Source: Lysobacteraceae bacterium
GTDB taxonomy: Bacteria > Pseudomonadota > Gammaproteobacteria > Nitrococcales > AK92
NCBI GenBank assembly: GCA_012523465.1
Contig: JAAYIK010000028.1
Location: forward strand, 62,001 to 126,000
Length of the DNA stretch: 64,000 bases
Direction of reading: 5' to 3'
A program made the position numbers and the translations under genes. Numbering within the stretch: the stretch's first letter is position 1; every line of letters begins with the position of its first letter. The notes beneath the pieces were generated by a model. It had not been told where the DNA came from, did not search any database, and saw only the letters and a program-made list of their open reading frames with translations. Positions 1 to 64,000 of this stretch are shown piece after piece.

Positions 1-3000
1 GGCAAAGCAGCGCCTGGTTGACGGCCAGGGTAAAGGGCAGGCGAATGGTGAAAGTGGTCCCCTGTCCGGCCGTGGAATCGATCTCAAGCGTGCCGCCCAG
101 CTGCTTGATCTCGGAGGCAACCACATCCAGGCCGACACCGCGGCCAGCGATCTGGGTCACCTGCTCGGAAGTGGTGAAGCCGGGCTCCAGGATGAACTGC
201 ATCACCTCGCGGTCGGCCAGCGGCGCATCGGCCGGCATCAGCCCGCGCGCGATGGCGCGGCGCCGGATCTCCTCCAGTCGCAGGCCGCGGCCGTCGTCGC
301 TGACACGGATCACCACGTCGGCGCCTTCGCGCGACAAGGCCACCGTGATCTGCCCCTCTTCCGGCTTGCCGGCGGCGCGGCGCTCGGCCGGGGTCTCGAT
401 GCCGTGGGCAACGGCGTTGCGCAGCATGTGCTCCAGTGGCGCGGTGACGCGCTCCAGCACCGTGCGGTCCATTTCGCCGCGGGCCCCCTGCACCACCAGC
501 TGCGCCTTCCTGCCCAGCTCCAGGCAAGTCTGGCGCACGATGCGCCGCATGCGCGGCACCAGGTTGGCGAAGGGCACCATGCGGGTGCGCATCAGGCCGT
601 CCTGCAGCTCGGTATTGACCCGCGACTGCTGCAGCAGCAGGGTCTCGGACTCCCGCGTCAGGTTATCCAGCAGGTTCTGGATGCTGACCAGGTCGTTGGT
701 TGACTCTGCCAGTGCCCGCGACAGTTCCTGCAGGCGGGAGAAGCGGTCCAGCTCCAGCGGGTCAAACTCCTCCGCTGCCTCATCCGGCTTCTCGTAGCCG
801 CGATCGAAACGGTAGAGGATCTGGGCCTCGGTCTCGATCTCCATTTCCCGCAGCTGCTCGCGAAGCCGCGCCACCGTCTGCTCCAGCTCGCCGAGGTTGA
901 AGCGCATGGCACCGATCTGCTGCTCCAGCCGCGCCCGGTAGATGCTGATCTCACCGGCCAGGTTGACCATGTTGTCCAGCAAATCGGCCCGCACCCGCAC
1001 CATGTCGGAGCTGCCGCCGGAACGCGCCGGTACCGCCGGCTCCGGCTCCGGCGCCGCTTCCGCAGCCTCCGCCGGAGCGGCCGCCTGCCGTTCCGGCTCC
1101 GGGGCGACCGGGGGCTCGGTCGGCGCCGCGACCGGCACGATGAGCTCGGCATCGTCGACCGCAGCCGCCATCGGCTGCTCGCGGTAGGTCTCGATGGCCG
1201 CCAGCAAGTCTTTGGCCGGGCTTGGCTGCTGGCCGGCAGCCGCCTGCTCCAGCTGGCTGCTCAGGCGGTCGTGAATCCGCTCCAGCAGATCGAACAGGCT
1301 GACGGTGACGGCAGCCTGGCCCTGCTGCACGCTCGCCAGCAAGGTCTCCAGGGCATGGCTCAGGTCCGCAATGGCGGCAAATCCCGCCATCCGCGCGCCG
1401 CCCTTGAGGGTATGCAGCGCGCGCTGCAAATCGGTGATGCGCTCCTCGTTGTCGGGCTCGTTTTGCCAGCGCTCCAGCGCGGCTTCGGTCGCCTCCAGGA
1501 TCTCCGCCGCCTCTTCCAGGAAGACCTGCACCAGCTCGGTGTCGGCCGGTTCCGCCGGTGGCGCGGCCGCGGCCGGCTGCTCCGATCCGCCACGCAGCCT
1601 GACAATGGCCTCCATCAGCTCTTCCGGCAACGTCGGCAGGCTGCCGTCTCTGGCCGTCGCCAGCATCTCCTGGAGGCCGTCGACGCAGCCGTGCAACAGG
1701 TTGAAGAAGGCGTCGTCGGCAGCGACGTTCCGGCTGGCCACGTCTGCCGCCAGGCTCTCCAGGGCATGGCAGAAACTGGCGATGGCCTCGAAGCCGGCCA
1801 GGCGGGCGCCCCCCTTAAGGGTATGTAGCGAGCGGTGCAGCTCGCTAAGGCAGGCCTCGTGCTCGGTTTCCGGCTGCTGCTCCCAGCGGTCCACGGTCAT
1901 CTCGAGGAAGCGCAGAATGTCTTCCGCTTCCTCAAGGAACAGCGCTGCCAGATCCAGATCAATGTCGACGGCCGCCGAGCCCTGCTCGGCGCTGGGCTCG
2001 GCCGACGCCGACGGCGTTTCATCCTCGGCGGGCGCGCTCGCAGCCAACGCCGCCAGCGCCGCATCGACGCGCGCGAGCAGCGATTCGGTGTCCGGCCACT
2101 GCGGCGCCGGCTCGGCCAGCTGCCTCACCACCTCCTGCACCAGTGCCACGCCCTCCTCGAGCAACCCCAGCTCTGCTTCCTGCAGCGGCCGGCTGCTCTG
2201 GTGGTGTTGCTCCGCCAGCAATTCCAGCTTGCGCCCGAGCTGAGCGATGGGCGTGACATCGGCCATGCGGGCGCTGCCAGTGAGCGTATGCAGCGCCCGG
2301 ATCAGCGCTTCGCTGACCGGGATCGGCTGCGGCGCCTCGCGCGACGCGGTAATGAACGCGCTGACCACGGCTAGGTGGTCGGCGGTCTCGCGCCGGAAGA
2401 TGTCGTAAAGCACCGGGTCCATGCCGGCTTCAGCAACCGGCTGCTCGGCGGCCTCTGGTTCGACCGCAACTTCCGCGTTGGCCGCGCTATCGTCGCCAGT
2501 CTGCTCTAGCGGCTGCAATACCGGCACGCCGCAATCGCTGTCATCGGCGTGGGCAAGCTCCGTCGCCTGCTCTTCCGGCTGCGCCTCCGGCGCGCGCGGC
2601 TCCGCCGCAGGCGCTACCTCGGCCACTGACGCCGGCCGGGGCTGCCCTTCGTCGGGCCGGTCGGGCCCAGGCTCCCCTGCCGCCAGCTCGGCCCGGGCAT
2701 CGGCCGCGTCGGCTTCAGCCGCCTCGGCTTGAGGCAGCTCCGCAACGGGCCGCGCCGGCGCGAGCCCACCAGCCGGCTCAGCGGACGGCTCCACCGGCAA
2801 CGGCTCGGGCCCGGCAAACGGCTGCTGGCCGACCGCGACGGATTCGGACGTGGCCGGAGCCGTTGCCGGCGCCACGCTCGACGGAAGGGCAGCCGGCGCA
2901 GCCGCCTGCCCTGGCTGGGCCAGCGCTTCGGCCCGTCGCATCAGGGCAAGGATGTCCTGCTGCGGCGCCGGGCCGCCTTGGATCTGCTCGATCAGCGCCG

Positions 3001-5212
3001 GCAGCACGGCGATGGTCTCGGCAACCAGGGCGTGAATTTCCGGACCTTGCTGGACCGTTCCATCCAGCACCCGGTTGAGCAGGTTCTCCACGCTCCAGGC
3101 CAACTCACCCAGCAGCAGCGCGCCCGCAAGGCGCCCGCTGCCCTTGAGCGTGTGGTACATGCGCCGGACCGTCACCAGCGCATCGTTGTCATCCGGGTTG
3201 GCACGCCAGCGAGGAAATTCCTCCTGCAGCGTCTCGAGGACTTCCTGGGCCTCCTCGACGAAGATTTCGAGGATCTCGGGATCGATTTCGTCGGCCATGA
3301 CCGGCACGTCGTAATCGATCCGTCCCGATTTCTTTGCCGCCGGCGCCGCAGGCGAGGCCGGAGGCGGCTCGGGCTGCGCAGCAGGTTGCGGCGCAGCCGC
3401 TGGAGCGGCCTCGACCGTCTCCTCCGGCGGCGGCTCGGCAGCGATCTCGACAGGCTCGGGTTCCTCGGCCGTCGCCGCGTCCAGGACCGCCGGCGCGGCC
3501 GCGGCCGGCGCCAGCGCAGCATCGAGCCGCGCCAGAGCGGCGTCGACCTGGTCCAGCACCCGCTGCGGCGGCCGGTGGCCGTCGCGCACCGCCTCCAGGT
3601 AGTATTCGACACCGGCCAGGACCTCGGCCAGGGTGTCCAGCACGTCCTGCTCGGGCAGCGGCAGGCTGGGTTGGAGCCGGGCGGTGACATGGCTGGCCAA
3701 GGCCGCCAGCTGATCAGCAGGCCTGGCCTGCTCCAGCATGCGCAGCGTCCGCGCCAGCTTGTCGAACTGCTCGGCGATGGCCGCACCGCCAGCGCCGGTG
3801 CCGGCATCGAGCATGGCGGAGACCGCTTCCTTCGCCCGGCCGATGTCGGCCACCACCTCGGCAATAGCGGTGCCGTAGATGGCGTGGTACTCGGCGGCGG
3901 GCAGGCGGGACTGCGGCTCGGCCGGCCGCTCGCCCTCCTCGGCCTTTTCCTCGTCGGCCGTATAACCGGCGCTGAAGCCGTCGATGGCGGCATCGACCCG
4001 CAGCAGGGCCTCGGCGATCTGCAGGACGACCGCCTCGTCCGGGGTCAGGGTACCGTCAAGCAGGGCTTCGATCCACTGGATCTGCTCCTGGATCTGCCGC
4101 CGCGGCTCGCCCAGCCCCAGCATCCCCAAGGTATCGGCCACCTGGCGCAGGCCCTCGACCAGGGAGCGCAGTCGCTCGGCGTCGGTAAAGCCGCTGCGGG
4201 TGTACAAATCCAAGCTGTCCTTGGCGGTGGCCAGGTCGTCCTTGAGGATCTCCGCCACGGTCTGCAGCGTCTGCCGGCTGGGCGCGGCCAGGTTGCGCCG
4301 TGCGCTGTCAAGCTGCTGCTCGTCCGGCAGCAGCTGCTTGAGGCCGTAGCGCTCTTGTATGGCGATAACCCGCGCATTGTCGCTGCGGGCGCGTGCCAGG
4401 TAGTAGAGCAGATTCTTCAGCAGCTCTTGGCGCGGCTTGGCGACCAGCTCTGCTTCGCCCAGCTCGGCAGCGCGGCGAATCTCCCGGTCGATCTGCCCCA
4501 GCACCGAGCGCACGGCCGCCGCGTTGTCGAGGGCCCCTTCCTGCAGGGCCTCGACCAGGCCGGCAGCAAGCCACCACAGGTCGCCCACCGAAGCGTCGAA
4601 GGTCGCCGCGTCGAGGGCATCCAACACGTCACGCATCCGGGCCAGGCTACCGGCGACGTCCTGCTGCCGAATCACCCCTAGCAAGCCCAGCTGGAATCGG
4701 CTGCGCAGGCGGCGCGCCGCCTGCGACAGCGGTTCGCCCGTGGCCGGGGGCCGGCTCCGATGCCCCTTAGGCCGCGCCGCATCGAGATCGAATACCGCAT
4801 GCTCGGTCAGCAGGCCGGCATTGCGGACGGCGCGCAGCTCGTTGAGCAGCGGCAGCAACAACACGGGCGCGTCGCGCAAGCCCCCCTGGACACGCTCCAG
4901 GTAACCACCCAGCTGGATGATGGCCTGCATCAGCACTTGCAAGGCATCGTTCGGCTGGCGCACCTCGCCCTGCAGCAGCGCGGCCACCACCTGCTCCATC
5001 TCTTCCACCAGCATGGCGGCGCCGAACAGCTCGAGCATCTGCAAGATGCCCCGCACCTGGTGCAGGTGCGAGCCACAGAACTGGAGGTAGGTGCTGTCGC
5101 TGGTGTCCTGGCTGTAGGTTTCCAGCGCCTCTGCGGCCTGGCGCAGAGTCTCGTCCAATTCCTTCCGCACCCAGCTCAGGGTGCTGTGATTGTTTCCCGT
5201 GGGCTTGCTCAT
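1..5212 (-). CDS. chpA: ChpA, hybrid chemotaxis histidine kinase of type IV pili (3' end missing)
   Basis: This is the CheA-like kinase of the Pil-Chp pathway, which passes PilJ signals to the receivers PilG and PilH. The frame is open from an ATG at 5212 to the window edge, about 1737 codons. Four canonical phosphotransfer sites are visible: HTLKGSGRL (His687), HTLTGSARM (His975), HTLKGGARL (His1130) and HTLKGGARM (His1267). They are separated by long Ala/Pro/Glu-rich linkers. The first 600 residues look like the FimL/ChpA N-terminal region, with a degenerate site near HLHQVRG. A dimerisation helix near residue 1400 is followed by the ATPase N box (Asn1599), the DDGRG box (Asp1639) and the GRGVGLD box near 1688. 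The CheW-like and receiver domains expected in this family lie beyond the edge. The start is 18 bases after the pilK stop. Confidence 0.95.
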   Translation of the reverse strand, partial: MSKPTGNNHSTLSWVRKELDETLRQAAEALETYSQDTSDSTYLQFCGSHLHQVRGILQMLELFGAAMLVEEMEQVVAALLQGEVRQPNDALQVLMQAIIQLGGYLERVQGGLRDAPVLLLPLLNELRAVRNAGLLTEHAVFDLDAARPKGHRSRPPATGEPLSQAARRLRSRFQLGLLGVIRQQDVAGSLARMRDVLDALDAATFDASVGDLWWLAAGLVEALQEGALDNAAAVRSVLGQIDREIRRAAELGEAELVAKPRQELLKNLLYYLARARSDNARVIAIQERYGLKQLLPDEQQLDSARRNLAAPSRQTLQTVAEILKDDLATAKDSLDLYTRSGFTDAERLRSLVEGLRQVADTLGMLGLGEPRRQIQEQIQWIEALLDGTLTPDEAVVLQIAEALLRVDAAIDGFSAGYTADEEKAEEGERPAEPQSRLPAAEYHAIYGTAIAEVVADIGRAKEAVSAMLDAGTGAGGAAIAEQFDKLARTLRMLEQARPADQLAALASHVTARLQPSLPLPEQDVLDTLAEVLAGVEYYLEAVRDGHRPPQRVLDQVDAALARLDAALAPAAAAPAVLDAATAEEPEPVEIAAEPPPEETVEAAPAAAPQPAAQPEPPPASPAAPAAKKSGRIDYDVPVMADEIDPEILEIFVEEAQEVLETLQEEFPRWRANPDDNDALVTVRRMYHTLKGSGRLAGALLLGELAWSVENLLNRVLDGTVQQGPEIHALVAETIAVLPALIEQIQGGPAPQQDILALMRRAEALAQPGQAAAPAALPSSVAPATAPATSESVAVGQQPFAGPEPLPVEPSAEPAGGLAPARPVAELPQAEAAEADAADARAELAAGEPGPDRPDEGQPRPASVAEVAPAAEPRAPEAQPEEQATELAHADDSDCGVPVLQPLEQTGDDSAANAEVAVEPEAAEQPVAEAGMDPVLYDIFRRETADHLAVVSAFITASREAPQPIPVSEALIRALHTLTGSARMADVTPIAQLGRKLELLAEQHHQSSRPLQEAELGLLEEGVALVQEVVRQLAEPAPQWPDTESLLARVDAALAALAASAPAEDETPSASAEPSAEQGSAAVDIDLDLAALFLEEAEDILRFLEMTVDRWEQQPETEHEACLSELHRSLHTLKGGARLAGFEAIASFCHALESLAADVASRNVAADDAFFNLLHGCVDGLQEMLATARDGSLPTLPEELMEAIVRLRGGSEQPAAAAPPAEPADTELVQVFLEEAAEILEATEAALERWQNEPDNEERITDLQRALHTLKGGARMAGFAAIADLSHALETLLASVQQGQAAVTVSLFDLLERIHDRLSSQLEQAAAGQQPSPAKDLLAAIETYREQPMAAAVDDAELIVPVAAPTEPPVAPEPERQAAAPAEAAEAAPEPEPAVPARSGGSSDMVRVRADLLDNMVNLAGEISIYRARLEQQIGAMRFNLGELEQTVARLREQLREMEIETEAQILYRFDRGYEKPDEAAEEFDPLELDRFSRLQELSRALAESTNDLVSIQNLLDNLTRESETLLLQQSRVNTELQDGLMRTRMVPFANLVPRMRRIVRQTCLELGRKAQLVVQGARGEMDRTVLERVTAPLEHMLRNAVAHGIETPAERRAAGKPEEGQITVALSREGADVVIRVSDDGRGLRLEEIRRRAIARGLMPADAPLADREVMQFILEPGFTTSEQVTQIAGRGVGLDVVASEIKQLGGTLEIDSTAGQGTTFTIRLPFTLAVNQALLC

Positions 5213-5229
5213 GATGGCACCCGATGCCT

Positions 5230-6126
5230 TCAAGTTGTGCGCTGAAACGCCAGCACATCCAGACTGCCGGTCCGCGTCATCAGCGGGTGCTCCCAACCGA
5301 TGACCTCTCCCGCCCCCAGAATCAGGACACCGCCCTCTCGCAACGGCTGCACCAGCCCATCCAGTATCTTCCGCCGCGTCGGCTGGTCGAAGTAGATCAG
5401 GACGTTCTGGCAATAAATCAGGTCCATGCTGCGCGGCGGGGCGCTAGCAGCATGAAGAATGTTGAACTGGGCAAAGCAGACACGCCAGCGCAGGCTATCG
5501 ACGATGCGGAACTTGCCGTCGGGCAGCTGTTCGGTATAGCGGCTGCGCAGCTCGGGCGGGATCTGCTCGTAGCGCCGCTTGGGATAGAGTGCTTGTCGCG
5601 CCGTCGCCAGCGAGTGCAGGCTGATGTCGGAGCCGGTCACGCCGTAGCGAAGCGGCACCCCGCAACGGCGAAAATAATCGTCGGCCAGCATTGCCAGCGT
5701 GAACGCCTCCTCCCCGGTGGCGCCGCCGGCGCTCCAGATGTGCGCCTGACCGCCGGCGCGGATTCGCTCCGCCATGCGCGGCAAGCATTGCTCGACCACC
5801 AGCTCCAGGCTGCGCGGATCGCGGAAGAAGCGGGTTTCGTGGACGGTGAGCCGATCGACCAGCGCCGCCCACTCGACGTTGCCGGCTAGTCCCGAGGTGA
5901 CGAACTCATAGTACGAGCGATAGTCCCGGTAGCCCAGCTCGCGCATGCGCAGCCCCACGCTGGTGGCAAGAAACGATTTGCGTTCCTTGGGCATGTGCAT
6001 GCCGGTGCGCTCGCGCAGCAACTCCGTCCACTGGAGGAAATCCGCTTCGCTCATCGCCGGCAGCGGTTGCAGGCCCGACCAGACGGCCGGGTCTGCCGAC
6101 GCTTTTGCGGTGGCCATCGACACCAC
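5230..6126 (-). CDS. pilK: PilK, CheR-type protein-glutamate methyltransferase
   Basis: Predicted SAM-dependent methyltransferase that modifies glutamates on the pilus chemoreceptor PilJ. The 298 residues start with a helical CheR N domain (SEADFLQWTELLRERTGMHM) and continue into a methyltransferase fold with WSAGGATGEEAFTLAM as the SAM loop and DLIYCQNVLIYFD late in the fold, as in CheR. The GTG at 6126 lies 4 bases after GAGGG, and the in-frame ATG at 6117 lies 10 bases after it, so either could be the start. The gene sits 9 bases after pilJ and is clearly co-transcribed with it. Position and motifs both fit PilK. Confidence 0.92.
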   Translation of the reverse strand: MVSMATAKASADPAVWSGLQPLPAMSEADFLQWTELLRERTGMHMPKERKSFLATSVGLRMRELGYRDYRSYYEFVTSGLAGNVEWAALVDRLTVHETRFFRDPRSLELVVEQCLPRMAERIRAGGQAHIWSAGGATGEEAFTLAMLADDYFRRCGVPLRYGVTGSDISLHSLATARQALYPKRRYEQIPPELRSRYTEQLPDGKFRIVDSLRWRVCFAQFNILHAASAPPRSMDLIYCQNVLIYFDQPTRRKILDGLVQPLREGGVLILGAGEVIGWEHPLMTRTGSLDVLAFQRTT

Positions 6127-6135
6127 CTGTCCCTC

Positions 6136-8208
6136 TTACGGTCCCTCTTGCTCGGGCAGCTTGAAGCCAGCCACGGAATTGCGCAGCTCGTTGGCCAGCT
6201 CGGCCAGGTTGCCGATGCTGGTCGCCGTTTCGTTGGTGCCCGCGGAGGTCTGCGCCGTGATCTCCTGAATCACATTCATCGTGTCGGAGATGTTCGCGGC
6301 CGCATTGGCCTGCTGCTTGGCCGCCTCGGAAATGCTCTGGATGAGGCCGGCCAGGTGCTTAGAAACGTTCTCGATCTCCCGCAGCGCGTCGCCCGCGGCC
6401 TCGGCCAGCTTGGCGCCGGCCACCACGCCCGCGGTGCTTTGCTCCATGGAAATGATGGCCTCGTTGGTGTCGGTCTGGATGGTCTTGACCAGCGCCTCGA
6501 TTTGCTTGGTGGCGTTACTGGAGCGCTCCGCCAGGCGCTGCACTTCGTCCGCGACCACCGCGAAGCCGCGGCCGGCCTCGCCCGCCATGGCCGCCTGAAT
6601 GGAAGCGTTGAGCGCCAGGATGTTGGTCTGGTCGGCGATGTCGTTGATCAGCTCGACGATGTTGCCGATCTCCTGGGACGATTCGCCCAGTCGCTTGATG
6701 CGCTTGGAGGTCTCCTGGATTTGCTCGCGGATGGTGTCCATGCCCTCGATGGTGCGCCGCACCGTGTCGGCGCCGCGCACGGCCAGATCCACCGACTGCT
6801 GAGCAACGCGAGCGGATTCCTCGGCGTTGCGAGACACCTGGTCGATGGACACCGCCATCTCGTTCACCGCTGCCGATACCGCGGTAATCTGATGGGCCTG
6901 GTGATCCGAGGCTTCAGCCAGGTGCATGGCGGTGGCCTGGGTCTGCTGTGCCGCCGCCGATACCTGAACCGACGTCTCGTTGATGGTCATGACCAGGGTG
7001 CGGAGCGCCTCGGTGGCGTCGTTGAAAGCGTCGGCAATGGCGCCGGTGATTTCCTCACCCACCGTCGCCTGCTTGGTCAGGTCACCCTCCTTCAGCCCTT
7101 CGATCTCGTCCAGCAGCTTGAGGATGGCCTCTTGGTTGCGGCGGGAGATCTCGTCGGTGCGGCGGCGTTCCTCTTCCTTGGCCGCCAGCTCGGCGCGGGT
7201 CACGACGCGCACGGCAAAACCGCGGAAGAACAGCATGATGAAGGCGGCGGCGCCAAAGGCATAGCCATACCAGCCCTGGATAGGTCGCTCGCTCTCCAGC
7301 GCCTGGTAGCGGGTGAGCAGGTGGTCGGTGGTGGCCAGCAGGATGGTGGTTTCGACGAAAATGCTGTCGGCGGCGGTACGCACGCGGTACAGCTCGGGCG
7401 AGCGGGCCAGGACCTCGTTGACCTGAGTACGCATGCTGCCGTAGAGCGCATCGATAGCCTGCAGCTGCTGGCGGGCAGCGGCGTCGGTCACCGCAGCCAC
7501 GCGCAGACTGTTGTCGCCGTGCAGGAGCGCGTTGAGACTGCGCGCCATTTCCTCGGCGCTGACGCCGAGCCGCTCGGCGGCGGTGATGTTGCCTATGCCG
7601 CCTTGCAGCAGCTCGGTCAGGTGGCGGCCGATCCGCTCGGCGGCAACCACCTGGCGGCCAGCCAGGGCAATCTGGTTGCGCTCGGCGCCTGCCGCCACCA
7701 GCCGGGCGACCAGGCCTTCGGCCATTTCCTGCAGCCGCGGCGCTTTGGCGCGGAACTCTTCGCCCAGCTCGTTGACCGCGATGACCATCTGGCGCCGGGC
7801 GAGTATGTCCTCGATGTGCAGCTTGACCGTGTTCCAGGTACGCAGGACCTTGTTGAGGGCGCTTTCGGCATCCTCGGAAACGGCGGCGGTAGGCGGCAGG
7901 CCGCTGCCGGCCGGATCGCCGTTGGCCAGCACGTTGATATGCTCCTCCAGCTCCCGGCTGGCGGACTCCAGCATGAAGAACGCGTCGATCTTGCCGTTGG
8001 CGGCCTCCGACGCGTTCTTGCCGATGGTCTGCGACAGCACCCGGACCGCTTCGGCGCGGCGGATGTACTCGCGATCGAATTGTGCGTGGTAGGCTACGTA
8101 GGCGAAGCTAGCCACCATCAAGCCCAGGCTGATGATGAACAGCGCGCCCAAGACATTGGCGGCCCGCTGCGCGGCGCGCGCCGGTTGAGACCCCTTTGAA
8201 CCCTTCAT
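6136..8208 (-). CDS. pilJ: PilJ, methyl-accepting chemoreceptor of the Pil-Chp system
   Basis: Membrane chemoreceptor that feeds ChpA. The 690 residues have a short cytoplasmic N-terminus, a first membrane helix at about 20-42, a periplasmic PilJ-type sensor region of about 270 residues, a second membrane helix near 315-335 (GYAFGAAAFIMLFF), a HAMP-like linker and a long signalling coiled coil. The hairpin tip near residues 525-560 reads DQTNILALNASIQAAMAGE then GRGFAVVADEVQRLAERS, the classic MCP core. Length matches the usual PilJ of about 680 residues. It lies between pilI and pilK, with a 112-base gap after pilI in which I see no other gene. Confidence 0.95.
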   Translation of the reverse strand: MKGSKGSQPARAAQRAANVLGALFIISLGLMVASFAYVAYHAQFDREYIRRAEAVRVLSQTIGKNASEAANGKIDAFFMLESASRELEEHINVLANGDPAGSGLPPTAAVSEDAESALNKVLRTWNTVKLHIEDILARRQMVIAVNELGEEFRAKAPRLQEMAEGLVARLVAAGAERNQIALAGRQVVAAERIGRHLTELLQGGIGNITAAERLGVSAEEMARSLNALLHGDNSLRVAAVTDAAARQQLQAIDALYGSMRTQVNEVLARSPELYRVRTAADSIFVETTILLATTDHLLTRYQALESERPIQGWYGYAFGAAAFIMLFFRGFAVRVVTRAELAAKEEERRRTDEISRRNQEAILKLLDEIEGLKEGDLTKQATVGEEITGAIADAFNDATEALRTLVMTINETSVQVSAAAQQTQATAMHLAEASDHQAHQITAVSAAVNEMAVSIDQVSRNAEESARVAQQSVDLAVRGADTVRRTIEGMDTIREQIQETSKRIKRLGESSQEIGNIVELINDIADQTNILALNASIQAAMAGEAGRGFAVVADEVQRLAERSSNATKQIEALVKTIQTDTNEAIISMEQSTAGVVAGAKLAEAAGDALREIENVSKHLAGLIQSISEAAKQQANAAANISDTMNVIQEITAQTSAGTNETATSIGNLAELANELRNSVAGFKLPEQEGP

Positions 8209-8320
8209 ATCCTGGACCCCTGTCGGACGGATCTTGCCACCGAGTGGCGAGTTTGCGTTGTTTTTCTAATCGTTGCTGCGGTCAACCGAGCAAGCATGCC
8301 TGCCCCCTGGGCTGCGCCGA

Positions 8321-8866
8321 TCAGCCGGCGACCTTGAGAAAATTCGGATGCGTCGCCAACGCGCGCATGCTGAAAACCAGCCAGAGGCTGCCATCGCGGG
8401 CGAAGGCGCCGGTGACGAAAGGCCGCAGCTCCTCGCCCAGATCGGCAGGCACGTCGGTTCTCTCTTCGTCGAAGAAGTGCCGCATCCCCAGCACCTCATC
8501 GACCAGCAATCCTGCCTGCACGCCTTCCTGCTGGATGACGACCACCCGGCTCAAGCGCGTCATCAGCACAGAATGCCGGCCCAGGAATCCCCCCAGGTCC
8601 ATGATCGGCAACAAATTGCCCCGCACATTGGCGATCCCGCGCACCCAGGGCTTGGTATGCGGCACGGGCGACAGGGCGGGACAAGTCAGGATTTCGGAGA
8701 CCTCGCCAAGGGCCGCGACCAGGCGCCGGGCACCGAGCCGAATGCCAACCCCGGCCCACTGCTGTCGCACTTCCTCCACCACCGGCAACGCGGTCTCGCG
8801 CTGCCGGGCGCGCCGGTCGAGCGCCGCCAGCGTGGCAAAAGCCGGATCGGCTGCTTGGGCCTTCAT
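8321..8866 (-). CDS. pilI: PilI, CheW-like coupling protein
   Basis: Adaptor predicted to link PilJ to ChpA. The 181 residues form one CheW domain: a variable N-terminal stretch, GVGIRLGARRLVAALGEVSEIL at the start of the first beta barrel, WVRGIANVRGNLLPIMDL in the region that binds receptor and kinase, and GLLVDEVLGMRHF near the end. WVRGIANVRG is a typical CheW/PilI signature. The ATG at 8866 is 10 bases after the pilH stop, consistent with one transcript. No unusual residues seen. Confidence 0.93.
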   Translation of the reverse strand: MKAQAADPAFATLAALDRRARQRETALPVVEEVRQQWAGVGIRLGARRLVAALGEVSEILTCPALSPVPHTKPWVRGIANVRGNLLPIMDLGGFLGRHSVLMTRLSRVVVIQQEGVQAGLLVDEVLGMRHFFDEERTDVPADLGEELRPFVTGAFARDGSLWLVFSMRALATHPNFLKVAG

Positions 8867-8876
8867 ATCCCGTAGC

Positions 8877-9242
8877 CTAGCCCGCCAGCGCCGACTTGAT
8901 CTTGGCCAGCAGCTCTTCCTCGGTGACCGGCTTGGTGATGTAGTCCTTGGCGCCCTGGCGCATGGCCCAGATCCGGTCGGTATCCTGATCCTTGGTGCTG
9001 ATCATCACGATCGGGATCGCGGAGGTCGCCGGATCCTTGCTTAGCTTGCGCGTCGCCTGGAAGCCGTTCACGCCGGGCATGACGATATCCATGAGGATGA
9101 CGTCGGGCGCAAGCTCCTTCGCCATGCGCATCCCTTCCTCGCCGTTCACCGCCACGCTGACCTGGTAGCCATACTTCTCGAGCATGGTCCTGAGCACGTG
9201 GGTTTCGGTCGGAGAGTCATCAACGATTAGAACTCGCGTCAT
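8877..9242 (-). CDS. pilH: PilH, single-domain response regulator
   Basis: CheY-like receiver of 121 residues, one of the two outputs of ChpA. The acidic pocket is Asp8 and Asp9, the phosphorylation site is Asp52 in VILMDIVMPG, the switch Ser/Thr pair is in MISTKD (82-83) and the conserved lysine is Lys104 in ITKPVTEEE. In Pseudomonas PilH opposes or sinks PilG signalling and favours retraction, and I infer the same here. It lies between pilG and pilI, about 110 bases after pilG. That gap contains a T-rich stretch but no convincing terminator. Confidence 0.93.
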   Translation of the reverse strand: MTRVLIVDDSPTETHVLRTMLEKYGYQVSVAVNGEEGMRMAKELAPDVILMDIVMPGVNGFQATRKLSKDPATSAIPIVMISTKDQDTDRIWAMRQGAKDYITKPVTEEELLAKIKSALAG

Positions 9243-9351
9243 GAAATGCCTCTCAAGCCTTATTGGTTTTTGCTTCGCTGCCGTGCCGGCGAGTTACGCC
9301 GCCTTTCGCCGGCACGCTTTTTATCTTCCCTGAAGTCGCCTTCCCTATCCT

Positions 9352-9756
9352 TTACGCAGCCGTACGCAGGTGGCGCCTGATCGCGTTGAGCAGTTCATCA
9401 CGCGTAAACGGCTTGGTCAGGTACTCCTCCGAGCCGACGATGCGGCCGCGGGCCCGGTCGAACAATCCGTCCTTGCTGGAAAGCATGATGACAGGCGTAC
9501 CTTTGAATGCCTGGCTGTTCTTGATGAGGGCGCAGGTTTGGTATCCGTCGAGCCGGGGCATCATGATGTCGATGAAGATGATATCCGGCCGGTGATCGGC
9601 GATTTTGGCCAACGCCTCGAAGCCATCGGTGGCGGTTATGACGTCACAACCTTCTTTCTTGAGCAGCGTCTCTGCCGTACGGCGAATGGTCTTGCTGTCG
9701 TCGATGACCATCACCTTCAATCCGGGGAATTCCCCGTTGGCGTTTTCCTGTTTCAC
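9352..9756 (-). CDS. pilG: PilG, single-domain response regulator
   Basis: CheY-like receiver of 134 residues and first gene of the pil-chp operon. Asp19 and Asp20, Asp63 (IFIDIMMPRLDGYQTC), Ser93/Ser94 and Lys115 are all present. The core VIDDSKTIRRTAETLLKK is close to Pseudomonas PilG. I chose the GTG at 9756 because GAGGG lies 5 bases upstream and the length then matches the usual 135. An in-frame GTG at 9777 would add seven residues but has a poorly spaced AGGG. In Pseudomonas PilG drives pilus extension and acts with FimV and CyaB. That role is known for the family and not shown here. Confidence 0.93.
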   Translation of the reverse strand: MKQENANGEFPGLKVMVIDDSKTIRRTAETLLKKEGCDVITATDGFEALAKIADHRPDIIFIDIMMPRLDGYQTCALIKNSQAFKGTPVIMLSSKDGLFDRARGRIVGSEEYLTKPFTRDELLNAIRRHLRTAA

Positions 9757-10047
9757 CGGTTCCCTCGAAATGCTCACTGCCCTGGGCCGCTTGCGCCTGG
9801 CACAATGATATACACGCCTACAGGTCTTTTACCGGATGTATTTAACATACAAGCACAAGACGCGCTACAAAGCCGCCGGCAGGCTCGCGGCGCAGCAAGC
9901 AGCGGCCATTTCCATCCCCACGAAACGGCCTCGATTTGATAACTGTCCCGCCCTGGACACGGGCCGGCTAAGGTATCCTTAGCCCCCTGCCTGGCAGGGC
10001 TTGCGGCTATTTTGGTGCATCATCCAGACCAGACTCAAGGAGCCAAC
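9757..10047. other. Divergent intergenic region between pilG and gshB
   Basis: About 290 bases that must hold the promoters for the pil-chp operon (minus) and the gshB operon (plus). The pilG side is AT-rich around 9805-9860 (TATATCATT and TTAAATACAT on the minus strand). I could not pair any of this with a well-spaced -35 box. A small inverted repeat, CCTGCCTGGCAGG, lies near 9987-9999. No open frame with a ribosome binding site is visible. Confidence 0.4.
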
Positions 10048-11001
10048 ATGGGTAGACGACTCGGCGTGATCATGGACCCTATCGCCTCCATCGCCCCGTA
10101 CAAGGACACCACCCTTGCCATGCTGCTGGAGGCGCAACGCCGCGGCTGGGAGCTGCATTACATGGAACTAGGCAGCCTTGAGGTCATTGCTGGGCGCGCC
10201 TACGGCCGCACCCGTCTGCTCAAGGTCGCCGACGACAACCGCCACTGGTACGAGCTGGGCGCCGAGCACCACCTGCCCCTGGACGATCTGGACGTGGTGC
10301 TGATGCGTAAGGATCCGCCGGTCGACTCCGAATATCTCTATGCCACCCACATCCTGAGCCTGGCGCAGGCCGCCGGCTGCCTGGTGCTGAACGACCCGCA
10401 GGGCTTGCGCGATGCCAACGAAAAGCTGTTCGCCCAGTACTTCCCACAGTGCTGCCCGCCGACCATCGTCAGCCGCGATCCGGATCACATCCGCGCCTTC
10501 GTGGCTGAGCACGGCAAGGCCGTAATCAAGCCCTTGCACGGCATGGGCGGCGCCGGGATCTTCGTGGTCGAAGATGGCGATCCCAACATGAGCGTCATCA
10601 TCGAGACCGTCACCGAGCTGGGCCGGCGCTACGCCATGGTGCAGCGCTACCTGCCTGAGATCAAAGCCGGTGACAAGCGCATCCTGGTCATCGACGGCGA
10701 ACCGGTCCCTTATGCCCTGGCCCGCATCCCGGCGGAAGGCGAGACCCGCGGCAACATCGCCGCCGGCGGCCGCGGCGAGGGGGTCGCGCTCAGCGAGCGC
10801 GACCGCTGGATCGTCGAGCAGGTCGCCCCGACCTTGGTAGCGCGCGGCCTGGTCTTCGTCGGACTCGACGTGATCGGCGACTACTTGACCGAAATCAACG
10901 TCACCAGCCCGACCTGCGTGCGGGAGCTGGATGCCATCTACGGCCTCAATATCAGCGCCCGCTTCTTCGACGCCATCGAGCGTCGGCTGAGCGCTCGCTG
11001 A
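10048..11001 (+). CDS. gshB: Glutathione synthetase
   Basis: ATP-grasp enzyme that joins gamma-glutamylcysteine and glycine in the last step of glutathione synthesis. The 317 residues match the 316 of E. coli GshB. The N-terminus LGVIMDPIASIAPYKDTTLA, the VLNDPQGLRDANEKL segment, the KPLHGMGGAGIF ATP-grasp loop and the C-terminal EINVTSPTCVRELD are family signatures. The start is ATG 10048 because AAGGAG lies 5 bases upstream. A longer frame reaching 10012 has no such site. It is divergent from pilG, as in Pseudomonas, and heads the run towards pyrC. Confidence 0.96.
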   Translation: MGRRLGVIMDPIASIAPYKDTTLAMLLEAQRRGWELHYMELGSLEVIAGRAYGRTRLLKVADDNRHWYELGAEHHLPLDDLDVVLMRKDPPVDSEYLYATHILSLAQAAGCLVLNDPQGLRDANEKLFAQYFPQCCPPTIVSRDPDHIRAFVAEHGKAVIKPLHGMGGAGIFVVEDGDPNMSVIIETVTELGRRYAMVQRYLPEIKAGDKRILVIDGEPVPYALARIPAEGETRGNIAAGGRGEGVALSERDRWIVEQVAPTLVARGLVFVGLDVIGDYLTEINVTSPTCVRELDAIYGLNISARFFDAIERRLSAR

Positions 11002-11065
11002 TGCCGGCTGTAACGCGCAGGCACCGCGCTTCCATTGGCCTCATGAACTGGCTCGAGCTGTAGAC

Positions 11066-11932
11066 ATGGCTGCGCCCGCCGTCACCCACACCGATCGCCT
11101 GTCGCTGACCCTGTTCCTGGCAGTGGTGGCCCACGCGCTGGTCATCCTCGGCGTCGGTTTCACCGGCATCGCCACCAAGCAGCCGCAGACCTCGCCCCTG
11201 ATCGAGGTCACCCTGGCGCAGCTGCCCGCTGCCGAAACGCCCGAGGACTACGACTTTCTGGCCCAGGCCGACCAGGACGGAGGCGGCGACAATCCGGAGC
11301 GGCAGCGGCCACGCGAGGCGGCGCCGGCGGCGGCCAGCACCGCTACCGGCCCGGCGTTCTCCGAGACCACGCCGCCACCGGCCGCCACGTCACCCCAATC
11401 CAGGCCGCAGGTCGCCAGCCGCGAGACGCCTGCACCGCAGTCGCGCTCCAGCAGCACGCCACCGGCACCGCAGCCCCAGCCGCCAACGGCCGCCGAGCTG
11501 ATCAGCAGCAGTCGCCAACTGGCCCAGGACATCGCCCTGGAGCGGGCCCTGGAGTCGGTGTCGGCCCGCTACCCGAGCAAGCGGCGCATCGATGCCCGCA
11601 CCAAGGCCCACGACGCCGCCGAGTACATGCGCCAGTGGGTGGAGAAGGTCGAGCGCATCGGCAACCTCAATTATCCGGAAGAAGCCCGTCGGCGCGGGCT
11701 GTCCGGTTCGCTGATCCTGGAAGCCACGCTGCGCCCGGACGGCAGCCTGGTGAGCGTGCGGATCCTGGACTCCTCCCGCCACCCTGTCCTCGACCAGGCC
11801 GCCATGCGTATCGTCCACATCGCCGCACCCTTCGCGCCGGTGCCGCCTTCCGTCCTGGCCGGCAACGATCTGCTGGTCATCACCCGTACCTGGGAGTTCA
11901 TCCACGACAAGGGCTTGACCACGCAGGACTGA
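11066..11932 (+). CDS. tonB: TonB-family energy transducer
   Basis: Couples the proton motive force at the inner membrane to outer membrane receptors. The 288 residues have one N-terminal membrane helix (about residues 14-34), a periplasmic Pro/Ala/Gln-rich spacer (about 90-145), a helix and a C-terminal TonB domain from about 190: NYPEEARRRGLSGSLILEAT, then VRILDSSRHPVLDQAAM and a final WEFIHDKG. The gshB-tonB-yqgE order is the Pseudomonas tonB1 arrangement. No exbB or exbD is present in the window. BtuB at 26939-28750 is a possible client, which is inference only. Confidence 0.9.
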   Translation: MAAPAVTHTDRLSLTLFLAVVAHALVILGVGFTGIATKQPQTSPLIEVTLAQLPAAETPEDYDFLAQADQDGGGDNPERQRPREAAPAAASTATGPAFSETTPPPAATSPQSRPQVASRETPAPQSRSSSTPPAPQPQPPTAAELISSSRQLAQDIALERALESVSARYPSKRRIDARTKAHDAAEYMRQWVEKVERIGNLNYPEEARRRGLSGSLILEATLRPDGSLVSVRILDSSRHPVLDQAAMRIVHIAAPFAPVPPSVLAGNDLLVITRTWEFIHDKGLTTQD

Positions 11933-11999
11933 GAACGCCTCCGGCCCTGGCCGAGGCGGCCGGCGGCGCTTGTGACCGACCACCGGCCTGCCCGATACT

Positions 12000-12566
12000 A
12001 TGGGCATGCAAGCTGCCAATCTGACCAACCATTTCCTCATTGCCATGCCGTCGTTGGCAGCCCCCAACTTTTTCCGCACCGTGACCTTCGTGTGCGAGCA
12101 CAACGCCAACGGCGCGCTGGGCATCGTCATCAACCGCCAGACCGACATTCGGCTCGGGGACTTGCTCAAGCATTTGAAAATCGGTGACGCGCCCGAGTCG
12201 GTCGCGGCCAGGCCCGTTTATTTCGGCGGCCCAGTCGCGCCGCAACGCGGCTTCGTGCTGCACCGGGCGGAAGGCGAATGGGAGGCCTCACTCAAGATCG
12301 GCGACGAACTGGCGCTGACCTCATCCAGGGACATTCTGGCCGCCATCGCCCGCTCGGCTGGCCCCAAAGATTACCTGGTGGTGCTGGGCTATGCCGGCTG
12401 GGGCCCCGGGCAGCTGGAACAGGAGCTGGCGGAAAACGCCTGGCTGAGCGGCCCGGCCAGCAGCGAAATCCTGTTCGAGATGCCGGTGGAACGTCGCTGG
12501 CAAGCCGCGGCGGCCTTGCTGGGCGTGGATCTGGCGCTGATCTCGTCGGTCGCGGGGAGGGCTTAG
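12000..12566 (+). CDS. yqgE: YqgE/AlgH family protein
   Basis: Conserved protein of 188 residues with no settled biochemical role. AlgH in Pseudomonas was linked to alginate regulation. Signatures are NHFLIAMPSLAAPNFFRTV, FVCEHNANGALGIVINR, YFGGPVAPQRGFVLHR and LGYAGWGPGQLEQEL. An ATG at 12006 two codons downstream is also possible and gives the more usual length. The stop codon overlaps the ruvX start by one base, so the two are translationally coupled, as in most gammaproteobacteria. Confidence 0.93.
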   Translation: MGMQAANLTNHFLIAMPSLAAPNFFRTVTFVCEHNANGALGIVINRQTDIRLGDLLKHLKIGDAPESVAARPVYFGGPVAPQRGFVLHRAEGEWEASLKIGDELALTSSRDILAAIARSAGPKDYLVVLGYAGWGPGQLEQELAENAWLSGPASSEILFEMPVERRWQAAAALLGVDLALISSVAGRA

Positions 12567-13000
12567 TGGGCTCCGGCACCCATCTCGGCTTCGACTTCGG
12601 CCTGCGCCGAATCGGCGTCGCCGTCGGCGAAGCCATGCTCGGCAGCGCCCGTCCCCTGCTGACGCTGCCGGCCCGCGCCGGCCAGCCAGACTGGCAGCGC
12701 CTGCAGGCACTGCTGCGGGAATGGCAGCCGGTCGCGCTGGTAGTCGGCATCCCGCGCCATGCCGATGGCAGCGACAGCACCATGACCGCTCCCGCCCAGG
12801 ATTTCGCACGCAGCCTGCAGGCACGCTTCGACCTACCGGTCCACCTGGTGGATGAGCGTCTCTCCTCCCATGCTGCCGAGCGGGAGCTGGCCGAGCGCGG
12901 CCGCGGCGGCGCGCGGCTGGCGCGCCGACCCGACGTCGTCGACAGCCTGGCTGCCGCCATCATTCTGGAAACCTGGTTCGCGGAGCGGCCCCATGACTGA
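12566..13000 (+). CDS. ruvX: RuvX/YqgF, RNase H-fold Holliday junction resolvase-like protein
   Basis: RNase H-like nuclease of 144 residues. In other bacteria it is implicated in 16S rRNA 5' end maturation and called a putative Holliday junction resolvase. LGFDFGLRRIGVAVGE holds the first catalytic Asp, VVGIPRHADGS follows, and VHLVDERLSSHAAERELAE carries the DERxS motif. The true start is the GTG at 12566: it overlaps the yqgE stop by one base and GGGGAGG lies 5 bases upstream. The longer frame to 12278 is an artefact of high GC. It overlaps pyrR by 8 bases. Confidence 0.95.
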   Translation: MGSGTHLGFDFGLRRIGVAVGEAMLGSARPLLTLPARAGQPDWQRLQALLREWQPVALVVGIPRHADGSDSTMTAPAQDFARSLQARFDLPVHLVDERLSSHAAERELAERGRGGARLARRPDVVDSLAAAIILETWFAERPHD

Positions 13001-13502
13001 GCTTGCAAACGTGGACACCTTGATCGAGAGATTGGCGCAGCAGCTGCCGCCGCTGATTCGTCAGCGCCGCATGGAGCGGCCTGTCATGATCGGCATTCAC
13101 ACCGGCGGCGCCTGGATCGCCGAGCGGCTGCACGAGATGCTGCAAATCGAAGAGCCGCTGGGAACCCTGGACATCTCGTTCTATCGCGACGATTTCAGCC
13201 GCATCGGCATGAACCCGCAGGTGCGGCCGTCACGCCTGCCGTTCGACGTCGAGGACCGCCACGTGATCCTGATCGACGATGTCATCTATACCGGCCGCAC
13301 CGTGCGGGCGGCGCTGAACGAGATCTTCGACTGGGGCCGCCCGGCCAGCGTGCTGCTGGCGGTGCTGGTCGACCGCGGCGGCCGCGAGCTACCGATCGCT
13401 CCCGACGCCGTCGGCCAGAAACTCGAGCTGCCCCCCGACCAGCACGTCAAGCTACAGGGGCCGAACTCGCTCAGCATAGCCATACAACAGACGCTAGTAT
13501 GA
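12993..13502 (+). CDS. pyrR: PyrR, pyrimidine operon regulator / uracil phosphoribosyltransferase family
   Basis: PRPP-binding type I phosphoribosyltransferase fold of 169 residues. [18 protein letters not shown] forms the substrate loop and [17 protein letters not shown] is the PRPP motif. In Bacillus PyrR is an RNA-binding attenuator with UPRTase activity. In Pseudomonas-like operons it sits before pyrB and its mechanism is less clear. I see no PyrR-type anti-antiterminator hairpin before it, as the gene starts inside ruvX. It starts at ATG 12993 and ends in an ATGA overlap with pyrB. Confidence 0.95.
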
Positions 13503-14458
13503 ACCTACAGCTGGATTCCAACGGCCGCCTACGCCACTTTCTCACCATCGAAGGCTTGCCGCGGGAACTGTTAACGCAGATCCTGGATACGGCGGAGTCC
13601 TTCTCCAGCGTCATCGGCAAGCCGGTGAAAAAAGTGCCACTGCTGCGCGGTCGCACCGTGGTCAACCTGTTCTTCGAGGCCAGCACCCGCACCCGCACCA
13701 CCTTCGAGCTGGCCGCCAAGCGGCTGTCGGCCGACGTGCTCAACCTGGACATCGGCACCTCGTCGACGGTCAAAGGCGAAACCCTGCTCGACACCCTGGC
13801 CAACCTGGAGGCCATGCAATGCGACATGTTCGTGGTGCGGCATCGCGACTCCGGCGCGGCGCATTTCATCGCCCGCCACGTGGGCCCCGGAGTGAGCGTG
13901 ATCAACGCCGGCGACGGCCGCCATGCCCACCCGACCCAGGCCATGCTCGATATGTTCACCATCCGGCAGAAGAAAGGCGATTTCGCGCCTCTCACGGTGG
14001 CTATCGTCGGCGACATCATGCACTCCCGCGTGGCTCGCTCGGAGATCCACGCCCTTAACACCCTGGGCGCCGGCGAGGTGCGGGTCATCGCCCCGCGCAC
14101 CCTGCTACCGCCGGACATTGAGGACCTGGGCGTACGCGTGTTTTACAAGATGGAACAGGGACTCAAGGACGTCGACGTGATTTGCATGCTGCGGCTGCAG
14201 CGTGAACGCATGGAGGGGGCGGCCCTGCCCAGCGAAGCGGAGTTCTACCGCCAGTACGGCCTCAACCAGCAGCGGCTCGCCCTGGCCAAGCCTAACGCCA
14301 TCGTCATGCATCCCGGCCCAATCAACCGCGGCGTCGAGATCGAATCCAGCGTCGCCGATGGCCCGCGCTCGGTGATCCTGCCACAGGTCACTAACGGCAT
14401 CGCGGTGCGCATGGCGGTGATGGCCATGGCAATGGGGGCAGTGGGGGAACCGGCATGA
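13499..14458 (+). CDS. pyrB: Aspartate carbamoyltransferase catalytic chain
   Basis: Makes carbamoyl aspartate from carbamoyl phosphate and aspartate, the committed step of pyrimidine synthesis. The 319 residues carry the carbamoyl phosphate loop [10 protein letters not shown] (Ser62-Thr65), [29 protein letters not shown] and [12 protein letters not shown]. It overlaps pyrR and pyrC' by four bases at each end (ATGA). In this class the trimer is usually complexed with a dihydroorotase-like subunit and not with PyrI, and the neighbour gene fits that. No pyrI is present. Confidence 0.97.
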
Positions 14459-15732
14459 GCAGCATGGTGATACGCAATGGCCGCGTCCTCGACCCGGCCA
14501 GCGGCTTCGACGCCGTCACCGACCTTTATATCCAGGACGGCCGCATCAGCGCCATCGGCGAGCCGCCAGCCGGCTTCGCCGCCGCTACCGAGATTGACGC
14601 CAGCGGACTGATCGTCTGTCCCGGCCTAATCGATCTCGCGGCGCGGTTGCGCGAGCCGGGTGCAACCCACAAGGCCGACATCGCCAGCGAAACCCGCGCC
14701 GCGGCCGCCGGCGGCATCACCACCTTGTGCTGTCCGCCCGACACCCAGCCGATCATCGACACCCCGGCCGTGGTCGAGTACATCCGCCACCGGGCTGAGC
14801 CCTCGGGCATCCGCGTCATGCCACTGGGCGCGCTCACGCAAGGCCTGCAAGGCCAGCTGCTGAGCGCCATGGCCTCGCTGCAGGCCGCCGGCTGCGTGGC
14901 CGTCAGCGACGGCGGGCGCCCGGTCAGCAACAGCCGGGTCCTGCGCCAGGCGCTGGACTACGCCCGCACCTTTGACCTGCCGGTGCTGCTGACTCCGCGC
15001 GATCCCGGACTGAGCGAAGGCGGACTCATGCACGAAGGCCGCGTCGCCACCCGCATGGGTATTGCCGGCATCCCGCAGGCGGCAGAGACCGCTGCCCTGG
15101 GACGGGATCTGGCACTGGTGGAGCAGACCGGCGCCAGGGTGCACTTCGGGCGCCTGTCCACCGGCCGCGGCGCTGAGCTGATTCGCCGCGCCCGCCGCGA
15201 CGGTCTGCCAGTTAGCGCCGACGTAGCCATCCACCAGCTGTTCTTCACTGAGCTGGATTTGTGGGGCTTCGAGTCCATGTACCGGGTCGAGCCGCCATTC
15301 CGCACGGCAGAGGATCGGGACAGCCTGCGGCGCGCTGTCGCCGACGGCACCCTGCTGCTCTGTTCCGATCACCAGCCGCATCAGCCCGACGCCAAGCAAG
15401 CCCCGCTGGCCAGCGCCGACCCCGGCCTGTCGGGCCTGGACACCCTGCTGGCGCTGGTGCTGCGCCTGGTCGAGGAAGGCGTGCTGCCGCTGCGCGACGC
15501 GCTGGCCCGGGTCACGGTAGCCCCGGCCCGGGTCCTCGGGCTGGACAGCGGCGTCATCGCCGTGGGCCGCCCGGCCGATCTGTGCCTGTTCGATCCGGAC
15601 GCCGTCTGGCAGCTGCGGGAGGATGCCATGCTCAGCCGCGGCAAGAACTCGCCTTTCATCGGCTGGGAATTCACCGGCCAGACGCGCTATACCGTGGTGG
15701 GCGGACGGCTGGTTTACAGCCATGCCGGCTGA
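14455..15732 (+). CDS. pyrC': PyrC'/PyrX, dihydroorotase-like structural partner of PyrB, probably inactive
   Basis: Amidohydrolase-fold protein of 425 residues, translationally coupled to pyrB. Active dihydroorotases carry an HxH zinc motif after the PGxID segment. Here the segment reads [14 protein letters not shown], so both histidines are gone. The usual HLST histidine region reads [11 protein letters not shown], and the HH pair reads AIHQLFF. The late DHxPH motif survives (SDHQPH). This is the pattern of the non-catalytic pyrC' of Pseudomonas, which is needed to assemble active ATCase. A functional dihydroorotase would have to be encoded elsewhere. It overlaps the next gene by 11 bases. 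Confidence 0.92.
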
Positions 15733-16417
15733 GTCGGTCCGGCAGGCCCGCCTGCTCGGCGGCACACCCGTCACCGGCGGCTGGCAATTGTTGCGGCTGC
15801 ACCTGCCCGAGCTGCAGGGCCGCCTGCGCCTGGGCCAACGGCTGCGGATTACGACCGCGACCGGCTCGCTCGAGGCCTACGTGTATTACCTGGCGGCGGA
15901 CTGGTTCGCGCTGCTGGCCCCGCCCGGGGCGGGGCTGCAGCAGGAGCTTGCGGGCCTGGCCGAGATCGCCGTGACCAGCCCTCTGACAAGCGGCTGGCGG
16001 ACGCTGCGCAGCGAGGAGCCGGCGGTAGTGCTGGCGGCCGGACCGGCCATGGCAGCCGCGCTGGCCCTGGCCAGGCAGCTGCAGCCGCCGCCGCGCCTGG
16101 TATTGCTGGACAGCGCCGGGCTGGTGCCGCCGTTCCGGCTCCAGCCTTCGCTGTTCATGGTCAATGGCTTGCCGTCGGACGTCATTGCCGCGCCGACGCC
16201 GCTGGAGCAGGCCGGCATCCCTGCCCGGCTGGCCGACCCGAGCGGCCGCCCCGGCTGCTTCGAGGGCGGGCTGGCGGAGCTGTTCCGACTCTGGCATGCC
16301 AGCCATCCCAGCTCCAGCCTGGAGGTATTCACTTGCCTGCCGCCCCAGGCCACGGCCACGCTGCGTCGCATCCCGGGGCTGCACCTCCACGACGCCGACG
16401 ACCCGCCGGCCCCCTAG
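15722..16417 (+). CDS. Degenerate PyrK-like (ferredoxin reductase-fold) protein, function unknown
   Basis: Predicted protein of 231 residues starting at ATG 15722, inside the end of pyrC', so it is co-translated with the pyrimidine genes. The N-terminal 85 residues (ARLLGGTPVTGGWQLLRL, then LRLGQRLRITT) resemble the flavin-binding barrel of PyrK-type electron transfer subunits. AVVLAAGPAMAAALALARQL resembles the nucleotide-binding GGGxGxxPLLxLA segment, and TCLPPQATATLRRI resembles the CGPxPMLxAV segment. The C-terminal cysteine cluster that binds [2Fe-2S] in PyrK is absent. Family assignment is by eye only. It ends head-on against pilU with a 4-base overlap. Confidence 0.7.
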   Translation: MPAESVRQARLLGGTPVTGGWQLLRLHLPELQGRLRLGQRLRITTATGSLEAYVYYLAADWFALLAPPGAGLQQELAGLAEIAVTSPLTSGWRTLRSEEPAVVLAAGPAMAAALALARQLQPPPRLVLLDSAGLVPPFRLQPSLFMVNGLPSDVIAAPTPLEQAGIPARLADPSGRPGCFEGGLAELFRLWHASHPSSSLEVFTCLPPQATATLRRIPGLHLHDADDPPAP

Positions 16418-17559
16418 ATCCGGCGCGGGTTGCGCGGAAGACCGTCGTCCACCAGCTCCAGCCCTTCGGTGGCGCTTTCCAGCCGCTCCAGGTTGTCGTC
16501 GGCGTTGAGCTTGGCCATGAGGCGAACCTCATTGGCCGAGTCGGCGTAGCGCAGCGCATCCTCGTAGGTGATCTGACCGCTCTTGTACAGCTCGTACAGG
16601 TGCTGGTCGAAGGTCTGCATGCCGTGCTCGCGCGAGCGCTTCATGATTTCCTTCAACTCGTGGACGGCGCCCTCGCGGATCTTCTCCTGCACCAGCGGAG
16701 TGGCGATCAGGATCTCCACGGCCGGCACCCGGCCGCGCCCGTCCGGCGTGGGGATCAGCTGCTGGGCAATCACCGCCTTGAGGTTGAGCGAGAGGTCCAT
16801 GAACAACTGATTGTGCCGCTCCGCCGGGAAGAAGTTGATGATGCGGTCCATGGCCTGGTTGGCGTTGTTGGCATGCAGCGTGGCCAGGCACAGGTGGCCG
16901 GTCTCGGCGAAGGCGATGGCGTAGTCCATGGTCTCGCGGGTGCGGATCTCGCCGATCAGGATCACGTCCGGCGCCTGACGCAGGGTGTTCTTGAGCGCCA
17001 CCTCGAAAGATTCGGTGTCGATGCCGACTTCCCGCTGGGTGACGATGCAACCGGCGTGCTGGTGGATGAACTCGATGGGGTCCTCGATGGTGATGATGTG
17101 GCCGCTGCTGTTGTGGTTGCGGTAGCCGATCATGGCTGCCAGCGAGGTCGACTTACCGGTGCCGGTGGCGCCGACAAAGATGATCAGGCCCCGCTTGGTC
17201 ATCGCCAGGTCCTTGATGATGGGCGGCAGCTTCAGCTCCTCGATGGTGGGGATACGGGTCTCGATCCGCCGCAGCACCATGCCGGCGTGGTTGCGCTGAT
17301 AGAAGGCGCTGACACGGAAGCGGCCGATGCCGGAGGCGCTGATAGCGAAGTTGCACTCGCGGGTACGCTCGAATTCCTCCCGCTGAGCAGGGGTCATGAC
17401 CGACAGCACGACCTGGCGCGCCTGCTCCGGCGTCAGCTTGGTCTTGGTGACCGGCATCACGCGGCCCGCGATCTTCATCGACGGCGGCATGCCCGCCGTG
17501 ATGAACAAATCGGAGGCCTTCTTCTCCACCATCAATTGCAAGAGAGCGTTGAAGTCCAT
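16414..17559 (-). CDS. pilU: PilU, PilT-dependent pilus retraction ATPase
   Basis: Hexameric secretion ATPase of 381 residues, acting with PilT in pilus retraction. Walker A is GATGTGKST, followed by ITIEDPIEFIH (Asp box), VILIGEIRTRETM (Walker B) and LATLHANNANQAMDRI (His box). The longer C-terminal tail after EVRLMAKLNADD separates PilU from PilT. It lies 39 bases after pilT on the same strand. The ATG at 17559 begins the expected MDFNALLQLMVEKKASDLF. Confidence 0.96.
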   Translation of the reverse strand: MDFNALLQLMVEKKASDLFITAGMPPSMKIAGRVMPVTKTKLTPEQARQVVLSVMTPAQREEFERTRECNFAISASGIGRFRVSAFYQRNHAGMVLRRIETRIPTIEELKLPPIIKDLAMTKRGLIIFVGATGTGKSTSLAAMIGYRNHNSSGHIITIEDPIEFIHQHAGCIVTQREVGIDTESFEVALKNTLRQAPDVILIGEIRTRETMDYAIAFAETGHLCLATLHANNANQAMDRIINFFPAERHNQLFMDLSLNLKAVIAQQLIPTPDGRGRVPAVEILIATPLVQEKIREGAVHELKEIMKRSREHGMQTFDQHLYELYKSGQITYEDALRYADSANEVRLMAKLNADDNLERLESATEGLELVDDGLPRNPRRI

Positions 17560-17598
17560 GGTCTCTCTCCCGGTTTATCCCGCCCGGCACGCAGCGGC

Positions 17599-18636
17599 TC
17601 AGGCGAACAAATCCCTGTTGACGGCCCGCTTCATGGCTTCCTGCTTGCTGACCAGCCCCTGCCGGACCAGATTCTGCAGGCACTGGTCCAAGGTCTGCAT
17701 GCCGTACTGCTGTCCGGTCTGAATGACCGAGTACATCTGCGCCACCTTGTCCTCGCGGATCAGGTTGCGGATGGCGGGCGTGCCGATCATGATCTCGTGG
17801 GCCGCGATCCGGCCGCCGCCGATCTTCTTGAGCAGCGTCTGCGAGATCACCGCCCGCAGCGACTCCGACAACATCGAGCGGACCATGGACTTCTCCGCGG
17901 CCGGGAACACGTCGATGATGCGGTCGATGGTCTTGGCTGCCGAGGTGGTGTGCAGGGTGCCGAATACCAGGTGGCCGGTTTCCGCCGCCGTCAGCGCCAG
18001 CCGGATAGTCTCCAGGTCGCGCATCTCGCCGACCAGGATCACGTCCGGGTCCTCGCGCAGGGCCGAACGCAGAGCCTCGGCGAAGCCCAGCGTATCGCGA
18101 TGCACCTCGCGCTGGTTGATCAGGCACTTCTTTGGCTCGTGGACGAATTCGATGGGATCCTCGATGGTGAGGATATGCTCGTAGTAGTTCTCGTTCTTGT
18201 AGTCGATCATGGCCGCCAGCGTGGTCGACTTGCCGGAGCCGGTCGGCCCCGTCACCAGCACCAGCCCGCGCGGGTTGTCGGCGATCTCCTTGAACACCGC
18301 CGGCGCCTTCAGGTCGTCCAGCGACAACACCGTCGAGGGAATGGTCCGGAACACCGCCGCCGCGCCGCGGTTCTGATTGAACGCGTTGACACGGAAGCGC
18401 GCAAGGCCGGGGATTTCGAACGAGAAGTCGGTCTCAAGGAACTCTTCATAGTCCTTGCGCTGCTTGTCGTTCATGATGTCGTAGACGAGACTATGCACCT
18501 GCTTGTGGTCCAGCGGCGGCAGGTTGATGCGGCGCACGTCGCCATCGACTCGGATCATGGGCGGCAAGCCAGCGGATAGATGCAGATCGGACGCGTTGTT
18601 CTTGACGCTGAAAGCCAACAGATCGGCAATATCCAT
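17599..18636 (-). CDS. pilT: PilT, type IV pilus retraction ATPase
   Basis: Retraction motor of 345 residues. MDIADLLAFSVKNNASDLHL starts at ATG 18636, with AGGGGGAG just upstream; the longer frame to 18714 lacks support. Walker A GPTGSGKST, LTIEDPIEFVH, VILVGEMRDLETI and GTLHTTSAAKTIDRIID are all intact, as is the AIRNLIRE motif near the C-terminus that is needed for retraction. pilT-pilU are divergent from yggS, the standard gammaproteobacterial arrangement. Confidence 0.97.
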   Translation of the reverse strand: MDIADLLAFSVKNNASDLHLSAGLPPMIRVDGDVRRINLPPLDHKQVHSLVYDIMNDKQRKDYEEFLETDFSFEIPGLARFRVNAFNQNRGAAAVFRTIPSTVLSLDDLKAPAVFKEIADNPRGLVLVTGPTGSGKSTTLAAMIDYKNENYYEHILTIEDPIEFVHEPKKCLINQREVHRDTLGFAEALRSALREDPDVILVGEMRDLETIRLALTAAETGHLVFGTLHTTSAAKTIDRIIDVFPAAEKSMVRSMLSESLRAVISQTLLKKIGGGRIAAHEIMIGTPAIRNLIREDKVAQMYSVIQTGQQYGMQTLDQCLQNLVRQGLVSKQEAMKRAVNRDLFA

Positions 18637-18750
18637 GAACTCCCCCTGAGCCAGGCGTATAACTATTGTCTTTCGGTCCCTCGCGCCCCGGCCGGCAACA
18701 TGGACCGACAGCAAATGCAGATCAGCATCGACAACGTACAGCGAACCCTA

Positions 18751-19470
18751 ATGGCAGGCAACTCGACCAGCATCGGCCAGAGACTGGCTGAAATCAGACG
18801 CGACATCGCCGCAGCCGAGCGCCGTTTCGGCCGTCAGCCAGGCAGCGTTCACCTGCTGGCGGTCAGCAAGACGCAACCCGTTGCGGCCATCCGCGAGGCC
18901 TGCGCCCATGGCCAGCAGGCCTTCGGCGAAAGCTATCTGCAGGAAGCGGCGGCCAAGCAGGCGCAGCTTGCGGATACCCCGATCGAATGGCATTTCATCG
19001 GCCCGATCCAAGCCAATAAAACAAAAAGCATCGCCGCGGGCTTTGACTGGGTTCACAGCGTCGACCGAAGGCGGGTGGCGGAGCGGCTTAGCCGCCAGCG
19101 CCCGGAGCAGCTGCAGCCGCTCAACGTCCTGCTGCAGGGCAACATCAGCGGCGAGACCAGCAAATCTGGGGTCACGCCAGACGAGGTCCCGGCGCTGGCG
19201 GCGGCGGTCGCCGAGCTGCCGCGGCTGCGCTTGCGCGGGCTGATGTGCATACCGGCCCCCTGCGATGATTTCGAGCGGCAACGCATCCCTTTCCGGCGGC
19301 TGCGGGAACTGTTCGAAGCGCTGCGCGAGCAGGGCTATGATCTGGATACGCTCTCAATGGGCATGAGCGGCGATCTGGAAGCGGCCATCGCGGAAGGGGC
19401 AACCATCGTACGCTTGGGCACGGCCATCTTCGGCCCCCGCCCGAGCCCGGACAGCAACAAGGGACGGTAG
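18751..19470 (+). CDS. yggS: YggS, PLP homeostasis protein
   Basis: Single-domain alanine racemase-fold protein that binds pyridoxal phosphate and helps balance cellular PLP. From ATG 18751 it has 239 residues, close to the usual 234. In-frame ATGs at 18700 and 18715 would add 12-17 residues and no start has a strong ribosome binding site, so the start is uncertain. HLLAVSKTQPVAAIREA contains the PLP lysine. WHFIGPIQANKTK, RGLMCIPAP and LSMGMSGDLEAAIAEG are family signatures. It overlaps proC by one base. Confidence 0.93.
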   Translation: MAGNSTSIGQRLAEIRRDIAAAERRFGRQPGSVHLLAVSKTQPVAAIREACAHGQQAFGESYLQEAAAKQAQLADTPIEWHFIGPIQANKTKSIAAGFDWVHSVDRRRVAERLSRQRPEQLQPLNVLLQGNISGETSKSGVTPDEVPALAAAVAELPRLRLRGLMCIPAPCDDFERQRIPFRRLRELFEALREQGYDLDTLSMGMSGDLEAAIAEGATIVRLGTAIFGPRPSPDSNKGR

Positions 19471-20303
19471 TGGAAAACAGCAGCAACATCGCATTCATTG
19501 GTGGCGGCAATATGGCGCGCAGCCTGATCGGTGGCTTGGTCGCCGACGGCTTCCCGGCGCAGCGGTTGATCGTCTCCGACCCAGCCAAGGAGCGCCTGGC
19601 CGCGCTGGCGGCCGAGTTCTCAGTGCGGCTGGCCGCCAGCAACCGAGAGGCAGTGAAACAGGCCGACGCCGTGGTGCTGGCGATCAAGCCGCAGCACATG
19701 CGCGCGGTGGTGCAGGAACTGGCTGAACCGCTGCGCGCGCGCCAGCCGCTGATCATCTCCATCGCCGCCGGCATCCGGATCGCGGAGCTGGAGCGCTGGC
19801 TGGGCGGGCCCGCGGCCATCGTCCGCACCATGCCCAACACGCCCGCGCTGGTCCGCAGCGGCGCCACCGCCCTGTTCGCCAACACGCGGGTCAGCCCGGC
19901 TCAACGCAACCTGGCCGAATCGCTGCTGCGGGCAGCCGGCCTAACCTGCTGGCTGCCGCAGGAGGCCTTGATGGACACCGTCACCGCCGTTTCCGGCAGC
20001 GGTCCGGCTTATTTCTTCCTGCTGATGGAAGCGCTGGAAGCCGCCGGCGAGAAGCTCGGCCTGCCGGCCGAGACCAGCCGCCTGCTGGTGCTGCAGACAG
20101 CGCTGGGCGCGGCCAAGATGGCGCTGGAGAGCGGCATCACTCCGGCCGAGCTACGGGCCCAGGTCACTTCCCCCGGCGGCACCACCGAAGCTGGCATCGG
20201 TGCCCTGGAGGCGGGCGATTTTCGCGCCCTAGTGGAACGGGCGGTGCAGGCCGCAGCGGCCCGCGCCAACGAACTTGGCCGGCTGTTGGGACAACAGGAA
20301 TAA
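19470..20303 (+). CDS. proC: Pyrroline-5-carboxylate reductase
   Basis: Last enzyme of proline synthesis, which reduces pyrroline-5-carboxylate with NAD(P)H. The 277 residues start at a GTG that shares a base with the yggS stop. The Rossmann motif is FIGGGNMARSLIGGL, and AVSGSGPAYFFLLMEAL and TSPGGTTEAGIGALE are the signatures of the dimerisation domain and active site. The yggS-proC-yggT-yggU order is widely conserved. Confidence 0.96.
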   Translation: MENSSNIAFIGGGNMARSLIGGLVADGFPAQRLIVSDPAKERLAALAAEFSVRLAASNREAVKQADAVVLAIKPQHMRAVVQELAEPLRARQPLIISIAAGIRIAELERWLGGPAAIVRTMPNTPALVRSGATALFANTRVSPAQRNLAESLLRAAGLTCWLPQEALMDTVTAVSGSGPAYFFLLMEALEAAGEKLGLPAETSRLLVLQTALGAAKMALESGITPAELRAQVTSPGGTTEAGIGALEAGDFRALVERAVQAAAARANELGRLLGQQE

Positions 20304-20309
20304 CAGGCA

Positions 20310-20861
20310 ATGCGAGCGATCGAATTCCTCTGGCTCACCCTGTCGCAGTTATACATCGCGGCGTTCGTGCTGCGCTTCCTGCTGCAACTGGTGCGGGCCG
20401 ATTTCTACAACCCCTTCTCCCAGTTCATCGTCAGTGTCACCCAGCCCCTGCTGAAGCCGATGCGGCGGGTCGTTCCCGGCGTCGGCGGCCTGGACCTTGC
20501 CAGCATCGTGCTGATCCTGCTGCTGCAGGCGGCGGCGGTGGTGATTTGGTTCCTGATCCGCGGCGTGACGCCGGTAGCAGACGTGGTGCTGATTTATACC
20601 ATCGCCCGGCTCATCGGCCTGGTACTCAACATTTATTTCTTCGCCCTCATCCTGCAGGCCATCCTGAGCTGGGTGGCGCAGGGCTATCATCCCATCATGG
20701 GCGTGCTGGACGACCTTACCGCACCGATACTCTCCCCCATACGCCGCATCCTGCCCACCGCCGGCGGCCTCGACTTCTCCCCCATGGTCGCCATCCTGCT
20801 AATTTACGCCATTCGCCTCCTGCTCGGCGACCTGTTCCCGGTGCTGCGAGGGCTGCTGTGA
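20310..20861 (+). CDS. yggT: YggT family membrane protein
   Basis: Integral membrane protein of 183 residues built from two tandem YGGT repeats. Each has two membrane helices and a conserved motif between them: NPFSQFIVSVTQPLLKPMRR in the first half and APILSPIRRILPTAGGLDFS in the second. Function is not established; homologues have been linked to osmotic stress tolerance or cell shape. It sits 6 bases after proC and overlaps yggU by four bases (GTGA). Confidence 0.92.
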   Translation: MRAIEFLWLTLSQLYIAAFVLRFLLQLVRADFYNPFSQFIVSVTQPLLKPMRRVVPGVGGLDLASIVLILLLQAAAVVIWFLIRGVTPVADVVLIYTIARLIGLVLNIYFFALILQAILSWVAQGYHPIMGVLDDLTAPILSPIRRILPTAGGLDFSPMVAILLIYAIRLLLGDLFPVLRGLL

Positions 20862-21142
20862 AGGCGTTCGAGCACCAGGACGGCGACCTCCTGCTGCGGC
20901 TGCGCATTCAGCCACGCGCAGCCAAGGACGAGCTGATCTGGCAGGATGGGCGGCTGCGGCTGCGCATCACCGCACCACCCGTGGACGGCAAGGCGAATGC
21001 ACACCTGTGCGCATATCTGGCAAAATTGTTCGGCGTCCCGCGCGGCCAAGTCGAACTGCTCAGCGGCGAAACCAGTCGCGACAAGCGCGTTCGCATCCGC
21101 AAACCGCGCAAATTTCCGCCAAGCTTCCCGCAATTTCCGTGA
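20858..21142 (+). CDS. yggU: YggU/DUF167 family protein
   Basis: Small conserved protein of 94 residues with the DUF167 fold. RLRIQPRAAKDELIW begins the domain, APPVDGKANAHLCAYLAKLF is the diagnostic block, and VELLSGETSRDKRVRI ends it. Function unknown. The start is the GTG at 20858 that overlaps the yggT stop; the frame running upstream to 20546 is a shadow of yggT. The 77-base gap before metX contains no clear promoter or hairpin. Confidence 0.92.
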   Translation: MKAFEHQDGDLLLRLRIQPRAAKDELIWQDGRLRLRITAPPVDGKANAHLCAYLAKLFGVPRGQVELLSGETSRDKRVRIRKPRKFPPSFPQFP

Positions 21143-21219
21143 TACCTGCGCACTTGCGGCACTTCGAAGCTTGTCAGTAGACTTCCTCCTCTTTGCCTTG
21201 TGGGAGCCGTCTAGCAACG

Positions 21220-22371
21220 ATGAGCAAAACCTTTCCGGCCGACTCCGTTGGTCTGGTAACGCCCAAGCGGCACTTCTTCGACGAGCCGCTGCCGCTTGAC
21301 AGCGGTCGCGAGCTGCCGAGCTACGAGATCGTTTACGAAACCTATGGCGAGCTAAACGAGGATCGCAGCAACGCCATCCTTGTTTGCCACGCGCTATCAG
21401 GCGACCACCATGCGGCCGGCTACCACTCCCCCGACGACCGCAAACCCGGCTGGTGGGAAACCTGCATCGGTCCCGGCAAGCCGAGCGACACCAACCGTTT
21501 CTTCGTCGTGTCGTCCAACAACATTGGCGGCTGTAGTGGCTCCACCGGACCGTCCAGCATCAATCCCCGCAATGGCAAACGCTACGGCCCGCACTTCCCC
21601 ATCGTCACCGTCGCCGATTGGGTGCGCTCGCAGGCCCGGCTGGCCGACGTGCTCGGCATCTCCCGCTGGGCGGCGGTGATCGGCGGCAGCCTGGGTGCCA
21701 TGCAGGCGCTGCAGTGGGCCATCGACTACCCGGACCGGTTGCGCCATGCCATTCTGATCGCCACTGCGCCCAAGCTATCGGCGCAGAATATCGCCTTCAA
21801 CGAGGTCGCGCGGCAAGCGATCCTATCCGACCCCGACTTCCGTGACGGCTACTACATGGACCACGGCGTCATCCCGCGGCGCGGGCTGGCGTTGGCCCGC
21901 ATGCTGGGCCACATCACCTATCTGTCCGAAGATGCCATGCGGGCCAAGTTCGGCCGCCAGCCCAAGGGTTCCTCGGGCAAGCTCAGCTATTCCTTCGACG
22001 TCGACTTCCAGGTCGAAAGCTACCTGCGCTACCAGGGCCAGAGCTTCGTCGAGCGCTTTGATGCCAACACCTACCTGCTGATGACCAAGGCGCTGGACTA
22101 CTTCGATCCAGCTGCCAAATACGATCACGACCTATCTGCAGCGCTGGCCCATGTGCAGGCCAAGTTCCTGGTGATTTCCTTCACCAGCGACTGGCGCTTC
22201 TCCCCCGCTCGCTCGCGCGAGATCGTTCGGGCCCTGCTCGACGGCGACAAGTCAGTTACCTATGCCGAGATCGATTCGCCCCATGGGCACGACGCCTTCC
22301 TGCTTCCCATCCCGGCTTATCTGGATGTTCTGCGGGCCTATCTGAACCGCGTTGCGGAGGAGTCGGCATGA
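21220..22371 (+). CDS. metX: Homoserine O-acyltransferase MetX (acetyl- or succinyl-transferase)
   Basis: Alpha/beta hydrolase-fold enzyme of 383 residues that activates homoserine for methionine synthesis. [16 protein letters not shown], the nucleophile elbow [12 protein letters not shown] (Ser) and the C-terminal [10 protein letters not shown] (His) are the family motifs. Gammaproteobacterial MetX proteins are often succinyl-CoA users (MetXS) despite the name, and the sequence alone does not settle this. ATG 21220 begins [11 protein letters not shown], and a TTG 27 bases upstream is less likely. It overlaps metW by four bases. Confidence 0.94.
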
Positions 22372-22976
22372 CGGAACTGCGCCCAGATCTCGCCATCATC
22401 AGCGAATGGATAGAGCCGGGTTCGCGAGTCCTGGACCTGGGCTGCGGTGACGGCACGCTACTGAAGTATCTGCAGGAGCATCGCAATGTCACTGGCTACG
22501 GCCTGGAAATCGACCCGGACAACGTCCTCGCCTGCATCAAGAACAACGTCGACGTCATCCAGACCGACCTGGATGCAGGTCTGAGCGACTTTGACGAAGA
22601 CTCATTCGACTACGTAGTCATGACCCACACTTTGCAGGCGGTCAGCTATCCGCACCGCCTGGTCAAGGAAATGCTGCGGATCGGCCGCCAGGGCATTGTC
22701 ACCTTCCCCAATTTCGGCCACTGGCGGGTGCGCACGCAACTGCTGCTGAAGGGGCGGATGCCGGTCAGCAACGCGCTGCCGCATGCCTGGTACGACACGC
22801 CCAACATTCGCCTCTGCACCGTGAAGGACTTCGAGGAGCTGTGTAAAACGCAGGGCATCCGCATCCTCGAGCGGCAGGTGCTGGATCATACCCACCGCCA
22901 GCGTGCGCTGGCCCGGTTGCTGCCCAACCTGCTGGGCGAGATCGCTATGTACCGCTTCGAGAACGGCTCGCGATGA
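22368..22976 (+). CDS. metW: MetW, methionine biosynthesis methyltransferase-like protein
   Basis: Class I SAM methyltransferase fold of 202 residues, always paired with MetX in proteobacteria and needed for full homoserine acyltransferase activity. The SAM loop is [27 protein letters not shown] follows, and [21 protein letters not shown] is the MetW-specific block. It overlaps metX and the next gene by ATGA on both sides, so all three should be co-translated. Confidence 0.95.
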
Positions 22977-23398
22977 CGCGCTGGCTGCTGCTTCTGGCGT
23001 TGCTGCTATCAAGCGGCCGGGCGCTGGCGCAGCAGGGACAGCACGCCGCCGGCGACTACACGGTGCACTACAATGCCCTGCCGTCGGCGTTCCTGACGCC
23101 CGAGATCGCCCGCCAGTACGGCGTGCTGCGCAGTCGGGTGCGTGGCGTGCTGGTGGTGTCGGTGCTGCGCCAGGGCTCACCGGTACGGGTCCGCGTGGAG
23201 GCGCAAGCCGGCGCCCCCGGCGAGCCGCTGCAGCCACTGGAGCTGCGCCTGGTGGAGACCAACGGCATGCCTTCTTACATTGGCAGCTTCGCCATCGCTT
23301 CCGGCGAAAGCCGCCAATTCCGGCTGCGGGTGGAGCCGCCGGACGATGCGCCGATCCACATCGGTTTCACCCGCCAGTTCTTCGACGATCCCCCCTAA
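22973..23398 (+). CDS. DUF4426 periplasmic protein
   Basis: Predicted exported protein of 141 residues with a signal peptide (hydrophobic LLLLALLLSSGRALAQ, cleavage after about residue 19). The mature part reads GDYTVHYNALPSAFLTPEIA, then YGVLRSRVRGVLVVSVL and PIHIGFTRQFF. This matches the DUF4426 proteins that commonly follow metX-metW. Function unknown. Its last 32 bases overlap the end of btuF on the opposite strand. Confidence 0.88.
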   Translation: MTRWLLLLALLLSSGRALAQQGQHAAGDYTVHYNALPSAFLTPEIARQYGVLRSRVRGVLVVSVLRQGSPVRVRVEAQAGAPGEPLQPLELRLVETNGMPSYIGSFAIASGESRQFRLRVEPPDDAPIHIGFTRQFFDDPP

Positions 23399-24287
23399 CC
23401 TGGCGCTGCCGTTTCTGCCGCGCCTCCTCCAGCTGCTCGCACAACAGCTGTGCGCCGTCCAAAACCCGCGGTCCCTGGCGCTGGATGAGGTCGGCCGGCA
23501 CGAAGTAAAGGTTGTTCTCCCGCACCGCCGCCAGCTGCGGCCAGCGGCGCCAGTCGTACAGCCAAGCCGGCGGCTGTGGCCCCTGCTCGCTGGCGACGAT
23601 GACCTCGGGGTCGGCCACCAGCACCGCTTCCAGATTTACCTGCGGCGCCAGACTCGCCAAACCGGCGAAGACGTTCTCGCCGCCACACAACTCGATGATC
23701 TGGCTGATCATCTGCCGCCCACCGACGGTCATCAGCGGCGCGTGCCAGATCTGGTAGAACACCCGCAGCCGCGGCCTGCCGGCATGGCGTGCGGCAAGGC
23801 GCTCCAGACGTGCGCGGAAGGCAGCCGCAGCGGTAGCGGCGCTCTCTTCCGTGCCGCTCAACCGTCCGAACCGCTCCAGGGTGCGTGGGATGTCCTCCAG
23901 CCGACGCGGTTCCGAGACGAACACCGGCAGCCCCAGCGCCTGCAATCGCCTGACGGTGCGCGCGCCATTGCCGCTCTGCCAGACGATGACCAGATCCGGC
24001 TGCAGCGCCAGTAAGCGCTCGTAATCGATCACGTCGTGGTTGCCGATGCGCGGCAGCCGCAACGCTGCGGGCGGATGGTCGCTGTAGCTGCCGACCGCAA
24101 CCAGCCTGTCGCCGGCGCCGGCAGCGTACAGCAACTCGGTGACGTGAGGCGCCAGGCTGACGATGCGTTGCGCCGGCGCAGGCAGCGTCACCAGGCGACC
24201 GCTGTCATCACGCACGCTGATCTCGGCCGCTCCCACGGCGGGCTGCAATGTCAGAGCCAGCAGCAGGCAGGCGATCAGGATATGCAT
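23367..24287 (-). CDS. btuF: BtuF-like periplasmic cobalamin-binding protein
   Basis: Class III solute-binding protein of 306 residues, predicted to bind corrinoid in the periplasm. A signal peptide (MHILIACLLLALTLQPAVGA) precedes RIVSLAPHVTELLYAAGAGD, VGSYSDHPPAALRLPRIG and LLALQPDLVIVW, the typical BtuF N-terminal lobe. FYQIWHAPLMTVGGRQMISQ follows in the second lobe. ATG 24287 is used because the upstream GTG at 24296 adds nothing. It overlaps the preceding gene by 13 bases and is last in the corrinoid cluster. BtuF normally feeds BtuCD, but neither gene is in the window. Confidence 0.88.
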   Translation of the reverse strand: MHILIACLLLALTLQPAVGAAEISVRDDSGRLVTLPAPAQRIVSLAPHVTELLYAAGAGDRLVAVGSYSDHPPAALRLPRIGNHDVIDYERLLALQPDLVIVWQSGNGARTVRRLQALGLPVFVSEPRRLEDIPRTLERFGRLSGTEESAATAAAAFRARLERLAARHAGRPRLRVFYQIWHAPLMTVGGRQMISQIIELCGGENVFAGLASLAPQVNLEAVLVADPEVIVASEQGPQPPAWLYDWRRWPQLAAVRENNLYFVPADLIQRQGPRVLDGAQLLCEQLEEARQKRQRQVRGDRRRTGG

Positions 24288-25069
24288 TCGCTCCACCGTC
24301 GGATCACCGCATGAATCTGGCGCACGACGGCGGTGAGCGCCGCCGGCCCCGCCTGCAGGATGTGATCTGAGTCGATCTCATGCAGCTGGCCGGCGCGCAC
24401 CGCCACGATGCGCCCCCAACCGGGCCGGGCCGCGACCTGCTCGGGCCGAAATCGCTTGCCGCACCAGGAGCCGCTGATGATGTCGGGGTTGCGCCGCACC
24501 ACTTCCATGGGATCGGCGATGATCCGTTGCCGGGCCAGCGGCGCCCGGGCCAGCTCGGCAAAGCAGTTCTCACTGCCCGCCAGTTCGATCAACTCCGACA
24601 CCCAGCGTATGCTGCTGATAAGCGGCTCGTTCCATTCCTCGAAATACACCCGCGGCTGCCGACACAAGCTGACGGCCGCGGCGGCCAGCGCCCGCAGGCC
24701 GGCTTGCAGCTCGGCGATGAGACTCGCCGCCCGCTCGCTGGCGTTAACCATGGCACCCAGCATGCGGATCATGGCAAAGATCCCGTCCACCGAGCGGTGG
24801 TTGAACACGTGCACCGGCACCCCGCGGCGGATCAGCTCGGCGGCGATGTCGGCCTGGATGTCGGAGAACCCCAGCACCAGGTCCGGCTCCAGGGTCAGGA
24901 TGGCGTCGATGCGAGCACTGGCGAAGGCGGCGATCCTAGGCTTCTCCCGCCACGCCCGCGGCGGCCGTCGGGCGAAGCCCGAAATGCCGACGATGCGCTG
25001 CTGCTCGCCCAGCAGGTAGAGAGTTTCGACGGTCTCGGCCGAAAGACAATCGATGCGGCGCGAGCTCAT
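24275..25069 (-). CDS. BtuF-like cobalamin-binding protein without a signal peptide
   Basis: A 264-residue relative of BtuF that starts directly with the mature fold (MSSRRIDCLSAETVETLYLL) and so is predicted to be cytoplasmic. ARIDAILTLEPDLVLGFSD and PRVYFEEWNEPLISSIRWVS match the two lobes of the class III binding protein fold. The last domain includes RNPDIISGSWCGKRFRP. Its start overlaps the CbiA-like stop by four bases. No alternative upstream start restores a leader, since the upstream sequence belongs to the previous gene. Its role could be cytosolic corrinoid capture or hand-off; this is inference. Confidence 0.85.
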   Translation of the reverse strand: MSSRRIDCLSAETVETLYLLGEQQRIVGISGFARRPPRAWREKPRIAAFASARIDAILTLEPDLVLGFSDIQADIAAELIRRGVPVHVFNHRSVDGIFAMIRMLGAMVNASERAASLIAELQAGLRALAAAAVSLCRQPRVYFEEWNEPLISSIRWVSELIELAGSENCFAELARAPLARQRIIADPMEVVRRNPDIISGSWCGKRFRPEQVAARPGWGRIVAVRAGQLHEIDSDHILQAGPAALTAVVRQIHAVIRRWSECIS

Positions 25070-26367
25070 GGCAGTAGCAGCCTGGCGATGGCGGTTGGAT
25101 TGGACGGGAAGTAAAACTGGCTACAGGAGGCGGTGAGCCGACCGAGGCGGTAGACGGGCTCTCGTATCGGTCCGCCGTTGGGGCAACGGCCCAGGGCGAC
25201 TACAGGTGTCGCGCTGCGCACCGTGAGGCAGTGGTAGCTATTGCCGCGCAGCTCGCCTTCCGGCAGCGCCAGCTGCTGCGGACCGACGGCGCGCACCTGC
25301 TCTCCCACCGTAGCCTGTCCCGGCAGCACCTCCGCCAGCCGATGGCGATTACCGGCACGATCGGTCACCGACTCCAGCAGCAACAACATGCCTTCGCCTT
25401 CGGCTAGCAACGGCTGGCCGGCCTGGTGATGCGCGCGGATGGCGGCAAGCAGGCCGGAATTGGCAGCCAGCGCCGCCGCATGCCGCGCTATCCATCCACC
25501 CGGCAAATAAAGACTGTCGCAGTCCGGCAGCCGGTGGTCACGCAGCGGCGAGAACAGACGCAGCTCGGCGCCCATGCGCTGCAGCAATTCCAGATTGGCG
25601 GCATAGAGCTGCGCGAACGCCGCATCTCGGGCCACCGCGATCCGCACCCCGGCCAGCAGCGAAGCCGATGCGGACGCAGCCGTGACAGCAGGGAACGCAA
25701 CCGGCGGTGGCAGCTCCGCAATCGGCTGATCGGCCAGGACCCGCGCCAGTGCATCCAAGCGCCGCTTCAGGTCCGGCCAGGCCGCCGGGTCGGCGAGCTC
25801 CGCCGCGCTTGCTGGCAAGGCCAGGTCAGCCCCGCGCGGCAGGCTGGCCAGCAGCGGCGTCGCCGGCGTCAAACCGGCACTCAGCAGGCCGCGATGGTAT
25901 TCTCCCGCCACGCCGTTGGCCACCACCCCAGCAAAGGGCAGCTGCGGCCGGTAGCTGGCCAGGCCGTGGGCCAGAGCGGCAAAGGTCTGCGCCATGGCAG
26001 CGGCATCAACGACGACCGCCACTGGCATGCCGAACAATTCGGCCAAATCGGCGCTGCTGGGGCTGCCATCGAACAGCCCCATGACGCCTTCGAGCAGGAT
26101 CAAGTCCGCCTCGCCAGCGGCCTGATGCAAAAGCTGCCGACAGTGCGCCTCCCCGCCCAAAAACAGGTCGAGCTGCCGGCAGGGCGTGCCAGCCGCGACC
26201 GACAGCAGCATAGGATCCTCGAAGTCGGCACCAGCCTTAAAGACCCGCACCCGCCGTCCCAGCAGGCGGTGCAGCCTAGCCAGCGCCGCCGTGATCGTCG
26301 TCTTGCCCTGGCCGGAAGCCGACGCTCCGATCAGCAGCGCCGGGCAGTGTCGTACCGGCTCAACCAT
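25066..26367 (-). CDS. CbiA/CobB-like cobyrinate amidase homologue lacking the glutaminase cysteine
   Basis: A 433-residue two-domain protein. The N-terminal half is a dethiobiotin synthetase-like ATPase: P-loop GASASGQGKTTIT (14-26), KAGADFEDPMLL where CbiA usually has KxGPDxIDP, and LEGVMGLFDG. The C-terminal half is a glutamine amidotransferase fold, LYLPGGWIARHAAALAAN. Active CbiA has AECGG at the nucleophile elbow; here the codons read Ala-Glu-Gly-Glu-Gly, so the catalytic cysteine is missing. The late RGNSYHCL retains a histidine. No other corrin ring genes are nearby. It may be a specialised amidase that uses free ammonia, or a non-catalytic ATP-binding protein. Confidence 0.85.
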   Translation of the reverse strand: MVEPVRHCPALLIGASASGQGKTTITAALARLHRLLGRRVRVFKAGADFEDPMLLSVAAGTPCRQLDLFLGGEAHCRQLLHQAAGEADLILLEGVMGLFDGSPSSADLAELFGMPVAVVVDAAAMAQTFAALAHGLASYRPQLPFAGVVANGVAGEYHRGLLSAGLTPATPLLASLPRGADLALPASAAELADPAAWPDLKRRLDALARVLADQPIAELPPPVAFPAVTAASASASLLAGVRIAVARDAAFAQLYAANLELLQRMGAELRLFSPLRDHRLPDCDSLYLPGGWIARHAAALAANSGLLAAIRAHHQAGQPLLAEGEGMLLLLESVTDRAGNRHRLAEVLPGQATVGEQVRAVGPQQLALPEGELRGNSYHCLTVRSATPVVALGRCPNGGPIREPVYRLGRLTASCSQFYFPSNPTAIARLLLP

Positions 26368-26926
26368 TGGCTCGCGCCGGATGCGCTGCCGTCAGCGCCA
26401 GCAGCACATACAGTGCCACGGCCAACCCCAACCAGAGCAACGTGCCCTGCAGGTAACCCGGCAGGTAGTTGGCAACCCGCAGGGCATACTCGGCGGCGCT
26501 CATCGCCTCGAAATAGCCGGCGAAGAGGTAAAAGCCGGCATTGGAGATGGCGAACGCCGCCAGAGTCGCTCCCACCGCAGCGGCAGCAAACGGCAGCAGG
26601 CCGCGCCAGGCCGGCGCATGCCGCCGGCCATACCAGCGCCCGGCCCACCAGGCCACAGCGTAGGCAGCCGCCAGGAACGGGTAAGCCGGCGTGATGCACC
26701 AGCCGCTGACGCCGCCCACCGTGGTGGCGAGCAAGTCGATTCCCGCGGCCTCGATCAGCAGCAGCGGGAACCCCCAGGCTGGCAGGCAGCAGCCGGCCAG
26801 CATGAACGCAGCAAGAGAAGCATCCGGAAGGCCCATCGCCGAGCTGAAATGCCCGCTGCGAGTCAGCGCCATGAGGGCGGCCAAGGCAAAGCCGACGAGC
26901 CAGTCACGCACGCTGTTGTCGTTCAC
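26360..26926 (-). CDS. Small membrane protein of the corrinoid cluster, S-component-like
   Basis: Integral membrane protein of 188 residues with about five or six hydrophobic helices (roughly 9-27, 40-62, 68-95, 108-135 and 150-180). It has charged loops at GRWYGRRHAPAW and a Tyr/Phe-rich segment NAGFYLFAGYFEAMS. Size and topology resemble ECF transporter S components, and similar proteins occur near btuB in other proteobacteria. The family call is by architecture, not by a diagnostic motif. It starts at GTG 26926 with AAGGGAG 7 bases upstream, 12 bases after btuB, and overlaps the CbiA-like gene by 8 bases. Confidence 0.75.
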   Translation of the reverse strand: MNDNSVRDWLVGFALAALMALTRSGHFSSAMGLPDASLAAFMLAGCCLPAWGFPLLLIEAAGIDLLATTVGGVSGWCITPAYPFLAAAYAVAWWAGRWYGRRHAPAWRGLLPFAAAAVGATLAAFAISNAGFYLFAGYFEAMSAAEYALRVANYLPGYLQGTLLWLGLAVALYVLLALTAAHPARANG

Positions 26927-26938
26927 GGCCTTGCTCCC

Positions 26939-28750
26939 TTACCGCGCCACCGGCGCATAATGCAGACTGACGAACCAGGTGCGACCGGGCTGGTTGTAAC
27001 CGGCCGCGGTTTCGTAGTCCTTGTCGAGCACGTTGCCGACCATCGCACGGAGGCTCCAATCCCGGTTGAAGGCATAGCTGGCGCGCAGGTCCAGCAAGGC
27101 GTAGCCGCCCAACCGGACGTTGTTTTCAGGATCGTCATAGCGATGACTTTCAGCGAAAACGCTGCCGCCCACGCTGAAACGGCCAAATGTGCGATCAAGG
27201 TCGATCCGGCCTGACTGGCGTGACCGGCGCGGCAACAGATTGCCGCGGTTATCGCCGTAGCGGTTTTCCGGGTCGAGCAGCGTCAAGCTGAGATTGGCCT
27301 GCCAGCCTAGCACCCGGGTCTCCAGGGTCGCTTCCGCGCCCCTGATGCGAGTCTCGGCAAGGTTGTACAAATTCCACGACGCATCAGGAACGATAAGGTT
27401 GTCGATCTTGGTCTGGAACAGGCTAAACGACCAGGCAAACGCCGCGTTCCTGCCCTGGATCCCAAGCTCAACGCTGCGCGACTCTTCTGGTTCAAGATTC
27501 AGGTTGCCGCCCCATGGGACATGCAAATCCTGAAGGGTCGGAGCATTGAACCCCGTCCCGTAGGAAGCAAACAGGCTCGCGGTCGGTGTCCACTGATAGC
27601 CCCAGGCCAGGCTCCCCGTCGTATGCCCTCCGAACTGTTCATTGTCATCATGCCGCACAGCGAGCTGCAGGCTATGGCTGCCGAAACCTCCCTGGTATTC
27701 GATAAAGCCCGCCTTGTTGTCGCGCTCTGCAACCGTAAAGGCCATATCGCCTTCGGCCTTGTCGCGCTGATAGTCGACACCGGCGACGACCAGATGGTCA
27801 GCGGCCAGGACCAATTCGTTTTGCCAGCTCAGCGTATAGCGTGACGCTGCCAAATCCTGCCCAGGCGCACGGTGCCCATCTTGAAAATACTCGCGCTCGC
27901 TGCGCGCATTACCGACAGCGAGGCTGGTGCGCCAGTGAGCAAGTGGAGCCAAAGAGAGCCGTGCCCCCACGGTCTGTTCGACGAAATCATTCTGGTTGGC
28001 GTAAGGTCCCATGCCGTCGTAGTCGTTGCGACCCTCGGCCCGCAAGATGCTGATTTCCGCCTCGCCGGTCTGTCCGAATCGGCTACCCAGCCGCCCGAGC
28101 ACGGAAGTGCTGCGATAGCCATCATCGTCAGGCTCGGACTGATCCCTCCAAGCATCAAAACCATCGCTCTCAAGATGGCTTAGGCTCAGATTGAACCAGC
28201 TCCGTTCGCCGCCCCCAGCGAGGCCGGCATGGCTTTTGTGAGTACCGTCGCTGCCGTAGCCGGCGCTGCCATAGAGCCGCGGCTTGCCGCCGCCCTTGCG
28301 GGTGAAGATCTGGATCACGCCGCCGATGGCCTCCGAACCGTACAGGCTGGAGCGCGGACCACGGACTATCTCGATGCGTTCGACCTGATCGATGGGCAAA
28401 TCCTGCCAGGAAATTGAACCGGCCGTCGGGTCACCTACCTTGATGCCGTCGATCAGCACCAGCGTGTGATCCGACTCCGAACCGCGGAGAAACAACGCGC
28501 TACGCTTGCCCAACCCGCCACTGTTGTAAAGATGCAGGCCCGGCGTACCACGCAACACTTCAAGCACGGATTGCGGCTGCTGCCGCTCGATGTCCTCGCG
28601 CGTGATCACGGTCACCGCTGCTAGCGCTTCGTCCACCATCTGCGCGGTTCGGCTGGCGGTGACGACAATAGGAGGAAGCGATAGTTCTTGCGCAGCGGCA
28701 AGGGATGGCAACGCAACCGCAACGGCGGTCGCAAGCAGACGTGTTTTCAT
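26939..28750 (-). CDS. btuB: BtuB-like TonB-dependent corrinoid receptor
   Basis: Outer membrane beta barrel of 603 residues. A signal peptide (about 20 residues, ending AAA) is followed by the TonB box region LPPIVVTASRTAQM, a plug domain (VLEVLRGTPGLHLYNSGGLG, ERIEIVRGPRSSLYGSEAIG) and a barrel that ends in an aromatic C-terminal strand. Length and motifs match BtuB. It is preceded by a cobalamin riboswitch, and the start codon has AGGAG 6 bases upstream, which can be sequestered. It is the first gene of a five-gene cluster and would need TonB energy. Confidence 0.94.
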   Translation of the reverse strand: MKTRLLATAVAVALPSLAAAQELSLPPIVVTASRTAQMVDEALAAVTVITREDIERQQPQSVLEVLRGTPGLHLYNSGGLGKRSALFLRGSESDHTLVLIDGIKVGDPTAGSISWQDLPIDQVERIEIVRGPRSSLYGSEAIGGVIQIFTRKGGGKPRLYGSAGYGSDGTHKSHAGLAGGGERSWFNLSLSHLESDGFDAWRDQSEPDDDGYRSTSVLGRLGSRFGQTGEAEISILRAEGRNDYDGMGPYANQNDFVEQTVGARLSLAPLAHWRTSLAVGNARSEREYFQDGHRAPGQDLAASRYTLSWQNELVLAADHLVVAGVDYQRDKAEGDMAFTVAERDNKAGFIEYQGGFGSHSLQLAVRHDDNEQFGGHTTGSLAWGYQWTPTASLFASYGTGFNAPTLQDLHVPWGGNLNLEPEESRSVELGIQGRNAAFAWSFSLFQTKIDNLIVPDASWNLYNLAETRIRGAEATLETRVLGWQANLSLTLLDPENRYGDNRGNLLPRRSRQSGRIDLDRTFGRFSVGGSVFAESHRYDDPENNVRLGGYALLDLRASYAFNRDWSLRAMVGNVLDKDYETAAGYNQPGRTWFVSLHYAPVAR

Positions 28751-28756
28751 GGAATT

Positions 28757-28799
28757 CTCCTGTTACGCACACCCGCGATCGCCAGTGCGCGGACAGGAG
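28757..28799 (-). promoter_or_regulatory. Predicted hairpin that sequesters the btuB ribosome binding site
   Basis: On the minus strand CTCCTGT (28799-28793) is perfectly complementary to ACAGGAG (28763-28757), which contains the btuB Shine-Dalgarno sequence. Between them GCGCAC can pair with GTGTGC, giving a two-part stem of 7 and 6 pairs. There is no run of T after it, so it looks like a translational and not a transcriptional off switch. It sits just downstream of the cobalamin-binding element. Folding was judged by eye. Confidence 0.65.
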
Positions 28800-28874
28800 C
28801 AAGGGGAAAGGAAGGTTGGAGAACCGTCCGCCCGTCGCTGCCCTCCGCAGCACTGGACCCTGGAGCACGACAGC

Positions 28875-29061
28875 TCCAATTCCAGGCCGGTCTCCGGGCT
28901 CACGAGCGGGACTCCTTCCCCGGACCTGCGCCTTCCCATGCCATGCGGCACAGTGGCATCGTGCAGGCCCTTGACTCGTCTACCGTTGCGGGGGCAGCGC
29001 CGGCTTTTGACCGGCTTCCCGTTTACATCCCGGACTTAGTCCGGGAACCTGGAACGGCGAA
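28875..29061 (-). ncRNA. Cobalamin riboswitch
   Basis: Leader of btuB on the minus strand. Conserved blocks are present in order: the GCCGGCGCTGCCCCCGCAACGG core (28981-29004), GCCACTG (28957-28951) and the B12 box GAGCCCGGAGACCGGCCTGG (28901-28882). The 5' hairpin CCCGGACTAAGTCCGGG precedes GGGAAGCCGGTC. The element fits the adenosylcobalamin/cobalamin family, but whether it prefers AdoCbl or MeCbl is not decided here. A short GGAGC...GCTCC stem (28861-28878) follows. The exact boundaries are approximate. Confidence 0.93.
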
Positions 29062-29121
29062 AACGATAGTGACAGGCGGGAATCTTGTCAACCAGAAATG
29101 ACGAATGCCAGCGCCAGCAGG

Positions 29122-29811
29122 CTAGCTTTCGCGGAAGTACACCAAGTCCCAGACACCATGCCCCAGCGCCCGGCCGCGGCGCTCGAACTTGGTCTCCGGT
29201 CGCGACTCGACGTACCCGGCGGCCTCCTCCGCGCTGGCGGGGCGGAAGCCGAGCGCGCCCGCCATCACCGCGCGCATGTGCTCGGCATAGTCTTCCCAGT
29301 CAGTAGCCATATGTAGGAAACCGCCGATCTGCAGCTTGCCGCGGATGACCTGCGCCCACTCCGGCTGCACCAGGCGACGCTTGTGATGGCGCTTCTTGGG
29401 CCACGGGTCGGGGAAAAACAGCTGGACGCCGCGCAGGGATTGGTCCGGCAGCCGCCCCAGCAGCAGCTGAGCGTCCTCGCAGACGACCCGCACGTTGTCG
29501 ATGCCGTGCTGCTCCAGCAGCATGAGCAGGCGGCCGACGCCGGGACGGTGCACCTCGACGCCGAGATAGCCCAGCTGGGGGCTGGCCTGCGCCATTTGTG
29601 CTAGACTCTCACCGTTGCCAAAACCGATCTCCAGCACGACCGGGCGCTGACCGAACAGCGCCGCAAAGTCGAGCGTCCCTTTTTCCGGCACGCCATAGCG
29701 GGGCAACAACTCCTGCAGAGCCCGCTGCTGAGCCGGAGTCAAGCGACCCTCGCGCAGCACGAAGCTGCGGATCCGGCGCAAGTAGGGAGAAACGGAAGAA
29801 CGTGCTGTCAC
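29122..29811 (-). CDS. trmB: tRNA (guanine-N7-)-methyltransferase TrmB
   Basis: Methylates G46 of tRNA using SAM. Signatures are LRRIRSFVLREGRLTPAQQ, VVLEIGFGNGESLAQMA, YLGVEVHRPGVGRLL, VQLFFPDPWPKKRHHKRRL, HMATDWEDYAEHM and TKFERRGRALGHGVWDL. I prefer the GTG at 29811 (229 residues, with AGGAG 10 bases upstream), which puts LRRIRSF about where it lies in E. coli TrmB. The frame is open to 29886 and a longer start is possible. It is upstream of the btuB riboswitch on the same strand, with 60 bases between. Confidence 0.95.
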   Translation of the reverse strand: MTARSSVSPYLRRIRSFVLREGRLTPAQQRALQELLPRYGVPEKGTLDFAALFGQRPVVLEIGFGNGESLAQMAQASPQLGYLGVEVHRPGVGRLLMLLEQHGIDNVRVVCEDAQLLLGRLPDQSLRGVQLFFPDPWPKKRHHKRRLVQPEWAQVIRGKLQIGGFLHMATDWEDYAEHMRAVMAGALGFRPASAEEAAGYVESRPETKFERRGRALGHGVWDLVYFRES

Positions 29812-29959
29812 GGCTGCAAGACTCCTGAAGGGGCGCCAAGGATGATGCAAGTGCCGGTCCGATTCAAGCTGCCAGCCGGCCATCACGCGTCCGTCGCTCC
29901 GACGGAACCTTGATTTTATCTGTGGTCAAAGGCATGTGTGCATCTGCGGAGCAACGGCT

Positions 29960-30039
29960 TTGCACACAAAACCAATAGACCGCACATATTGCAACGTTAT
30001 ACACCATCGATTGGACCTATCGAGCTAGATTCGCTAGCC
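29960..30039 (+). promoter_or_regulatory. Putative ahpC control region with an OxyR-like half-site
   Basis: The 200-base gap between trmB and ahpC is AT-rich. A weak promoter candidate is TTGCAC (29960-29965) with CATATT (29985-29990), but the spacing of 19 is long. ATCGATTGGACCTAT (30006-30020) matches the OxyR half-site pattern ATAGnTnnnAnCTAT at all but one fixed position. The expected second half 7 bases further on is poor. Regulation by OxyR is known for ahpC elsewhere and is only suggested here. Confidence 0.35.
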
Positions 30040-30088
30040 TTATCGCTGGTTTTGGCCCTCACCCTCTAGCTAAAGGAGAGAGAAAGCT

Positions 30089-30646
30089 ATGATCAATACC
30101 GAAATCAAGCCGTTTAAGGCCCAGGCTTTCCACAACGGCAAGTTCATTGAGGTCACCGACGCCGACCTGCGCGGCAAGTGGTCCATCGTGTTCTTCTACC
30201 CGGCCGACTTCACCTTCGTCTGCCCGACCGAGCTGGGCGACCTGGCCGACCACTACGACCAGCTGCAGCAGATGGGCGTCGAAGTGTATGCCGTCTCCAC
30301 GGATACGCACTTCACCCACAAGGCTTGGCACGACGCGTCCGAGACCATCAAGAAGATCAAGTTCCCGATGATTGGTGACCCCACCGGCACCATCACCCGC
30401 AACTTCGGCGTGATGATCGAAGAAGAAGGCCTCGCCATGCGCGGCACCTTCGTCATCAACCCGGAAGGCAAGATCAAGGTCGTGGAAATCCATGACGGTG
30501 GCATCGGCCGCTCCGCCAAGGACCTGGTCCGCAAGGTGCAGGCTGCGCAGTACATTGCTGCCAACCCGAACGAAGTCTGCCCCGCCAACTGGCAGCCGGG
30601 TGCCGAGACCCTGGCTCCGTCCCTGGACCTGGTCGGCAAGATCTAA
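30089..30646 (+). CDS. ahpC: Alkyl hydroperoxide reductase AhpC (2-Cys peroxiredoxin)
   Basis: Thiol peroxidase of 185 residues that reduces H2O2 and organic peroxides. The peroxidatic cysteine is Cys45 in [15 protein letters not shown] and the resolving cysteine is Cys164 in [14 protein letters not shown]. Both sit where E. coli AhpC has them, and the C-terminal [11 protein letters not shown] tail is conserved. ATG 30089 is preceded by AAAGGAG. The reductase AhpF lies 93 bases downstream, with a strong hairpin in between. Confidence 0.97.
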
Positions 30647-30672
30647 GACGACGCCACTCAGCGTCTCTTATC

Positions 30673-30697
30673 GCTCCCGGGGTGCCGCCCCGGGAGC
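30673..30697 (+). terminator. Stem-loop between ahpC and ahpF, possible partial terminator
   Basis: GCTCCCGGGG (30673-30682) pairs perfectly with CCCCGGGAGC (30688-30697) around a 5-base loop. It is followed by CTCTCCCCGAGTTTTG, with only a short T run. It may act as a partial terminator or as a barrier that protects the ahpC message, so that AhpC is made in excess of AhpF. That role is inferred from position. Confidence 0.6.
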
Positions 30698-30739
30698 TCT
30701 CCCCGAGTTTTGTCTGACATCCGCACAGGGGGCGGCACC

Positions 30740-32329
30740 ATGCTTGATGCGAACATCAAAGCCCAACTGAAGAATTACCTCGACAAACTCGCCCATCCGG
30801 TCGAGCTTGTCATGTCGCTCGACGACAGCGCCAAGTCCCGCGAGATGTTGGGCTTGCTCGAAGACATTCGCGAACTGAGCGACAAGATCAGCCTGCGCGA
30901 AAGCAGCGATGCGGCCGCGCGCAAGCCCATGTTCTCGGTCACGCGCCCGGGCGAAGAACCGCGCGTCCACTTCGCGGGCCTGCCGATGGGCCACGAATTC
31001 ACCTCCTTGGTGCTGGCGCTGCTGCATGTTGGCGGCCATCCCCCCAAGGTGGAGCCGGAGGTCCTCGACCAGATCCGCGAGCTCGAGGGCGAATACAAGT
31101 TCGAGACCTATATCTCCCTCAGCTGCCAGAACTGCCCCGACGTGGTTCAGGCGCTGAACCTGATGGCGGTCTTCAATCCCAACATCAGCCACGTCATGAT
31201 CGACGGCGCACTATTCCAGGACGAGGTCAACGAGCGCCAGATCATGTCGGTGCCGACCGTTTACCTCAACGGCGAGCAGTTCGCGCAGGGCCGGATGGGT
31301 GTGGAAGATTTCCTGCGCCGACTCGACAGCAAAGCGGCCGAGCGCGAAGCCGAAAAGATCAGCGCCAAGGAGCCGTTCGACATGCTCATCGTCGGCGGCG
31401 GGCCGGCCGGCGCTTCGGCCGCGGTCTATGCCGCGCGCAAGGGCATTCGCACCGGCCTGGTCGCGGAGCGCATGGGCGGCCAGCTGCTGGACACCATGGA
31501 CATCGAAAACTTCATCTCGGTGCCCAAGACCCAGGGCCCGCAGCTGGCGGCGCAACTGGAAGCCCATGTCAAGGAATATGACATCGACGTCATGACCGGC
31601 CAACGAGCCGAGAAGCTGGTCCCGGGCGAGCTGCTGGAAGTCCATCTGGCCAACGGCGCCGTGGTGCGCAGCCGCAGCGTGGTCTTGGCCACCGGCGCGC
31701 GTTGGCGCGAGATCAACGTCCCGGGCGAACGCGAATACCGTGGCCGCGGCGTCGGCTATTGCCCGCACTGCGACGGCCCGCTGTTCAAGGGCAAACCCAT
31801 CGCCGTCATTGGTGGCGGCAACTCCGGCGTGGAGGCGGCCATCGACCTGGCCGGTATCGCTTCCCATGTCACCCTGCTGGAGTTCGACAACAAGCTGCGC
31901 GCCGATGCCGTGCTCCAGAAGAAGCTGTTCAGCCTGCCCAACGTCCGGGTCATTACCTCGGCGCAGACCACCGAGATCCATGGCGACGGCAGCAAGGTGA
32001 CCGGCCTAACCTACAAGGACCGCGAAACCAACGAGCTGCACCAACTCGAGCTGGACGGCGTGTTCATCCAGATCGGCCTGCTGCCGAACACCGACTGGCT
32101 CAAGGGCACCGTCGAGCTCAACCGGTTCGGCGAGATCGTGGTCGACGAGCGGGGCCAGACCTCGGTGCCGGGCGTATTCGCTGCCGGCGACGTGACCACC
32201 GTGCCGCACAAGCAGATCGTGATCGCCGTCGGCGAAGGCGCCAAGGCTTCGATCAGCGCTTTCGACTACCTGATTCGCAGCTCCGTCGACAACAGCGGCG
32301 AGCAGGAGAAAGTCGCGGCGTCCGGCTGA
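30740..32329 (+). CDS. ahpF: Alkyl hydroperoxide reductase subunit F
   Basis: NADH-dependent flavoprotein of 529 residues that reduces AhpC. The N-terminal tandem thioredoxin-like domain carries Cys129-Gln-Asn-Cys132 ([15 protein letters not shown]). The thioredoxin reductase-like part has the FAD motif [20 protein letters not shown], the redox pair in [11 protein letters not shown], the NADH motif [19 protein letters not shown] and the late [20 protein letters not shown]. The ATG at 30740 starts [14 protein letters not shown], the expected AhpF N-terminus. Confidence 0.97.
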
Positions 32330-32354
32330 GACGGCGGCCGCCACGCCTTGTTGA

Positions 32355-32387
32355 CCCTGCAGGAAACGCTTTCCTGCAGGGTTTTTT
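32355..32387 (+). terminator. Rho-independent terminator of the ahpCF operon
   Basis: CCCTGCAGGAAA (32355-32366) and TTTCCTGCAGGG (32370-32381) form a perfect 12-pair stem with the 3-base loop CGC. Six T residues follow (32382-32387). This is the clearest intrinsic terminator in the window. The convergent MFS gene ends at its edge. Confidence 0.95.
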
Positions 32388-33565
32388 CATGTCGCAGCGG
32401 CATCGGCCCGACGCGGCTTGATACCGAGCGGCGCCAGCATCGACAGCACGATGATCACCGCAATGGGCAAAAAGCCCAGCGCGATCGAGTCGGTGGCATC
32501 GCTCAGCCAGGCCGCGCCAGCCGGTAGCACGAAGGTCAGCACATTGGCCACCACCGTCACCCCGGCCGCCATGCGCGCCACCTGCTCCAGCGGCACCAGC
32601 CAGGCCGGCAATGTGATGGCGAGGACGTACAAGGCGCTGGCAGCGATTCCGAGCAGCCCGGCGGCGGCGATCACACCCAGCCCCGGCAGCCACAGCAACG
32701 CCGGAATCGACAACAGCCCCAGCGCTAGCGTGAGCAGCAGCGGCCAGCTGCTCCCCAGCAGCCGGTCGGCATAAACCATGAGCACTGCCGACGAGAGAAG
32801 CTGGACGCCGTTGAGAACGGTCAAGCCTGGATCGATCAGGCTCAGCCGCGCCGTCCGGCTCAGGATCTGCGGCAGGAAAATGTTGCCGACGTAATACAGC
32901 GACCCGGCTGCAGCCAGCAGCAGCGCCACCCGCCACAAGAGCGGATCTCGCCAGCTCAGCCGTGCGACCTCCGGCGCCGACGGCTGGACAGCGGGGGTAC
33001 AGTCGGTGCGATGCTCGCGCAGCACGAGCAGCACGATGAAAGGCACTGGCAACACCCACAGCGTAAACGTCCACAGCCAGTGCTCCCCCAGCAGCCGCAC
33101 CACCACGGGCCCGGTCAATGCCGCCGCCAGCAGCTCGCCCACCAGTAGGCCGTTGGCATAAACAGCCGAAGCCCGCCCTACCTTGTGCGGCGACCAGCTC
33201 CGCGCCAGCACCGGCATGCCGATCTGCATCAGGGCGATGCCGAAGCCCATCACCACCGTGGCCAACAGGAAGAAGGAGATGCCGAGCGGCAAGCTGCGCA
33301 GGGCGCTACCGGCCGCCATGATGGCGATGCCGGCGGCCACGGTGGCAATGACCCCAAAGCGGCCGATCAGCCAGGCGCTGACCAGCGCACCTCCGCCGAT
33401 TAGCAGCGAGGGCAGGCTGACCGCCACGGCCAGCTCGCTGGTGCCAAAGCCGAGCTGCCGCTCCAGCAGCAGGCTCAAGGGCGGCACGACCATGACCGTC
33501 AGCCGCAAATAAAGCCCCAGCAGCCAAAGCGTCAGGTAGCGACGCAGCGTCTCCTCTCCTCCCAC
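32387..33565 (-). CDS. CynX/NimT-like MFS transporter
   Basis: Twelve-helix major facilitator of 392 residues. The cytoplasmic loop motif between helices 2 and 3 reads GALVSAWLIGRFGVIATVAAG. VMGFGIALMQIGMPVLARSW and the linker region after LREHRTD separate the two halves. It resembles the cyanate/nitroimidazole (CynX) branch, but the substrate cannot be read from sequence. The start is GTG 33565 with GAGGAG just upstream. A purine-rich GGAGGAGAGGAG inside the first codons is odd, but no good start follows it. Confidence 0.82.
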   Translation of the reverse strand: MGGEETLRRYLTLWLLGLYLRLTVMVVPPLSLLLERQLGFGTSELAVAVSLPSLLIGGGALVSAWLIGRFGVIATVAAGIAIMAAGSALRSLPLGISFFLLATVVMGFGIALMQIGMPVLARSWSPHKVGRASAVYANGLLVGELLAAALTGPVVVRLLGEHWLWTFTLWVLPVPFIVLLVLREHRTDCTPAVQPSAPEVARLSWRDPLLWRVALLLAAAGSLYYVGNIFLPQILSRTARLSLIDPGLTVLNGVQLLSSAVLMVYADRLLGSSWPLLLTLALGLLSIPALLWLPGLGVIAAAGLLGIAASALYVLAITLPAWLVPLEQVARMAAGVTVVANVLTFVLPAGAAWLSDATDSIALGFLPIAVIIVLSMLAPLGIKPRRADAAAT

Positions 33566-33679
33566 GGGCTCCTCGGCGCGTTGGGCCGGCCGATGCCGGC
33601 CGCAAGAAAGCCGGGCTGGTCAGGCACGGCGGCAGCTCATGCCCGACGAGCCCGGCACATGACGAAGCGATTCGTCCCT

Positions 33680-34777
<1,098 letters not shown>

Positions 34778-36058
34778 TTATCCCACCGCCGATGGCTTGG
34801 CTGCGGTCGCCTCCGCCACGGGATCCTCCTGCAGCCAAGGACGGAAACACGGCAGCAGCAGCAAGCCCGGAATGGCCAGCAGCGTGCACAAGGTGAAGAA
34901 CCAGGGCCAGCCCAGTCCCTGGGCCAAATAGCCGGTCGGCGCTGCCAGTACGGTGCGTGAGACAGCCATCAGGCTGGACAGCAAGGCATACTGGGTAGCG
35001 GTGAACTTCTTATTGGTGAGGCTGGCAATGAAGGCGACAAAGGCTGCTGTGCCCATGCCGGCGGTCAGGTTCTCGAAGCCCACCACCATGCCCAGCACGC
35101 GCAAGTCGGCCCCTACCTGGGCCAGCAACACGAAGCCGGCGGTCGAAACCGCCTGCAGCACGCCGAATCCCAGCAGGCTGCCGTAGATTCCGTAACGCAG
35201 AATGAGCGCGCCACCGAGCAGGCTACCGGCTACCGTAGCCCAGAAGCCGAACAACTTGACGACCGCACCGATCTGGCCGGTAGAAAAGCCCAACGCCAGA
35301 TAAAACGGCGTGGTCATGTGGCTGGCCATGGTATCGCCGATCTTGTAGAGCACGATGAACAGCAGGACGAGCAACGCATGCTCACGGCGAAAGTACTCGA
35401 CGAAAGGCTCGATCACCGCTTCGCGCAAACTCTGCGGCCGACCGTCGGCCACCGGCGGCTCGGGCGCTGCCAGCGTCACCACGGTACTGGCCGCAGCCGT
35501 CGCCGCCATCAGCGCATAAACCCAGCGGAAGGAGATTACGTCCGCCAGCATCAGCCCGCCGGCGGATGCCGCCAGCATGCCGAGGCGATAGCCGTTGACG
35601 TACAGTGATGCCCCCAGCCCCTGCTCGTCGTCGGCCAGGGACTCGCGGCGGTAAGCGTCGATGACGATGTCCTGGGAGGCGGAGAAAAAACTCGCCAGCA
35701 ACGCCAGCAACGCCAGCAGCGAGGTTTGCCGGGCCGGCTCCAGCAGGCTGAGCCCCAGGATGCTGGCCGCCAACGCCAGCTGGAACAGCAGCAGCCAGCC
35801 GCGCCGCCGCCCTAGCCGCAACGGCGTGTAGCGATCCAGCAACGGCGCCCATAAAAACTTCAACGCGTAGGGAATGCCGACCAGGCCGAACAGACCGATG
35901 GTCTCTAGCTCCACGCCTTCCAGGGTCATCCAGGCCTGCAGCACCGACCCGGTCAGCAGCAGCGGCATTCCCGCGATGATTCCCATCAGGAGGGCGATCA
36001 GCATCCGGCCGCTGAAGATGACCGGCAGCAGTTGGGAAAGGGGACGCGGCTTGCTCAT
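34778..36058 (-). CDS. ampG: AmpG-like muropeptide MFS permease
   Basis: Inner membrane transporter of 426 residues with 12 or more helices. LQAWMTLEGVELETIGLFGL, LKFLWAPLLDRYTPLRLGRR and ASQDIVIDAYRRE are typical of AmpG, which imports anhydro-muropeptides for cell wall recycling. ATG 36058 (MSKPRPLSQLL) has AAGG 5 bases upstream. Two further in-frame starts, ATG 36094 and TTG 36112, lack one. I see no ampD or beta-lactamase regulator nearby. Confidence 0.88.
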   Translation of the reverse strand: MSKPRPLSQLLPVIFSGRMLIALLMGIIAGMPLLLTGSVLQAWMTLEGVELETIGLFGLVGIPYALKFLWAPLLDRYTPLRLGRRRGWLLLFQLALAASILGLSLLEPARQTSLLALLALLASFFSASQDIVIDAYRRESLADDEQGLGASLYVNGYRLGMLAASAGGLMLADVISFRWVYALMAATAAASTVVTLAAPEPPVADGRPQSLREAVIEPFVEYFRREHALLVLLFIVLYKIGDTMASHMTTPFYLALGFSTGQIGAVVKLFGFWATVAGSLLGGALILRYGIYGSLLGFGVLQAVSTAGFVLLAQVGADLRVLGMVVGFENLTAGMGTAAFVAFIASLTNKKFTATQYALLSSLMAVSRTVLAAPTGYLAQGLGWPWFFTLCTLLAIPGLLLLPCFRPWLQEDPVAEATAAKPSAVG

Positions 36059-36225
36059 GGTTGCCTTGTTTTTAGCGTTGGGATGCGCTTCCATGGTGAT
36101 AGTCTCGGGCAAGCGCCCGCAAGCCCGTCATGCCGATCCCCGCGACTCGGTCTCAGCCTGACTGCGGCAGGTTTCACCGTTTGCGGTCTCGGCCAGCCGC
36201 GGCCAGGGCGGATGAGGTTGCCTGC

Positions 36226-36558
36226 ATGCAAATTCTTTGTCCCTTCGATGAGCTGCCGGAAAACGGCGCCAAAGGCTTTCGGATTTCTGCGCAAAGCCTG
36301 GCCGCTGACATCCTGGTGGCACGGCGCGACGGCCGGATCTACGGCTATCGCAACGTTTGCCCGCACCGCCACACCACCCTCGACTGGCTGCCGGACCAGT
36401 TCATGGACCCCAGTGGCGAATACCTGCAGTGCGCCACCCACGGCGCCCTGTTCCGGCTTGAGGACGGCCTCTGCATCGCTGGGCCCTGCAAGGGTCAACG
36501 CCTGACCCCGGTCACCGTGGCGGTGCATGATGACATGGTCGTGCTGCTGTCTGAATAG
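36226..36558 (+). CDS. Rieske [2Fe-2S] ferredoxin-like protein
   Basis: Small soluble Rieske protein of 110 residues. The cluster ligands are Cys45-x-His47 (CPHRHT) and Cys69-x2-His72 (CATHGALF). FDELPENGAKGFRI and GLCIAGPCKGQRLTPVTV frame the domain, as in the NirD/ferredoxin subunits of Rieske proteins. No oxygenase or reductase partner is nearby. ATG 36226 follows GAGG by 8 bases. It is divergent from ampG. Confidence 0.9.
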   Translation: MQILCPFDELPENGAKGFRISAQSLAADILVARRDGRIYGYRNVCPHRHTTLDWLPDQFMDPSGEYLQCATHGALFRLEDGLCIAGPCKGQRLTPVTVAVHDDMVVLLSE

Positions 36559-36576
36559 TCACCAAGCTGTCACAAA

Positions 36577-36606
36577 CTGACGTCTTGCGTCACTCGCCTT
36601 TATACT
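36577..36606 (+). promoter_or_regulatory. Predicted sigma-70 promoter for the Sel1-repeat gene
   Basis: CTGACG (36577-36582, 4 of 6 to TTGACA) and TATACT (36601-36606, 5 of 6 to TATAAT) are 18 bases apart. Transcription would start near 36613, some 90 bases before the Sel1 gene and just before a 24-base palindrome. Confidence 0.45.
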
Positions 36607-36620
36607 TGCCCGCTCGCAAA

Positions 36621-36644
36621 CACTGTTGCCAATTGGCGACAGTG
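36621..36644. repeat. 24-base near-perfect palindrome
   Basis: CACTGTTGCCAA followed by TTGGCGACAGTG: the two 12-base arms are reverse complements except for one T/G pair. It lies about 15-38 bases after a predicted -10 box, a position suited to an operator or to a 5' leader hairpin. No run of T follows, so it is unlikely to be a terminator for the Rieske gene. Confidence 0.75.
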
Positions 36645-36703
36645 GTTGGCCCGCTTCCTGCAATGCACCCGTAAACGCACAACCGCGTCTTGGGACAAAC
36701 AAC

Positions 36704-37117
36704 ATGAAGAACGACATGGAATCCGCTTGGGCCGATTACCGTCTGGGCCAAATGAAAGAGTGGGGCGAAGGCCAGCCACCCGATCCGGCGGCCGCGGCCC
36801 GGCTTTACCGTCGCGCCGCCATGCGTGGCCTGGCCGAAGCCCAGCAGGCACTGGCCTTCCTCTACGCCACGGGTCAGGGTGTGCCGCTCAACGAGGCGAT
36901 GGCGGCTGCCTGGTTCCGCCGGGCCGCCGAGCAAGGACTGGCCGTCGCCCAGCACAACCTGGCAGTCATGTATGTGGAGGGGCGCGGAGTAGAAAAGGAC
37001 GAGCGCCAAGCCCTGTACTGGTTCTACCGCGCCGCCACCAGCGGCAGCAACGTTTCCCGCCAGTGGCTGTCCATGGCGCGCGAGCGATGGCGCGACTACC
37101 TCTCCGCCGATCTTTGA
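36704..37117 (+). CDS. Sel1-repeat protein
   Basis: Soluble helical-repeat protein of 137 residues with three Sel1-like repeats. They start near ADYRLGQMKEWGEGQPPDPA, AAMRGLAEAQQALAFLYATG and AAEQGLAVAQHNLAVMYVEG, each with the G-x-x-x-A-x-x-x-L pattern. No signal peptide is seen. Such proteins act as protein-protein scaffolds; the partner is unknown. ATG 36704 (MKNDMESAW) is used because the upstream frame lacks a ribosome binding site. Confidence 0.85.
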   Translation: MKNDMESAWADYRLGQMKEWGEGQPPDPAAAARLYRRAAMRGLAEAQQALAFLYATGQGVPLNEAMAAAWFRRAAEQGLAVAQHNLAVMYVEGRGVEKDERQALYWFYRAATSGSNVSRQWLSMARERWRDYLSADL

Positions 37118-37124
37118 ACCGCCA

Positions 37125-37145
37125 GCCGGCCGGCTTCCGGCCGGC
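37125..37145 (+). terminator. GC-rich stem-loop after the Sel1 gene
   Basis: GCCGGCCGG (37125-37133) pairs with CCGGCCGGC (37137-37145) around the loop CTT, 8 bases after the Sel1 stop codon. CTCTCCCC follows but there is no T run, so termination would be weak or factor-dependent. Confidence 0.5.
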
Positions 37146-37175
37146 CCTCTCCCCAGTATCGCAAAGCTTGCGCTG

Positions 37176-37203
37176 TTGCCAGCTTTGGCGACGGCTCTAT
37201 GCT
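37176..37203 (+). promoter_or_regulatory. Predicted promoter of the membrane-anchored receiver gene
   Basis: TTGCCA (37176-37181, 5 of 6 to consensus) and TATGCT (37198-37203, 4 of 6) are 16 bases apart. This implies a leader of about 120 bases before 37330 that contains a 7-pair hairpin, GACGCCT-CAGC-AGGCGTC (37265-37282). Confidence 0.45.
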
Positions 37204-37329
37204 AGTCTTCGCTGAGAGAACGGCAAAACCATCGGATTTACGCCGGCTTGCACGTTCTTCCGAAGACGCCTCAGCAGGCGTCGGTCGCATCCCTGGTTCG
37301 ACAACAAAATAACCCTGCAGAGGTCGGGT

Positions 37330-38445
37330 ATGGCGCAACCAATCAAGACGGCGCTCATCGTCGACGACTCGCGGCTCGCCCGCGTCGCACTTTCCAAGTT
37401 GTTGGCCAACCGTGGCATTAAGGTCGACATGGTTGGCTGCGGCGAGGAGGGGCTGGAGCATCTGCGGCGCCATCAACCGGACATCGTCTTCATGGACTAC
37501 ATGATGCCGGACATGGACGGCTTCGAGGCCTCTCGCCGCGTGCTGGCGGACCCTACCTGCCACAAGCCGCCCATCGTCATGTACACCTCGCAAGACACCG
37601 AAGAAGACCGCCTCAAGGCGGCCGAAATCGGCATCTCCGGCTTTCTCAGCAAGCCCACCACGCTGAGCGCGCTGGACGAGGTGCTGCAGGCGGTGGCCTC
37701 CGGAAAAATGCGGCCTGGTGCGTCCGCCGCCGCGCCGACGCCAACCACAACCTCTGCCCCGACGGCCGCGGCGGCGAAAGCGCCCGCTGCCGACCCCACC
37801 GCGCCGCTCGACCTGCAAGCTGTGGAAGAAGCAGCCCGGGTGGCAGCACGCGACCAAAGCGAGTACGTGGCGTTGCACTACTTCGAGCAGCTGCGGGACG
37901 AGCTGCAGTCTTCCCTGCAGCAGGTTCGCAATGAACTGGGCGCAATCGCGCAGCAAGTGCAAGGCGTGGAAACCGCCCTCGCCCAGCTTCCGGAGCCGCA
38001 ACGAATCGACCTGGAGGAGCTGGAAGTCCGTCTGGGCAAACTGGCCGAGGAACGGGCCGAGTCCATCGCCGGCGGCGTCGCCCGATCCGCGGCCGCGGCC
38101 GCGGCCCGTGCCCAAGCACCGCAGCTGATTGCCGACGCCAGGCAGGCCGCCATCGACGCCGTCGAGCTCGCCAATCTGCCCGGCCGGCTGCAGACGCTGG
38201 TGGACGAGGCCTTGCCGCGCCTGCGTCGCGAGCTGCAGACCCTGATGCAACAGGATTTGCAGGCCGCCTTGACTGCCGCCCTGGACGAGCGCGCCGAGCG
38301 GCTGGAGTCGCGCCTGCTGGAAGCGGCCGAGCACGCCGCCAGCGCCGAGCTGCGGGCCCGCAGCGGCAGCCTACTGCTGAAGGCCGCACTAGCCGGCATC
38401 GTTGCCGGCACGGTCACGGCCCTGGTCATCGCGCTGCTGCTGTAG
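37330..38445 (+). CDS. Receiver domain fused to a coiled coil and a C-terminal membrane anchor
   Basis: A 371-residue protein with an unusual layout. Residues 1-125 form a CheY-like receiver with Asp12, Asp13, Asp56 (IVFMDYMMPDMDGFEA), Thr86 and Lys108 all present, so it should be phosphorylated. An Ala/Pro/Thr linker (128-155) leads to a long helical, Gln/Glu/Ala-rich coiled coil (about 160-340). A single C-terminal membrane helix (about 348-371, AALAGIVAGTVTALVIALLL) ends the protein. No kinase is adjacent; ChpA is a possible donor, which is speculation. Its end overlaps nfi by 20 bases. Confidence 0.85.
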   Translation: MAQPIKTALIVDDSRLARVALSKLLANRGIKVDMVGCGEEGLEHLRRHQPDIVFMDYMMPDMDGFEASRRVLADPTCHKPPIVMYTSQDTEEDRLKAAEIGISGFLSKPTTLSALDEVLQAVASGKMRPGASAAAPTPTTTSAPTAAAAKAPAADPTAPLDLQAVEEAARVAARDQSEYVALHYFEQLRDELQSSLQQVRNELGAIAQQVQGVETALAQLPEPQRIDLEELEVRLGKLAEERAESIAGGVARSAAAAAARAQAPQLIADARQAAIDAVELANLPGRLQTLVDEALPRLRRELQTLMQQDLQAALTAALDERAERLESRLLEAAEHAASAELRARSGSLLLKAALAGIVAGTVTALVIALLL

Positions 38446-39106
38446 CGCGGCTGGAAGCCAGCCGATCCGCCATGCGAATCGGCTCCGGCAACCGGTAACG
38501 GGTCAGGCAGCGCAGCACCCAGTCGACCGCATCCTCATGGCTGACCAAATGCCCTGGCGAGACGAACAACGGTCGCACCCCGGTGCGACTGCGCAGCACA
38601 GTGCCGATGCGCTCTTCGCCGTCTAGCAGCGGCGACTGCGAGCCTTTCTCCGGCCCCGGCTCCTGGTAGTGGCCGGTAAGTCGCGACTTGCCGACCCCGA
38701 TGCTGGGGATGCCGGTATACAGCCCAAGATGAGTGGCGATGCCCAGGCGGCGGGGATGGGCGATGCCCTGGCCATCGCATAGCAAGAGATCCGGCCGCTG
38801 CCGCAGCCCCTGCATTGCCTTGAGGACAGCCGGGATTTCGCGGAACGAAAGCAGCCCCGGCACGTACGGGAAGCGCACCGGCTCCAGCGCCACCGCGTGC
38901 TCCACCAGCTCCAGCCGCGGATAGCGATAGAGCGCGATCACGGCGCGGGCGGTCACGCCACGATCGATGAAGCCGGTATCGACACCGGCAATCAGCCTGA
39001 TCTCGCCTCGCAACGGCGCCAGCCGGATCTGTTCCCGCAAGCGTCGCTGGATGGCTACTGCTTCAGCGGCGCTCACATCCCAGTCATGCTGAACGGAGCG
39101 CGCCAT
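38426..39106 (-). CDS. nfi: Endonuclease V
   Basis: Repair nuclease of 226 residues that cleaves near deoxyinosine. The metal ligands Asp43 (AGVDTGF), Glu90 (LLSFREIPAV) and Asp111 (LLLCDGQGIAHPRRLG) correspond to Asp35, Glu89 and Asp110 of E. coli Nfi. The strand-separating PYVPGLLS motif and IGVGKSRLTG are present. It starts 3 bases after the stop of the DUF6763 gene and converges on the receiver gene. Confidence 0.95.
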   Translation of the reverse strand: MARSVQHDWDVSAAEAVAIQRRLREQIRLAPLRGEIRLIAGVDTGFIDRGVTARAVIALYRYPRLELVEHAVALEPVRFPYVPGLLSFREIPAVLKAMQGLRQRPDLLLCDGQGIAHPRRLGIATHLGLYTGIPSIGVGKSRLTGHYQEPGPEKGSQSPLLDGEERIGTVLRSRTGVRPLFVSPGHLVSHEDAVDWVLRCLTRYRLPEPIRMADRLASSRATAAAR

Positions 39107-39109
39107 TGC

Positions 39110-39409
39110 TCAGCCAAGCCCATCCACGTCGTTCAGGTAATCGTAGCCTTCTCGCATGTGCGCCAGCGTGTAGTCTTCCAGATCCTGCAAGTCTTCCGGA
39201 GCCAGATCCAGCGGCCCGCTCCAGTCTTCCGGCGGAGGCGACGGCAGCGCCGCCAGCATGAACCAGCTTTCCAGATCGAGAGCTTCGACGCTGCCGTCGG
39301 CATACTGGATCTCGATGTCGCCGTCGTCCAGGTCGATGGCGACGACTTCGAACACATCGCCTTCCGGGGTTCTGTACCATTCGCCGATAATCGGCCGATA
39401 ACGCGCCAT
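39110..39409 (-). CDS. DUF6763-like conserved protein
   Basis: Small acidic soluble protein of 99 residues: an N-terminal beta-rich part (IIGEWYRTPEGDVFEVVAID, then DIEIQYADGSVEALDLESW) and an acidic C-terminal helix (EDLQDLEDYTLAHMREGYDY). It matches my recollection of the gammaproteobacterial DUF6763 family; function unknown. It is tightly coupled to nfi. Confidence 0.8.
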   Translation of the reverse strand: MARYRPIIGEWYRTPEGDVFEVVAIDLDDGDIEIQYADGSVEALDLESWFMLAALPSPPPEDWSGPLDLAPEDLQDLEDYTLAHMREGYDYLNDVDGLG

Positions 39410-39500
39410 AGCACTCCCCCTCTCAACGCGTGCGGACGCTCGCGCCCGCCTCCCTCCAGGTATGGGGCCGCCGGCAACCAGGGCAAGCGCGGCGGGCGTT

Positions 39501-40541
39501 CTAGGGGCAGGGATTGGGCTGGCACGTGTGGATGGCCTCGATCCCGGCCAGCACCTCGTCCAACAGCGCCACGTCCAGACTGGCGACGTTCTCTGCCAGC
39601 TGCTCCATGGAGGTGGCGCCGATGATGTTGCTGGTAACGAACGGCCGGCTGGTGACGAAGGCCAACGCCATCTGCGCCGGGCTTAGGCCGTGCTCGCGGG
39701 CCAGCCTGACATATTCCGCGGTGGCCCGTTGCCCCTCTTCCTTGAGGTAGCGCGTGAAGCGCGAATACAAGGTAATACGGCTCCCGGCCGGGCGAGCGCC
39801 GTCGAGATACTTGCCGGTCAGCATTCCGAAAGCCAGCGGCGAGTAGGCCAGGAGGCCAACCTGCTCGCGGTGGCTGACCTCGGCAAGACCAATTTCAAAG
39901 CTGCGGTTCAGCAGGTTGTACGGATTCTGGATACTCACCACCCGCGGCAGCCCCAACCGCTCGGCCGCCGCCAGGAAGCTCATCACTCCCCAGGGACTTT
40001 CATTGGAGAGGCCGATGTAGCGGACCTTGCCTTCTTCCACCAATCTGGCCAGGGCGGTCAAGGTCTCCTCGATGTGGGGCGGCTCCTTCTCCTCCATCGG
40101 GGTATAGCCGAGTTGACCGAAGAAGTTGGTCCGCCGATCCGGCCAGTGCAGCTGGTAAAGATCCACATAATCGGTCTGCAGCCGGCGCAGCGAGCCTTCC
40201 AGCGCCTCGCGGATCACCGGCTCAGTGAAGCGAGTGCGGCCGTCGCGAATGTGCTTGATGCCGTTGCCGGGACCGGTGACCTTGGTCGCCAGGATGATGT
40301 CGTCGCGCCGTCCCCGCGCCCTGAGCCAGGTGCCGATGTAGGTCTCGGTACGGCCTTGGGTCTCCGGCCTGGGCGGCACCGGATACATTTCCGCCGTATC
40401 GATGAAGTTGATGCCCTGCGCGACCGCGTAGTCCAGCTGCGCGTGGGCTTCGGCCTCGGAATTCTGCTCTCCCCAGGTCATGGTGCCCAGGCAAAGCACG
40501 CTCACCTTGATATCGGTATGGCCAAGACGGCGGTATTCCAT
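39501..40541 (-). CDS. tas: Tas-like aldo/keto reductase
   Basis: NADP(H)-dependent oxidoreductase with a TIM barrel, 346 residues as for E. coli Tas. MEYRRLGHTDIKVSVLCLGT starts the barrel. INFIDTAEMYPVPP carries the catalytic Asp and Tyr, ILATKV the Lys and LYQLHWPDR the His. YIGLSNESPWGVM and ITLYSRFTRYL fit the Tas subgroup. The physiological substrate is unknown. It is 91 bases upstream of the DUF6763 gene on the same strand. Confidence 0.93.
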   Translation of the reverse strand: MEYRRLGHTDIKVSVLCLGTMTWGEQNSEAEAHAQLDYAVAQGINFIDTAEMYPVPPRPETQGRTETYIGTWLRARGRRDDIILATKVTGPGNGIKHIRDGRTRFTEPVIREALEGSLRRLQTDYVDLYQLHWPDRRTNFFGQLGYTPMEEKEPPHIEETLTALARLVEEGKVRYIGLSNESPWGVMSFLAAAERLGLPRVVSIQNPYNLLNRSFEIGLAEVSHREQVGLLAYSPLAFGMLTGKYLDGARPAGSRITLYSRFTRYLKEEGQRATAEYVRLAREHGLSPAQMALAFVTSRPFVTSNIIGATSMEQLAENVASLDVALLDEVLAGIEAIHTCQPNPCP

Positions 40542-40709
40542 CGCGACTGCTCCCCCTTTGCCGTGGCGCCGGAGCCGGCACCAGCCGATGACTTGATGAC
40601 TGCAACCGACATCGAACCGTCGGCATGCGCGAGCACGCGCCCGCCACGCGGCAGCGCTCGGCGCGAATCAGCAGCAAACTTAGCAGGAACGGTGGCCGGA
40701 GTGCACGGT

Positions 40710-40747
40710 CAAAAAAATAGGCGGGTCGGCTGCCGCCGGAACCCGCC
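40710..40747 (-). terminator. Rho-independent terminator of the YjiS-like small gene
   Basis: On the minus strand GGCGGGT (40747-40741) pairs with ACCCGCC (40726-40720), with an inner CGGC/GCCG pair. The sequence TATTTTTTT follows (40719-40711). It lies about 50 bases after the stop of the 63-residue gene and before the aldo/keto reductase. The remaining bases of the gap 40542-40709 hold nothing I can identify. Confidence 0.85.
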
Positions 40748-40795
40748 CCAAGGGGGAGGAGGAGGAGAGGAGGAGGTAACCAGTTAAGCTACCGG

Positions 40796-40987
40796 TCAGG
40801 CTGCGTGCTCGCTTGGGCCTGCCTGACCAGTCGCGCGCGCTGTCGAGCCAATCAGTCGCCGCCAAGCGCGCCGTAACGCAGCAGCGATGTAAGCGCTGCG
40901 ATATGCCCGAGCCTGCTTCTGAATCGTCCCTATATCTGGCAAGACAGATGCACGGGCAGAAAGTTCGTTGCCTGACTCGCTGTACAT
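40796..40987 (-). CDS. Small YjiS/DUF1127-like protein
   Basis: Predicted 63-residue protein. ATG 40987 has GGGAGG 8 bases upstream, a promoter candidate lies further upstream and an intrinsic terminator lies downstream, so this is a complete small gene. The basic helix AYRSAYIAAALRRAWRRLIG (residues 28-47) resembles the arginine-rich C-terminal helix of YjiS/DUF1127 and RSP_7527-type proteins. Some of those act in RNA turnover or stress and phosphate responses. It is divergent from a LysR regulator, which may control it. Confidence 0.75.
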   Translation of the reverse strand: MYSESGNELSARASVLPDIGTIQKQARAYRSAYIAAALRRAWRRLIGSTARATGQAGPSEHAA

Positions 40988-41022
40988 GTGCTCTGCCTCC
41001 CGACTCGGCAAGCGCGCCGTTG

Positions 41023-41074
41023 TGCTGCATCCCTATGTTGCGGTGCAGCATAGCACTTTTCGGCCCGATGATAA
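41023..41074 (-). promoter_or_regulatory. Promoter and dyad between the YjiS-like gene and lysR
   Basis: On the minus strand TTATCA (41074-41069) and TATGCT (41052-41047) are 16 bases apart and would drive the small gene. TGCTGCA (41023-41029) and TGCAGCA (41044-41050) form a perfect inverted repeat with a 14-base spacer that covers the -10 box and start site. This is a plausible operator for the divergent LysR protein, though the arms do not show the classical T-N11-A form. Confidence 0.45.
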
Positions 41075-41128
41075 CCCCGCACAATGGAAAAATATTTATT
41101 CCCTGAAGGCAAAGATAAGATCTAAGTC

Positions 41129-42085
41129 ATGGACAAGACAACGGAAATGCAAGTGTTCGTCTGCTGCGTCGAAGAGGGCGGGTTCTCCGCCGCGGCGCGT
41201 AGGCTGGACATGACCCCGTCGGCGGTCAGCAAGCAAATCCGCCGTCTGGAAGATCGTCTCGGCGTGCGGCTGTTCAACCGCACCACCCGCCGCATCAGCC
41301 TTACCGAAGCCGGCGAGCTGTATTTCCGCCACTGCAGCCGGATTCTGGCGGAAATCGCCGCCGCCGAGGAAGAGGTCAGCGCCCTGCAAGGGGCGGTGCG
41401 CGGTCGGCTACGGCTCAGCATTACCGCTGCCTTCGGCCGTGTCGTGGTGGTGCCCGCCCTGAAGGACTTCCTTGCCCGCTATCCGGAACTGGACGTGGAG
41501 CTGGAGCTGACCGACCGTCCGGTGGACGTGGTGCGGGAAGGACTGGACGCCGTCATCCAGCTCAGCGAGCAGGTGGACGACCCTTCACTGGTGGCACGCC
41601 GGTTGGCCGTCAACGAGCGCATCATCTGCGCCAGCCCCGACTACCTGGCCCGGCACGGTCTGCCGCAACGCCCCGAGGAGCTGCGCCGCCACAACTGCCT
41701 GGTGATGTACTCGGTGTCCCGCTTCAACGACTGGGAATTCTCCGACCACCAAGGCAGCCGGGTGGTAGAGGTAAGCGGCAACTTTCAGGCCAATACCGCC
41801 GACGCCCTGTACGAGGCGGCACTGGCCGGCATCGGCATCGCTCGCCTGTCGACCTGGCTGGTCGCCGGTGACATCCGAGCCGGCCGGTTGGTCCACATCC
41901 TGCCCCAGTACACTCATACCAGTTCGGCCTATTACGTGCTGTACCCGCAGGGGCACCACCTCTCGCCCAAGGTGCGAGCCTTCGTGGACTTCTTGATCGA
42001 GCTGTTCACGCCGCATCCGCCATGGCAGAGACAAGGGCAATCGCTGCCGACCCGCTCCCACCGGATGGTGCGCGGGCCGTCCTGA
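41129..42085 (+). CDS. LysR-family transcriptional regulator
   Basis: A 318-residue regulator with an N-terminal winged helix-turn-helix (FSAAARRLDMTPSAVSKQIRRLEDRLG, residues 19-45, then LFNRTTRRISLTEAG). The C-terminal effector domain begins near residue 92. The GRLRLSITAAFGRVVVVPAL and GEGLDAVIQL-like region fits the DmlR/AaeR-type subgroup. The effector is unknown. It is divergent from the small YjiS-like gene. The C-terminal tail after WQRQGQS is basic and longer than usual. Confidence 0.92.
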   Translation: MDKTTEMQVFVCCVEEGGFSAAARRLDMTPSAVSKQIRRLEDRLGVRLFNRTTRRISLTEAGELYFRHCSRILAEIAAAEEEVSALQGAVRGRLRLSITAAFGRVVVVPALKDFLARYPELDVELELTDRPVDVVREGLDAVIQLSEQVDDPSLVARRLAVNERIICASPDYLARHGLPQRPEELRRHNCLVMYSVSRFNDWEFSDHQGSRVVEVSGNFQANTADALYEAALAGIGIARLSTWLVAGDIRAGRLVHILPQYTHTSSAYYVLYPQGHHLSPKVRAFVDFLIELFTPHPPWQRQGQSLPTRSHRMVRGPS

Positions 42086-42187
42086 GCGCAAGCCGCCGCC
42101 CCGATATTACACCGGCGCAAGTGAGGCTATAGTTAGCCGCTGCAGGTGCAGCAACGCCTGGCTCAGGAGTAGGAGAGAACATCAACG

Positions 42188-43111
42188 ATGAACACGTGGC
42201 TGATCACCCACCCTGCCTGCCTGGAACACGATCCGGGCCCAGATCACCCGGAGAGCGTGGACCGGCTGCGGACCGTGCTCAGCGCTCTAGAGGGCAGCAA
42301 CTTCCAGTTCCTGCAGCGGCAGGAGGCTCCGCAGGCCACTATCGAGCAGCTGGCGCGGGTACACGACCGGGAATACATCGAGCGCGTGCTGGCCTCTATT
42401 CCGGAGCAAGGCCGCTACATGCTGGACAACGACACCGTCGTCTCGCCCGCCTCCGGCGAGGCCGCGCTGCGCGCTGCCGGCGCTGTCTGCCTGGCGGTGG
42501 ATGCGGTCATGAGCGGCGAGGCCGATCGCGTTTTCTGCGCCGTACGCCCGCCCGGCCACCATGCCGAGGCGGACCGGGCGATGGGCTTTTGCCTGTTCAA
42601 TAACATCGCCGTAGGTGCCGCCCACGCTCGTGCCGTATACAAGGTGCGCCGCGTGGCCATCGTTGACTTCGACGTCCACCACGGCAACGGCACCGCCGCC
42701 ATCTTCGAAGGCCGCAAGGGCTTCTTTTATCTTTCCAGTCACCAGCAGCCGCTGTTCCCCGACACTGGAGACCCCAGCAAGAACCGGCGCCAGAACATCT
42801 TCAACCTTGCCCTGCCGCCCTACACCAGCGGCCTGGATTTCCGCCCCGTGTTCCAGGACGAGCTGCTGCGGGAGTTGGACGAGTTCGCACCGGAGCTGAT
42901 CTTCATCTCAGCCGGCTTCGACGCCCATTACGAGGATCCCTTGGCCAACCTGCGCCTCAACGAACGCGATTTCGGCTGGATCACCGAAGAGATCGTCACC
43001 ATCGCCCGCCGCCACAGCAAGGGACGGGTGATCTCGGCGCTGGAAGGCGGCTACAACCTTGACGCTCTGCGCCGCTCGGTGATCGCCCATGTCAGCGCGC
43101 TGATGGGCTGA
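42188..43111 (+). CDS. Histone deacetylase-fold amidohydrolase
   Basis: Arginase/deacetylase-fold zinc enzyme of 307 residues. The catalytic His pair is in RPPGHHAEADRAMGF (124-125), and the zinc ligands are Asp162 and His164 in VDFDVHHGNGT and the Asp in SAGFDAHYEDPL. ALEGGYNLDALRRS ends the fold. Bacterial relatives deacetylate acetylpolyamines or small acetylated amines or proteins; the substrate is not readable. A purine-rich AGGAGTAGGAGAGAAC precedes the ATG. It ends 31 bases from convergent zapE. Confidence 0.92.
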   Translation: MNTWLITHPACLEHDPGPDHPESVDRLRTVLSALEGSNFQFLQRQEAPQATIEQLARVHDREYIERVLASIPEQGRYMLDNDTVVSPASGEAALRAAGAVCLAVDAVMSGEADRVFCAVRPPGHHAEADRAMGFCLFNNIAVGAAHARAVYKVRRVAIVDFDVHHGNGTAAIFEGRKGFFYLSSHQQPLFPDTGDPSKNRRQNIFNLALPPYTSGLDFRPVFQDELLRELDEFAPELIFISAGFDAHYEDPLANLRLNERDFGWITEEIVTIARRHSKGRVISALEGGYNLDALRRSVIAHVSALMG

Positions 43112-43142
43112 CAACGGCAGCGCGCTGGCCGCCGGACGCCGC

Positions 43143-44234
43143 TCAGGGGCGATGCGGGCGGGCCAGGTACTCGCGCGAGCGCATCTCCTGCAGGCGGCTG
43201 ACGGTGCGCTCAAACGCGAAGCGCAGGTGGTAGCCCTGATAGAGTTCCTCGGGCGGCACGGCCGCCGTGCAGAGGAAGTTGACCGCCCGGTCGTAGAACT
43301 CGTCGATCATGGCAATAAAGCGCCGCGCCTCATTGTCCTGCTCGCCGGCCAGCCTGGGAATGCCCGACACCAGCACAGTATGGAAGCGGCGACCGATCTC
43401 GATGTAGTCGGAGGCGCTGCGCGGGCTACCGCAGATGGCGGCGAAATCGAACCACACCACATTGTCGGCCAGCCGCCGGGTCGGGATCAGGCGCCCGGCG
43501 ATCTCCAGCTGGGCGTCAGCCTGGCCTGGCCCGCCGGCCAGATGCTCGAACTCCTGCGCGAACAACTGCTCGCTGCGCTCGTCGGCAGGAGTGTGATAGA
43601 TCTCCACCCGCTCCAGGTAGCGCAGGCGGTAGTCGATCCCGCTGTCGACGTTGAGCACCGTGGTATGCCGCTTGATCAGCTCGATGGCGGGCAGGAAGCG
43701 CGCCCGCTGCAGCCCGTCCTTGTACAGCTCGTCCGGCGGAATGTTAGACGTCGCCACCAAGGTCACACCTTCGGCGAACAGACCTTCCAGCAAACCGCCG
43801 AGCAGCATGGCGTCAGCGATGTCGGTGACGAAGAACTCGTCAAAACACAGCACCCGGGTGTCGGCCGCGATCCGGGAGGCGATCAGTTGCAAAGGGTTTT
43901 GCCGGTCGCGGTTGCGGCGCAGCTCGTCGTGCACCAGCTGCATGAAATGATGGAAATGCAGCCGCCGCTTCTCCGGAAACGGCAGGCTATCGAAGAACAC
44001 ATCCACCAGATAAGTCTTGCCGCGGCCGACTCCCCCCCACAGATACAGCCCCTTTACCGGCTCCCGCGCCGGCCGTCGCAATCGCTGCATCAGGCGCTGC
44101 AACCGGTTCGGCCGCGGCTGCTCCAGAAGGGCCTCGTAAATCGCCTGCAGATGCTGCACAGCCCGCTCTTGGGCCGGGTCGTAGGAAAAATCCGGCCGCT
44201 TGAGATCGGCCTGGTAACGCTGCCAAGGAGTCAT
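43143..44234 (-). CDS. zapE: ZapE, AFG1-like cell division ATPase
   Basis: P-loop ATPase of 363 residues. Walker A is GGVGRGKT (67-74), Walker B is RVLCFDEFFV and sensor 1 is LVATSNIPPDELYKDGLQR. FHHFMQLVHDEL and ICGSPRSASDYIEI are AFG1/ZapE family blocks. In E. coli ZapE associates with the Z ring late in division. It is preceded by the terminator of the peroxiredoxin gene and lies alone on its strand. Confidence 0.94.
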   Translation of the reverse strand: MTPWQRYQADLKRPDFSYDPAQERAVQHLQAIYEALLEQPRPNRLQRLMQRLRRPAREPVKGLYLWGGVGRGKTYLVDVFFDSLPFPEKRRLHFHHFMQLVHDELRRNRDRQNPLQLIASRIAADTRVLCFDEFFVTDIADAMLLGGLLEGLFAEGVTLVATSNIPPDELYKDGLQRARFLPAIELIKRHTTVLNVDSGIDYRLRYLERVEIYHTPADERSEQLFAQEFEHLAGGPGQADAQLEIAGRLIPTRRLADNVVWFDFAAICGSPRSASDYIEIGRRFHTVLVSGIPRLAGEQDNEARRFIAMIDEFYDRAVNFLCTAAVPPEELYQGYHLRFAFERTVSRLQEMRSREYLARPHRP

Positions 44235-44327
44235 CGAATTCCATGCTTGGATCGCGCGGGGCAGTCGTCTGCACCGCTTGGACCGGGAGTTATCGTTGCG
44301 TCTGGGCTAGCCGATGACGCGGCCGCA

Positions 44328-44361
44328 TTATAAAAGAAAGGCGCCGGCAGATGCCGGCGCC
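44328..44361 (-). terminator. Rho-independent terminator after the 1-Cys peroxiredoxin gene
   Basis: On the minus strand GGCGCCGGC (44361-44353) pairs with GCCGGCGCC (44348-44340) around a 4-base loop. It is followed by TTTCTTTTATAA (44339-44328). It lies 27 bases after the prx stop codon. Confidence 0.9.
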
Positions 44362-44387
44362 TGTGCGTCATAAAGCGAAGGAATCAG

Positions 44388-45029
44388 CTATTTATCGGGC
44401 TGCGGCGTCATTCGCAGATAAGGCCTGAGCTCGCGCCAACCCTTGGGGAATTTTTGCTGCAGCTCTTCGGGGTCGGTGATGGAAGGCAGGATGACGCACT
44501 CGTCGCCCTGCTGCCAGTTCTCCGGCGTGGCTACCGCGTAGTTGTCGGTCAGCTGCAAGGAATCGATGACCCGCAGTATCTCACCGAAATTCCGGCCGGT
44601 ACTCGGCGGATAGGTGATGGTGGCGCGGATCTTCTTCTGTGGATCAATAATGAACACCGAGCGCACGGTGGTGGTCGCGCTGGCGTTGGGATGGATCATG
44701 TCGTAGAGCTCGGCCACCTTACGGTCATGGTCGGCGATGATGGGGAAGTTGACCGTAGTCCCCTGGGTCTCGTTGATATCCTCGATCCAGCCGTGGTGAG
44801 ATTCCACCGGATCGACGCTGAGCGCGATCGGCTTTACGTTGCGCGCCTTAAACTCATCGGCCAGCTTGGCGGTTCGGCCCAGCTCGGTGGTACAGACCGG
44901 GGTAAAGTCGGCCGGGTGGGAATACAGCACGACCCAGCTGTCGCCGGCCCACTGGTAGAAATCGATAGGCCCTTCGGTGCTGTCCTGGGTGAAGTTCGGC
45001 GCAGTGTCTCCCAGTCGAAGCGTCGCCAT
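44388..45029 (-). CDS. 1-Cys peroxiredoxin (Prx6 family)
   Basis: Thiol peroxidase of 213 residues. The peroxidatic Cys46 lies in SHPADFTPVCTTELG. The Prx6-type C-terminal half is present (GRNFGEILRVIDSLQLT, then YAVATPENWQQGDECVILPS). The extra cysteine in GDECVILP is common in this family and need not be a resolving residue. The first residues MATLRLGDTAPNF and the start at ATG 45029 are typical. It could act with glutathione made by GshB, which is inference. Confidence 0.93.
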   Translation of the reverse strand: MATLRLGDTAPNFTQDSTEGPIDFYQWAGDSWVVLYSHPADFTPVCTTELGRTAKLADEFKARNVKPIALSVDPVESHHGWIEDINETQGTTVNFPIIADHDRKVAELYDMIHPNASATTTVRSVFIIDPQKKIRATITYPPSTGRNFGEILRVIDSLQLTDNYAVATPENWQQGDECVILPSITDPEELQQKFPKGWRELRPYLRMTPQPDK

Positions 45030-45120
45030 GTTTCCTCCTGCCCGCTACGGGCTGCTCGTCCCTGTCGCCTCCTGAAGCGTTGTGTGCAAGCCCGGCAGGA
45101 GAGAGAACCGCTGCGCGCGG

Positions 45121-45387
45121 TCAGAACACCTTTTTCACGCCGGACTCGGTCAGCAGCACCACATTTCTGCTGGATCTATAGATCACGCCGCGCCGATGCA
45201 AGTCCTTGATGAAATCCCGCTCCTGCTCGGCCGGAAGGTAAAAATAATCGACCCCTTCGATCAGCTCGCCGAGTCGCCGCTTGAACGCCCGGAAGGCATG
45301 GCCCTTGACCGCACCGGCCTGCTCGTCGAGCTGGCGGAAGCTGTAGCAAGGCACACCGTGGTACAGAACGGGCGTTTGACCTGGCAT
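45121..45387 (-). CDS. Small ORF6N-like protein
   Basis: An 88-residue protein that resembles the ORF6N DNA-binding domain. VLYHGVPCYSFRQLDEQAG corresponds to the strand and helix that open the domain, FKRRLGELIEGVDYFYLPAE to the central block and NVVLLTESGVKKVF to the closing helix. ORF6N domains are usual in phage antirepressors, yet no phage genes are near, so this is probably a stand-alone chromosomal copy. Function unknown. It is divergent from sohB. Confidence 0.72.
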   Translation of the reverse strand: MPGQTPVLYHGVPCYSFRQLDEQAGAVKGHAFRAFKRRLGELIEGVDYFYLPAEQERDFIKDLHRRGVIYRSSRNVVLLTESGVKKVF

Positions 45388-45406
45388 GAACCTGCTCCCC
45401 AGAACC

Positions 45407-45425
45407 TATAATCAGCGGATCCGCT
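45407..45425 (+). promoter_or_regulatory. Consensus -10 box and palindrome before sohB
   Basis: TATAAT (45407-45412) is a perfect -10 hexamer, immediately followed by the 12-base palindrome AGCGGATCCGCT (45414-45425) at the expected transcription start. No good -35 lies 16-18 bases upstream; TTGACC (45376-45381) is 25 bases away. Either the promoter depends on an activator or the match is by chance. Confidence 0.4.
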
Positions 45426-45450
45426 GCGCAGACCTCATGGAAAAGGGCAT

Positions 45451-46437
45451 ATGGAATTTCTACAACACTACGGCCTCTTCCTCGCCAAGACCATCACCGT
45501 ACTGATCGCGGTGCTGGTGGCCGCCGCCGCACTTTCCGGCCTGGGTAGCTGGACTCGCGGCGGAACCCGCGAACGCTTGCTGGTCACCCCCCTCAATCGC
45601 CACTACGACGAATTCCGGCATGCCCTCGAAAGCAAGCTACTGAACCGCAAGAGCGCCCGCCGCCTGGCCAGACAGCGGGCCAAAGCGCGCAAGCTGGCTG
45701 CCGCCCAGCGGCGGGTCTTCGTGCTGGATTTCGACGGCGACATCCATGCCTCACAGGTCGAGAGCCTACGCCAGGAAATCTCCGGCATCCTCACCGTGGC
45801 CACACCGGACGACGAGGTGGTGGTGCGGCTGCAAAGCAGTGGCGGGCTGGTGCCGCATTACGGCCTGGCCGCAGCCGAGCTGGCCCGACTCAAGAACCGC
45901 ATCAAGCAGCTGACCGTTTGCATCGACCGCATCGCCGCCAGCGGCGGCTACCTCATGGCCTGCGTTGGCGACCGCATTCTCGCCAGTCCCTTCGCCATGA
46001 TCGGCTCCATCGGCGTGGTGGCCCAGCTGCCCAACTTCCATCGCCTGCTGAAGAAGCACGACATCGATTACGAGCTGCTGACCGCGGGCGACTACAAGCG
46101 CACGCTCACCCTGTTCGGCGAAAACACCGAGCAGGGACGGCAGAAGCTGAAGGAGGAGCTGGAAGACATCCATGCCCTGTTCAAGGATCACATTCGCCGC
46201 TTTCGGCCCCAGCTGGACATCGACCGTGTTGCCACCGGCGAGTATTGGCTGGGGGAACGCGCGCTCGACCTCGGGCTGGTCGACGAGCTGCGCACTAGCG
46301 ACGACTACCTGCTCGAGCTGAGCGAGAAGGCGCAACTGCTGCAGCTGCGCTACCAGCAACGCCAGCCGATCAGCAAGCGACTCACGCTGTCGCTGGCCTC
46401 CCTGCTGCGCGAGGCGCGCGAGCAGTTGTTGCCTTGA
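45451..46437 (+). CDS. sohB: SohB-like inner membrane peptidase
   Basis: Signal peptide peptidase-like (S49) protease of 328 residues. An N-terminal membrane helix (about 10-32) is followed by a basic linker and the protease domain. The Ser-Lys dyad is Ser164 (DRIAASGGYLMA) and Lys216 (TAGDYKRTLT). MIGSIGVVAQLPNF and the RALDLGLVDEL segment near the end are family blocks. AAGGG lies just before the ATG. It ends 15 bases from convergent tusA. Confidence 0.93.
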   Translation: MEFLQHYGLFLAKTITVLIAVLVAAAALSGLGSWTRGGTRERLLVTPLNRHYDEFRHALESKLLNRKSARRLARQRAKARKLAAAQRRVFVLDFDGDIHASQVESLRQEISGILTVATPDDEVVVRLQSSGGLVPHYGLAAAELARLKNRIKQLTVCIDRIAASGGYLMACVGDRILASPFAMIGSIGVVAQLPNFHRLLKKHDIDYELLTAGDYKRTLTLFGENTEQGRQKLKEELEDIHALFKDHIRRFRPQLDIDRVATGEYWLGERALDLGLVDELRTSDDYLLELSEKAQLLQLRYQQRQPISKRLTLSLASLLREAREQLLP

Positions 46438-46452
46438 CCGAGGTGGGTGCGC

Positions 46453-46695
46453 TCAGGCGCTCTCGCGCTTGCGTAGAAGAAAGTGGTAAACACCGTCGGC
46501 TTCATGATGGGCCACCATCTCGTGGCCCGTCTTGCCGCAAAAGGAAAGAAAGTCCACCACCGAGTGCGGATCGGTGGCGCGCACCCGCAGCACCTCGCCC
46601 GGCCGCATGGTGGCCAACTGCTTCTTGGTCTTGAGGATGGGCAGCGGACAATTCAGCCCGCGCACATCCAAGTCGTGATCGAATTCCTGCATCAT
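46453..46695 (-). CDS. tusA: TusA-family sulfur carrier protein
   Basis: SirA/TusA/YeeD-family protein of 80 residues that carries persulfide on Cys16 in the diagnostic VRGLNCPLPILKTKK motif. The rest (LRVRATDPHSVVDFLSFCGKTGHEM) is typical. It may serve tRNA 2-thiouridine or another sulfur transfer route. No partner such as tusBCD is present, so the pathway is open. Confidence 0.92.
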   Translation of the reverse strand: MMQEFDHDLDVRGLNCPLPILKTKKQLATMRPGEVLRVRATDPHSVVDFLSFCGKTGHEMVAHHEADGVYHFLLRKRESA

Positions 46696-46918
46696 GTGCT
46701 CCCGCCAAACGGCCGGCCACCTACCGGCGCCGGCCCGTTTCCGTGTATTGTTGGCAACGGCCCTGCCGGGTCAAGGTCGGCGTCCGCCTGACGCCGGCTC
46801 CGGTCAGGCCGACATTTAACCGCATTTTGCGAAGCGTGTGGTTGCCGCGCTCGACGGTTCTCCACATGCTTTCCGACTTGCACGGTTCCACGGATTCTAG
46901 GGAAAGGAAGAAGTTGCT

Positions 46919-47596
46919 ATGCGGGCATCCATGAAAATCACCGTGGCCGCTCTGCTCGCCCTGAGCCTCGCTCTGAGCGGCTGCCAAACCACCAACCCTT
47001 ACACCGGCGAACAGCAGACCAGCAAGACCGCCATCGGCGCTGGCATTGGCGCGGTTGCCGGCGCGGCCATCGGCGTACTCAGCGGCGACAATGCCAAGGA
47101 GCGCCGGAAACGGGCCCTGATCGGCGCCGGAGTAGGCGGCCTGGCAGGCGCTGGGGTCGGCCAGTACATGGACCGTCAAGAGGCACGGCTGCGCGAGCAG
47201 CTGCGCGGCACCGGGGTCAGTGTCACCCGCATCGGCGACGAGATCATCCTCAACATGCCGGGCAACATCACCTTCGCCACCAATTCCTACGAGATTCAGC
47301 CCAGCTTCATCAACGTGCTCCACTCGGTGGCGCTGGTGCTCAAGGAATACCCGAAGACGGTGATCGAGATCGCCGGCCATACCGACAGCACCGGCAGCGT
47401 CGACTACAATCAGCTGCTGTCCGCGCGGCGGGCGGAATCGGTCGCCAACGTGCTGCGCAACCAGGGGGTGGCCAACAATCGTTTGATCGTGGTCGGCTAC
47501 GGACCGCACCGCCCCATCGCCAGCAACAACACCCCGGAAGGGCGGCAGCAGAACCGGCGGGTAGAGCTGACCCTCTCGCCGCTTACCATCAACTGA
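46919..47596 (+). CDS. OmpA-family lipoprotein (YiaD-like)
   Basis: Predicted outer membrane lipoprotein of 225 residues. Its signal peptide ends in the lipobox LSGC (Cys22). Two glycine-zipper segments (AIGAGIGAVAGAAIGVLSG and ALIGAGVGGLAGAGVGQYM, about 40-90) come next. A C-terminal OmpA peptidoglycan-binding domain follows, with IEIAGHTDSTGSVDYNQLLS, SARRAESVANVL and NRRVEL. The Asp and Arg residues that bind diaminopimelate are present. AAGGAAG precedes ATG 46919. The 220-base gap from tusA holds both promoters; I could not place either. Confidence 0.93.
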   Translation: MRASMKITVAALLALSLALSGCQTTNPYTGEQQTSKTAIGAGIGAVAGAAIGVLSGDNAKERRKRALIGAGVGGLAGAGVGQYMDRQEARLREQLRGTGVSVTRIGDEIILNMPGNITFATNSYEIQPSFINVLHSVALVLKEYPKTVIEIAGHTDSTGSVDYNQLLSARRAESVANVLRNQGVANNRLIVVGYGPHRPIASNNTPEGRQQNRRVELTLSPLTIN

Positions 47597-47616
47597 GCGC
47601 GGTCTCCGGACTCGCG

Positions 47617-47644
47617 GAAGAAGGGCGCGCAAGCGCCCTTCTTC
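47617..47644. terminator. Stem-loop between the ompA-like gene and cyoE
   Basis: GAAGAAGGGCGC (47617-47628) and GCGCCCTTCTTC (47633-47644) form a perfect 12-pair stem closed by a GCAA tetraloop. It lies between convergent genes and so could serve both. The CTTCTTC arm supplies the only T-rich stretch, so termination strength is uncertain. Confidence 0.75.
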
Positions 47645-47659
47645 ATGTCTGGCCGCGCA

Positions 47660-48610
47660 TCAGCTCGCCCAGAGGCTGATCATGGCTTGCCACACCGGGA
47701 CGTAGCGGTCGATCAGCAGCAGGGCGAAGATCCCCAGCAGGTAGGTTATCGAGAAGCGAAAGGCGCGCATGGGCAGATCCGGCCGGCCGGAGACCAGCAG
47801 CGCGACCGCATAGCCCAGATAGCAGGCATTGAGGATCGAGGCGCCGGTCAGGTAAAGCCAGCCGCTCATCCCGGTGGAGAACGGCAGCAGGGTCACCGCG
47901 GCCAGCAGGATGGTATAGAGCAGTATCTGCAGCCGGGTGAAGCGGTCGCCGTGGGTCACCGGCAACATGGGAATGTCGACCCGAGCGTACTCTTCCCGCC
48001 TATGCACCGCCAGGGCCCAGAAATGGGGCGGCGTCCAAACAAAGATGATGAGAAACAGCAGCAGTGCGTGCGGGTCGACTTGGCCGGTGACCGCAGTCCA
48101 GCCGAGTACCGGCGGCGCTGCACCGGCAGCGCCGCCGATCACGATATTCTGCGGCGTGGCTCGCTTCAGATACAGGGTGTAGATAAAGGCGTAGCCGATC
48201 AAGGACAGGAAGGTCAGCCCGGCGGTGAGCGGGTTGACCAGGAAATACAAAATGCCCAGGCCGACCGTGCCGATCACGGCAGCGAACAGCGCCGCCTGCG
48301 CGGTGCTCAGCTGCCCGGTCGGCAGTGGGCGGGCGCGGGTGCGTGCCATGCGGGCGTCGATATGGCGATCCACCAAATGGTTGATGGCTGCTGCAGAGCC
48401 GGCGCTGAGCGCAATGCCCAGGCTGCCGACGGTCAACGCCCACCAGGGCAGCATGCCGGGCGTGGCCAGCAGCATGCCGACGACGGCGGTAAACAGCATA
48501 ACCGCAACCACGTTGGGCTTGCATAGCTCCAGGTAGTCCCGCCACTGGAAGGCAATGCGGGGCCAGGCATCCCCGCCCAAGCGCTGCTTGCTGGTACTCA
48601 CGTTCGACAT
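47660..48610 (-). CDS. cyoE: Heme O synthase (protoheme IX farnesyltransferase)
   Basis: UbiA-family membrane prenyltransferase of 316 residues that adds farnesyl to heme B. The first Asp-rich motif is [24 protein letters not shown] and the second region lies around [20 protein letters not shown]. It has about nine helices. It follows ctaA by 4 bases, so heme O and heme A synthesis are coupled. This gene ends the oxidase block; no SenC/Sco gene follows. Confidence 0.95.
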
Positions 48611-48614
48611 GACT

Positions 48615-49823
48615 TCACCCTCCCGTCGCGGAGCCGGCCACGGCTCTGCCGACTTTCAGCTCCCTTCCCTGCCAGCGCACGCCCAGGGGCTGAGGGCGCA
48701 GCGCATGGCAGAGGCTCAGCATCGTCAGCAGCAACAATGCCGCCACGCCGTTATGAGCCACCGCCACCGGCAGCGGCAGACTGAGCAGGACATTGGCCAC
48801 CCCCAGGGCAAACTGCAGGATCACCAGCGCCCCCGCCGTCGCTGCCAGCCGACGAGCTGGGGCGCTGGCCCCGCTGCCCACGATCAGCGCCGTCACCAAG
48901 CTCAGCACGGCGATCAGGGTCACCAGCGCGCCCAGACGATGGGTCAGCTGGATGGCGACCCGGGCCGGGTTGTCCAGCACCCCGAACTCATAGTCGATGC
49001 CGAGCCCACGCCAGAGCACGAACGCTTCTCGGAAATCCGCCGCCGGCCACCAGGCCCCATTGCAGGTAGGGAAGTCGGTGCAGGCCAGTGCCGCATAATT
49101 GGTGCTAGTCCAGCCACCCAGGGCAATCTGGCCCAACACGATCAACAGCACGGCCAGGGTCAGGCGGTACTGCAGCAGGCCGCTCTTGCCGGCGGCGACC
49201 AGCCAGCCGCTTTGCCGCAGCACCAGCCACCACAGCAAGGCCAGGATGGCCAAGCCGCCGAGCAGATGGGCAGTCACAATGATGGGCTTGACCAGCAGGG
49301 TCACAGTCCATTTGCCTAGCAGGGCCTGGAAGATCACTAGCCCCAACAATCCGGCGCTGGCGCGGCCGCGCCAGTCGTCGCGCCAGGCAATGGCCGCTGC
49401 TAGCGGCAAGCCGATGGCGGCGACCGACAGCAAAGCGGCCAGCCCGATCCGTCCTCCCACATAGGCGAAGATTCCCCCCGCAGCGGCGGCAGCGGCGCCG
49501 ATCAGCTGGTAGCGCCGTGCCGGTCGCTGCCAGTTCGCCAGCAACGCCAGGGTAAGCACCAGCAATCCCAGCGCCGCCGCGACGAAGCGGTGCAGCTGCT
49601 CCTTCCAGGCCTTCTCGACTTCCACCGGCCGCTGCGGGAATGCGGCGTTGGCGGCGATGATGTCACTCTCGGCCCGCGGCCAGGTGAGCTGACCGTAGCA
49701 AACCGGCCAATCCGGACAACCGAGCCCGGCGTCACTCAGGCGCACGTAGGCACCCATCACCACTACTCCCAGGGCCAGCAGGCAGGCCAGCAGGCTTAGC
49801 CGAAAAAACCAGCGCTCAACCAT
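48615..49823 (-). CDS. ctaA: Heme A synthase (CtaA/COX15)
   Basis: Eight-helix membrane enzyme of 402 residues that converts heme O to heme [22 protein letters not shown] holds the conserved Cys pair of the first loop, [13 protein letters not shown] and [15 protein letters not shown] carry heme-ligand histidines, and [17 protein letters not shown] has the second Cys pair. ATG 49823 ([12 protein letters not shown]) has GGGAAG upstream; the longer frame lies inside the neighbour. It overlaps the SCO-like gene by 8 bases. Confidence 0.94.
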
Positions 49824-50454
49824 GGCCAACTTCCCGGCGGCGCAACCGCTCGATTTCCTCATTCGACAGCCGCAGCAGGCGCCGGAGATCCTTGAGCAGC
49901 CCGGAGGCATCGAACGGCGCCGCATAGCGCATCATGCGATACTCGAAGGGGTCGACGATGTGCACCGCCAGCGCAGCCCCGTTGCCGCTGGCCAGGCTGC
50001 TGGCCTGCGCGGCCGGCAGCCGCAGCAGCGCCACGCCCGCCGGCATGGGTGCTGGCGCGGCAACGCCATTCGGCAGCGCCAGCAGCAACTGCACGCGGCC
50101 GGCATCCTTGTTGAGCGCAATGCGTACGCGCTGCAGTCCATCCAGGGCCTGCCGGCAGTCGTCGCCGCATTCGCTCGGCACCACCAGCAGCAGGCTCCAC
50201 AGCCCGGCGAACAGATCGGTACCGGCGGCACCACCCAGTACCAACTCCGCCACCGGCCGCGGCGGCTGGATCAGCTCTCCGTGATGGGTCAGGCTGGCCG
50301 GGCGCCAGCCCGACAGCACCAGCAGCCAGGCCAGCAGCGCCGGGGCGAAGAACAACGCGAACAGCAGGATCAGCCCGACGCGGCCGCGCCAGGGACTGCC
50401 GTGCCGCTTAGCCCTTGGCAGCGTTTTCGACGCGACGGATGTTGACGACCACAT
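49816..50454 (-). CDS. SCO-like membrane-anchored thioredoxin-fold protein of the oxidase cluster
   Basis: A 212-residue protein with one N-terminal membrane helix (about 26-48). Its periplasmic domain opens with LTHHGELIQPPRPV, as in SCO/SenC relatives. WSLLLVVPSECGDDCRQAL has a Cys96-x3-Cys100 pair where SCO has CxxxC, and HIVDPFEYRMMRY matches the late VDPxGxxxxRY segment. It may help deliver copper or reduce thiols during Cu(A) assembly. Its start overlaps surf1 by 47 bases, and no other start codon fits. Confidence 0.82.
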   Translation of the reverse strand: MWSSTSVASKTLPRAKRHGSPWRGRVGLILLFALFFAPALLAWLLVLSGWRPASLTHHGELIQPPRPVAELVLGGAAGTDLFAGLWSLLLVVPSECGDDCRQALDGLQRVRIALNKDAGRVQLLLALPNGVAAPAPMPAGVALLRLPAAQASSLASGNGAALAVHIVDPFEYRMMRYAAPFDASGLLKDLRRLLRLSNEEIERLRRREVGHG

Positions 50455-51154
50455 AAATCACCACCAAGGCCAAGGCCAGCCCGAACCACTGCACCGCATA
50501 CCCCACGTGCGTCGCCGGCCCCATCTCGGTCACCGGCCGCCAGTCGCGGCGAAAGCCCTGCGGCTGGTCCGGGTCCAGCCGAATCAAATACGGCAGCAGC
50601 GGATAGGGCAGCCGCTGCGCCAGCAGGTCGAAATCCAGGTACTGCAGCCGCAGCGGCCAGCCTGTCTCGCTGCTCGCCTCCCCCAGCCGCAGGCCGGCGC
50701 TCGGTCCCTTGTCGAGCACGCCCCGCACATGCACCTGCGGCTCTTCGATCGCGACCTCGGGCAGCTGGCCGCGGTCGAGCGGCGCCGGCACCCAGCCCCT
50801 GTCCACCAGCACCGCCCATTCGCTGCCGGCCAGCCGCAGCGGCGTCAACACCAGATAGCCCTGGCGGCCAGCGCGAATCTGGTTGTCCAGCAGTAGCTGA
50901 CGGTCGGCGTCATAGCGCCCACGGGCCTCGACACGGCGTTGCGCCACGGCCGGGTAGTCCGGCTGGACGGCGTTCAGGTTCACCGCTTCCTGCTGCGCGG
51001 CAGCCGCCAGCTGCGCCAGCCAGGCCCGCTTTTGCTCCGCCCGGTCCAGCTGCCAGAATCCCAGCCCCAGCAGCAGCGGCAGCAGCAGCAGCACCGCCAG
51101 CGTCGGCCACAGGCCGGGCCGGAAACGATAGCGGCACCTGGTTACCGCGCCCAT
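50408..51154 (-). CDS. SURF1-family cytochrome oxidase assembly factor
   Basis: Membrane protein of 248 residues with an N-terminal helix (about 15-33) and a C-terminal helix (about 220-240) flanking a periplasmic domain. LGLGFWQLDRAEQKRAWL, the VLVDRGWVPAPLDRGQLP core and HVGYAVQWFGLALALVVIY are SURF1 signatures. It is thought to place heme A into subunit I. ATG 51154 begins MGAVTRCRYRFRP. It is divergent from the small DUF2909 gene, and the two share about 100 bases of control region. Confidence 0.92.
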   Translation of the reverse strand: MGAVTRCRYRFRPGLWPTLAVLLLLPLLLGLGFWQLDRAEQKRAWLAQLAAAAQQEAVNLNAVQPDYPAVAQRRVEARGRYDADRQLLLDNQIRAGRQGYLVLTPLRLAGSEWAVLVDRGWVPAPLDRGQLPEVAIEEPQVHVRGVLDKGPSAGLRLGEASSETGWPLRLQYLDFDLLAQRLPYPLLPYLIRLDPDQPQGFRRDWRPVTEMGPATHVGYAVQWFGLALALVVIYVVVNIRRVENAAKG

Positions 51155-51258
51155 ATCTCTTGCCGCGGAGTCGGTGCCACGCTCGGAGCCGGATTGCCGG
51201 CGACCTGTCCGCGGCTTCCCGTATACTGGAAGTCGAACCCTCTCATGGGGAATGCCGA

Positions 51259-51471
51259 ATGTCGCCATGGATCAAGCTTTTCATCATCGTCATGCTGCTC
51301 GCCATCCTGACCAGCCTGGGTGCGGCCCTGGTGTTCCTGCTCCGGGACTCGAGCCGCTCCAAGCGAACCGCCTGGGCTCTGACCGTGCGCATCACCTTGT
51401 CGGTGGTGTTGTTCCTGACGCTGCTAATCGGCATGGCGACCGGCGTGATCATCCCCCATCCCGCGTTTTGA
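51259..51471 (+). CDS. DUF2909 twin-helix membrane protein
   Basis: A 70-residue protein with two membrane helices (about 5-27 and 41-62) joined by a basic loop (LRDSSRSKRTAWALTVRI). It lies between coxC and surf1 but on the opposite strand, the position DUF2909 genes hold in many gammaproteobacterial oxidase clusters. Function unknown; a link to oxidase assembly is inferred from position. The start at ATG 51259 follows GGGG. Confidence 0.85.
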   Translation: MSPWIKLFIIVMLLAILTSLGAALVFLLRDSSRSKRTAWALTVRITLSVVLFLTLLIGMATGVIIPHPAF

Positions 51472-51499
51472 GCACCTTGCCGTCGGTATTCCGGCTCCG

Positions 51500-52357
51500 C
51501 TACAGGACATAGACGAAGATGTACAAGCCCAGCCAGACCACGTCGACGAAGTGCCAGTACCAAGCCACGCCTTCGAAGCCGAAGTGGTGCCCTGGCGTGA
51601 AGTGACCGCGCATGCAACGCAGCGTGATCACCAGCAGCGCCACCGTGCCGATGATGACGTGCACGCCGTGGAAGCCGGTCAGCATGAAGAAGGTGGAACC
51701 GTAGATGCCGGTGTCCAGCCGCAAGTTGAGCTCGCGGTAGGCGTGGATGTACTCGTAGCCCTGGAAGATTAGGAAGGTCGTGCCCAGCAGCACCGTAGCC
51801 CACATGAACAGCACCAGCTTGAGGCGCTGGTTGGCCTTGAGAGCATGATGGGCGATAGTGAGCGTCACTCCGGAGGTCAGCAGCAGCAGGGTGTTGATGG
51901 TCGGCAGCGGCCAGGCACCCATGGGCTCCCATTCCAGATGGCCGAAGCCCGGCCCCGCGGTCGGCCAGCGCAGGTTGACGGAATCCCACAGCAGCTGGTT
52001 AGTGACGATGTCCTCCCCGCCCAGCCAGGGCACCGAAAACACCCGCGCATAGAACAAGGCACCGAAAAAGGCGCCGAAGAACATCACTTCAGAGAAGATG
52101 AACCAGGTCATACCCCAGCGGAAGGAGCGATCGACCTGGGAGTTGTAGACACCCGAGACGCTTTCGTGGATGACCGTCCCGAACCAGCCGAAGAACATGA
52201 CCGCCATGATGGCGGCACCAACCAGCAGCGGCCAGATGCTCCAGTCGCCGTTGAAATAGCCGGACGCGCCGACTACCGAGGTGGTCAGTCCGATGCAACC
52301 GACCAACGGCCAGTAACTGCCGTGCGGAACGTAATAACCGCCTTGTGCCTGAGCCAT
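51500..52357 (-). CDS. coxC: Cytochrome c oxidase subunit III
   Basis: Seven-helix membrane subunit of 285 residues. GGYYVPHGSYWPLVGCIGL starts the protein; FGWFGTVIHESVSGVY, RWGMTWFIFSEVMFFGAFF (with the conserved Glu), LGTTFLIFQGYEYIHAY and FFMLTGFHGVHVIIGTVALL are family blocks. It is the last gene of the DUF2244-coxB-coxA-39aa-cox11-coxC run, 28 bases after cox11. Confidence 0.97.
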   Translation of the reverse strand: MAQAQGGYYVPHGSYWPLVGCIGLTTSVVGASGYFNGDWSIWPLLVGAAIMAVMFFGWFGTVIHESVSGVYNSQVDRSFRWGMTWFIFSEVMFFGAFFGALFYARVFSVPWLGGEDIVTNQLLWDSVNLRWPTAGPGFGHLEWEPMGAWPLPTINTLLLLTSGVTLTIAHHALKANQRLKLVLFMWATVLLGTTFLIFQGYEYIHAYRELNLRLDTGIYGSTFFMLTGFHGVHVIIGTVALLVITLRCMRGHFTPGHHFGFEGVAWYWHFVDVVWLGLYIFVYVL

Positions 52358-52385
52358 GTCTCCCCCTTGGATCGCAAGTCGTTCC

Positions 52386-52928
52386 TCAATTTGGCTGTTG
52401 GCCGCTGATGTCGTACAGGGTGTAGGACAGCGTCACCACTTCCACGTCCTTGGGCAGCGTGGGCGAAATGAAGAACGTCACGTTCATGTCACGCCCCTCC
52501 CGCGGTTCGAACACTTGCTGCGAGTAGCAGAAACAGTCCGGCTTGGCGAAGTGGCGTGCCGCCCGCGACGGTGCCACGTTGTAGCTGGCCTGCCCTACCA
52601 GCCGGCGATCGAGCAGGTTCTCGGCGTAGTAGGTGGTGGTGTAGAGCTCGCCCGGATGCACCTGCATCTTGGCCGTGGTCGGCCGGAACACCCAGCCGGC
52701 GTTGTTGTTGACCGTGGCCAGGAACTCCACCGTGACCAGGCGGCTGGCATCGACCTCGTAGTCAGCCGCCACCACCGTCGCCGATTGCTGCGACAACCGA
52801 CCGCCCAAGCCAGTGATGTCACACAGCACCCGGTACAACGGCACCAGGGCGAAACCGAAACCGAACATGGCCACGGCCACCAGCCCCAGCTTTAGCACCA
52901 GCGTCCGGTTGGCGTTCTTGCTCGTCAT
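52386..52928 (-). CDS. ctaG: Cox11/CtaG, copper chaperone for the Cu(B) site
   Basis: Membrane-anchored periplasmic chaperone of 180 residues. An N-terminal helix (about 12-34) ends in VPLYRVLCDITGLGG. FLATVNNNAGWVFRPTTAKM leads to the copper-binding motif CFCYSQQVFEPREGRDM (Cys-x-Cys), and VEVVTLSYTLYDI ends the fold. Its ATG overlaps the stop of the upstream 39-residue gene (ATGA). Confidence 0.96.
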   Translation of the reverse strand: MTSKNANRTLVLKLGLVAVAMFGFGFALVPLYRVLCDITGLGGRLSQQSATVVAADYEVDASRLVTVEFLATVNNNAGWVFRPTTAKMQVHPGELYTTTYYAENLLDRRLVGQASYNVAPSRAARHFAKPDCFCYSQQVFEPREGRDMNVTFFISPTLPKDVEVVTLSYTLYDISGQQPN

Positions 52929-53044
52929 TGCATTTGCTTGACGATGGCGCCCACATAAAACACCAGCGCCATGATCACCAGCAGCAGAACCGTCCAGCGA
53001 ATCCGGCGCCGCAGACGCGCATCATCGTCTCCTCCTCGTCTCAT
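52925..53044 (-). CDS. 39-residue membrane protein of the oxidase operon
   Basis: A short gene that starts at ATG 53044 with GGGAGAG upstream and ends in an ATGA overlap with cox11. The protein has a charged N-terminus (MRRGGDDDARLRRRIRW) and one membrane helix (TVLLLVIMALVFYVGAIV). Its topology should be N-in. It lies 19 bases after coxA. Small one-helix proteins occur here in other oxidase operons and may be accessory subunits or assembly factors. Confidence 0.8.
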   Translation of the reverse strand: MRRGGDDDARLRRRIRWTVLLLVIMALVFYVGAIVKQMQ

Positions 53045-53063
53045 CGTCTCTCCCACGCCGACG

Positions 53064-54659
53064 TCAACGGGCTGGCGCTTCCGTTTCCGGGATCACCGGC
53101 GGCGTGGTGAAGCTGTGATAGGGAGGCGGCGAACTCAGCGTCCATTCCAACCCCTCCGCGCCGTCCCAAACCTTGGCCGGCGCCTTTTCGCCGCCGCGCA
53201 CGCACTTGATGATCACCCACAGGAAAATCAACTGGGCAAAACCGAAGCCAAAAGCGCCGATAGTGGAAATCATGTTGAACTCGGCGAACTGCAGCGCGTA
53301 GTCGGGAATGCGGCGCGGCATTCCGGCCAGGCCGAGGAAATGCTGCGGGAAAAACAGGATGTTGACGAAGATCACCGACAGCCAGAAATGCCACTTGCCG
53401 AGCCGCTCGTCGTACATGTGCCCGGTCCACTTGGGCAGCCAGTAGTAGGTGGCAGCGATGATGGAGAACACTGCACCCGTCACCAGCACATAGTGGAAAT
53501 GAGCCACCACAAAGTAGGTATCGTGGTACTGGAAATCAGCCGGTACGATGGACAGCATCAGGCCGGAGAAGCCGCCGATGGTGAACAGAATGACGAAAGC
53601 AATGGCGAACAGCATGGGCGTCTCGAAGGTCAGCGAGCCGCGCCACATGGTGGCCACCCAGTTGAACACCTTCACGCCGGTGGGTACCGAGATCACCATG
53701 GTGGCGTACATGAAGAACAGCGAGCCGGCCAACAGCATGCCCACCGTGAACATGTGATGCGCCCATACCAGGAAGGACAGGAAGGCGATCGAGGCGATGG
53801 CGTAGACCATGGAGCTGTAGCCGAACAGCGGCTTGCGGGAGAAGGTCGGGATGATCGCCGAGATGATGCCGAAGGCCGGCAGGATCATGATGTAGACCTC
53901 GGGGTGCCCAAAGAACCAGAAGATATGCTGGTAGAGCACCGGGTCGCCGCCGCCGGCGGCGCTGAAGAAGGTGGTACCGAAGTACTGGTCGGTCAGCAGC
54001 ATGGTGATGGCGCCCGCCAGCACCGGCATCACGCCGATGATGAGAAAACCGGTGATCAGCCAGGCCCAGGCGAACATGGGCATCTTCATCAGCGACATGC
54101 CCGGCGCGCGCATGTTGAGCACGGTAGCGATGACGTTGATGGCGCCCATGATGGACGAGATACCCATCAAGTGGACCGAGAAGATCACGAACGGGAAGGA
54201 CATCCCATGCTGCAGCATCAGCGGCGGGTACATGGTCCAGCCGCCGGCAGGCCCGCCGCCCGGCATGAACAGGGTCGACAGCAAAATGGCGAAGGCGAAC
54301 GGGAGCAGCCAGAACGACCAATTGTTCATGCGCGGCAGCGCCATGTCGGGAGCGCCGATCATGATGGGGATCATCCAGTTGGCCAGTCCCGTGAAGGCCG
54401 GCATGACCGCGCCGAAAATCATGACCAGGGCGTGCAGCGTGGTCATTTGGTTGAAGAAGTAGGGGTCCACCAGCTGCAAGCCCGGCTGGAACAGTTCGGC
54501 GCGAATGATCAGCGCCATGGCCCCGCCGATGAAGAACATCACCAGCGAGAACACCAGGTAGAGCGTGCCGATGTCCTTGTGGTTGGTCGTGAACAGCCAG
54601 CGCTGGAAAAAGTTGCTGGGTGGGCCATGGTGCTCGGCTTCGTGAGTCATCGCCGTCAT
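53064..54659 (-). CDS. coxA: Cytochrome c oxidase subunit I
   Basis: Twelve-helix catalytic subunit of 531 residues with low-spin heme, heme a3 and Cu(B). LHALVMIFGAVMPAFTGLAN has a heme ligand, FWFFGHPEVYIMILPAFG carries the Cu(B) His and the cross-linked Tyr, VWAHHMFTVGM has the His pair, and DTYFVVAHFHYVLVTGA has the heme ligands. AGGAGGAGG lies 7 bases before ATG 54659, an unusually strong ribosome binding site. The E-V-Y motif places it in type A oxidases. Confidence 0.98.
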   Translation of the reverse strand: MTAMTHEAEHHGPPSNFFQRWLFTTNHKDIGTLYLVFSLVMFFIGGAMALIIRAELFQPGLQLVDPYFFNQMTTLHALVMIFGAVMPAFTGLANWMIPIMIGAPDMALPRMNNWSFWLLPFAFAILLSTLFMPGGGPAGGWTMYPPLMLQHGMSFPFVIFSVHLMGISSIMGAINVIATVLNMRAPGMSLMKMPMFAWAWLITGFLIIGVMPVLAGAITMLLTDQYFGTTFFSAAGGGDPVLYQHIFWFFGHPEVYIMILPAFGIISAIIPTFSRKPLFGYSSMVYAIASIAFLSFLVWAHHMFTVGMLLAGSLFFMYATMVISVPTGVKVFNWVATMWRGSLTFETPMLFAIAFVILFTIGGFSGLMLSIVPADFQYHDTYFVVAHFHYVLVTGAVFSIIAATYYWLPKWTGHMYDERLGKWHFWLSVIFVNILFFPQHFLGLAGMPRRIPDYALQFAEFNMISTIGAFGFGFAQLIFLWVIIKCVRGGEKAPAKVWDGAEGLEWTLSSPPPYHSFTTPPVIPETEAPAR

Positions 54660-54682
54660 TGCAATTCCTCCTCCTCCAATCC

Positions 54683-55903
54683 TCAGCGAGCAGCGCGCAC
54701 GTCAGCCGGCCGAATCAGCTCACCGGTGTCGTTGCCCCAGGCGTTGCGCTTGTACGTGACGATGGCGGCCAGCTCCGCATCGCTGAGATGCGCGAAGGAA
54801 ACCATGGCGGTGCCCGGCACGCCGCGCAGCACCACCTCCAGATGGGCGTCGATGTCGCCGGCAACCACGGGACTGCCCTTGAGCGCCGGGAACATGGGCG
54901 GCATGCCCGTGCCGTCGGCCTGGTGGCAAGAGGCGCAGTTGGTTAGGTAAGCCTGTTCGCCCAGCTGCATCAGCTCCGCCAAGGTGGGCTCGGCGACCAC
55001 GTCCTGCGCCGCCGCGGCCGCCGGTGGCAGTGCTTGCTGCGGCTGGCTGGCCGGCGCCGGGTTCGCCGCCTGCGCAGGCTCCTGCCGGCCCGGCGCCATG
55101 CGTGCCTTTTGCTCCTCCACCCAGGCGCGGTACTCATCTTCCGGCACCGCCTTGACGACGATGGGCATAAAGGCATGGTCGCGCCCGCACAGCTCGGCGC
55201 ATTGGCCGCGGTAGATGCCCGGCTCCTCAATGCGCGTCCAGAGCTCGTTGATGTAGCCGGGTATGGCGTCCCGCTTCCAGCCCAGGGCCGGCACCCACCA
55301 GGAATGGATGACGTCGTTGGACGTCAGCAGGAAGCGGATCTTCTTGCCCACCGGCACCACCACCGGGTTGTCCACCTCGAGCAGGTAGTTCTCCACCTCG
55401 CGCGGCTTGATCACCGGATTACGCTGACGGGCGAGATCGCTTTGCCGGTCCAGGCTGCTGATGAAACTGATGCCTTCGTCCAGGTACTCATAGCCCCAGC
55501 GCCACTGGTAGCCGGTAACCTTGATGCTGAGGTCGGAATTGCTGGTGTCCTCCATCACTACCAGGACCTTGGTCGCTGGCACCGCGATGGAGATCAGGAT
55601 CAGCATAGGGATGACGGTCCAGACGATCTCCACCGTCGTGTTGTGGTGGAACTGAGCCGCCACCGCTCCCTTGGAGCGGCGGAACTTGATGACCGAGTAT
55701 ATGATGGCGCTGAAGACCAGCACCCCGATGGCGGTGCAGATCCACAGCAACAGCATGTGCAGACCGTAGACCTCGCGGCTGACGCTGCTCACGCCCGGCG
55801 TCATGTTCAGCGCGAAGTCGGCATGGGCAGTCCCTGCGGCCGCGAGCAGCCCGAACACTACCCCCCCAGCGCGAGCCGCCGATTTCTTGCTCTCCAACCT
55901 CAT
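54683..55903 (-). CDS. coxB: Cytochrome c oxidase subunit II with a fused cytochrome c domain
   Basis: A 406-residue protein with a signal peptide, two membrane helices (about 50-72 and 93-113) and a Cu(A) cupredoxin domain: the His in NDVIHSWWVPALG, then CAELCGRDHAFMPIVV with the Cys pair, His and Met. After an Ala/Pro/Gln-rich linker (about 285-325) a C-terminal cytochrome c domain has the heme motif CASCHQ and a distal Met in DGTGMPPMF or TAMVSF. This fusion marks a caa3-type enzyme. ATG 55903 (MRLESKKSAARAGG) is the best start. Confidence 0.95.
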   Translation of the reverse strand: MRLESKKSAARAGGVVFGLLAAAGTAHADFALNMTPGVSSVSREVYGLHMLLLWICTAIGVLVFSAIIYSVIKFRRSKGAVAAQFHHNTTVEIVWTVIPMLILISIAVPATKVLVVMEDTSNSDLSIKVTGYQWRWGYEYLDEGISFISSLDRQSDLARQRNPVIKPREVENYLLEVDNPVVVPVGKKIRFLLTSNDVIHSWWVPALGWKRDAIPGYINELWTRIEEPGIYRGQCAELCGRDHAFMPIVVKAVPEDEYRAWVEEQKARMAPGRQEPAQAANPAPASQPQQALPPAAAAAQDVVAEPTLAELMQLGEQAYLTNCASCHQADGTGMPPMFPALKGSPVVAGDIDAHLEVVLRGVPGTAMVSFAHLSDAELAAIVTYKRNAWGNDTGELIRPADVRAAR

Positions 55904-55944
55904 CCCCTGCAGTCTCCAACAGTGAGCGATGCCGTGTCCGCGAC

Positions 55945-56445
55945 TCAGACACGTCTTACCGATCCCCCCATCGGGCCGATGCAACGCCGCAGCAGCTGCG
56001 CCAGCTCGGCCCTCTCCCTGTCGTGCAGAAAGTGCCCGATCTCGATCGCTGTGCCGCGCGATCGAAGTACCAGCCGGCTGGGATACCAGCGATGGCCGGA
56101 AGGCAGCAGGGCGACCTCGGTCCAGTAGGTCTGCAGCATCCAGCGGTATTCACCGTGGCGGCGTCCCTGCCGGACCTCGATGAAATCGCCCCGTATGTTC
56201 ACAACGTCCCATTCGTTCGATCGGTAGGCGCTGACATAGAGCGCCCAGCCCAATGCCCAGACCGTTGCCCCAGCGTAGACGAGTACCGGCCAGAGGCCAC
56301 GGAGACTGAGCGCGACCGCCACACTCAGCAGGGCCGTGGCGATCGCTGAATAAATGAGCAGGGTTTGCCTCCAATTCGTTGTTATGTTCGGCTGCAGGGT
56401 GATGCACCAGTAGCCGTCCGTTGGTCCTTCCTCCACGGCTACCAT
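55945..56445 (-). CDS. DUF2244 membrane protein
   Basis: A 166-residue protein with two central membrane helices (about 28-47 and 51-72) after a short N-terminal domain (GPTDGYWCITLQPNITTNWRQ). The C-terminal domain has GDFIEVRQGRRHGEYRW and RSRGTAIEIGHFLHDRERAELAQ, the DUF2244 pattern. It is often found next to coxB, and here it is the first gene of the oxidase run. Function unknown. GGGGGAGGG lies 5 bases before ATG 56445. Confidence 0.88.
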   Translation of the reverse strand: MVAVEEGPTDGYWCITLQPNITTNWRQTLLIYSAIATALLSVAVALSLRGLWPVLVYAGATVWALGWALYVSAYRSNEWDVVNIRGDFIEVRQGRRHGEYRWMLQTYWTEVALLPSGHRWYPSRLVLRSRGTAIEIGHFLHDRERAELAQLLRRCIGPMGGSVRRV

Positions 56446-56585
56446 GCAAACCCTCCCCCGCCTTGGATGTCCGCCAATACCCCCCGCGCGGGACATCGTT
56501 GCGAAGCGCGCATGCGCGCACGATCCGGTTTACTTACCGATTGAGTGTAGCAGCAGAAAAAAGGAGGGAAAGGAAGAAAAGGCTG

Positions 56586-57293
56586 TCAAGCGCCTTCTGG
56601 CGACCTTTTGGGCAGGAATGAGGCTAGGGACTTCCCCAGGATTTCGGCCGCCACCAGGGCGGCGCGATCGGAGGCCGTCCAGGGCAATGTACCCAGCAGC
56701 GGCGCCGGCAGGCGGGCCCGCAAGTCTTCGACCTGCGCTTCCGCCAGCGGGTCGGCAGGATCGATGAGATTGGCGATCCAGCCCGCTAGCCGCAGGCCGT
56801 CGGCCTGCACCGCCTCGACCGTGAGCAGGGCGTGGCTGAGGCAGCCCAGCCGCACGCCCACCACCAGAATCACGTCCAGTCCGAGCCGCTGTGCGATCGC
56901 CGCCATGCTGGTCCGCTCGTCCAGCGGCACCCGCCAGCCACCAGCACCCTCGACCACCGCCACCTCGGCCGCCCGGGCCAGCTGCCTGTACGCGTCGGCG
57001 ATGCGGTCCAGGCAGATCGGCCGGCCTGCCTGACGAGCCGCCAGGTGCGGCGCGATTACCGGCGCGAACGCGAATGGATTGACCAGTTCGTAGGGAAAGC
57101 CGCCGCCGGCCGCGGCCAGCAGCGCCTCGGCGTCCTCGTTGCGCAATCCCTCGGCGGTGATGCGGCAGCCGCTGGCGACCGGCTTGAACGGCGCTACCCG
57201 CAACCCTTGCCCCCGCAGCGCCAGCACCAGGCCCTGCGCGGCCAGGGTCTTGCCGACCCCGGTATCAGTGCCGGTTACGAACAATCCGTACAT
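56586..57293 (-). CDS. bioD: Dethiobiotin synthetase
   Basis: ATP-dependent ring closure enzyme of 235 residues that makes dethiobiotin from DAPA and CO2. The P-loop is FVTGTDTGVGKT, PFKPVASGC carries the DAPA-binding Lys, and EGAGGWRVPLDERTSM is the third motif. ATG 57293 has GGAGG 8 bases upstream. It overlaps the bioC stop region closely (gap of 5 bases). The frame extending to 57881 is a shadow of bioC. Confidence 0.96.
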   Translation of the reverse strand: MYGLFVTGTDTGVGKTLAAQGLVLALRGQGLRVAPFKPVASGCRITAEGLRNEDAEALLAAAGGGFPYELVNPFAFAPVIAPHLAARQAGRPICLDRIADAYRQLARAAEVAVVEGAGGWRVPLDERTSMAAIAQRLGLDVILVVGVRLGCLSHALLTVEAVQADGLRLAGWIANLIDPADPLAEAQVEDLRARLPAPLLGTLPWTASDRAALVAAEILGKSLASFLPKRSPEGA

Positions 57294-57298
57294 CGTCG

Positions 57299-58180
57299 TC
57301 ACCTCCGTCGCCGGCCGATGCTGGCGACGGGAACGCCGATTGCGCTGCCGGCCTGGCGCCGCACCGGCATCTCCGGCACCCAGGCATGGCCGTAGACGAT
57401 CTCGCAGGTCGCCGGCAGCCGGCCGTCCGGCAGTCGCCAGCGCTCGTAAGCGGTCCGCAGCGCGCTGGCGGCGCGCTTGGGCGTCAGCCCGGCGCGCCGA
57501 GCGGTAGCCAGGTTGCAGCCGCCGGTCTCGCGCAAATCCCGCACCAGGGCATCCAGATCCGGGTAGGTCAGGTTGATGTACTCGGCTTCCATGACGGGAT
57601 CGCTGAAGCCGGCCCGCACCAAGGCATCGCCAACGTCGTGCATGTCGATGAACTCGTGCACGTGGACTAGATCGTCCACCTCGGCCCAGGCCTGCCGCAG
57701 CTCTTTCAGGGTGTCTGGCCCCAGACTGGAGAACAGCACCAACCCTCCCGGCCGCAGCACCCGCAAAAAGCCGGCAAAGGCTCGGTCGAGATCGGGCAGC
57801 CACGGCAAGGTCAGGTTGGAAACCAGCAAATCGATACTGCCTGGGCGCAGCGGCAGTGCCTCCGCATCCGCCGCCAGACACAGCGGCCGCCGCCAGAAGC
57901 GGCCCCGCTTCCTGGCCCGTCGCAGCATGGCTGGCGCCAAATCCAGCGCCAGTACCTGTGCCTGCGGATACCGCCGCAGCAAATCGGCGCTGACCTGACC
58001 GGTCCCGGCACCCAGGTCCAGGACCCGCTCAGGAGCGATGCGAATCACCTCGAGCCGCTCCAGCAGGCGGCGACCGACCTCCTGTTGCAGCACCGCAGAG
58101 CGGTCATAGGTCGCTGCCGCCCGCTCGAAGACTCGCTGGGTCTGCCGCTTGCCGACAAGCCGAAACCGGTAGTCCATCAT
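57299..58180 (-). CDS. bioC: Malonyl-ACP O-methyltransferase BioC
   Basis: SAM-dependent enzyme of 293 residues that methylates malonyl-ACP to prime pimelate synthesis. RVFERAAATYDRSAVLQQEV opens the protein, VLDLGAGTGQVSADLLRRYP is the SAM loop, and LLVSNLTLPWLPDLDRAF and GLVLFSSLGPDTLKELRQAW are BioC signatures. It overlaps bioF by four bases. The C-terminal tail is Arg-rich (GRRRR). Confidence 0.95.
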   Translation of the reverse strand: MMDYRFRLVGKRQTQRVFERAAATYDRSAVLQQEVGRRLLERLEVIRIAPERVLDLGAGTGQVSADLLRRYPQAQVLALDLAPAMLRRARKRGRFWRRPLCLAADAEALPLRPGSIDLLVSNLTLPWLPDLDRAFAGFLRVLRPGGLVLFSSLGPDTLKELRQAWAEVDDLVHVHEFIDMHDVGDALVRAGFSDPVMEAEYINLTYPDLDALVRDLRETGGCNLATARRAGLTPKRAASALRTAYERWRLPDGRLPATCEIVYGHAWVPEMPVRRQAGSAIGVPVASIGRRRR

Positions 58181-59352
58181 TGCACCGCTTCCGGCAGCTG
58201 CCGCCAGCGCCGCGCCAGCGCCTCCAGCAGAGCATCCACGTCCTCCGGCTCATGCAGCGCCGTCAGCGTCACCCGCAGGCGGGCCGTGCCGGGCGGCACC
58301 GTCGGTGGCCGAATGGCGGTGACCAGAAAACCATCCTCCTCCAGCCCGCGACTGAGCACGAGCGCGGCGGAGGCGTCCCCTACAAGAAGCGGCTGTATCG
58401 GCGACTCGGATGGCATCAGCGACAGTCCCAATTGCTCGGCGCCGGCGCGGAAGCGCGCCACCAGCAATGATAGCCTCTCCCGCCGCCATTCTTCTTCCCG
58501 TACCAGCCGCAGCGCCTGCCGAGTGGCGGCGCACACCGCCGGCGGCGGCGCCGTGGTGTAGATATAGGTACGCGCCTTCTGGATACACCAGTCGATGAGC
58601 TCGTCGCTGCCAGCGACGAAGGCGCCAAAGCAGCCGAAGGCCTTGCCCAGAGTGCCGACCAGCACCGGTACGTCGTGCTGAGCCAGCCCCGCGGCAGCCA
58701 CGCTGCCGCGGCCGCCCGGACCGATGACACCGATGCCGTGGGCATCGTCGACCATCAGCCAGGCGCCATGCTCTCGCGCCAGCTGGGCCAGCGCAGCCAG
58801 TGGCCCGACGTCACCGTCCATGCTGAACAGGCCGTCGCTGACGATGAGCCGCCGCCGGAACTCACCCTGCGCCAGCAGCGCCGTCAGCGCCGCCACGTCG
58901 GCGTGGGGATAGCGGTAGACCTTAGCGCCGCTAAGCCGGCTACCGTCGTAGAGCGAGGCGTGGTTGAGCCAGTCCTGGTATACAGCGTCACCCGGCTTCA
59001 CCAAGGCATCGATGAGGCCCATGTTGGCCATATAGCCAGTGGAGAACAGCAACACGCGGGAGCGGCCCAGGAAGTCGGCCAGCTCTTCCTCCAGCGCGTC
59101 GTGCTCGGCCCGATGGCCGGTGATCAGGTGGGCGCCGCTGCTGCCCACGCCGTGCTCGGCGGCGGCGCGCTGGAAGGCCTGCACCACCCGCGGCTCGGCG
59201 GCCAATCCCAGGTAGTCGTTGCTGCAGAACACCCGCAGCCGCCGCCCCTCCAACTCGGCCCAGGCGCCCTGGAAGCGGATGGCGCGGGTGCGCCGATACA
59301 GGCCTGCCTCTCGGCGGGCGCGGACCTCGGCAGCAAGGTCCCAGTTCGGCAT
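58177..59352 (-). CDS. bioF: 8-amino-7-oxononanoate synthase
   Basis: PLP enzyme of 391 residues that condenses pimeloyl-ACP with alanine. FCSNDYLGLAAEP, HGVGSSGAHLITGHRAEHDALE, LMVDDAHGIGVIGPGGRG and LVGTLGKAFGCFGAFVAGS (PLP Lys) are the family blocks. It lies two bases after bioB. No bioH lies between bioF and bioC, where many gammaproteobacteria have it. Confidence 0.97.
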   Translation of the reverse strand: MPNWDLAAEVRARREAGLYRRTRAIRFQGAWAELEGRRLRVFCSNDYLGLAAEPRVVQAFQRAAAEHGVGSSGAHLITGHRAEHDALEEELADFLGRSRVLLFSTGYMANMGLIDALVKPGDAVYQDWLNHASLYDGSRLSGAKVYRYPHADVAALTALLAQGEFRRRLIVSDGLFSMDGDVGPLAALAQLAREHGAWLMVDDAHGIGVIGPGGRGSVAAAGLAQHDVPVLVGTLGKAFGCFGAFVAGSDELIDWCIQKARTYIYTTAPPPAVCAATRQALRLVREEEWRRERLSLLVARFRAGAEQLGLSLMPSESPIQPLLVGDASAALVLSRGLEEDGFLVTAIRPPTVPPGTARLRVTLTALHEPEDVDALLEALARRWRQLPEAVQ

Positions 59353-59354
59353 GG

Positions 59355-60341
59355 TCAGCAGCAGCCCTGGGCGGTCTGCTCGGCCGGCGCCTCTTCGAAG
59401 CTCAGCCCCAACCGCTGGAACAAGCAGCGGTCCCGGTCGGCGTCCGCGTTGTCGGTGGTGAGCAGCTTCTCGCCGTAAAAAATGCTGTTGGCGCCGGCCA
59501 GGAAGCAGAGCGCTTGCTGCTCCTCGCTCATCTCGGCACGCCCGGCCGACAGGCGCACGTAGGAGCGGGGCATGAGGATGCGGGCCACGGCGATAGTGCG
59601 CACAAACTCGAAACTATCCGGCCGCTCGCGCCCGGCCAGCGGCGTGCCTTCCACCTGCACCAGCTGGTTGATCGGCACGCTCTGCGGATGCTCGGGCAGA
59701 TTGGCCAGGGTGCAAAGCATGGCAGCCCGGTCGCGCCGCTGTTCGCCCATGCCGACGATGCCGCCGCAGCAGACCTTGAGGCCGGCCTCCCGCACCCGCG
59801 CCAGGGTATCCAGGCGATCCTGGAAAGTGCGGGTGGTGATGATCCGTCCGTAGAATTCCTCGGAGGTGTCGATATTGTGGTTGTAGTAGTCAAGGCCGGC
59901 CTCCTTGAGGGTCTGGACCTGCCACTCGTCCAGCATGCCAAGGGTGGCGCAGGTCTCGAGGCCCAGCGCCTTGACGCGCCGGATCATCTCCGTGACCTTG
60001 GCCAGGTCGCGGTCCTTCGGGCTACGCCAGGCGGCGCCCATGCAGAACCGTGTCGCGCCGGCTTCCTTGGCCCGCCTCGCGGCGGCGACGACCTGCTCGA
60101 CCTCCATCAGCGGCTCGCGCTTGAGCCCGGTGTCATGGCGCACGCTCTGCGGGCAATAGGCGCAATCCTCGGGACAGGCGCCGGTCTTGATGCTGAGCAG
60201 CGAGCTCACCTGGACGGCGTTGGGGTTCCAGTACTGGCGATGGACCGTCTGGGCCCGGAACAGCAAGTCGTTGAAGGGCAACGTGAACAGTTGTTCGACC
60301 TCTTCCAGAGTCCAGTCGTGGCGGATGGCTTGTTGTTGCAT
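59355..60341 (-). CDS. bioB: Biotin synthase
   Basis: Radical SAM enzyme of 328 residues that inserts sulfur into dethiobiotin. The [4Fe-4S] cluster ligands are Cys56, Cys60 and Cys63 ([13 protein letters not shown]). Conserved blocks include [11 protein letters not shown], and [12 protein letters not shown] is present. ATG 60341 ([11 protein letters not shown]) has CGGAG 5 bases upstream. It is the first gene of bioBFCD and is preceded by a BirA-like operator. Confidence 0.97.
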
Positions 60342-60376
60342 GTGAACTCCGACAGACAGCTTCGTATGCTGAAGCG

Positions 60377-60404
60377 ATGGTACCGGCCCCAGCGATACTG
60401 TCAA
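60377..60404 (-). promoter_or_regulatory. Predicted bioB promoter
   Basis: On the minus strand a perfect TTGACA (60404-60399) and TACCAT (60382-60377, 4 of 6) are 16 bases apart. The -35 box lies inside the left arm of the BirA-like operator, so bound repressor would block the polymerase. The transcript would start near 60370, with a leader of about 30 bases. Confidence 0.6.
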
Positions 60405-60430
60405 CCGCAATATTATGGAAAAGGTTTACA
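60399..60430. promoter_or_regulatory. BirA (BioR-like function) biotin operator
   Basis: TGTCAACC (60399-60406) and GGTTTACA (60423-60430) are inverted arms with a 16-base spacer. The E. coli bio operator has TGTAAACC and GGTTTACA with the same spacing, so only one arm base differs. The site covers the -35 box of bioB and also the comF ATG at 60415 and its first five codons. Control by the biotin protein ligase BirA is inferred; birA itself is not in the window. Confidence 0.85.
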
Positions 60431-61113
60431 GCTGGCTAAGGACTGGCCTGGATTGGCTGCTGCCGCTGCACTGCCGTCTTTGCGGAGAGCAGGTTGCCTG
60501 GGAGCTCGAGCTGTGCCCGGGCTGCTACCGCGATCTGCCTTGGCTGAAGACAGCTTGCCGTCGTTGCGCCGAACCGTTGCCGGCCGAACCGCAGACGCTG
60601 CTGTGCGGCCGCTGCCTGCGCCGCCCGCCGCCCTTTGACCGAGTGATCGCCCCGCTGCACTTCGCCCCGCCCGTCGACGGTCTGATCCATGCCTACAAGT
60701 TCCACGGCGACTTGGCTGCCGGTCGGCTGCTGGCCAACCTGCTGGCCGCCGCCACCACAGCCAGCCGGCCGGAGCTGTTGCTGCCAGTACCGCTGCACGC
60801 GCGGCGGCTACGCCAGCGCGGGGTCAACCAGTCCCTGGAACTGGCCCGGCAACTCAGCCGTCAGCGGCGCCTGCCGCTGGCCGACCGGCTGCTGGTACGC
60901 TGCCGGGACACCCCGCCCCAACGCTTGCTGCCGGCGTCCGAGCGGCGCGCCAACGTGCGCGGCGCCTTCGCCCTGCGCGGCCCGTTGTCGGCGCGCCATG
61001 TCGCCGTGCTGGACGATGTCATGACCACCGGCCAGACCATGATGGAGATCTGCCGTCTGTTGCGGCGCGCCGGTGCCGCGCGCATCGAGGTTTGGGTGGT
61101 GGCGCGGGCCTGA
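60415..61113 (+). CDS. comF: ComF-family phosphoribosyltransferase-like protein
   Basis: A 232-residue protein with an N-terminal zinc ribbon ([28 protein letters not shown]) and a PRTase domain, with [39 protein letters not shown] and the PRPP motif [14 protein letters not shown]. ComF helps internalise DNA in competent cells, and E. coli GntX is a relative. comF often lies divergent from bioB. Its start codon falls inside the biotin operator, so biotin status may affect it. No clear ribosome binding site is seen before ATG 60415. Confidence 0.93.
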
Positions 61114-61130
61114 GTCGGCGCGACGCGGCG

Positions 61131-62120
61131 TCAGTAGCAGTCGAAGAGACGCTGCAGCCCGTCCCGGTCGCCCCGCTGCAGCAAGCCCAGCATCAGCAGT
61201 ATGCGCGCCTTTTGCGGGTTGAGGTTGTCGGCGGTCACGTAGTCCAGGTGCCGATAGGCCTCCAGCGGCACCACGCGCCCTGTGCCCACGCGGCTACTCA
61301 TGACCACGCGCACGCCGGCCGCAACCGCTTCCCGCAGCGCCCGCTCCTCCTCCCCGGAGCAGCGTCCGGCGCCGGTACCGGCCACCACGATCCCCCGCAC
61401 CCTGCCCGTGCCGGTCAGGAAACGAATGATGTCGCCGCGGGCGCCGGCATAGGAGTAGACGATCTCCACCTCCGGCAGGGCGGTGATTTCTATCCGAGCG
61501 AACTCCGAGCCGCTGGTATGACGACGGGTCGGGGCGCGCAGGAACACCACCCGATCGTCCGGATCGACGAACCCCAGAGGGCCAAGATCGCCACTGCGGA
61601 AGGTCTCCAGCCGGTAGGTGCTAGTCTTGGTCACCTCACGGGCGCAGCTGATCTGATCGTTGAGCACCACCAGCACCCCCTTGCCGCGGGCCTCGTCGGC
61701 AGCGGCCGTGCGCACCGCGGCCAGCAGATTGGCATGGGCATCGGTGCTCAGACTGGAGAGAGGCCGCTGGGCGCCGGTCAGCACGATGGGCTTGTCGGTG
61801 TCGACGGTCAGATGCAGGAAATAGGCAGTTTCCTCCAGCGTGTTGGTACCGTGGGTGATGACCACCCCATCGTAGCCGTCCCGGCTCAGACTGCGCTGCA
61901 CCAGCGCGCGCAGCTGCAGCCAATGGTCGGCGCTGATGTGGGTGCTGCTGATGCCGGCCAAATCCTCGACCTCCACCTCGGCCACAGCCCACAGCTCCGG
62001 CACGGTCTCCAGCAGCTCCCGGCCCGAGTAATGGCCGGTGACATAGTTTCTGAAATCGGCCCGATTATCGTGGTGGGCGGAGATGGTGCCGCCCGTCGCG
62101 ATCAGCTTGATTCTCTTCAT
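61131..62120 (-). CDS. L-asparaginase (cytoplasmic-type)
   Basis: Asparaginase of 329 residues with no signal peptide. The N-terminal LIATGGTISA holds the nucleophile Thr12, and DGVVITHGTNTLEETAYFL holds the second Thr with Asp-Glu neighbours. PIVLTGAQRPLSSLSTDAHANL and KGVLVVLNDQI follow. It converges on comF with a gap of 17 bases. It is preceded by the HEPN-like gene by 10 bases, so the two are likely co-transcribed. Substrate affinity class (I or II) cannot be fixed by eye. Confidence 0.92.
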   Translation of the reverse strand: MKRIKLIATGGTISAHHDNRADFRNYVTGHYSGRELLETVPELWAVAEVEVEDLAGISSTHISADHWLQLRALVQRSLSRDGYDGVVITHGTNTLEETAYFLHLTVDTDKPIVLTGAQRPLSSLSTDAHANLLAAVRTAAADEARGKGVLVVLNDQISCAREVTKTSTYRLETFRSGDLGPLGFVDPDDRVVFLRAPTRRHTSGSEFARIEITALPEVEIVYSYAGARGDIIRFLTGTGRVRGIVVAGTGAGRCSGEEERALREAVAAGVRVVMSSRVGTGRVVPLEAYRHLDYVTADNLNPQKARILLMLGLLQRGDRDGLQRLFDCY

Positions 62121-62130
62121 GCCTGCTGCA

Positions 62131-62802
62131 TCAAGCGGAAGCGCCGGGGACGGGATCCCTGACTACCGGGTAGCAGGGATCGCCCCAGAGCTGGTTCGGA
62201 TTGTCCATCATGATCTCCAGCATCAGCGGCACGAACTTCTCCAGCAGGGCGACGCAGTCGCGCAACTGACCACGGTTGACACTGCTGTTCCAGGTGGCGC
62301 CGCCGTGGATCAGCTGGTTACGCAGGGTGTAAATGCGGCTGAACACGATGGCCAGCACCGCTGCCGTATCGCGCCGCTCCAGCGCGCGCAACGCCGCCTG
62401 CCTGGCTTTGGCGAAGCTCTCCTGCCACTGCTCGGCGTCGATCTTGCCATTGTGGTAGGCCCAGAACTCCTGGTGCACGTAGGGATTGTTGAGCAGCACT
62501 CGGATGCTGCCAGGAAACTCCCGCCAGATCAGCGCTTCGATCCGCTGCTGCCGGTCTAGCCGGCAGAGGTTGTCGATGAATTGTCGGAACAGCCACTGCT
62601 CGGTCAGTCGGGCGCGATCGTCGATGTCGTTGGCATAGGCGGCGTTGAAGGCGATCCAGAGGAAGATGAAGCGTCCATCCAAATCCTCGGCCTGCTCGGC
62701 CCGCTGTAGCCAGCTCAGTGCCCGGTGGATGCGCAGATCGAGATTTGGATGATAGCTCTCGCGTTCCTGCCGTTGCCGGCGCTTTAGCCGCTCGTAGTCC
62801 AT
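62131..62802 (-). CDS. HEPN-like protein of unknown function
   Basis: A 223-residue, mostly helical protein. YTLRNQLIHGGATWNSSVNR contains Arg161-Asn-x3-His166, the R-x4-H motif of HEPN ribonucleases. The flanking helices (LDGRFIFLWIAFNAAYAND and LRDCVALLEKFVPLMLEIM) resemble the Apea/DUF4145 type. HEPN proteins are often RNases in toxin or defence systems, but no nucleotidyltransferase antitoxin lies nearby; the neighbours are asparaginase and ubiA. It may be an ordinary regulatory protein. ATG 62802 is preferred over GTG 62820 because of the GGGGGG just upstream. Confidence 0.75.
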   Translation of the reverse strand: MDYERLKRRQRQERESYHPNLDLRIHRALSWLQRAEQAEDLDGRFIFLWIAFNAAYANDIDDRARLTEQWLFRQFIDNLCRLDRQQRIEALIWREFPGSIRVLLNNPYVHQEFWAYHNGKIDAEQWQESFAKARQAALRALERRDTAAVLAIVFSRIYTLRNQLIHGGATWNSSVNRGQLRDCVALLEKFVPLMLEIMMDNPNQLWGDPCYPVVRDPVPGASA

Positions 62803-62926
62803 CGCTGCCCCCCCTGCCACAAAGCCGCGGAACCCTTGCCCTGCATCGGCAGCGCCGCGGCCACCACCGGCCGGGCGCCACCGCCATGCTATCAGGTTTG
62901 GCCGGGGAGGGCGTGGATGCCCACGC

Positions 62927-63832
62927 TCACTGCAGCAGGTAATGCAGGAACACGCCGAGGAAGATCGCCCCGCCCAGGTAGTTGTTGTTGAGAAAGGCGC
63001 GGAAGCAGCCTTCGCGCGAACGATCGCGGATCAGGTGCTGCTGATAGGCGAACATGCCGGCGGCGGCCACCAGGCTGACGTAGTACAGCCCGCTCAGCTC
63101 GGCCCGCAGCCCGATCAGGACCAGGCAGATCAGCATCAGCACCTGCAGCACGCCGATGATGAGCCGGTCGGCATCGCCGAACAGGATGGCGGTCGATTTC
63201 ACGCCGATCTTGAGGTCGTCGTCGCGGTCCACCATGGCGTACTGGGTATCGTAGATCACCGCCCAGACCACCGCAGCGATGAAGATAAGCCAGGCCACCG
63301 GCGGCGTGCTCTCGGTGATCGCGGTGAAGGCCATCGGCACCGCCCAACCGAAGGCGGCCCCCAGCACGACCTGCGGCAGATGAGTGTAGCGCTTCATAAA
63401 CGGGTAGGACGCCGCCAGCACCACCGCGACGAAGGACATGTACACCGTCAGCCGGTTGAGCAGCAGCACCAGGCCGAAGGCCAGCAGGCACAGCGCCACG
63501 AACAGGATCAGCGCATTGCGCGGCGGAATCTCGCCGCGAGCCAGCGGCCGGTCCTTGGTGCGCTTGACGTGGCCGTCGAAGTTGCGGTCAGCGAAGTCGT
63601 TGATGACGCAGCCGGCAGCCCGCATCAACAGCATCCCGAGCAAAAAGACGGCCAGAATCTTCGGGGCGGGCATGCCCTCGGCGGCGATCCAGAGCGCCCA
63701 CAGCATCGGCCACATCAGCAGGAAATTGCCGATCGGCCTGTCCAGCCGCATCAGCCGCACATACGGCATCAGCCCCTGCAGCTCTGGTCGCGGCAAGCGC
63801 TCAAACCAGGCTTTGACGGTACGCTGCACCAT
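62927..63832 (-). CDS. ubiA: 4-hydroxybenzoate octaprenyltransferase
   Basis: Membrane prenyltransferase of 301 residues in ubiquinone synthesis. [21 protein letters not shown] opens the fold, [20 protein letters not shown] is the first Asp-rich motif and [20 protein letters not shown] is the second. ATG 63832 ([10 protein letters not shown]) lies inside the end of ubiC, so the two are translationally coupled as in E. coli. The 124-base gap before the HEPN-like gene holds no clear element. Confidence 0.96.
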
Positions 63833-64000
63833 ATTCCAACTCCGGCAGAAACACCTCGGTGACCAGGATAGGGGCGCCGGCGACACTCAGCACGGAACGC
63901 CGGGCCCACAGCTGCGGCACGACCGCCGGCTCCACCAGGCGCCGGTCGGGCAGCAGCGGGTCGGCGGCCTGCAGCCGCCGCAGCTCGAATTCGCTGCGCT
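63801..64000 (-). CDS. ubiC: Chorismate lyase UbiC (5' part missing)
   Basis: C-terminal 66 residues of the enzyme that splits chorismate to 4-hydroxybenzoate and pyruvate. The visible end, [20 protein letters not shown] followed by LPELEY, matches the UbiC C-terminus, including the Glu of the product-binding pocket in VTEVFLPE. The stop codon is at 63801-63803, 32 bases inside ubiA. The start lies beyond the right edge. Confidence 0.88.

Follow-up and report, generated by a model that had tools for sequence, protein, structure and literature searches.

A probable B12 uptake operon with BtuM in place of BtuCD and a CbiA homologue that has lost its glutaminase residues

The window, a stretch of 64,000 nucleotides from a Lysobacteraceae bacterium, contains five genes behind one cobalamin riboswitch. 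We are fairly confident that these genes constitute a riboswitch-controlled operon for B12 salvage and uptake in which BtuM stands in for BtuCD, and in which a CbiA/CobB homologue and a cytosolic BtuF-like protein (cBtuF) are survivors of a cobalamin operon. BtuM, this type of operon and the loss of cobalamin synthesis are already known kinds. A replacement of BtuCD by BtuM within one genus, with BtuF retained, was not found in the open-licence literature searched.

The cobalamin riboswitch aptamer RF00174 (28868-29067, minus strand) is matched over its full length, model positions 1-189, and scores 121.1 bits (E 7.4e-30), above the gathering threshold of 31.5. Only 54 bases separate it from the stop codon of trmB (29122-29886, minus strand; PF02390 and tblastn), which we use as synteny anchor. 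Between this stop and the aptamer a consensus scan gives a candidate sigma-70-like promoter, TTGACA-17-TATCGT (29063-29091, minus strand), the one such site found in the region compared with about 0.9 expected by chance. The five open reading frames follow on the same strand: btuB (26939-28750), a TonB-dependent B12 receptor by the equivalog TIGR01779 (616 bits, cut-off 599.7); btuM (26360-26926), a solitary S-component-like B12 transporter; the cbiA/cobB homologue (25066-26367; NF002204 with 319 bits, cut-off 254, together with PF07685 and PF01656); cBtuF without signal peptide (24275-25069; PF01497, 132 bits); and btuF (23367-24296), a periplasmic B12-binding protein with a signal peptide and the N-terminus MHILIACLLLALTLQPAVGAAE. 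The sequence-only reading had described one riboswitch followed by five tightly packed genes and had named their families, and the profile and phmmer matches agree with it on both counts. btuB and btuM are 12 bp apart and the other three junctions overlap by 4-22 bp, the start of cBtuF overlapping the stop codon of cbiA. Since adjacent genes overlap or lie no more than 12 bases apart, a single transcript is likely.

The secreted BtuF is most similar to vitamin B12-binding proteins, with 5ysc at phmmer 4e-60 and E. coli BtuF at about 1e-37; against PRK03379 it scores 189 bits, under the cut-off of 234. The cBtuF gene occurs in at least 12 other cob operons or operon remnants and is leaderless in those that were read as well. 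The last 74 residues of BtuB match G001, a genome of the same genus, at 61%, and several BtuM-bearing genomes come nearly equal, which fits an inherited btuB about as well as one that arrived with btuM. At the far end, btuF and a convergent DUF4426 gene (22973-23398, plus strand) share 32 bases at their 3' ends (23367-23398), with no clear terminator between them.

The small membrane protein can be assigned, on its sequence and its predicted model, to the known BtuM family. Its 188 residues match no Pfam or NCBIfam profile, agree with the family size of about 22 kDa, and align by phmmer to the solved BtuM 8c7p at 1e-26. The predicted model has six helices (pLDDT 83) and superimposes on 8c7p and 8ovv, deposited as 'Tagless BtuM in complex with cyanocobalamin' and with hydroxycobalamin, with TM scores of 0.78-0.83 at 38% identity; BioY and RibU score lower. 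Cys77 is invariant in 65/65 homologues and aligns with the cobalt-ligand cysteine of the solved protein, and Asp64 and Tyr82 are likewise found in all 65. The BtuM tree puts the window copy in a group of 8 rows whose branching is poorly resolved and which holds no close relative of it. BtuM was reportedly first predicted in a comparative-genomics paper of 2003. Published work shows that BtuM_Td rescues B12-dependent growth of E. coli without btuF and btuC, that its Cys80 is required and that an ECF module is not needed (PMC6072759). The fold is that of ECF S-components, and the authors propose facilitated diffusion combined with metabolic trapping by BtuR (PMC6072759). The earlier suggestion that an S-component-like protein takes the place of BtuC is thus right in outline, since sequence, conserved residues and predicted fold identify this protein as BtuM.

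Gene order locates the exchange. Relatives with btuCD have the order trmB-btuCD-(riboswitch)-btuB...cbiA. In the window, trmB is followed directly by the riboswitch, btuCD is missing, and btuM separates btuB from cbiA. A genome of the same family (G002) reads trmB-btuC-btuD-riboswitch-btuB-cobN-btuR-cbiA-cBtuF-cbiB-cobC-btuF-cobQ, and one of the same order (G005) has trmB-btuC-btuD, then riboswitch-btuB with cbiA immediately after btuB. In G001, btuB stands directly before the cbiA homologue, followed by cBtuF and btuF (L167), and btuC-btuD lies beside trmB (L175) on a contig other than that of btuB. G001 is 78% complete, and its btuB-cbiA junction is sequenced and contains no btuM. G001, G002, a further genome of the family (G003) and five other members of the order gave no BtuM match. 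Because the genome of the same genus keeps btuCD and shows no gene between btuB and cbiA, we infer that BtuM replaced BtuCD recently. The comparison of gene order, which the sequence-only reading had proposed as a check, thus resolves into loss of btuCD and gain of btuM at one locus relative to a genome of the same genus.

The common proteobacterial operon order is btuB-btuM-btuR-cbiA-bluB-cBtuF-cbiB-cobC-cobQ-cobU-cobT-cobS. Judged by gene content and order, the window set is for the most part the remains of this widespread cobalamin operon and no novel assembly. The simplest history is that the synthesis genes were lost in the genus or earlier, and that btuM was then gained and btuCD lost in the window lineage. 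Among the other loci collected, CbiA, cBtuF and BtuF lie side by side in G003 (L169, contig C249), a genome in which BtuR and CobQ were undetected. Two btuM genes occur in or near one cobalamin operon at L103, L134, L050, L053 and L064, as a tandem pair in L103 (Nitrosomonas) and L134 (Lysobacter soli). At L132 (Stutzerimonas stutzeri 95A6) btuM and btuCD share a locus, so that both importers can occur side by side.

The sequence-only reading had called the CbiA homologue a CbiA-like ATPase; the family holds by NF002204, while the loss of the glutaminase Cys and His had escaped that reading. CobB/CobQ-type glutaminases retain the catalytic Cys and His (PMC5871853). The window protein carries C324G, H376N and H417Q; AECGGM has become AEGEGM, SYxHxYF has become SCSQFYF, and GWIAR stands in place of the conserved GYPEL. 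Its G001 counterpart (70% identity) carries the same three substitutions, with AEGGGL, SSAQLYF and GQLEL at the motif sites; the three substitutions are therefore older than the divergence of the two species. In contrast, the glutaminase Cys is kept in 80/80 named relatives (79 by motif, L143 as AECGGF), which were gathered with scan patterns that left out the Cys motif. In G003 the contig starts inside cbiA, and both His417 and His376 are kept in the sequenced part. The synthetase domain (PF01656) is present, with its P-loop ASGQGKTT, the acidic residues of the GxDFxDP motif and EGVMGLFDG retained. In the window copy, a leucine within the conserved KTGPDFLDP site is replaced by glutamate, and the RHLG motif (187-190) is lost. 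No report of a CbiA with a dead glutaminase was found in the open-licence papers searched.

The frame of this protein shows constraint. It is open in both members of the genus, with 0 stops where, for a dS of about 0.8 (Nei-Gojobori), about 9 per branch would be expected under neutrality. pN/pS is 0.35 for the synthetase domain and 0.48 for the glutaminase domain, next to 0.41 for BtuF and 0.31 for trmB. Open frames and pN/pS together point to a protein kept for something besides glutamine-dependent amidation. A plain pseudogene is rejected, as there are no stops and pN/pS is below 1. Lineage-specific amino-acid changes, counted between window and G001 on parsimony-like sites with few outgroups, are skewed towards the window in CbiA (33:12, p 0.002) and cBtuF (32:7, p 7e-5) and balanced in BtuF (14:8) and trmB (20:14). 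The two cytosolic proteins thus sped up in step in the lineage where BtuM was acquired. Their joint acceleration may reflect a shared new role or a shared relaxed constraint, and the faster change of the window copies compared with those of G001 fits relaxed selection as well as it fits a new role.

Our best guess, held with low confidence, is that CbiA and cBtuF act as a cytosolic pair that binds or handles corrinoids, and not as biosynthetic enzymes. A more specific version, in which CbiA is a corrinoid-handling ATPase or chaperone that traps imported B12 together with cBtuF and so replaces the btuR missing beside btuM, we regard as unlikely. The main rival to a handling pair is that CbiA and cBtuF no longer have a function and are slowly decaying, with only BtuB, BtuM and perhaps BtuF of importance. 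This is doubtful but has to be taken seriously. Both proteins have sped up on the window branch alone, otherwise invariant CbiA positions are lost more often in the window (21/101, including RHLG) than in G001 (10/101), and the pathway genes tested (CobQ, BtuR and CbiB) are gone. Against decay stand the frames, open in both species in spite of 5-10 stops expected per branch under neutrality, pN/pS well under 1 in both domains, and the adjacency of CbiA, cBtuF and BtuF in the window's genome, G001 and G003, all of them without BtuR and CobQ matches.

Ammonia can be used by CbiA/CobB-type synthetases. It is conceivable, if quite improbable, that the CbiA homologue still amidates a corrinoid with free ammonia and that the unit thereby remodels imported corrinoids. 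The retained P-loop, acidic residues and EGVMGLFDG would allow this, but CobQ, CbiB or BtuR are not there to take the product further, and the window copy has lost RHLG and carries the leucine-to-glutamate change in the KTGPDFLDP site. Remodelling, as proposed from the sequence alone, is thus not supported: CbiA is without the catalytic residues of its glutaminase, and of the further genes for amidation and loop assembly, those tested (CobQ, BtuR, CbiB) are absent.

These absences refer to the genome of the window (G000; 3.0 Mb, estimated 100% complete). Whole-genome searches found no BtuR and no CbiB above cut-off, and no GATase_3 protein besides the window CbiA, hence no CobQ; these are the three corrin-pathway proteins that the whole-genome searches covered. 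The same genome holds only one FecCD permease, on contig C35. It lies in a cassette (C35 1-4552, L005) with a binding protein, an ATPase, a methyltransferase and a protein with two TOBE domains, and no riboswitch was found at this cassette. Among solved structures the permease matches HI1471 best (E 2e-58, compared with 6e-38 for BtuC), the MolB component of the molybdate importer MolBC-A (PMC4031551). From the likeness to HI1471, its own binding protein and the two-TOBE protein, the cassette is most likely a MolBC-A-like molybdate or tungstate importer. That it is instead the true B12 importer and uses the BtuF of the window operon is very improbable. Its permease reaches 250 bits with the archaeal BtuC model, as many as G001 BtuC, but stays under the cut-off of 461, and the better match to HI1471, the accompanying proteins and the missing riboswitch all speak for another substrate; as a hidden BtuCD we reject it. 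General BtuC models score this cassette like true BtuC, and it is easily misannotated. The absence of btuC and btuD noted from the sequence is upheld, since the sole FecCD gene is MolB-like and the stretch from trmB to the riboswitch has no btuCD.

The earlier proposal that an outside ATPase energises the small membrane protein has its appeal in the S-component fold of BtuM (PMC6072759), but is scarcely credible and is rejected here: EcfT (PF02361), the module component that the whole-genome profile search covered, was not found, and published BtuM functions in E. coli, which itself has no ECF module (PMC6072759).

The genome has uses for B12. It contains a frame of 1259 residues with a B12-binding domain, likely MetH, the class II ribonucleotide reductase NrdJ, and a PduO-type adenosyltransferase. 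A second cobalamin riboswitch (C22:3645-3785, L006) precedes nrdAB, the class I ribonucleotide reductase, and is adjoined by a metE-like gene and a LysR regulator. Together with NrdJ, this looks like B12-dependent switching between reductase types.

On this reading the host would be a B12-requiring bacterium without the corrin-pathway genes tested. BtuB would carry cobalamin across the outer membrane and BtuF would capture it in the periplasm and presumably hand it to BtuM. BtuM, acquired in the window lineage where it would have taken over from BtuCD, is expected to let base-off cobalamin pass the inner membrane with Cys77 on cobalt and no ABC or ECF motor. Direction could come from trapping in the cytosol through adenosylation by PduO and binding to MetH and NrdJ, as family knowledge and the published proposal (PMC6072759) suggest. 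CbiA would have lost the use of glutamine and is nevertheless kept intact in both species of the genus. Of the import and remodelling unit first proposed, import is thus kept, through BtuM as deduced from the genes, and remodelling is not.

The two species of the genus form a natural replacement pair, with a common btuB-cbiA-cBtuF-btuF block, BtuCD in one and BtuM in the other. This pair offers independent genomic support for BtuM as a stand-alone inner-membrane B12 importer and opens the question whether BtuF can work with BtuM. A CbiA kept by selection after loss of its glutaminase suggests a function, so far undescribed, in cells that depend on salvage alone for B12.

Set beside the proteobacterial cobalamin operon (e.g. 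L077, L123), the remaining window genes match in order and family, but btuR, bluB, cbiB, cobC, cobQ, cobU, cobT and cobS are missing from the cluster. With CbiA/CobB a,c-diamide synthases, the CbiA homologue shares the two-domain architecture, the P-loop synthetase domain and a score above the family cut-off, and differs from them by loss of the glutaminase Cys, His and YPEL residues. BtuM of Thiobacillus denitrificans (PMC6072759) and the solved 8c7p/8ovv belong to the same family as window BtuM and have the same fold, the same cobalt-ligand Cys and shared pocket residues, for which the window equivalents are Asp64, Tyr82 and Arg150. In both organisms the genome has no ECF module and the gene adjoins btuB. 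Unlike in T. denitrificans, btuM of the window abuts a cbiA with a dead glutaminase in a genome without btuR, and BtuF is retained in the operon. With E. coli BtuB-BtuCDF uptake, finally, the window operon has BtuB, BtuF and a B12-regulated leader in common, but in place of the absent BtuC and BtuD it carries BtuM.
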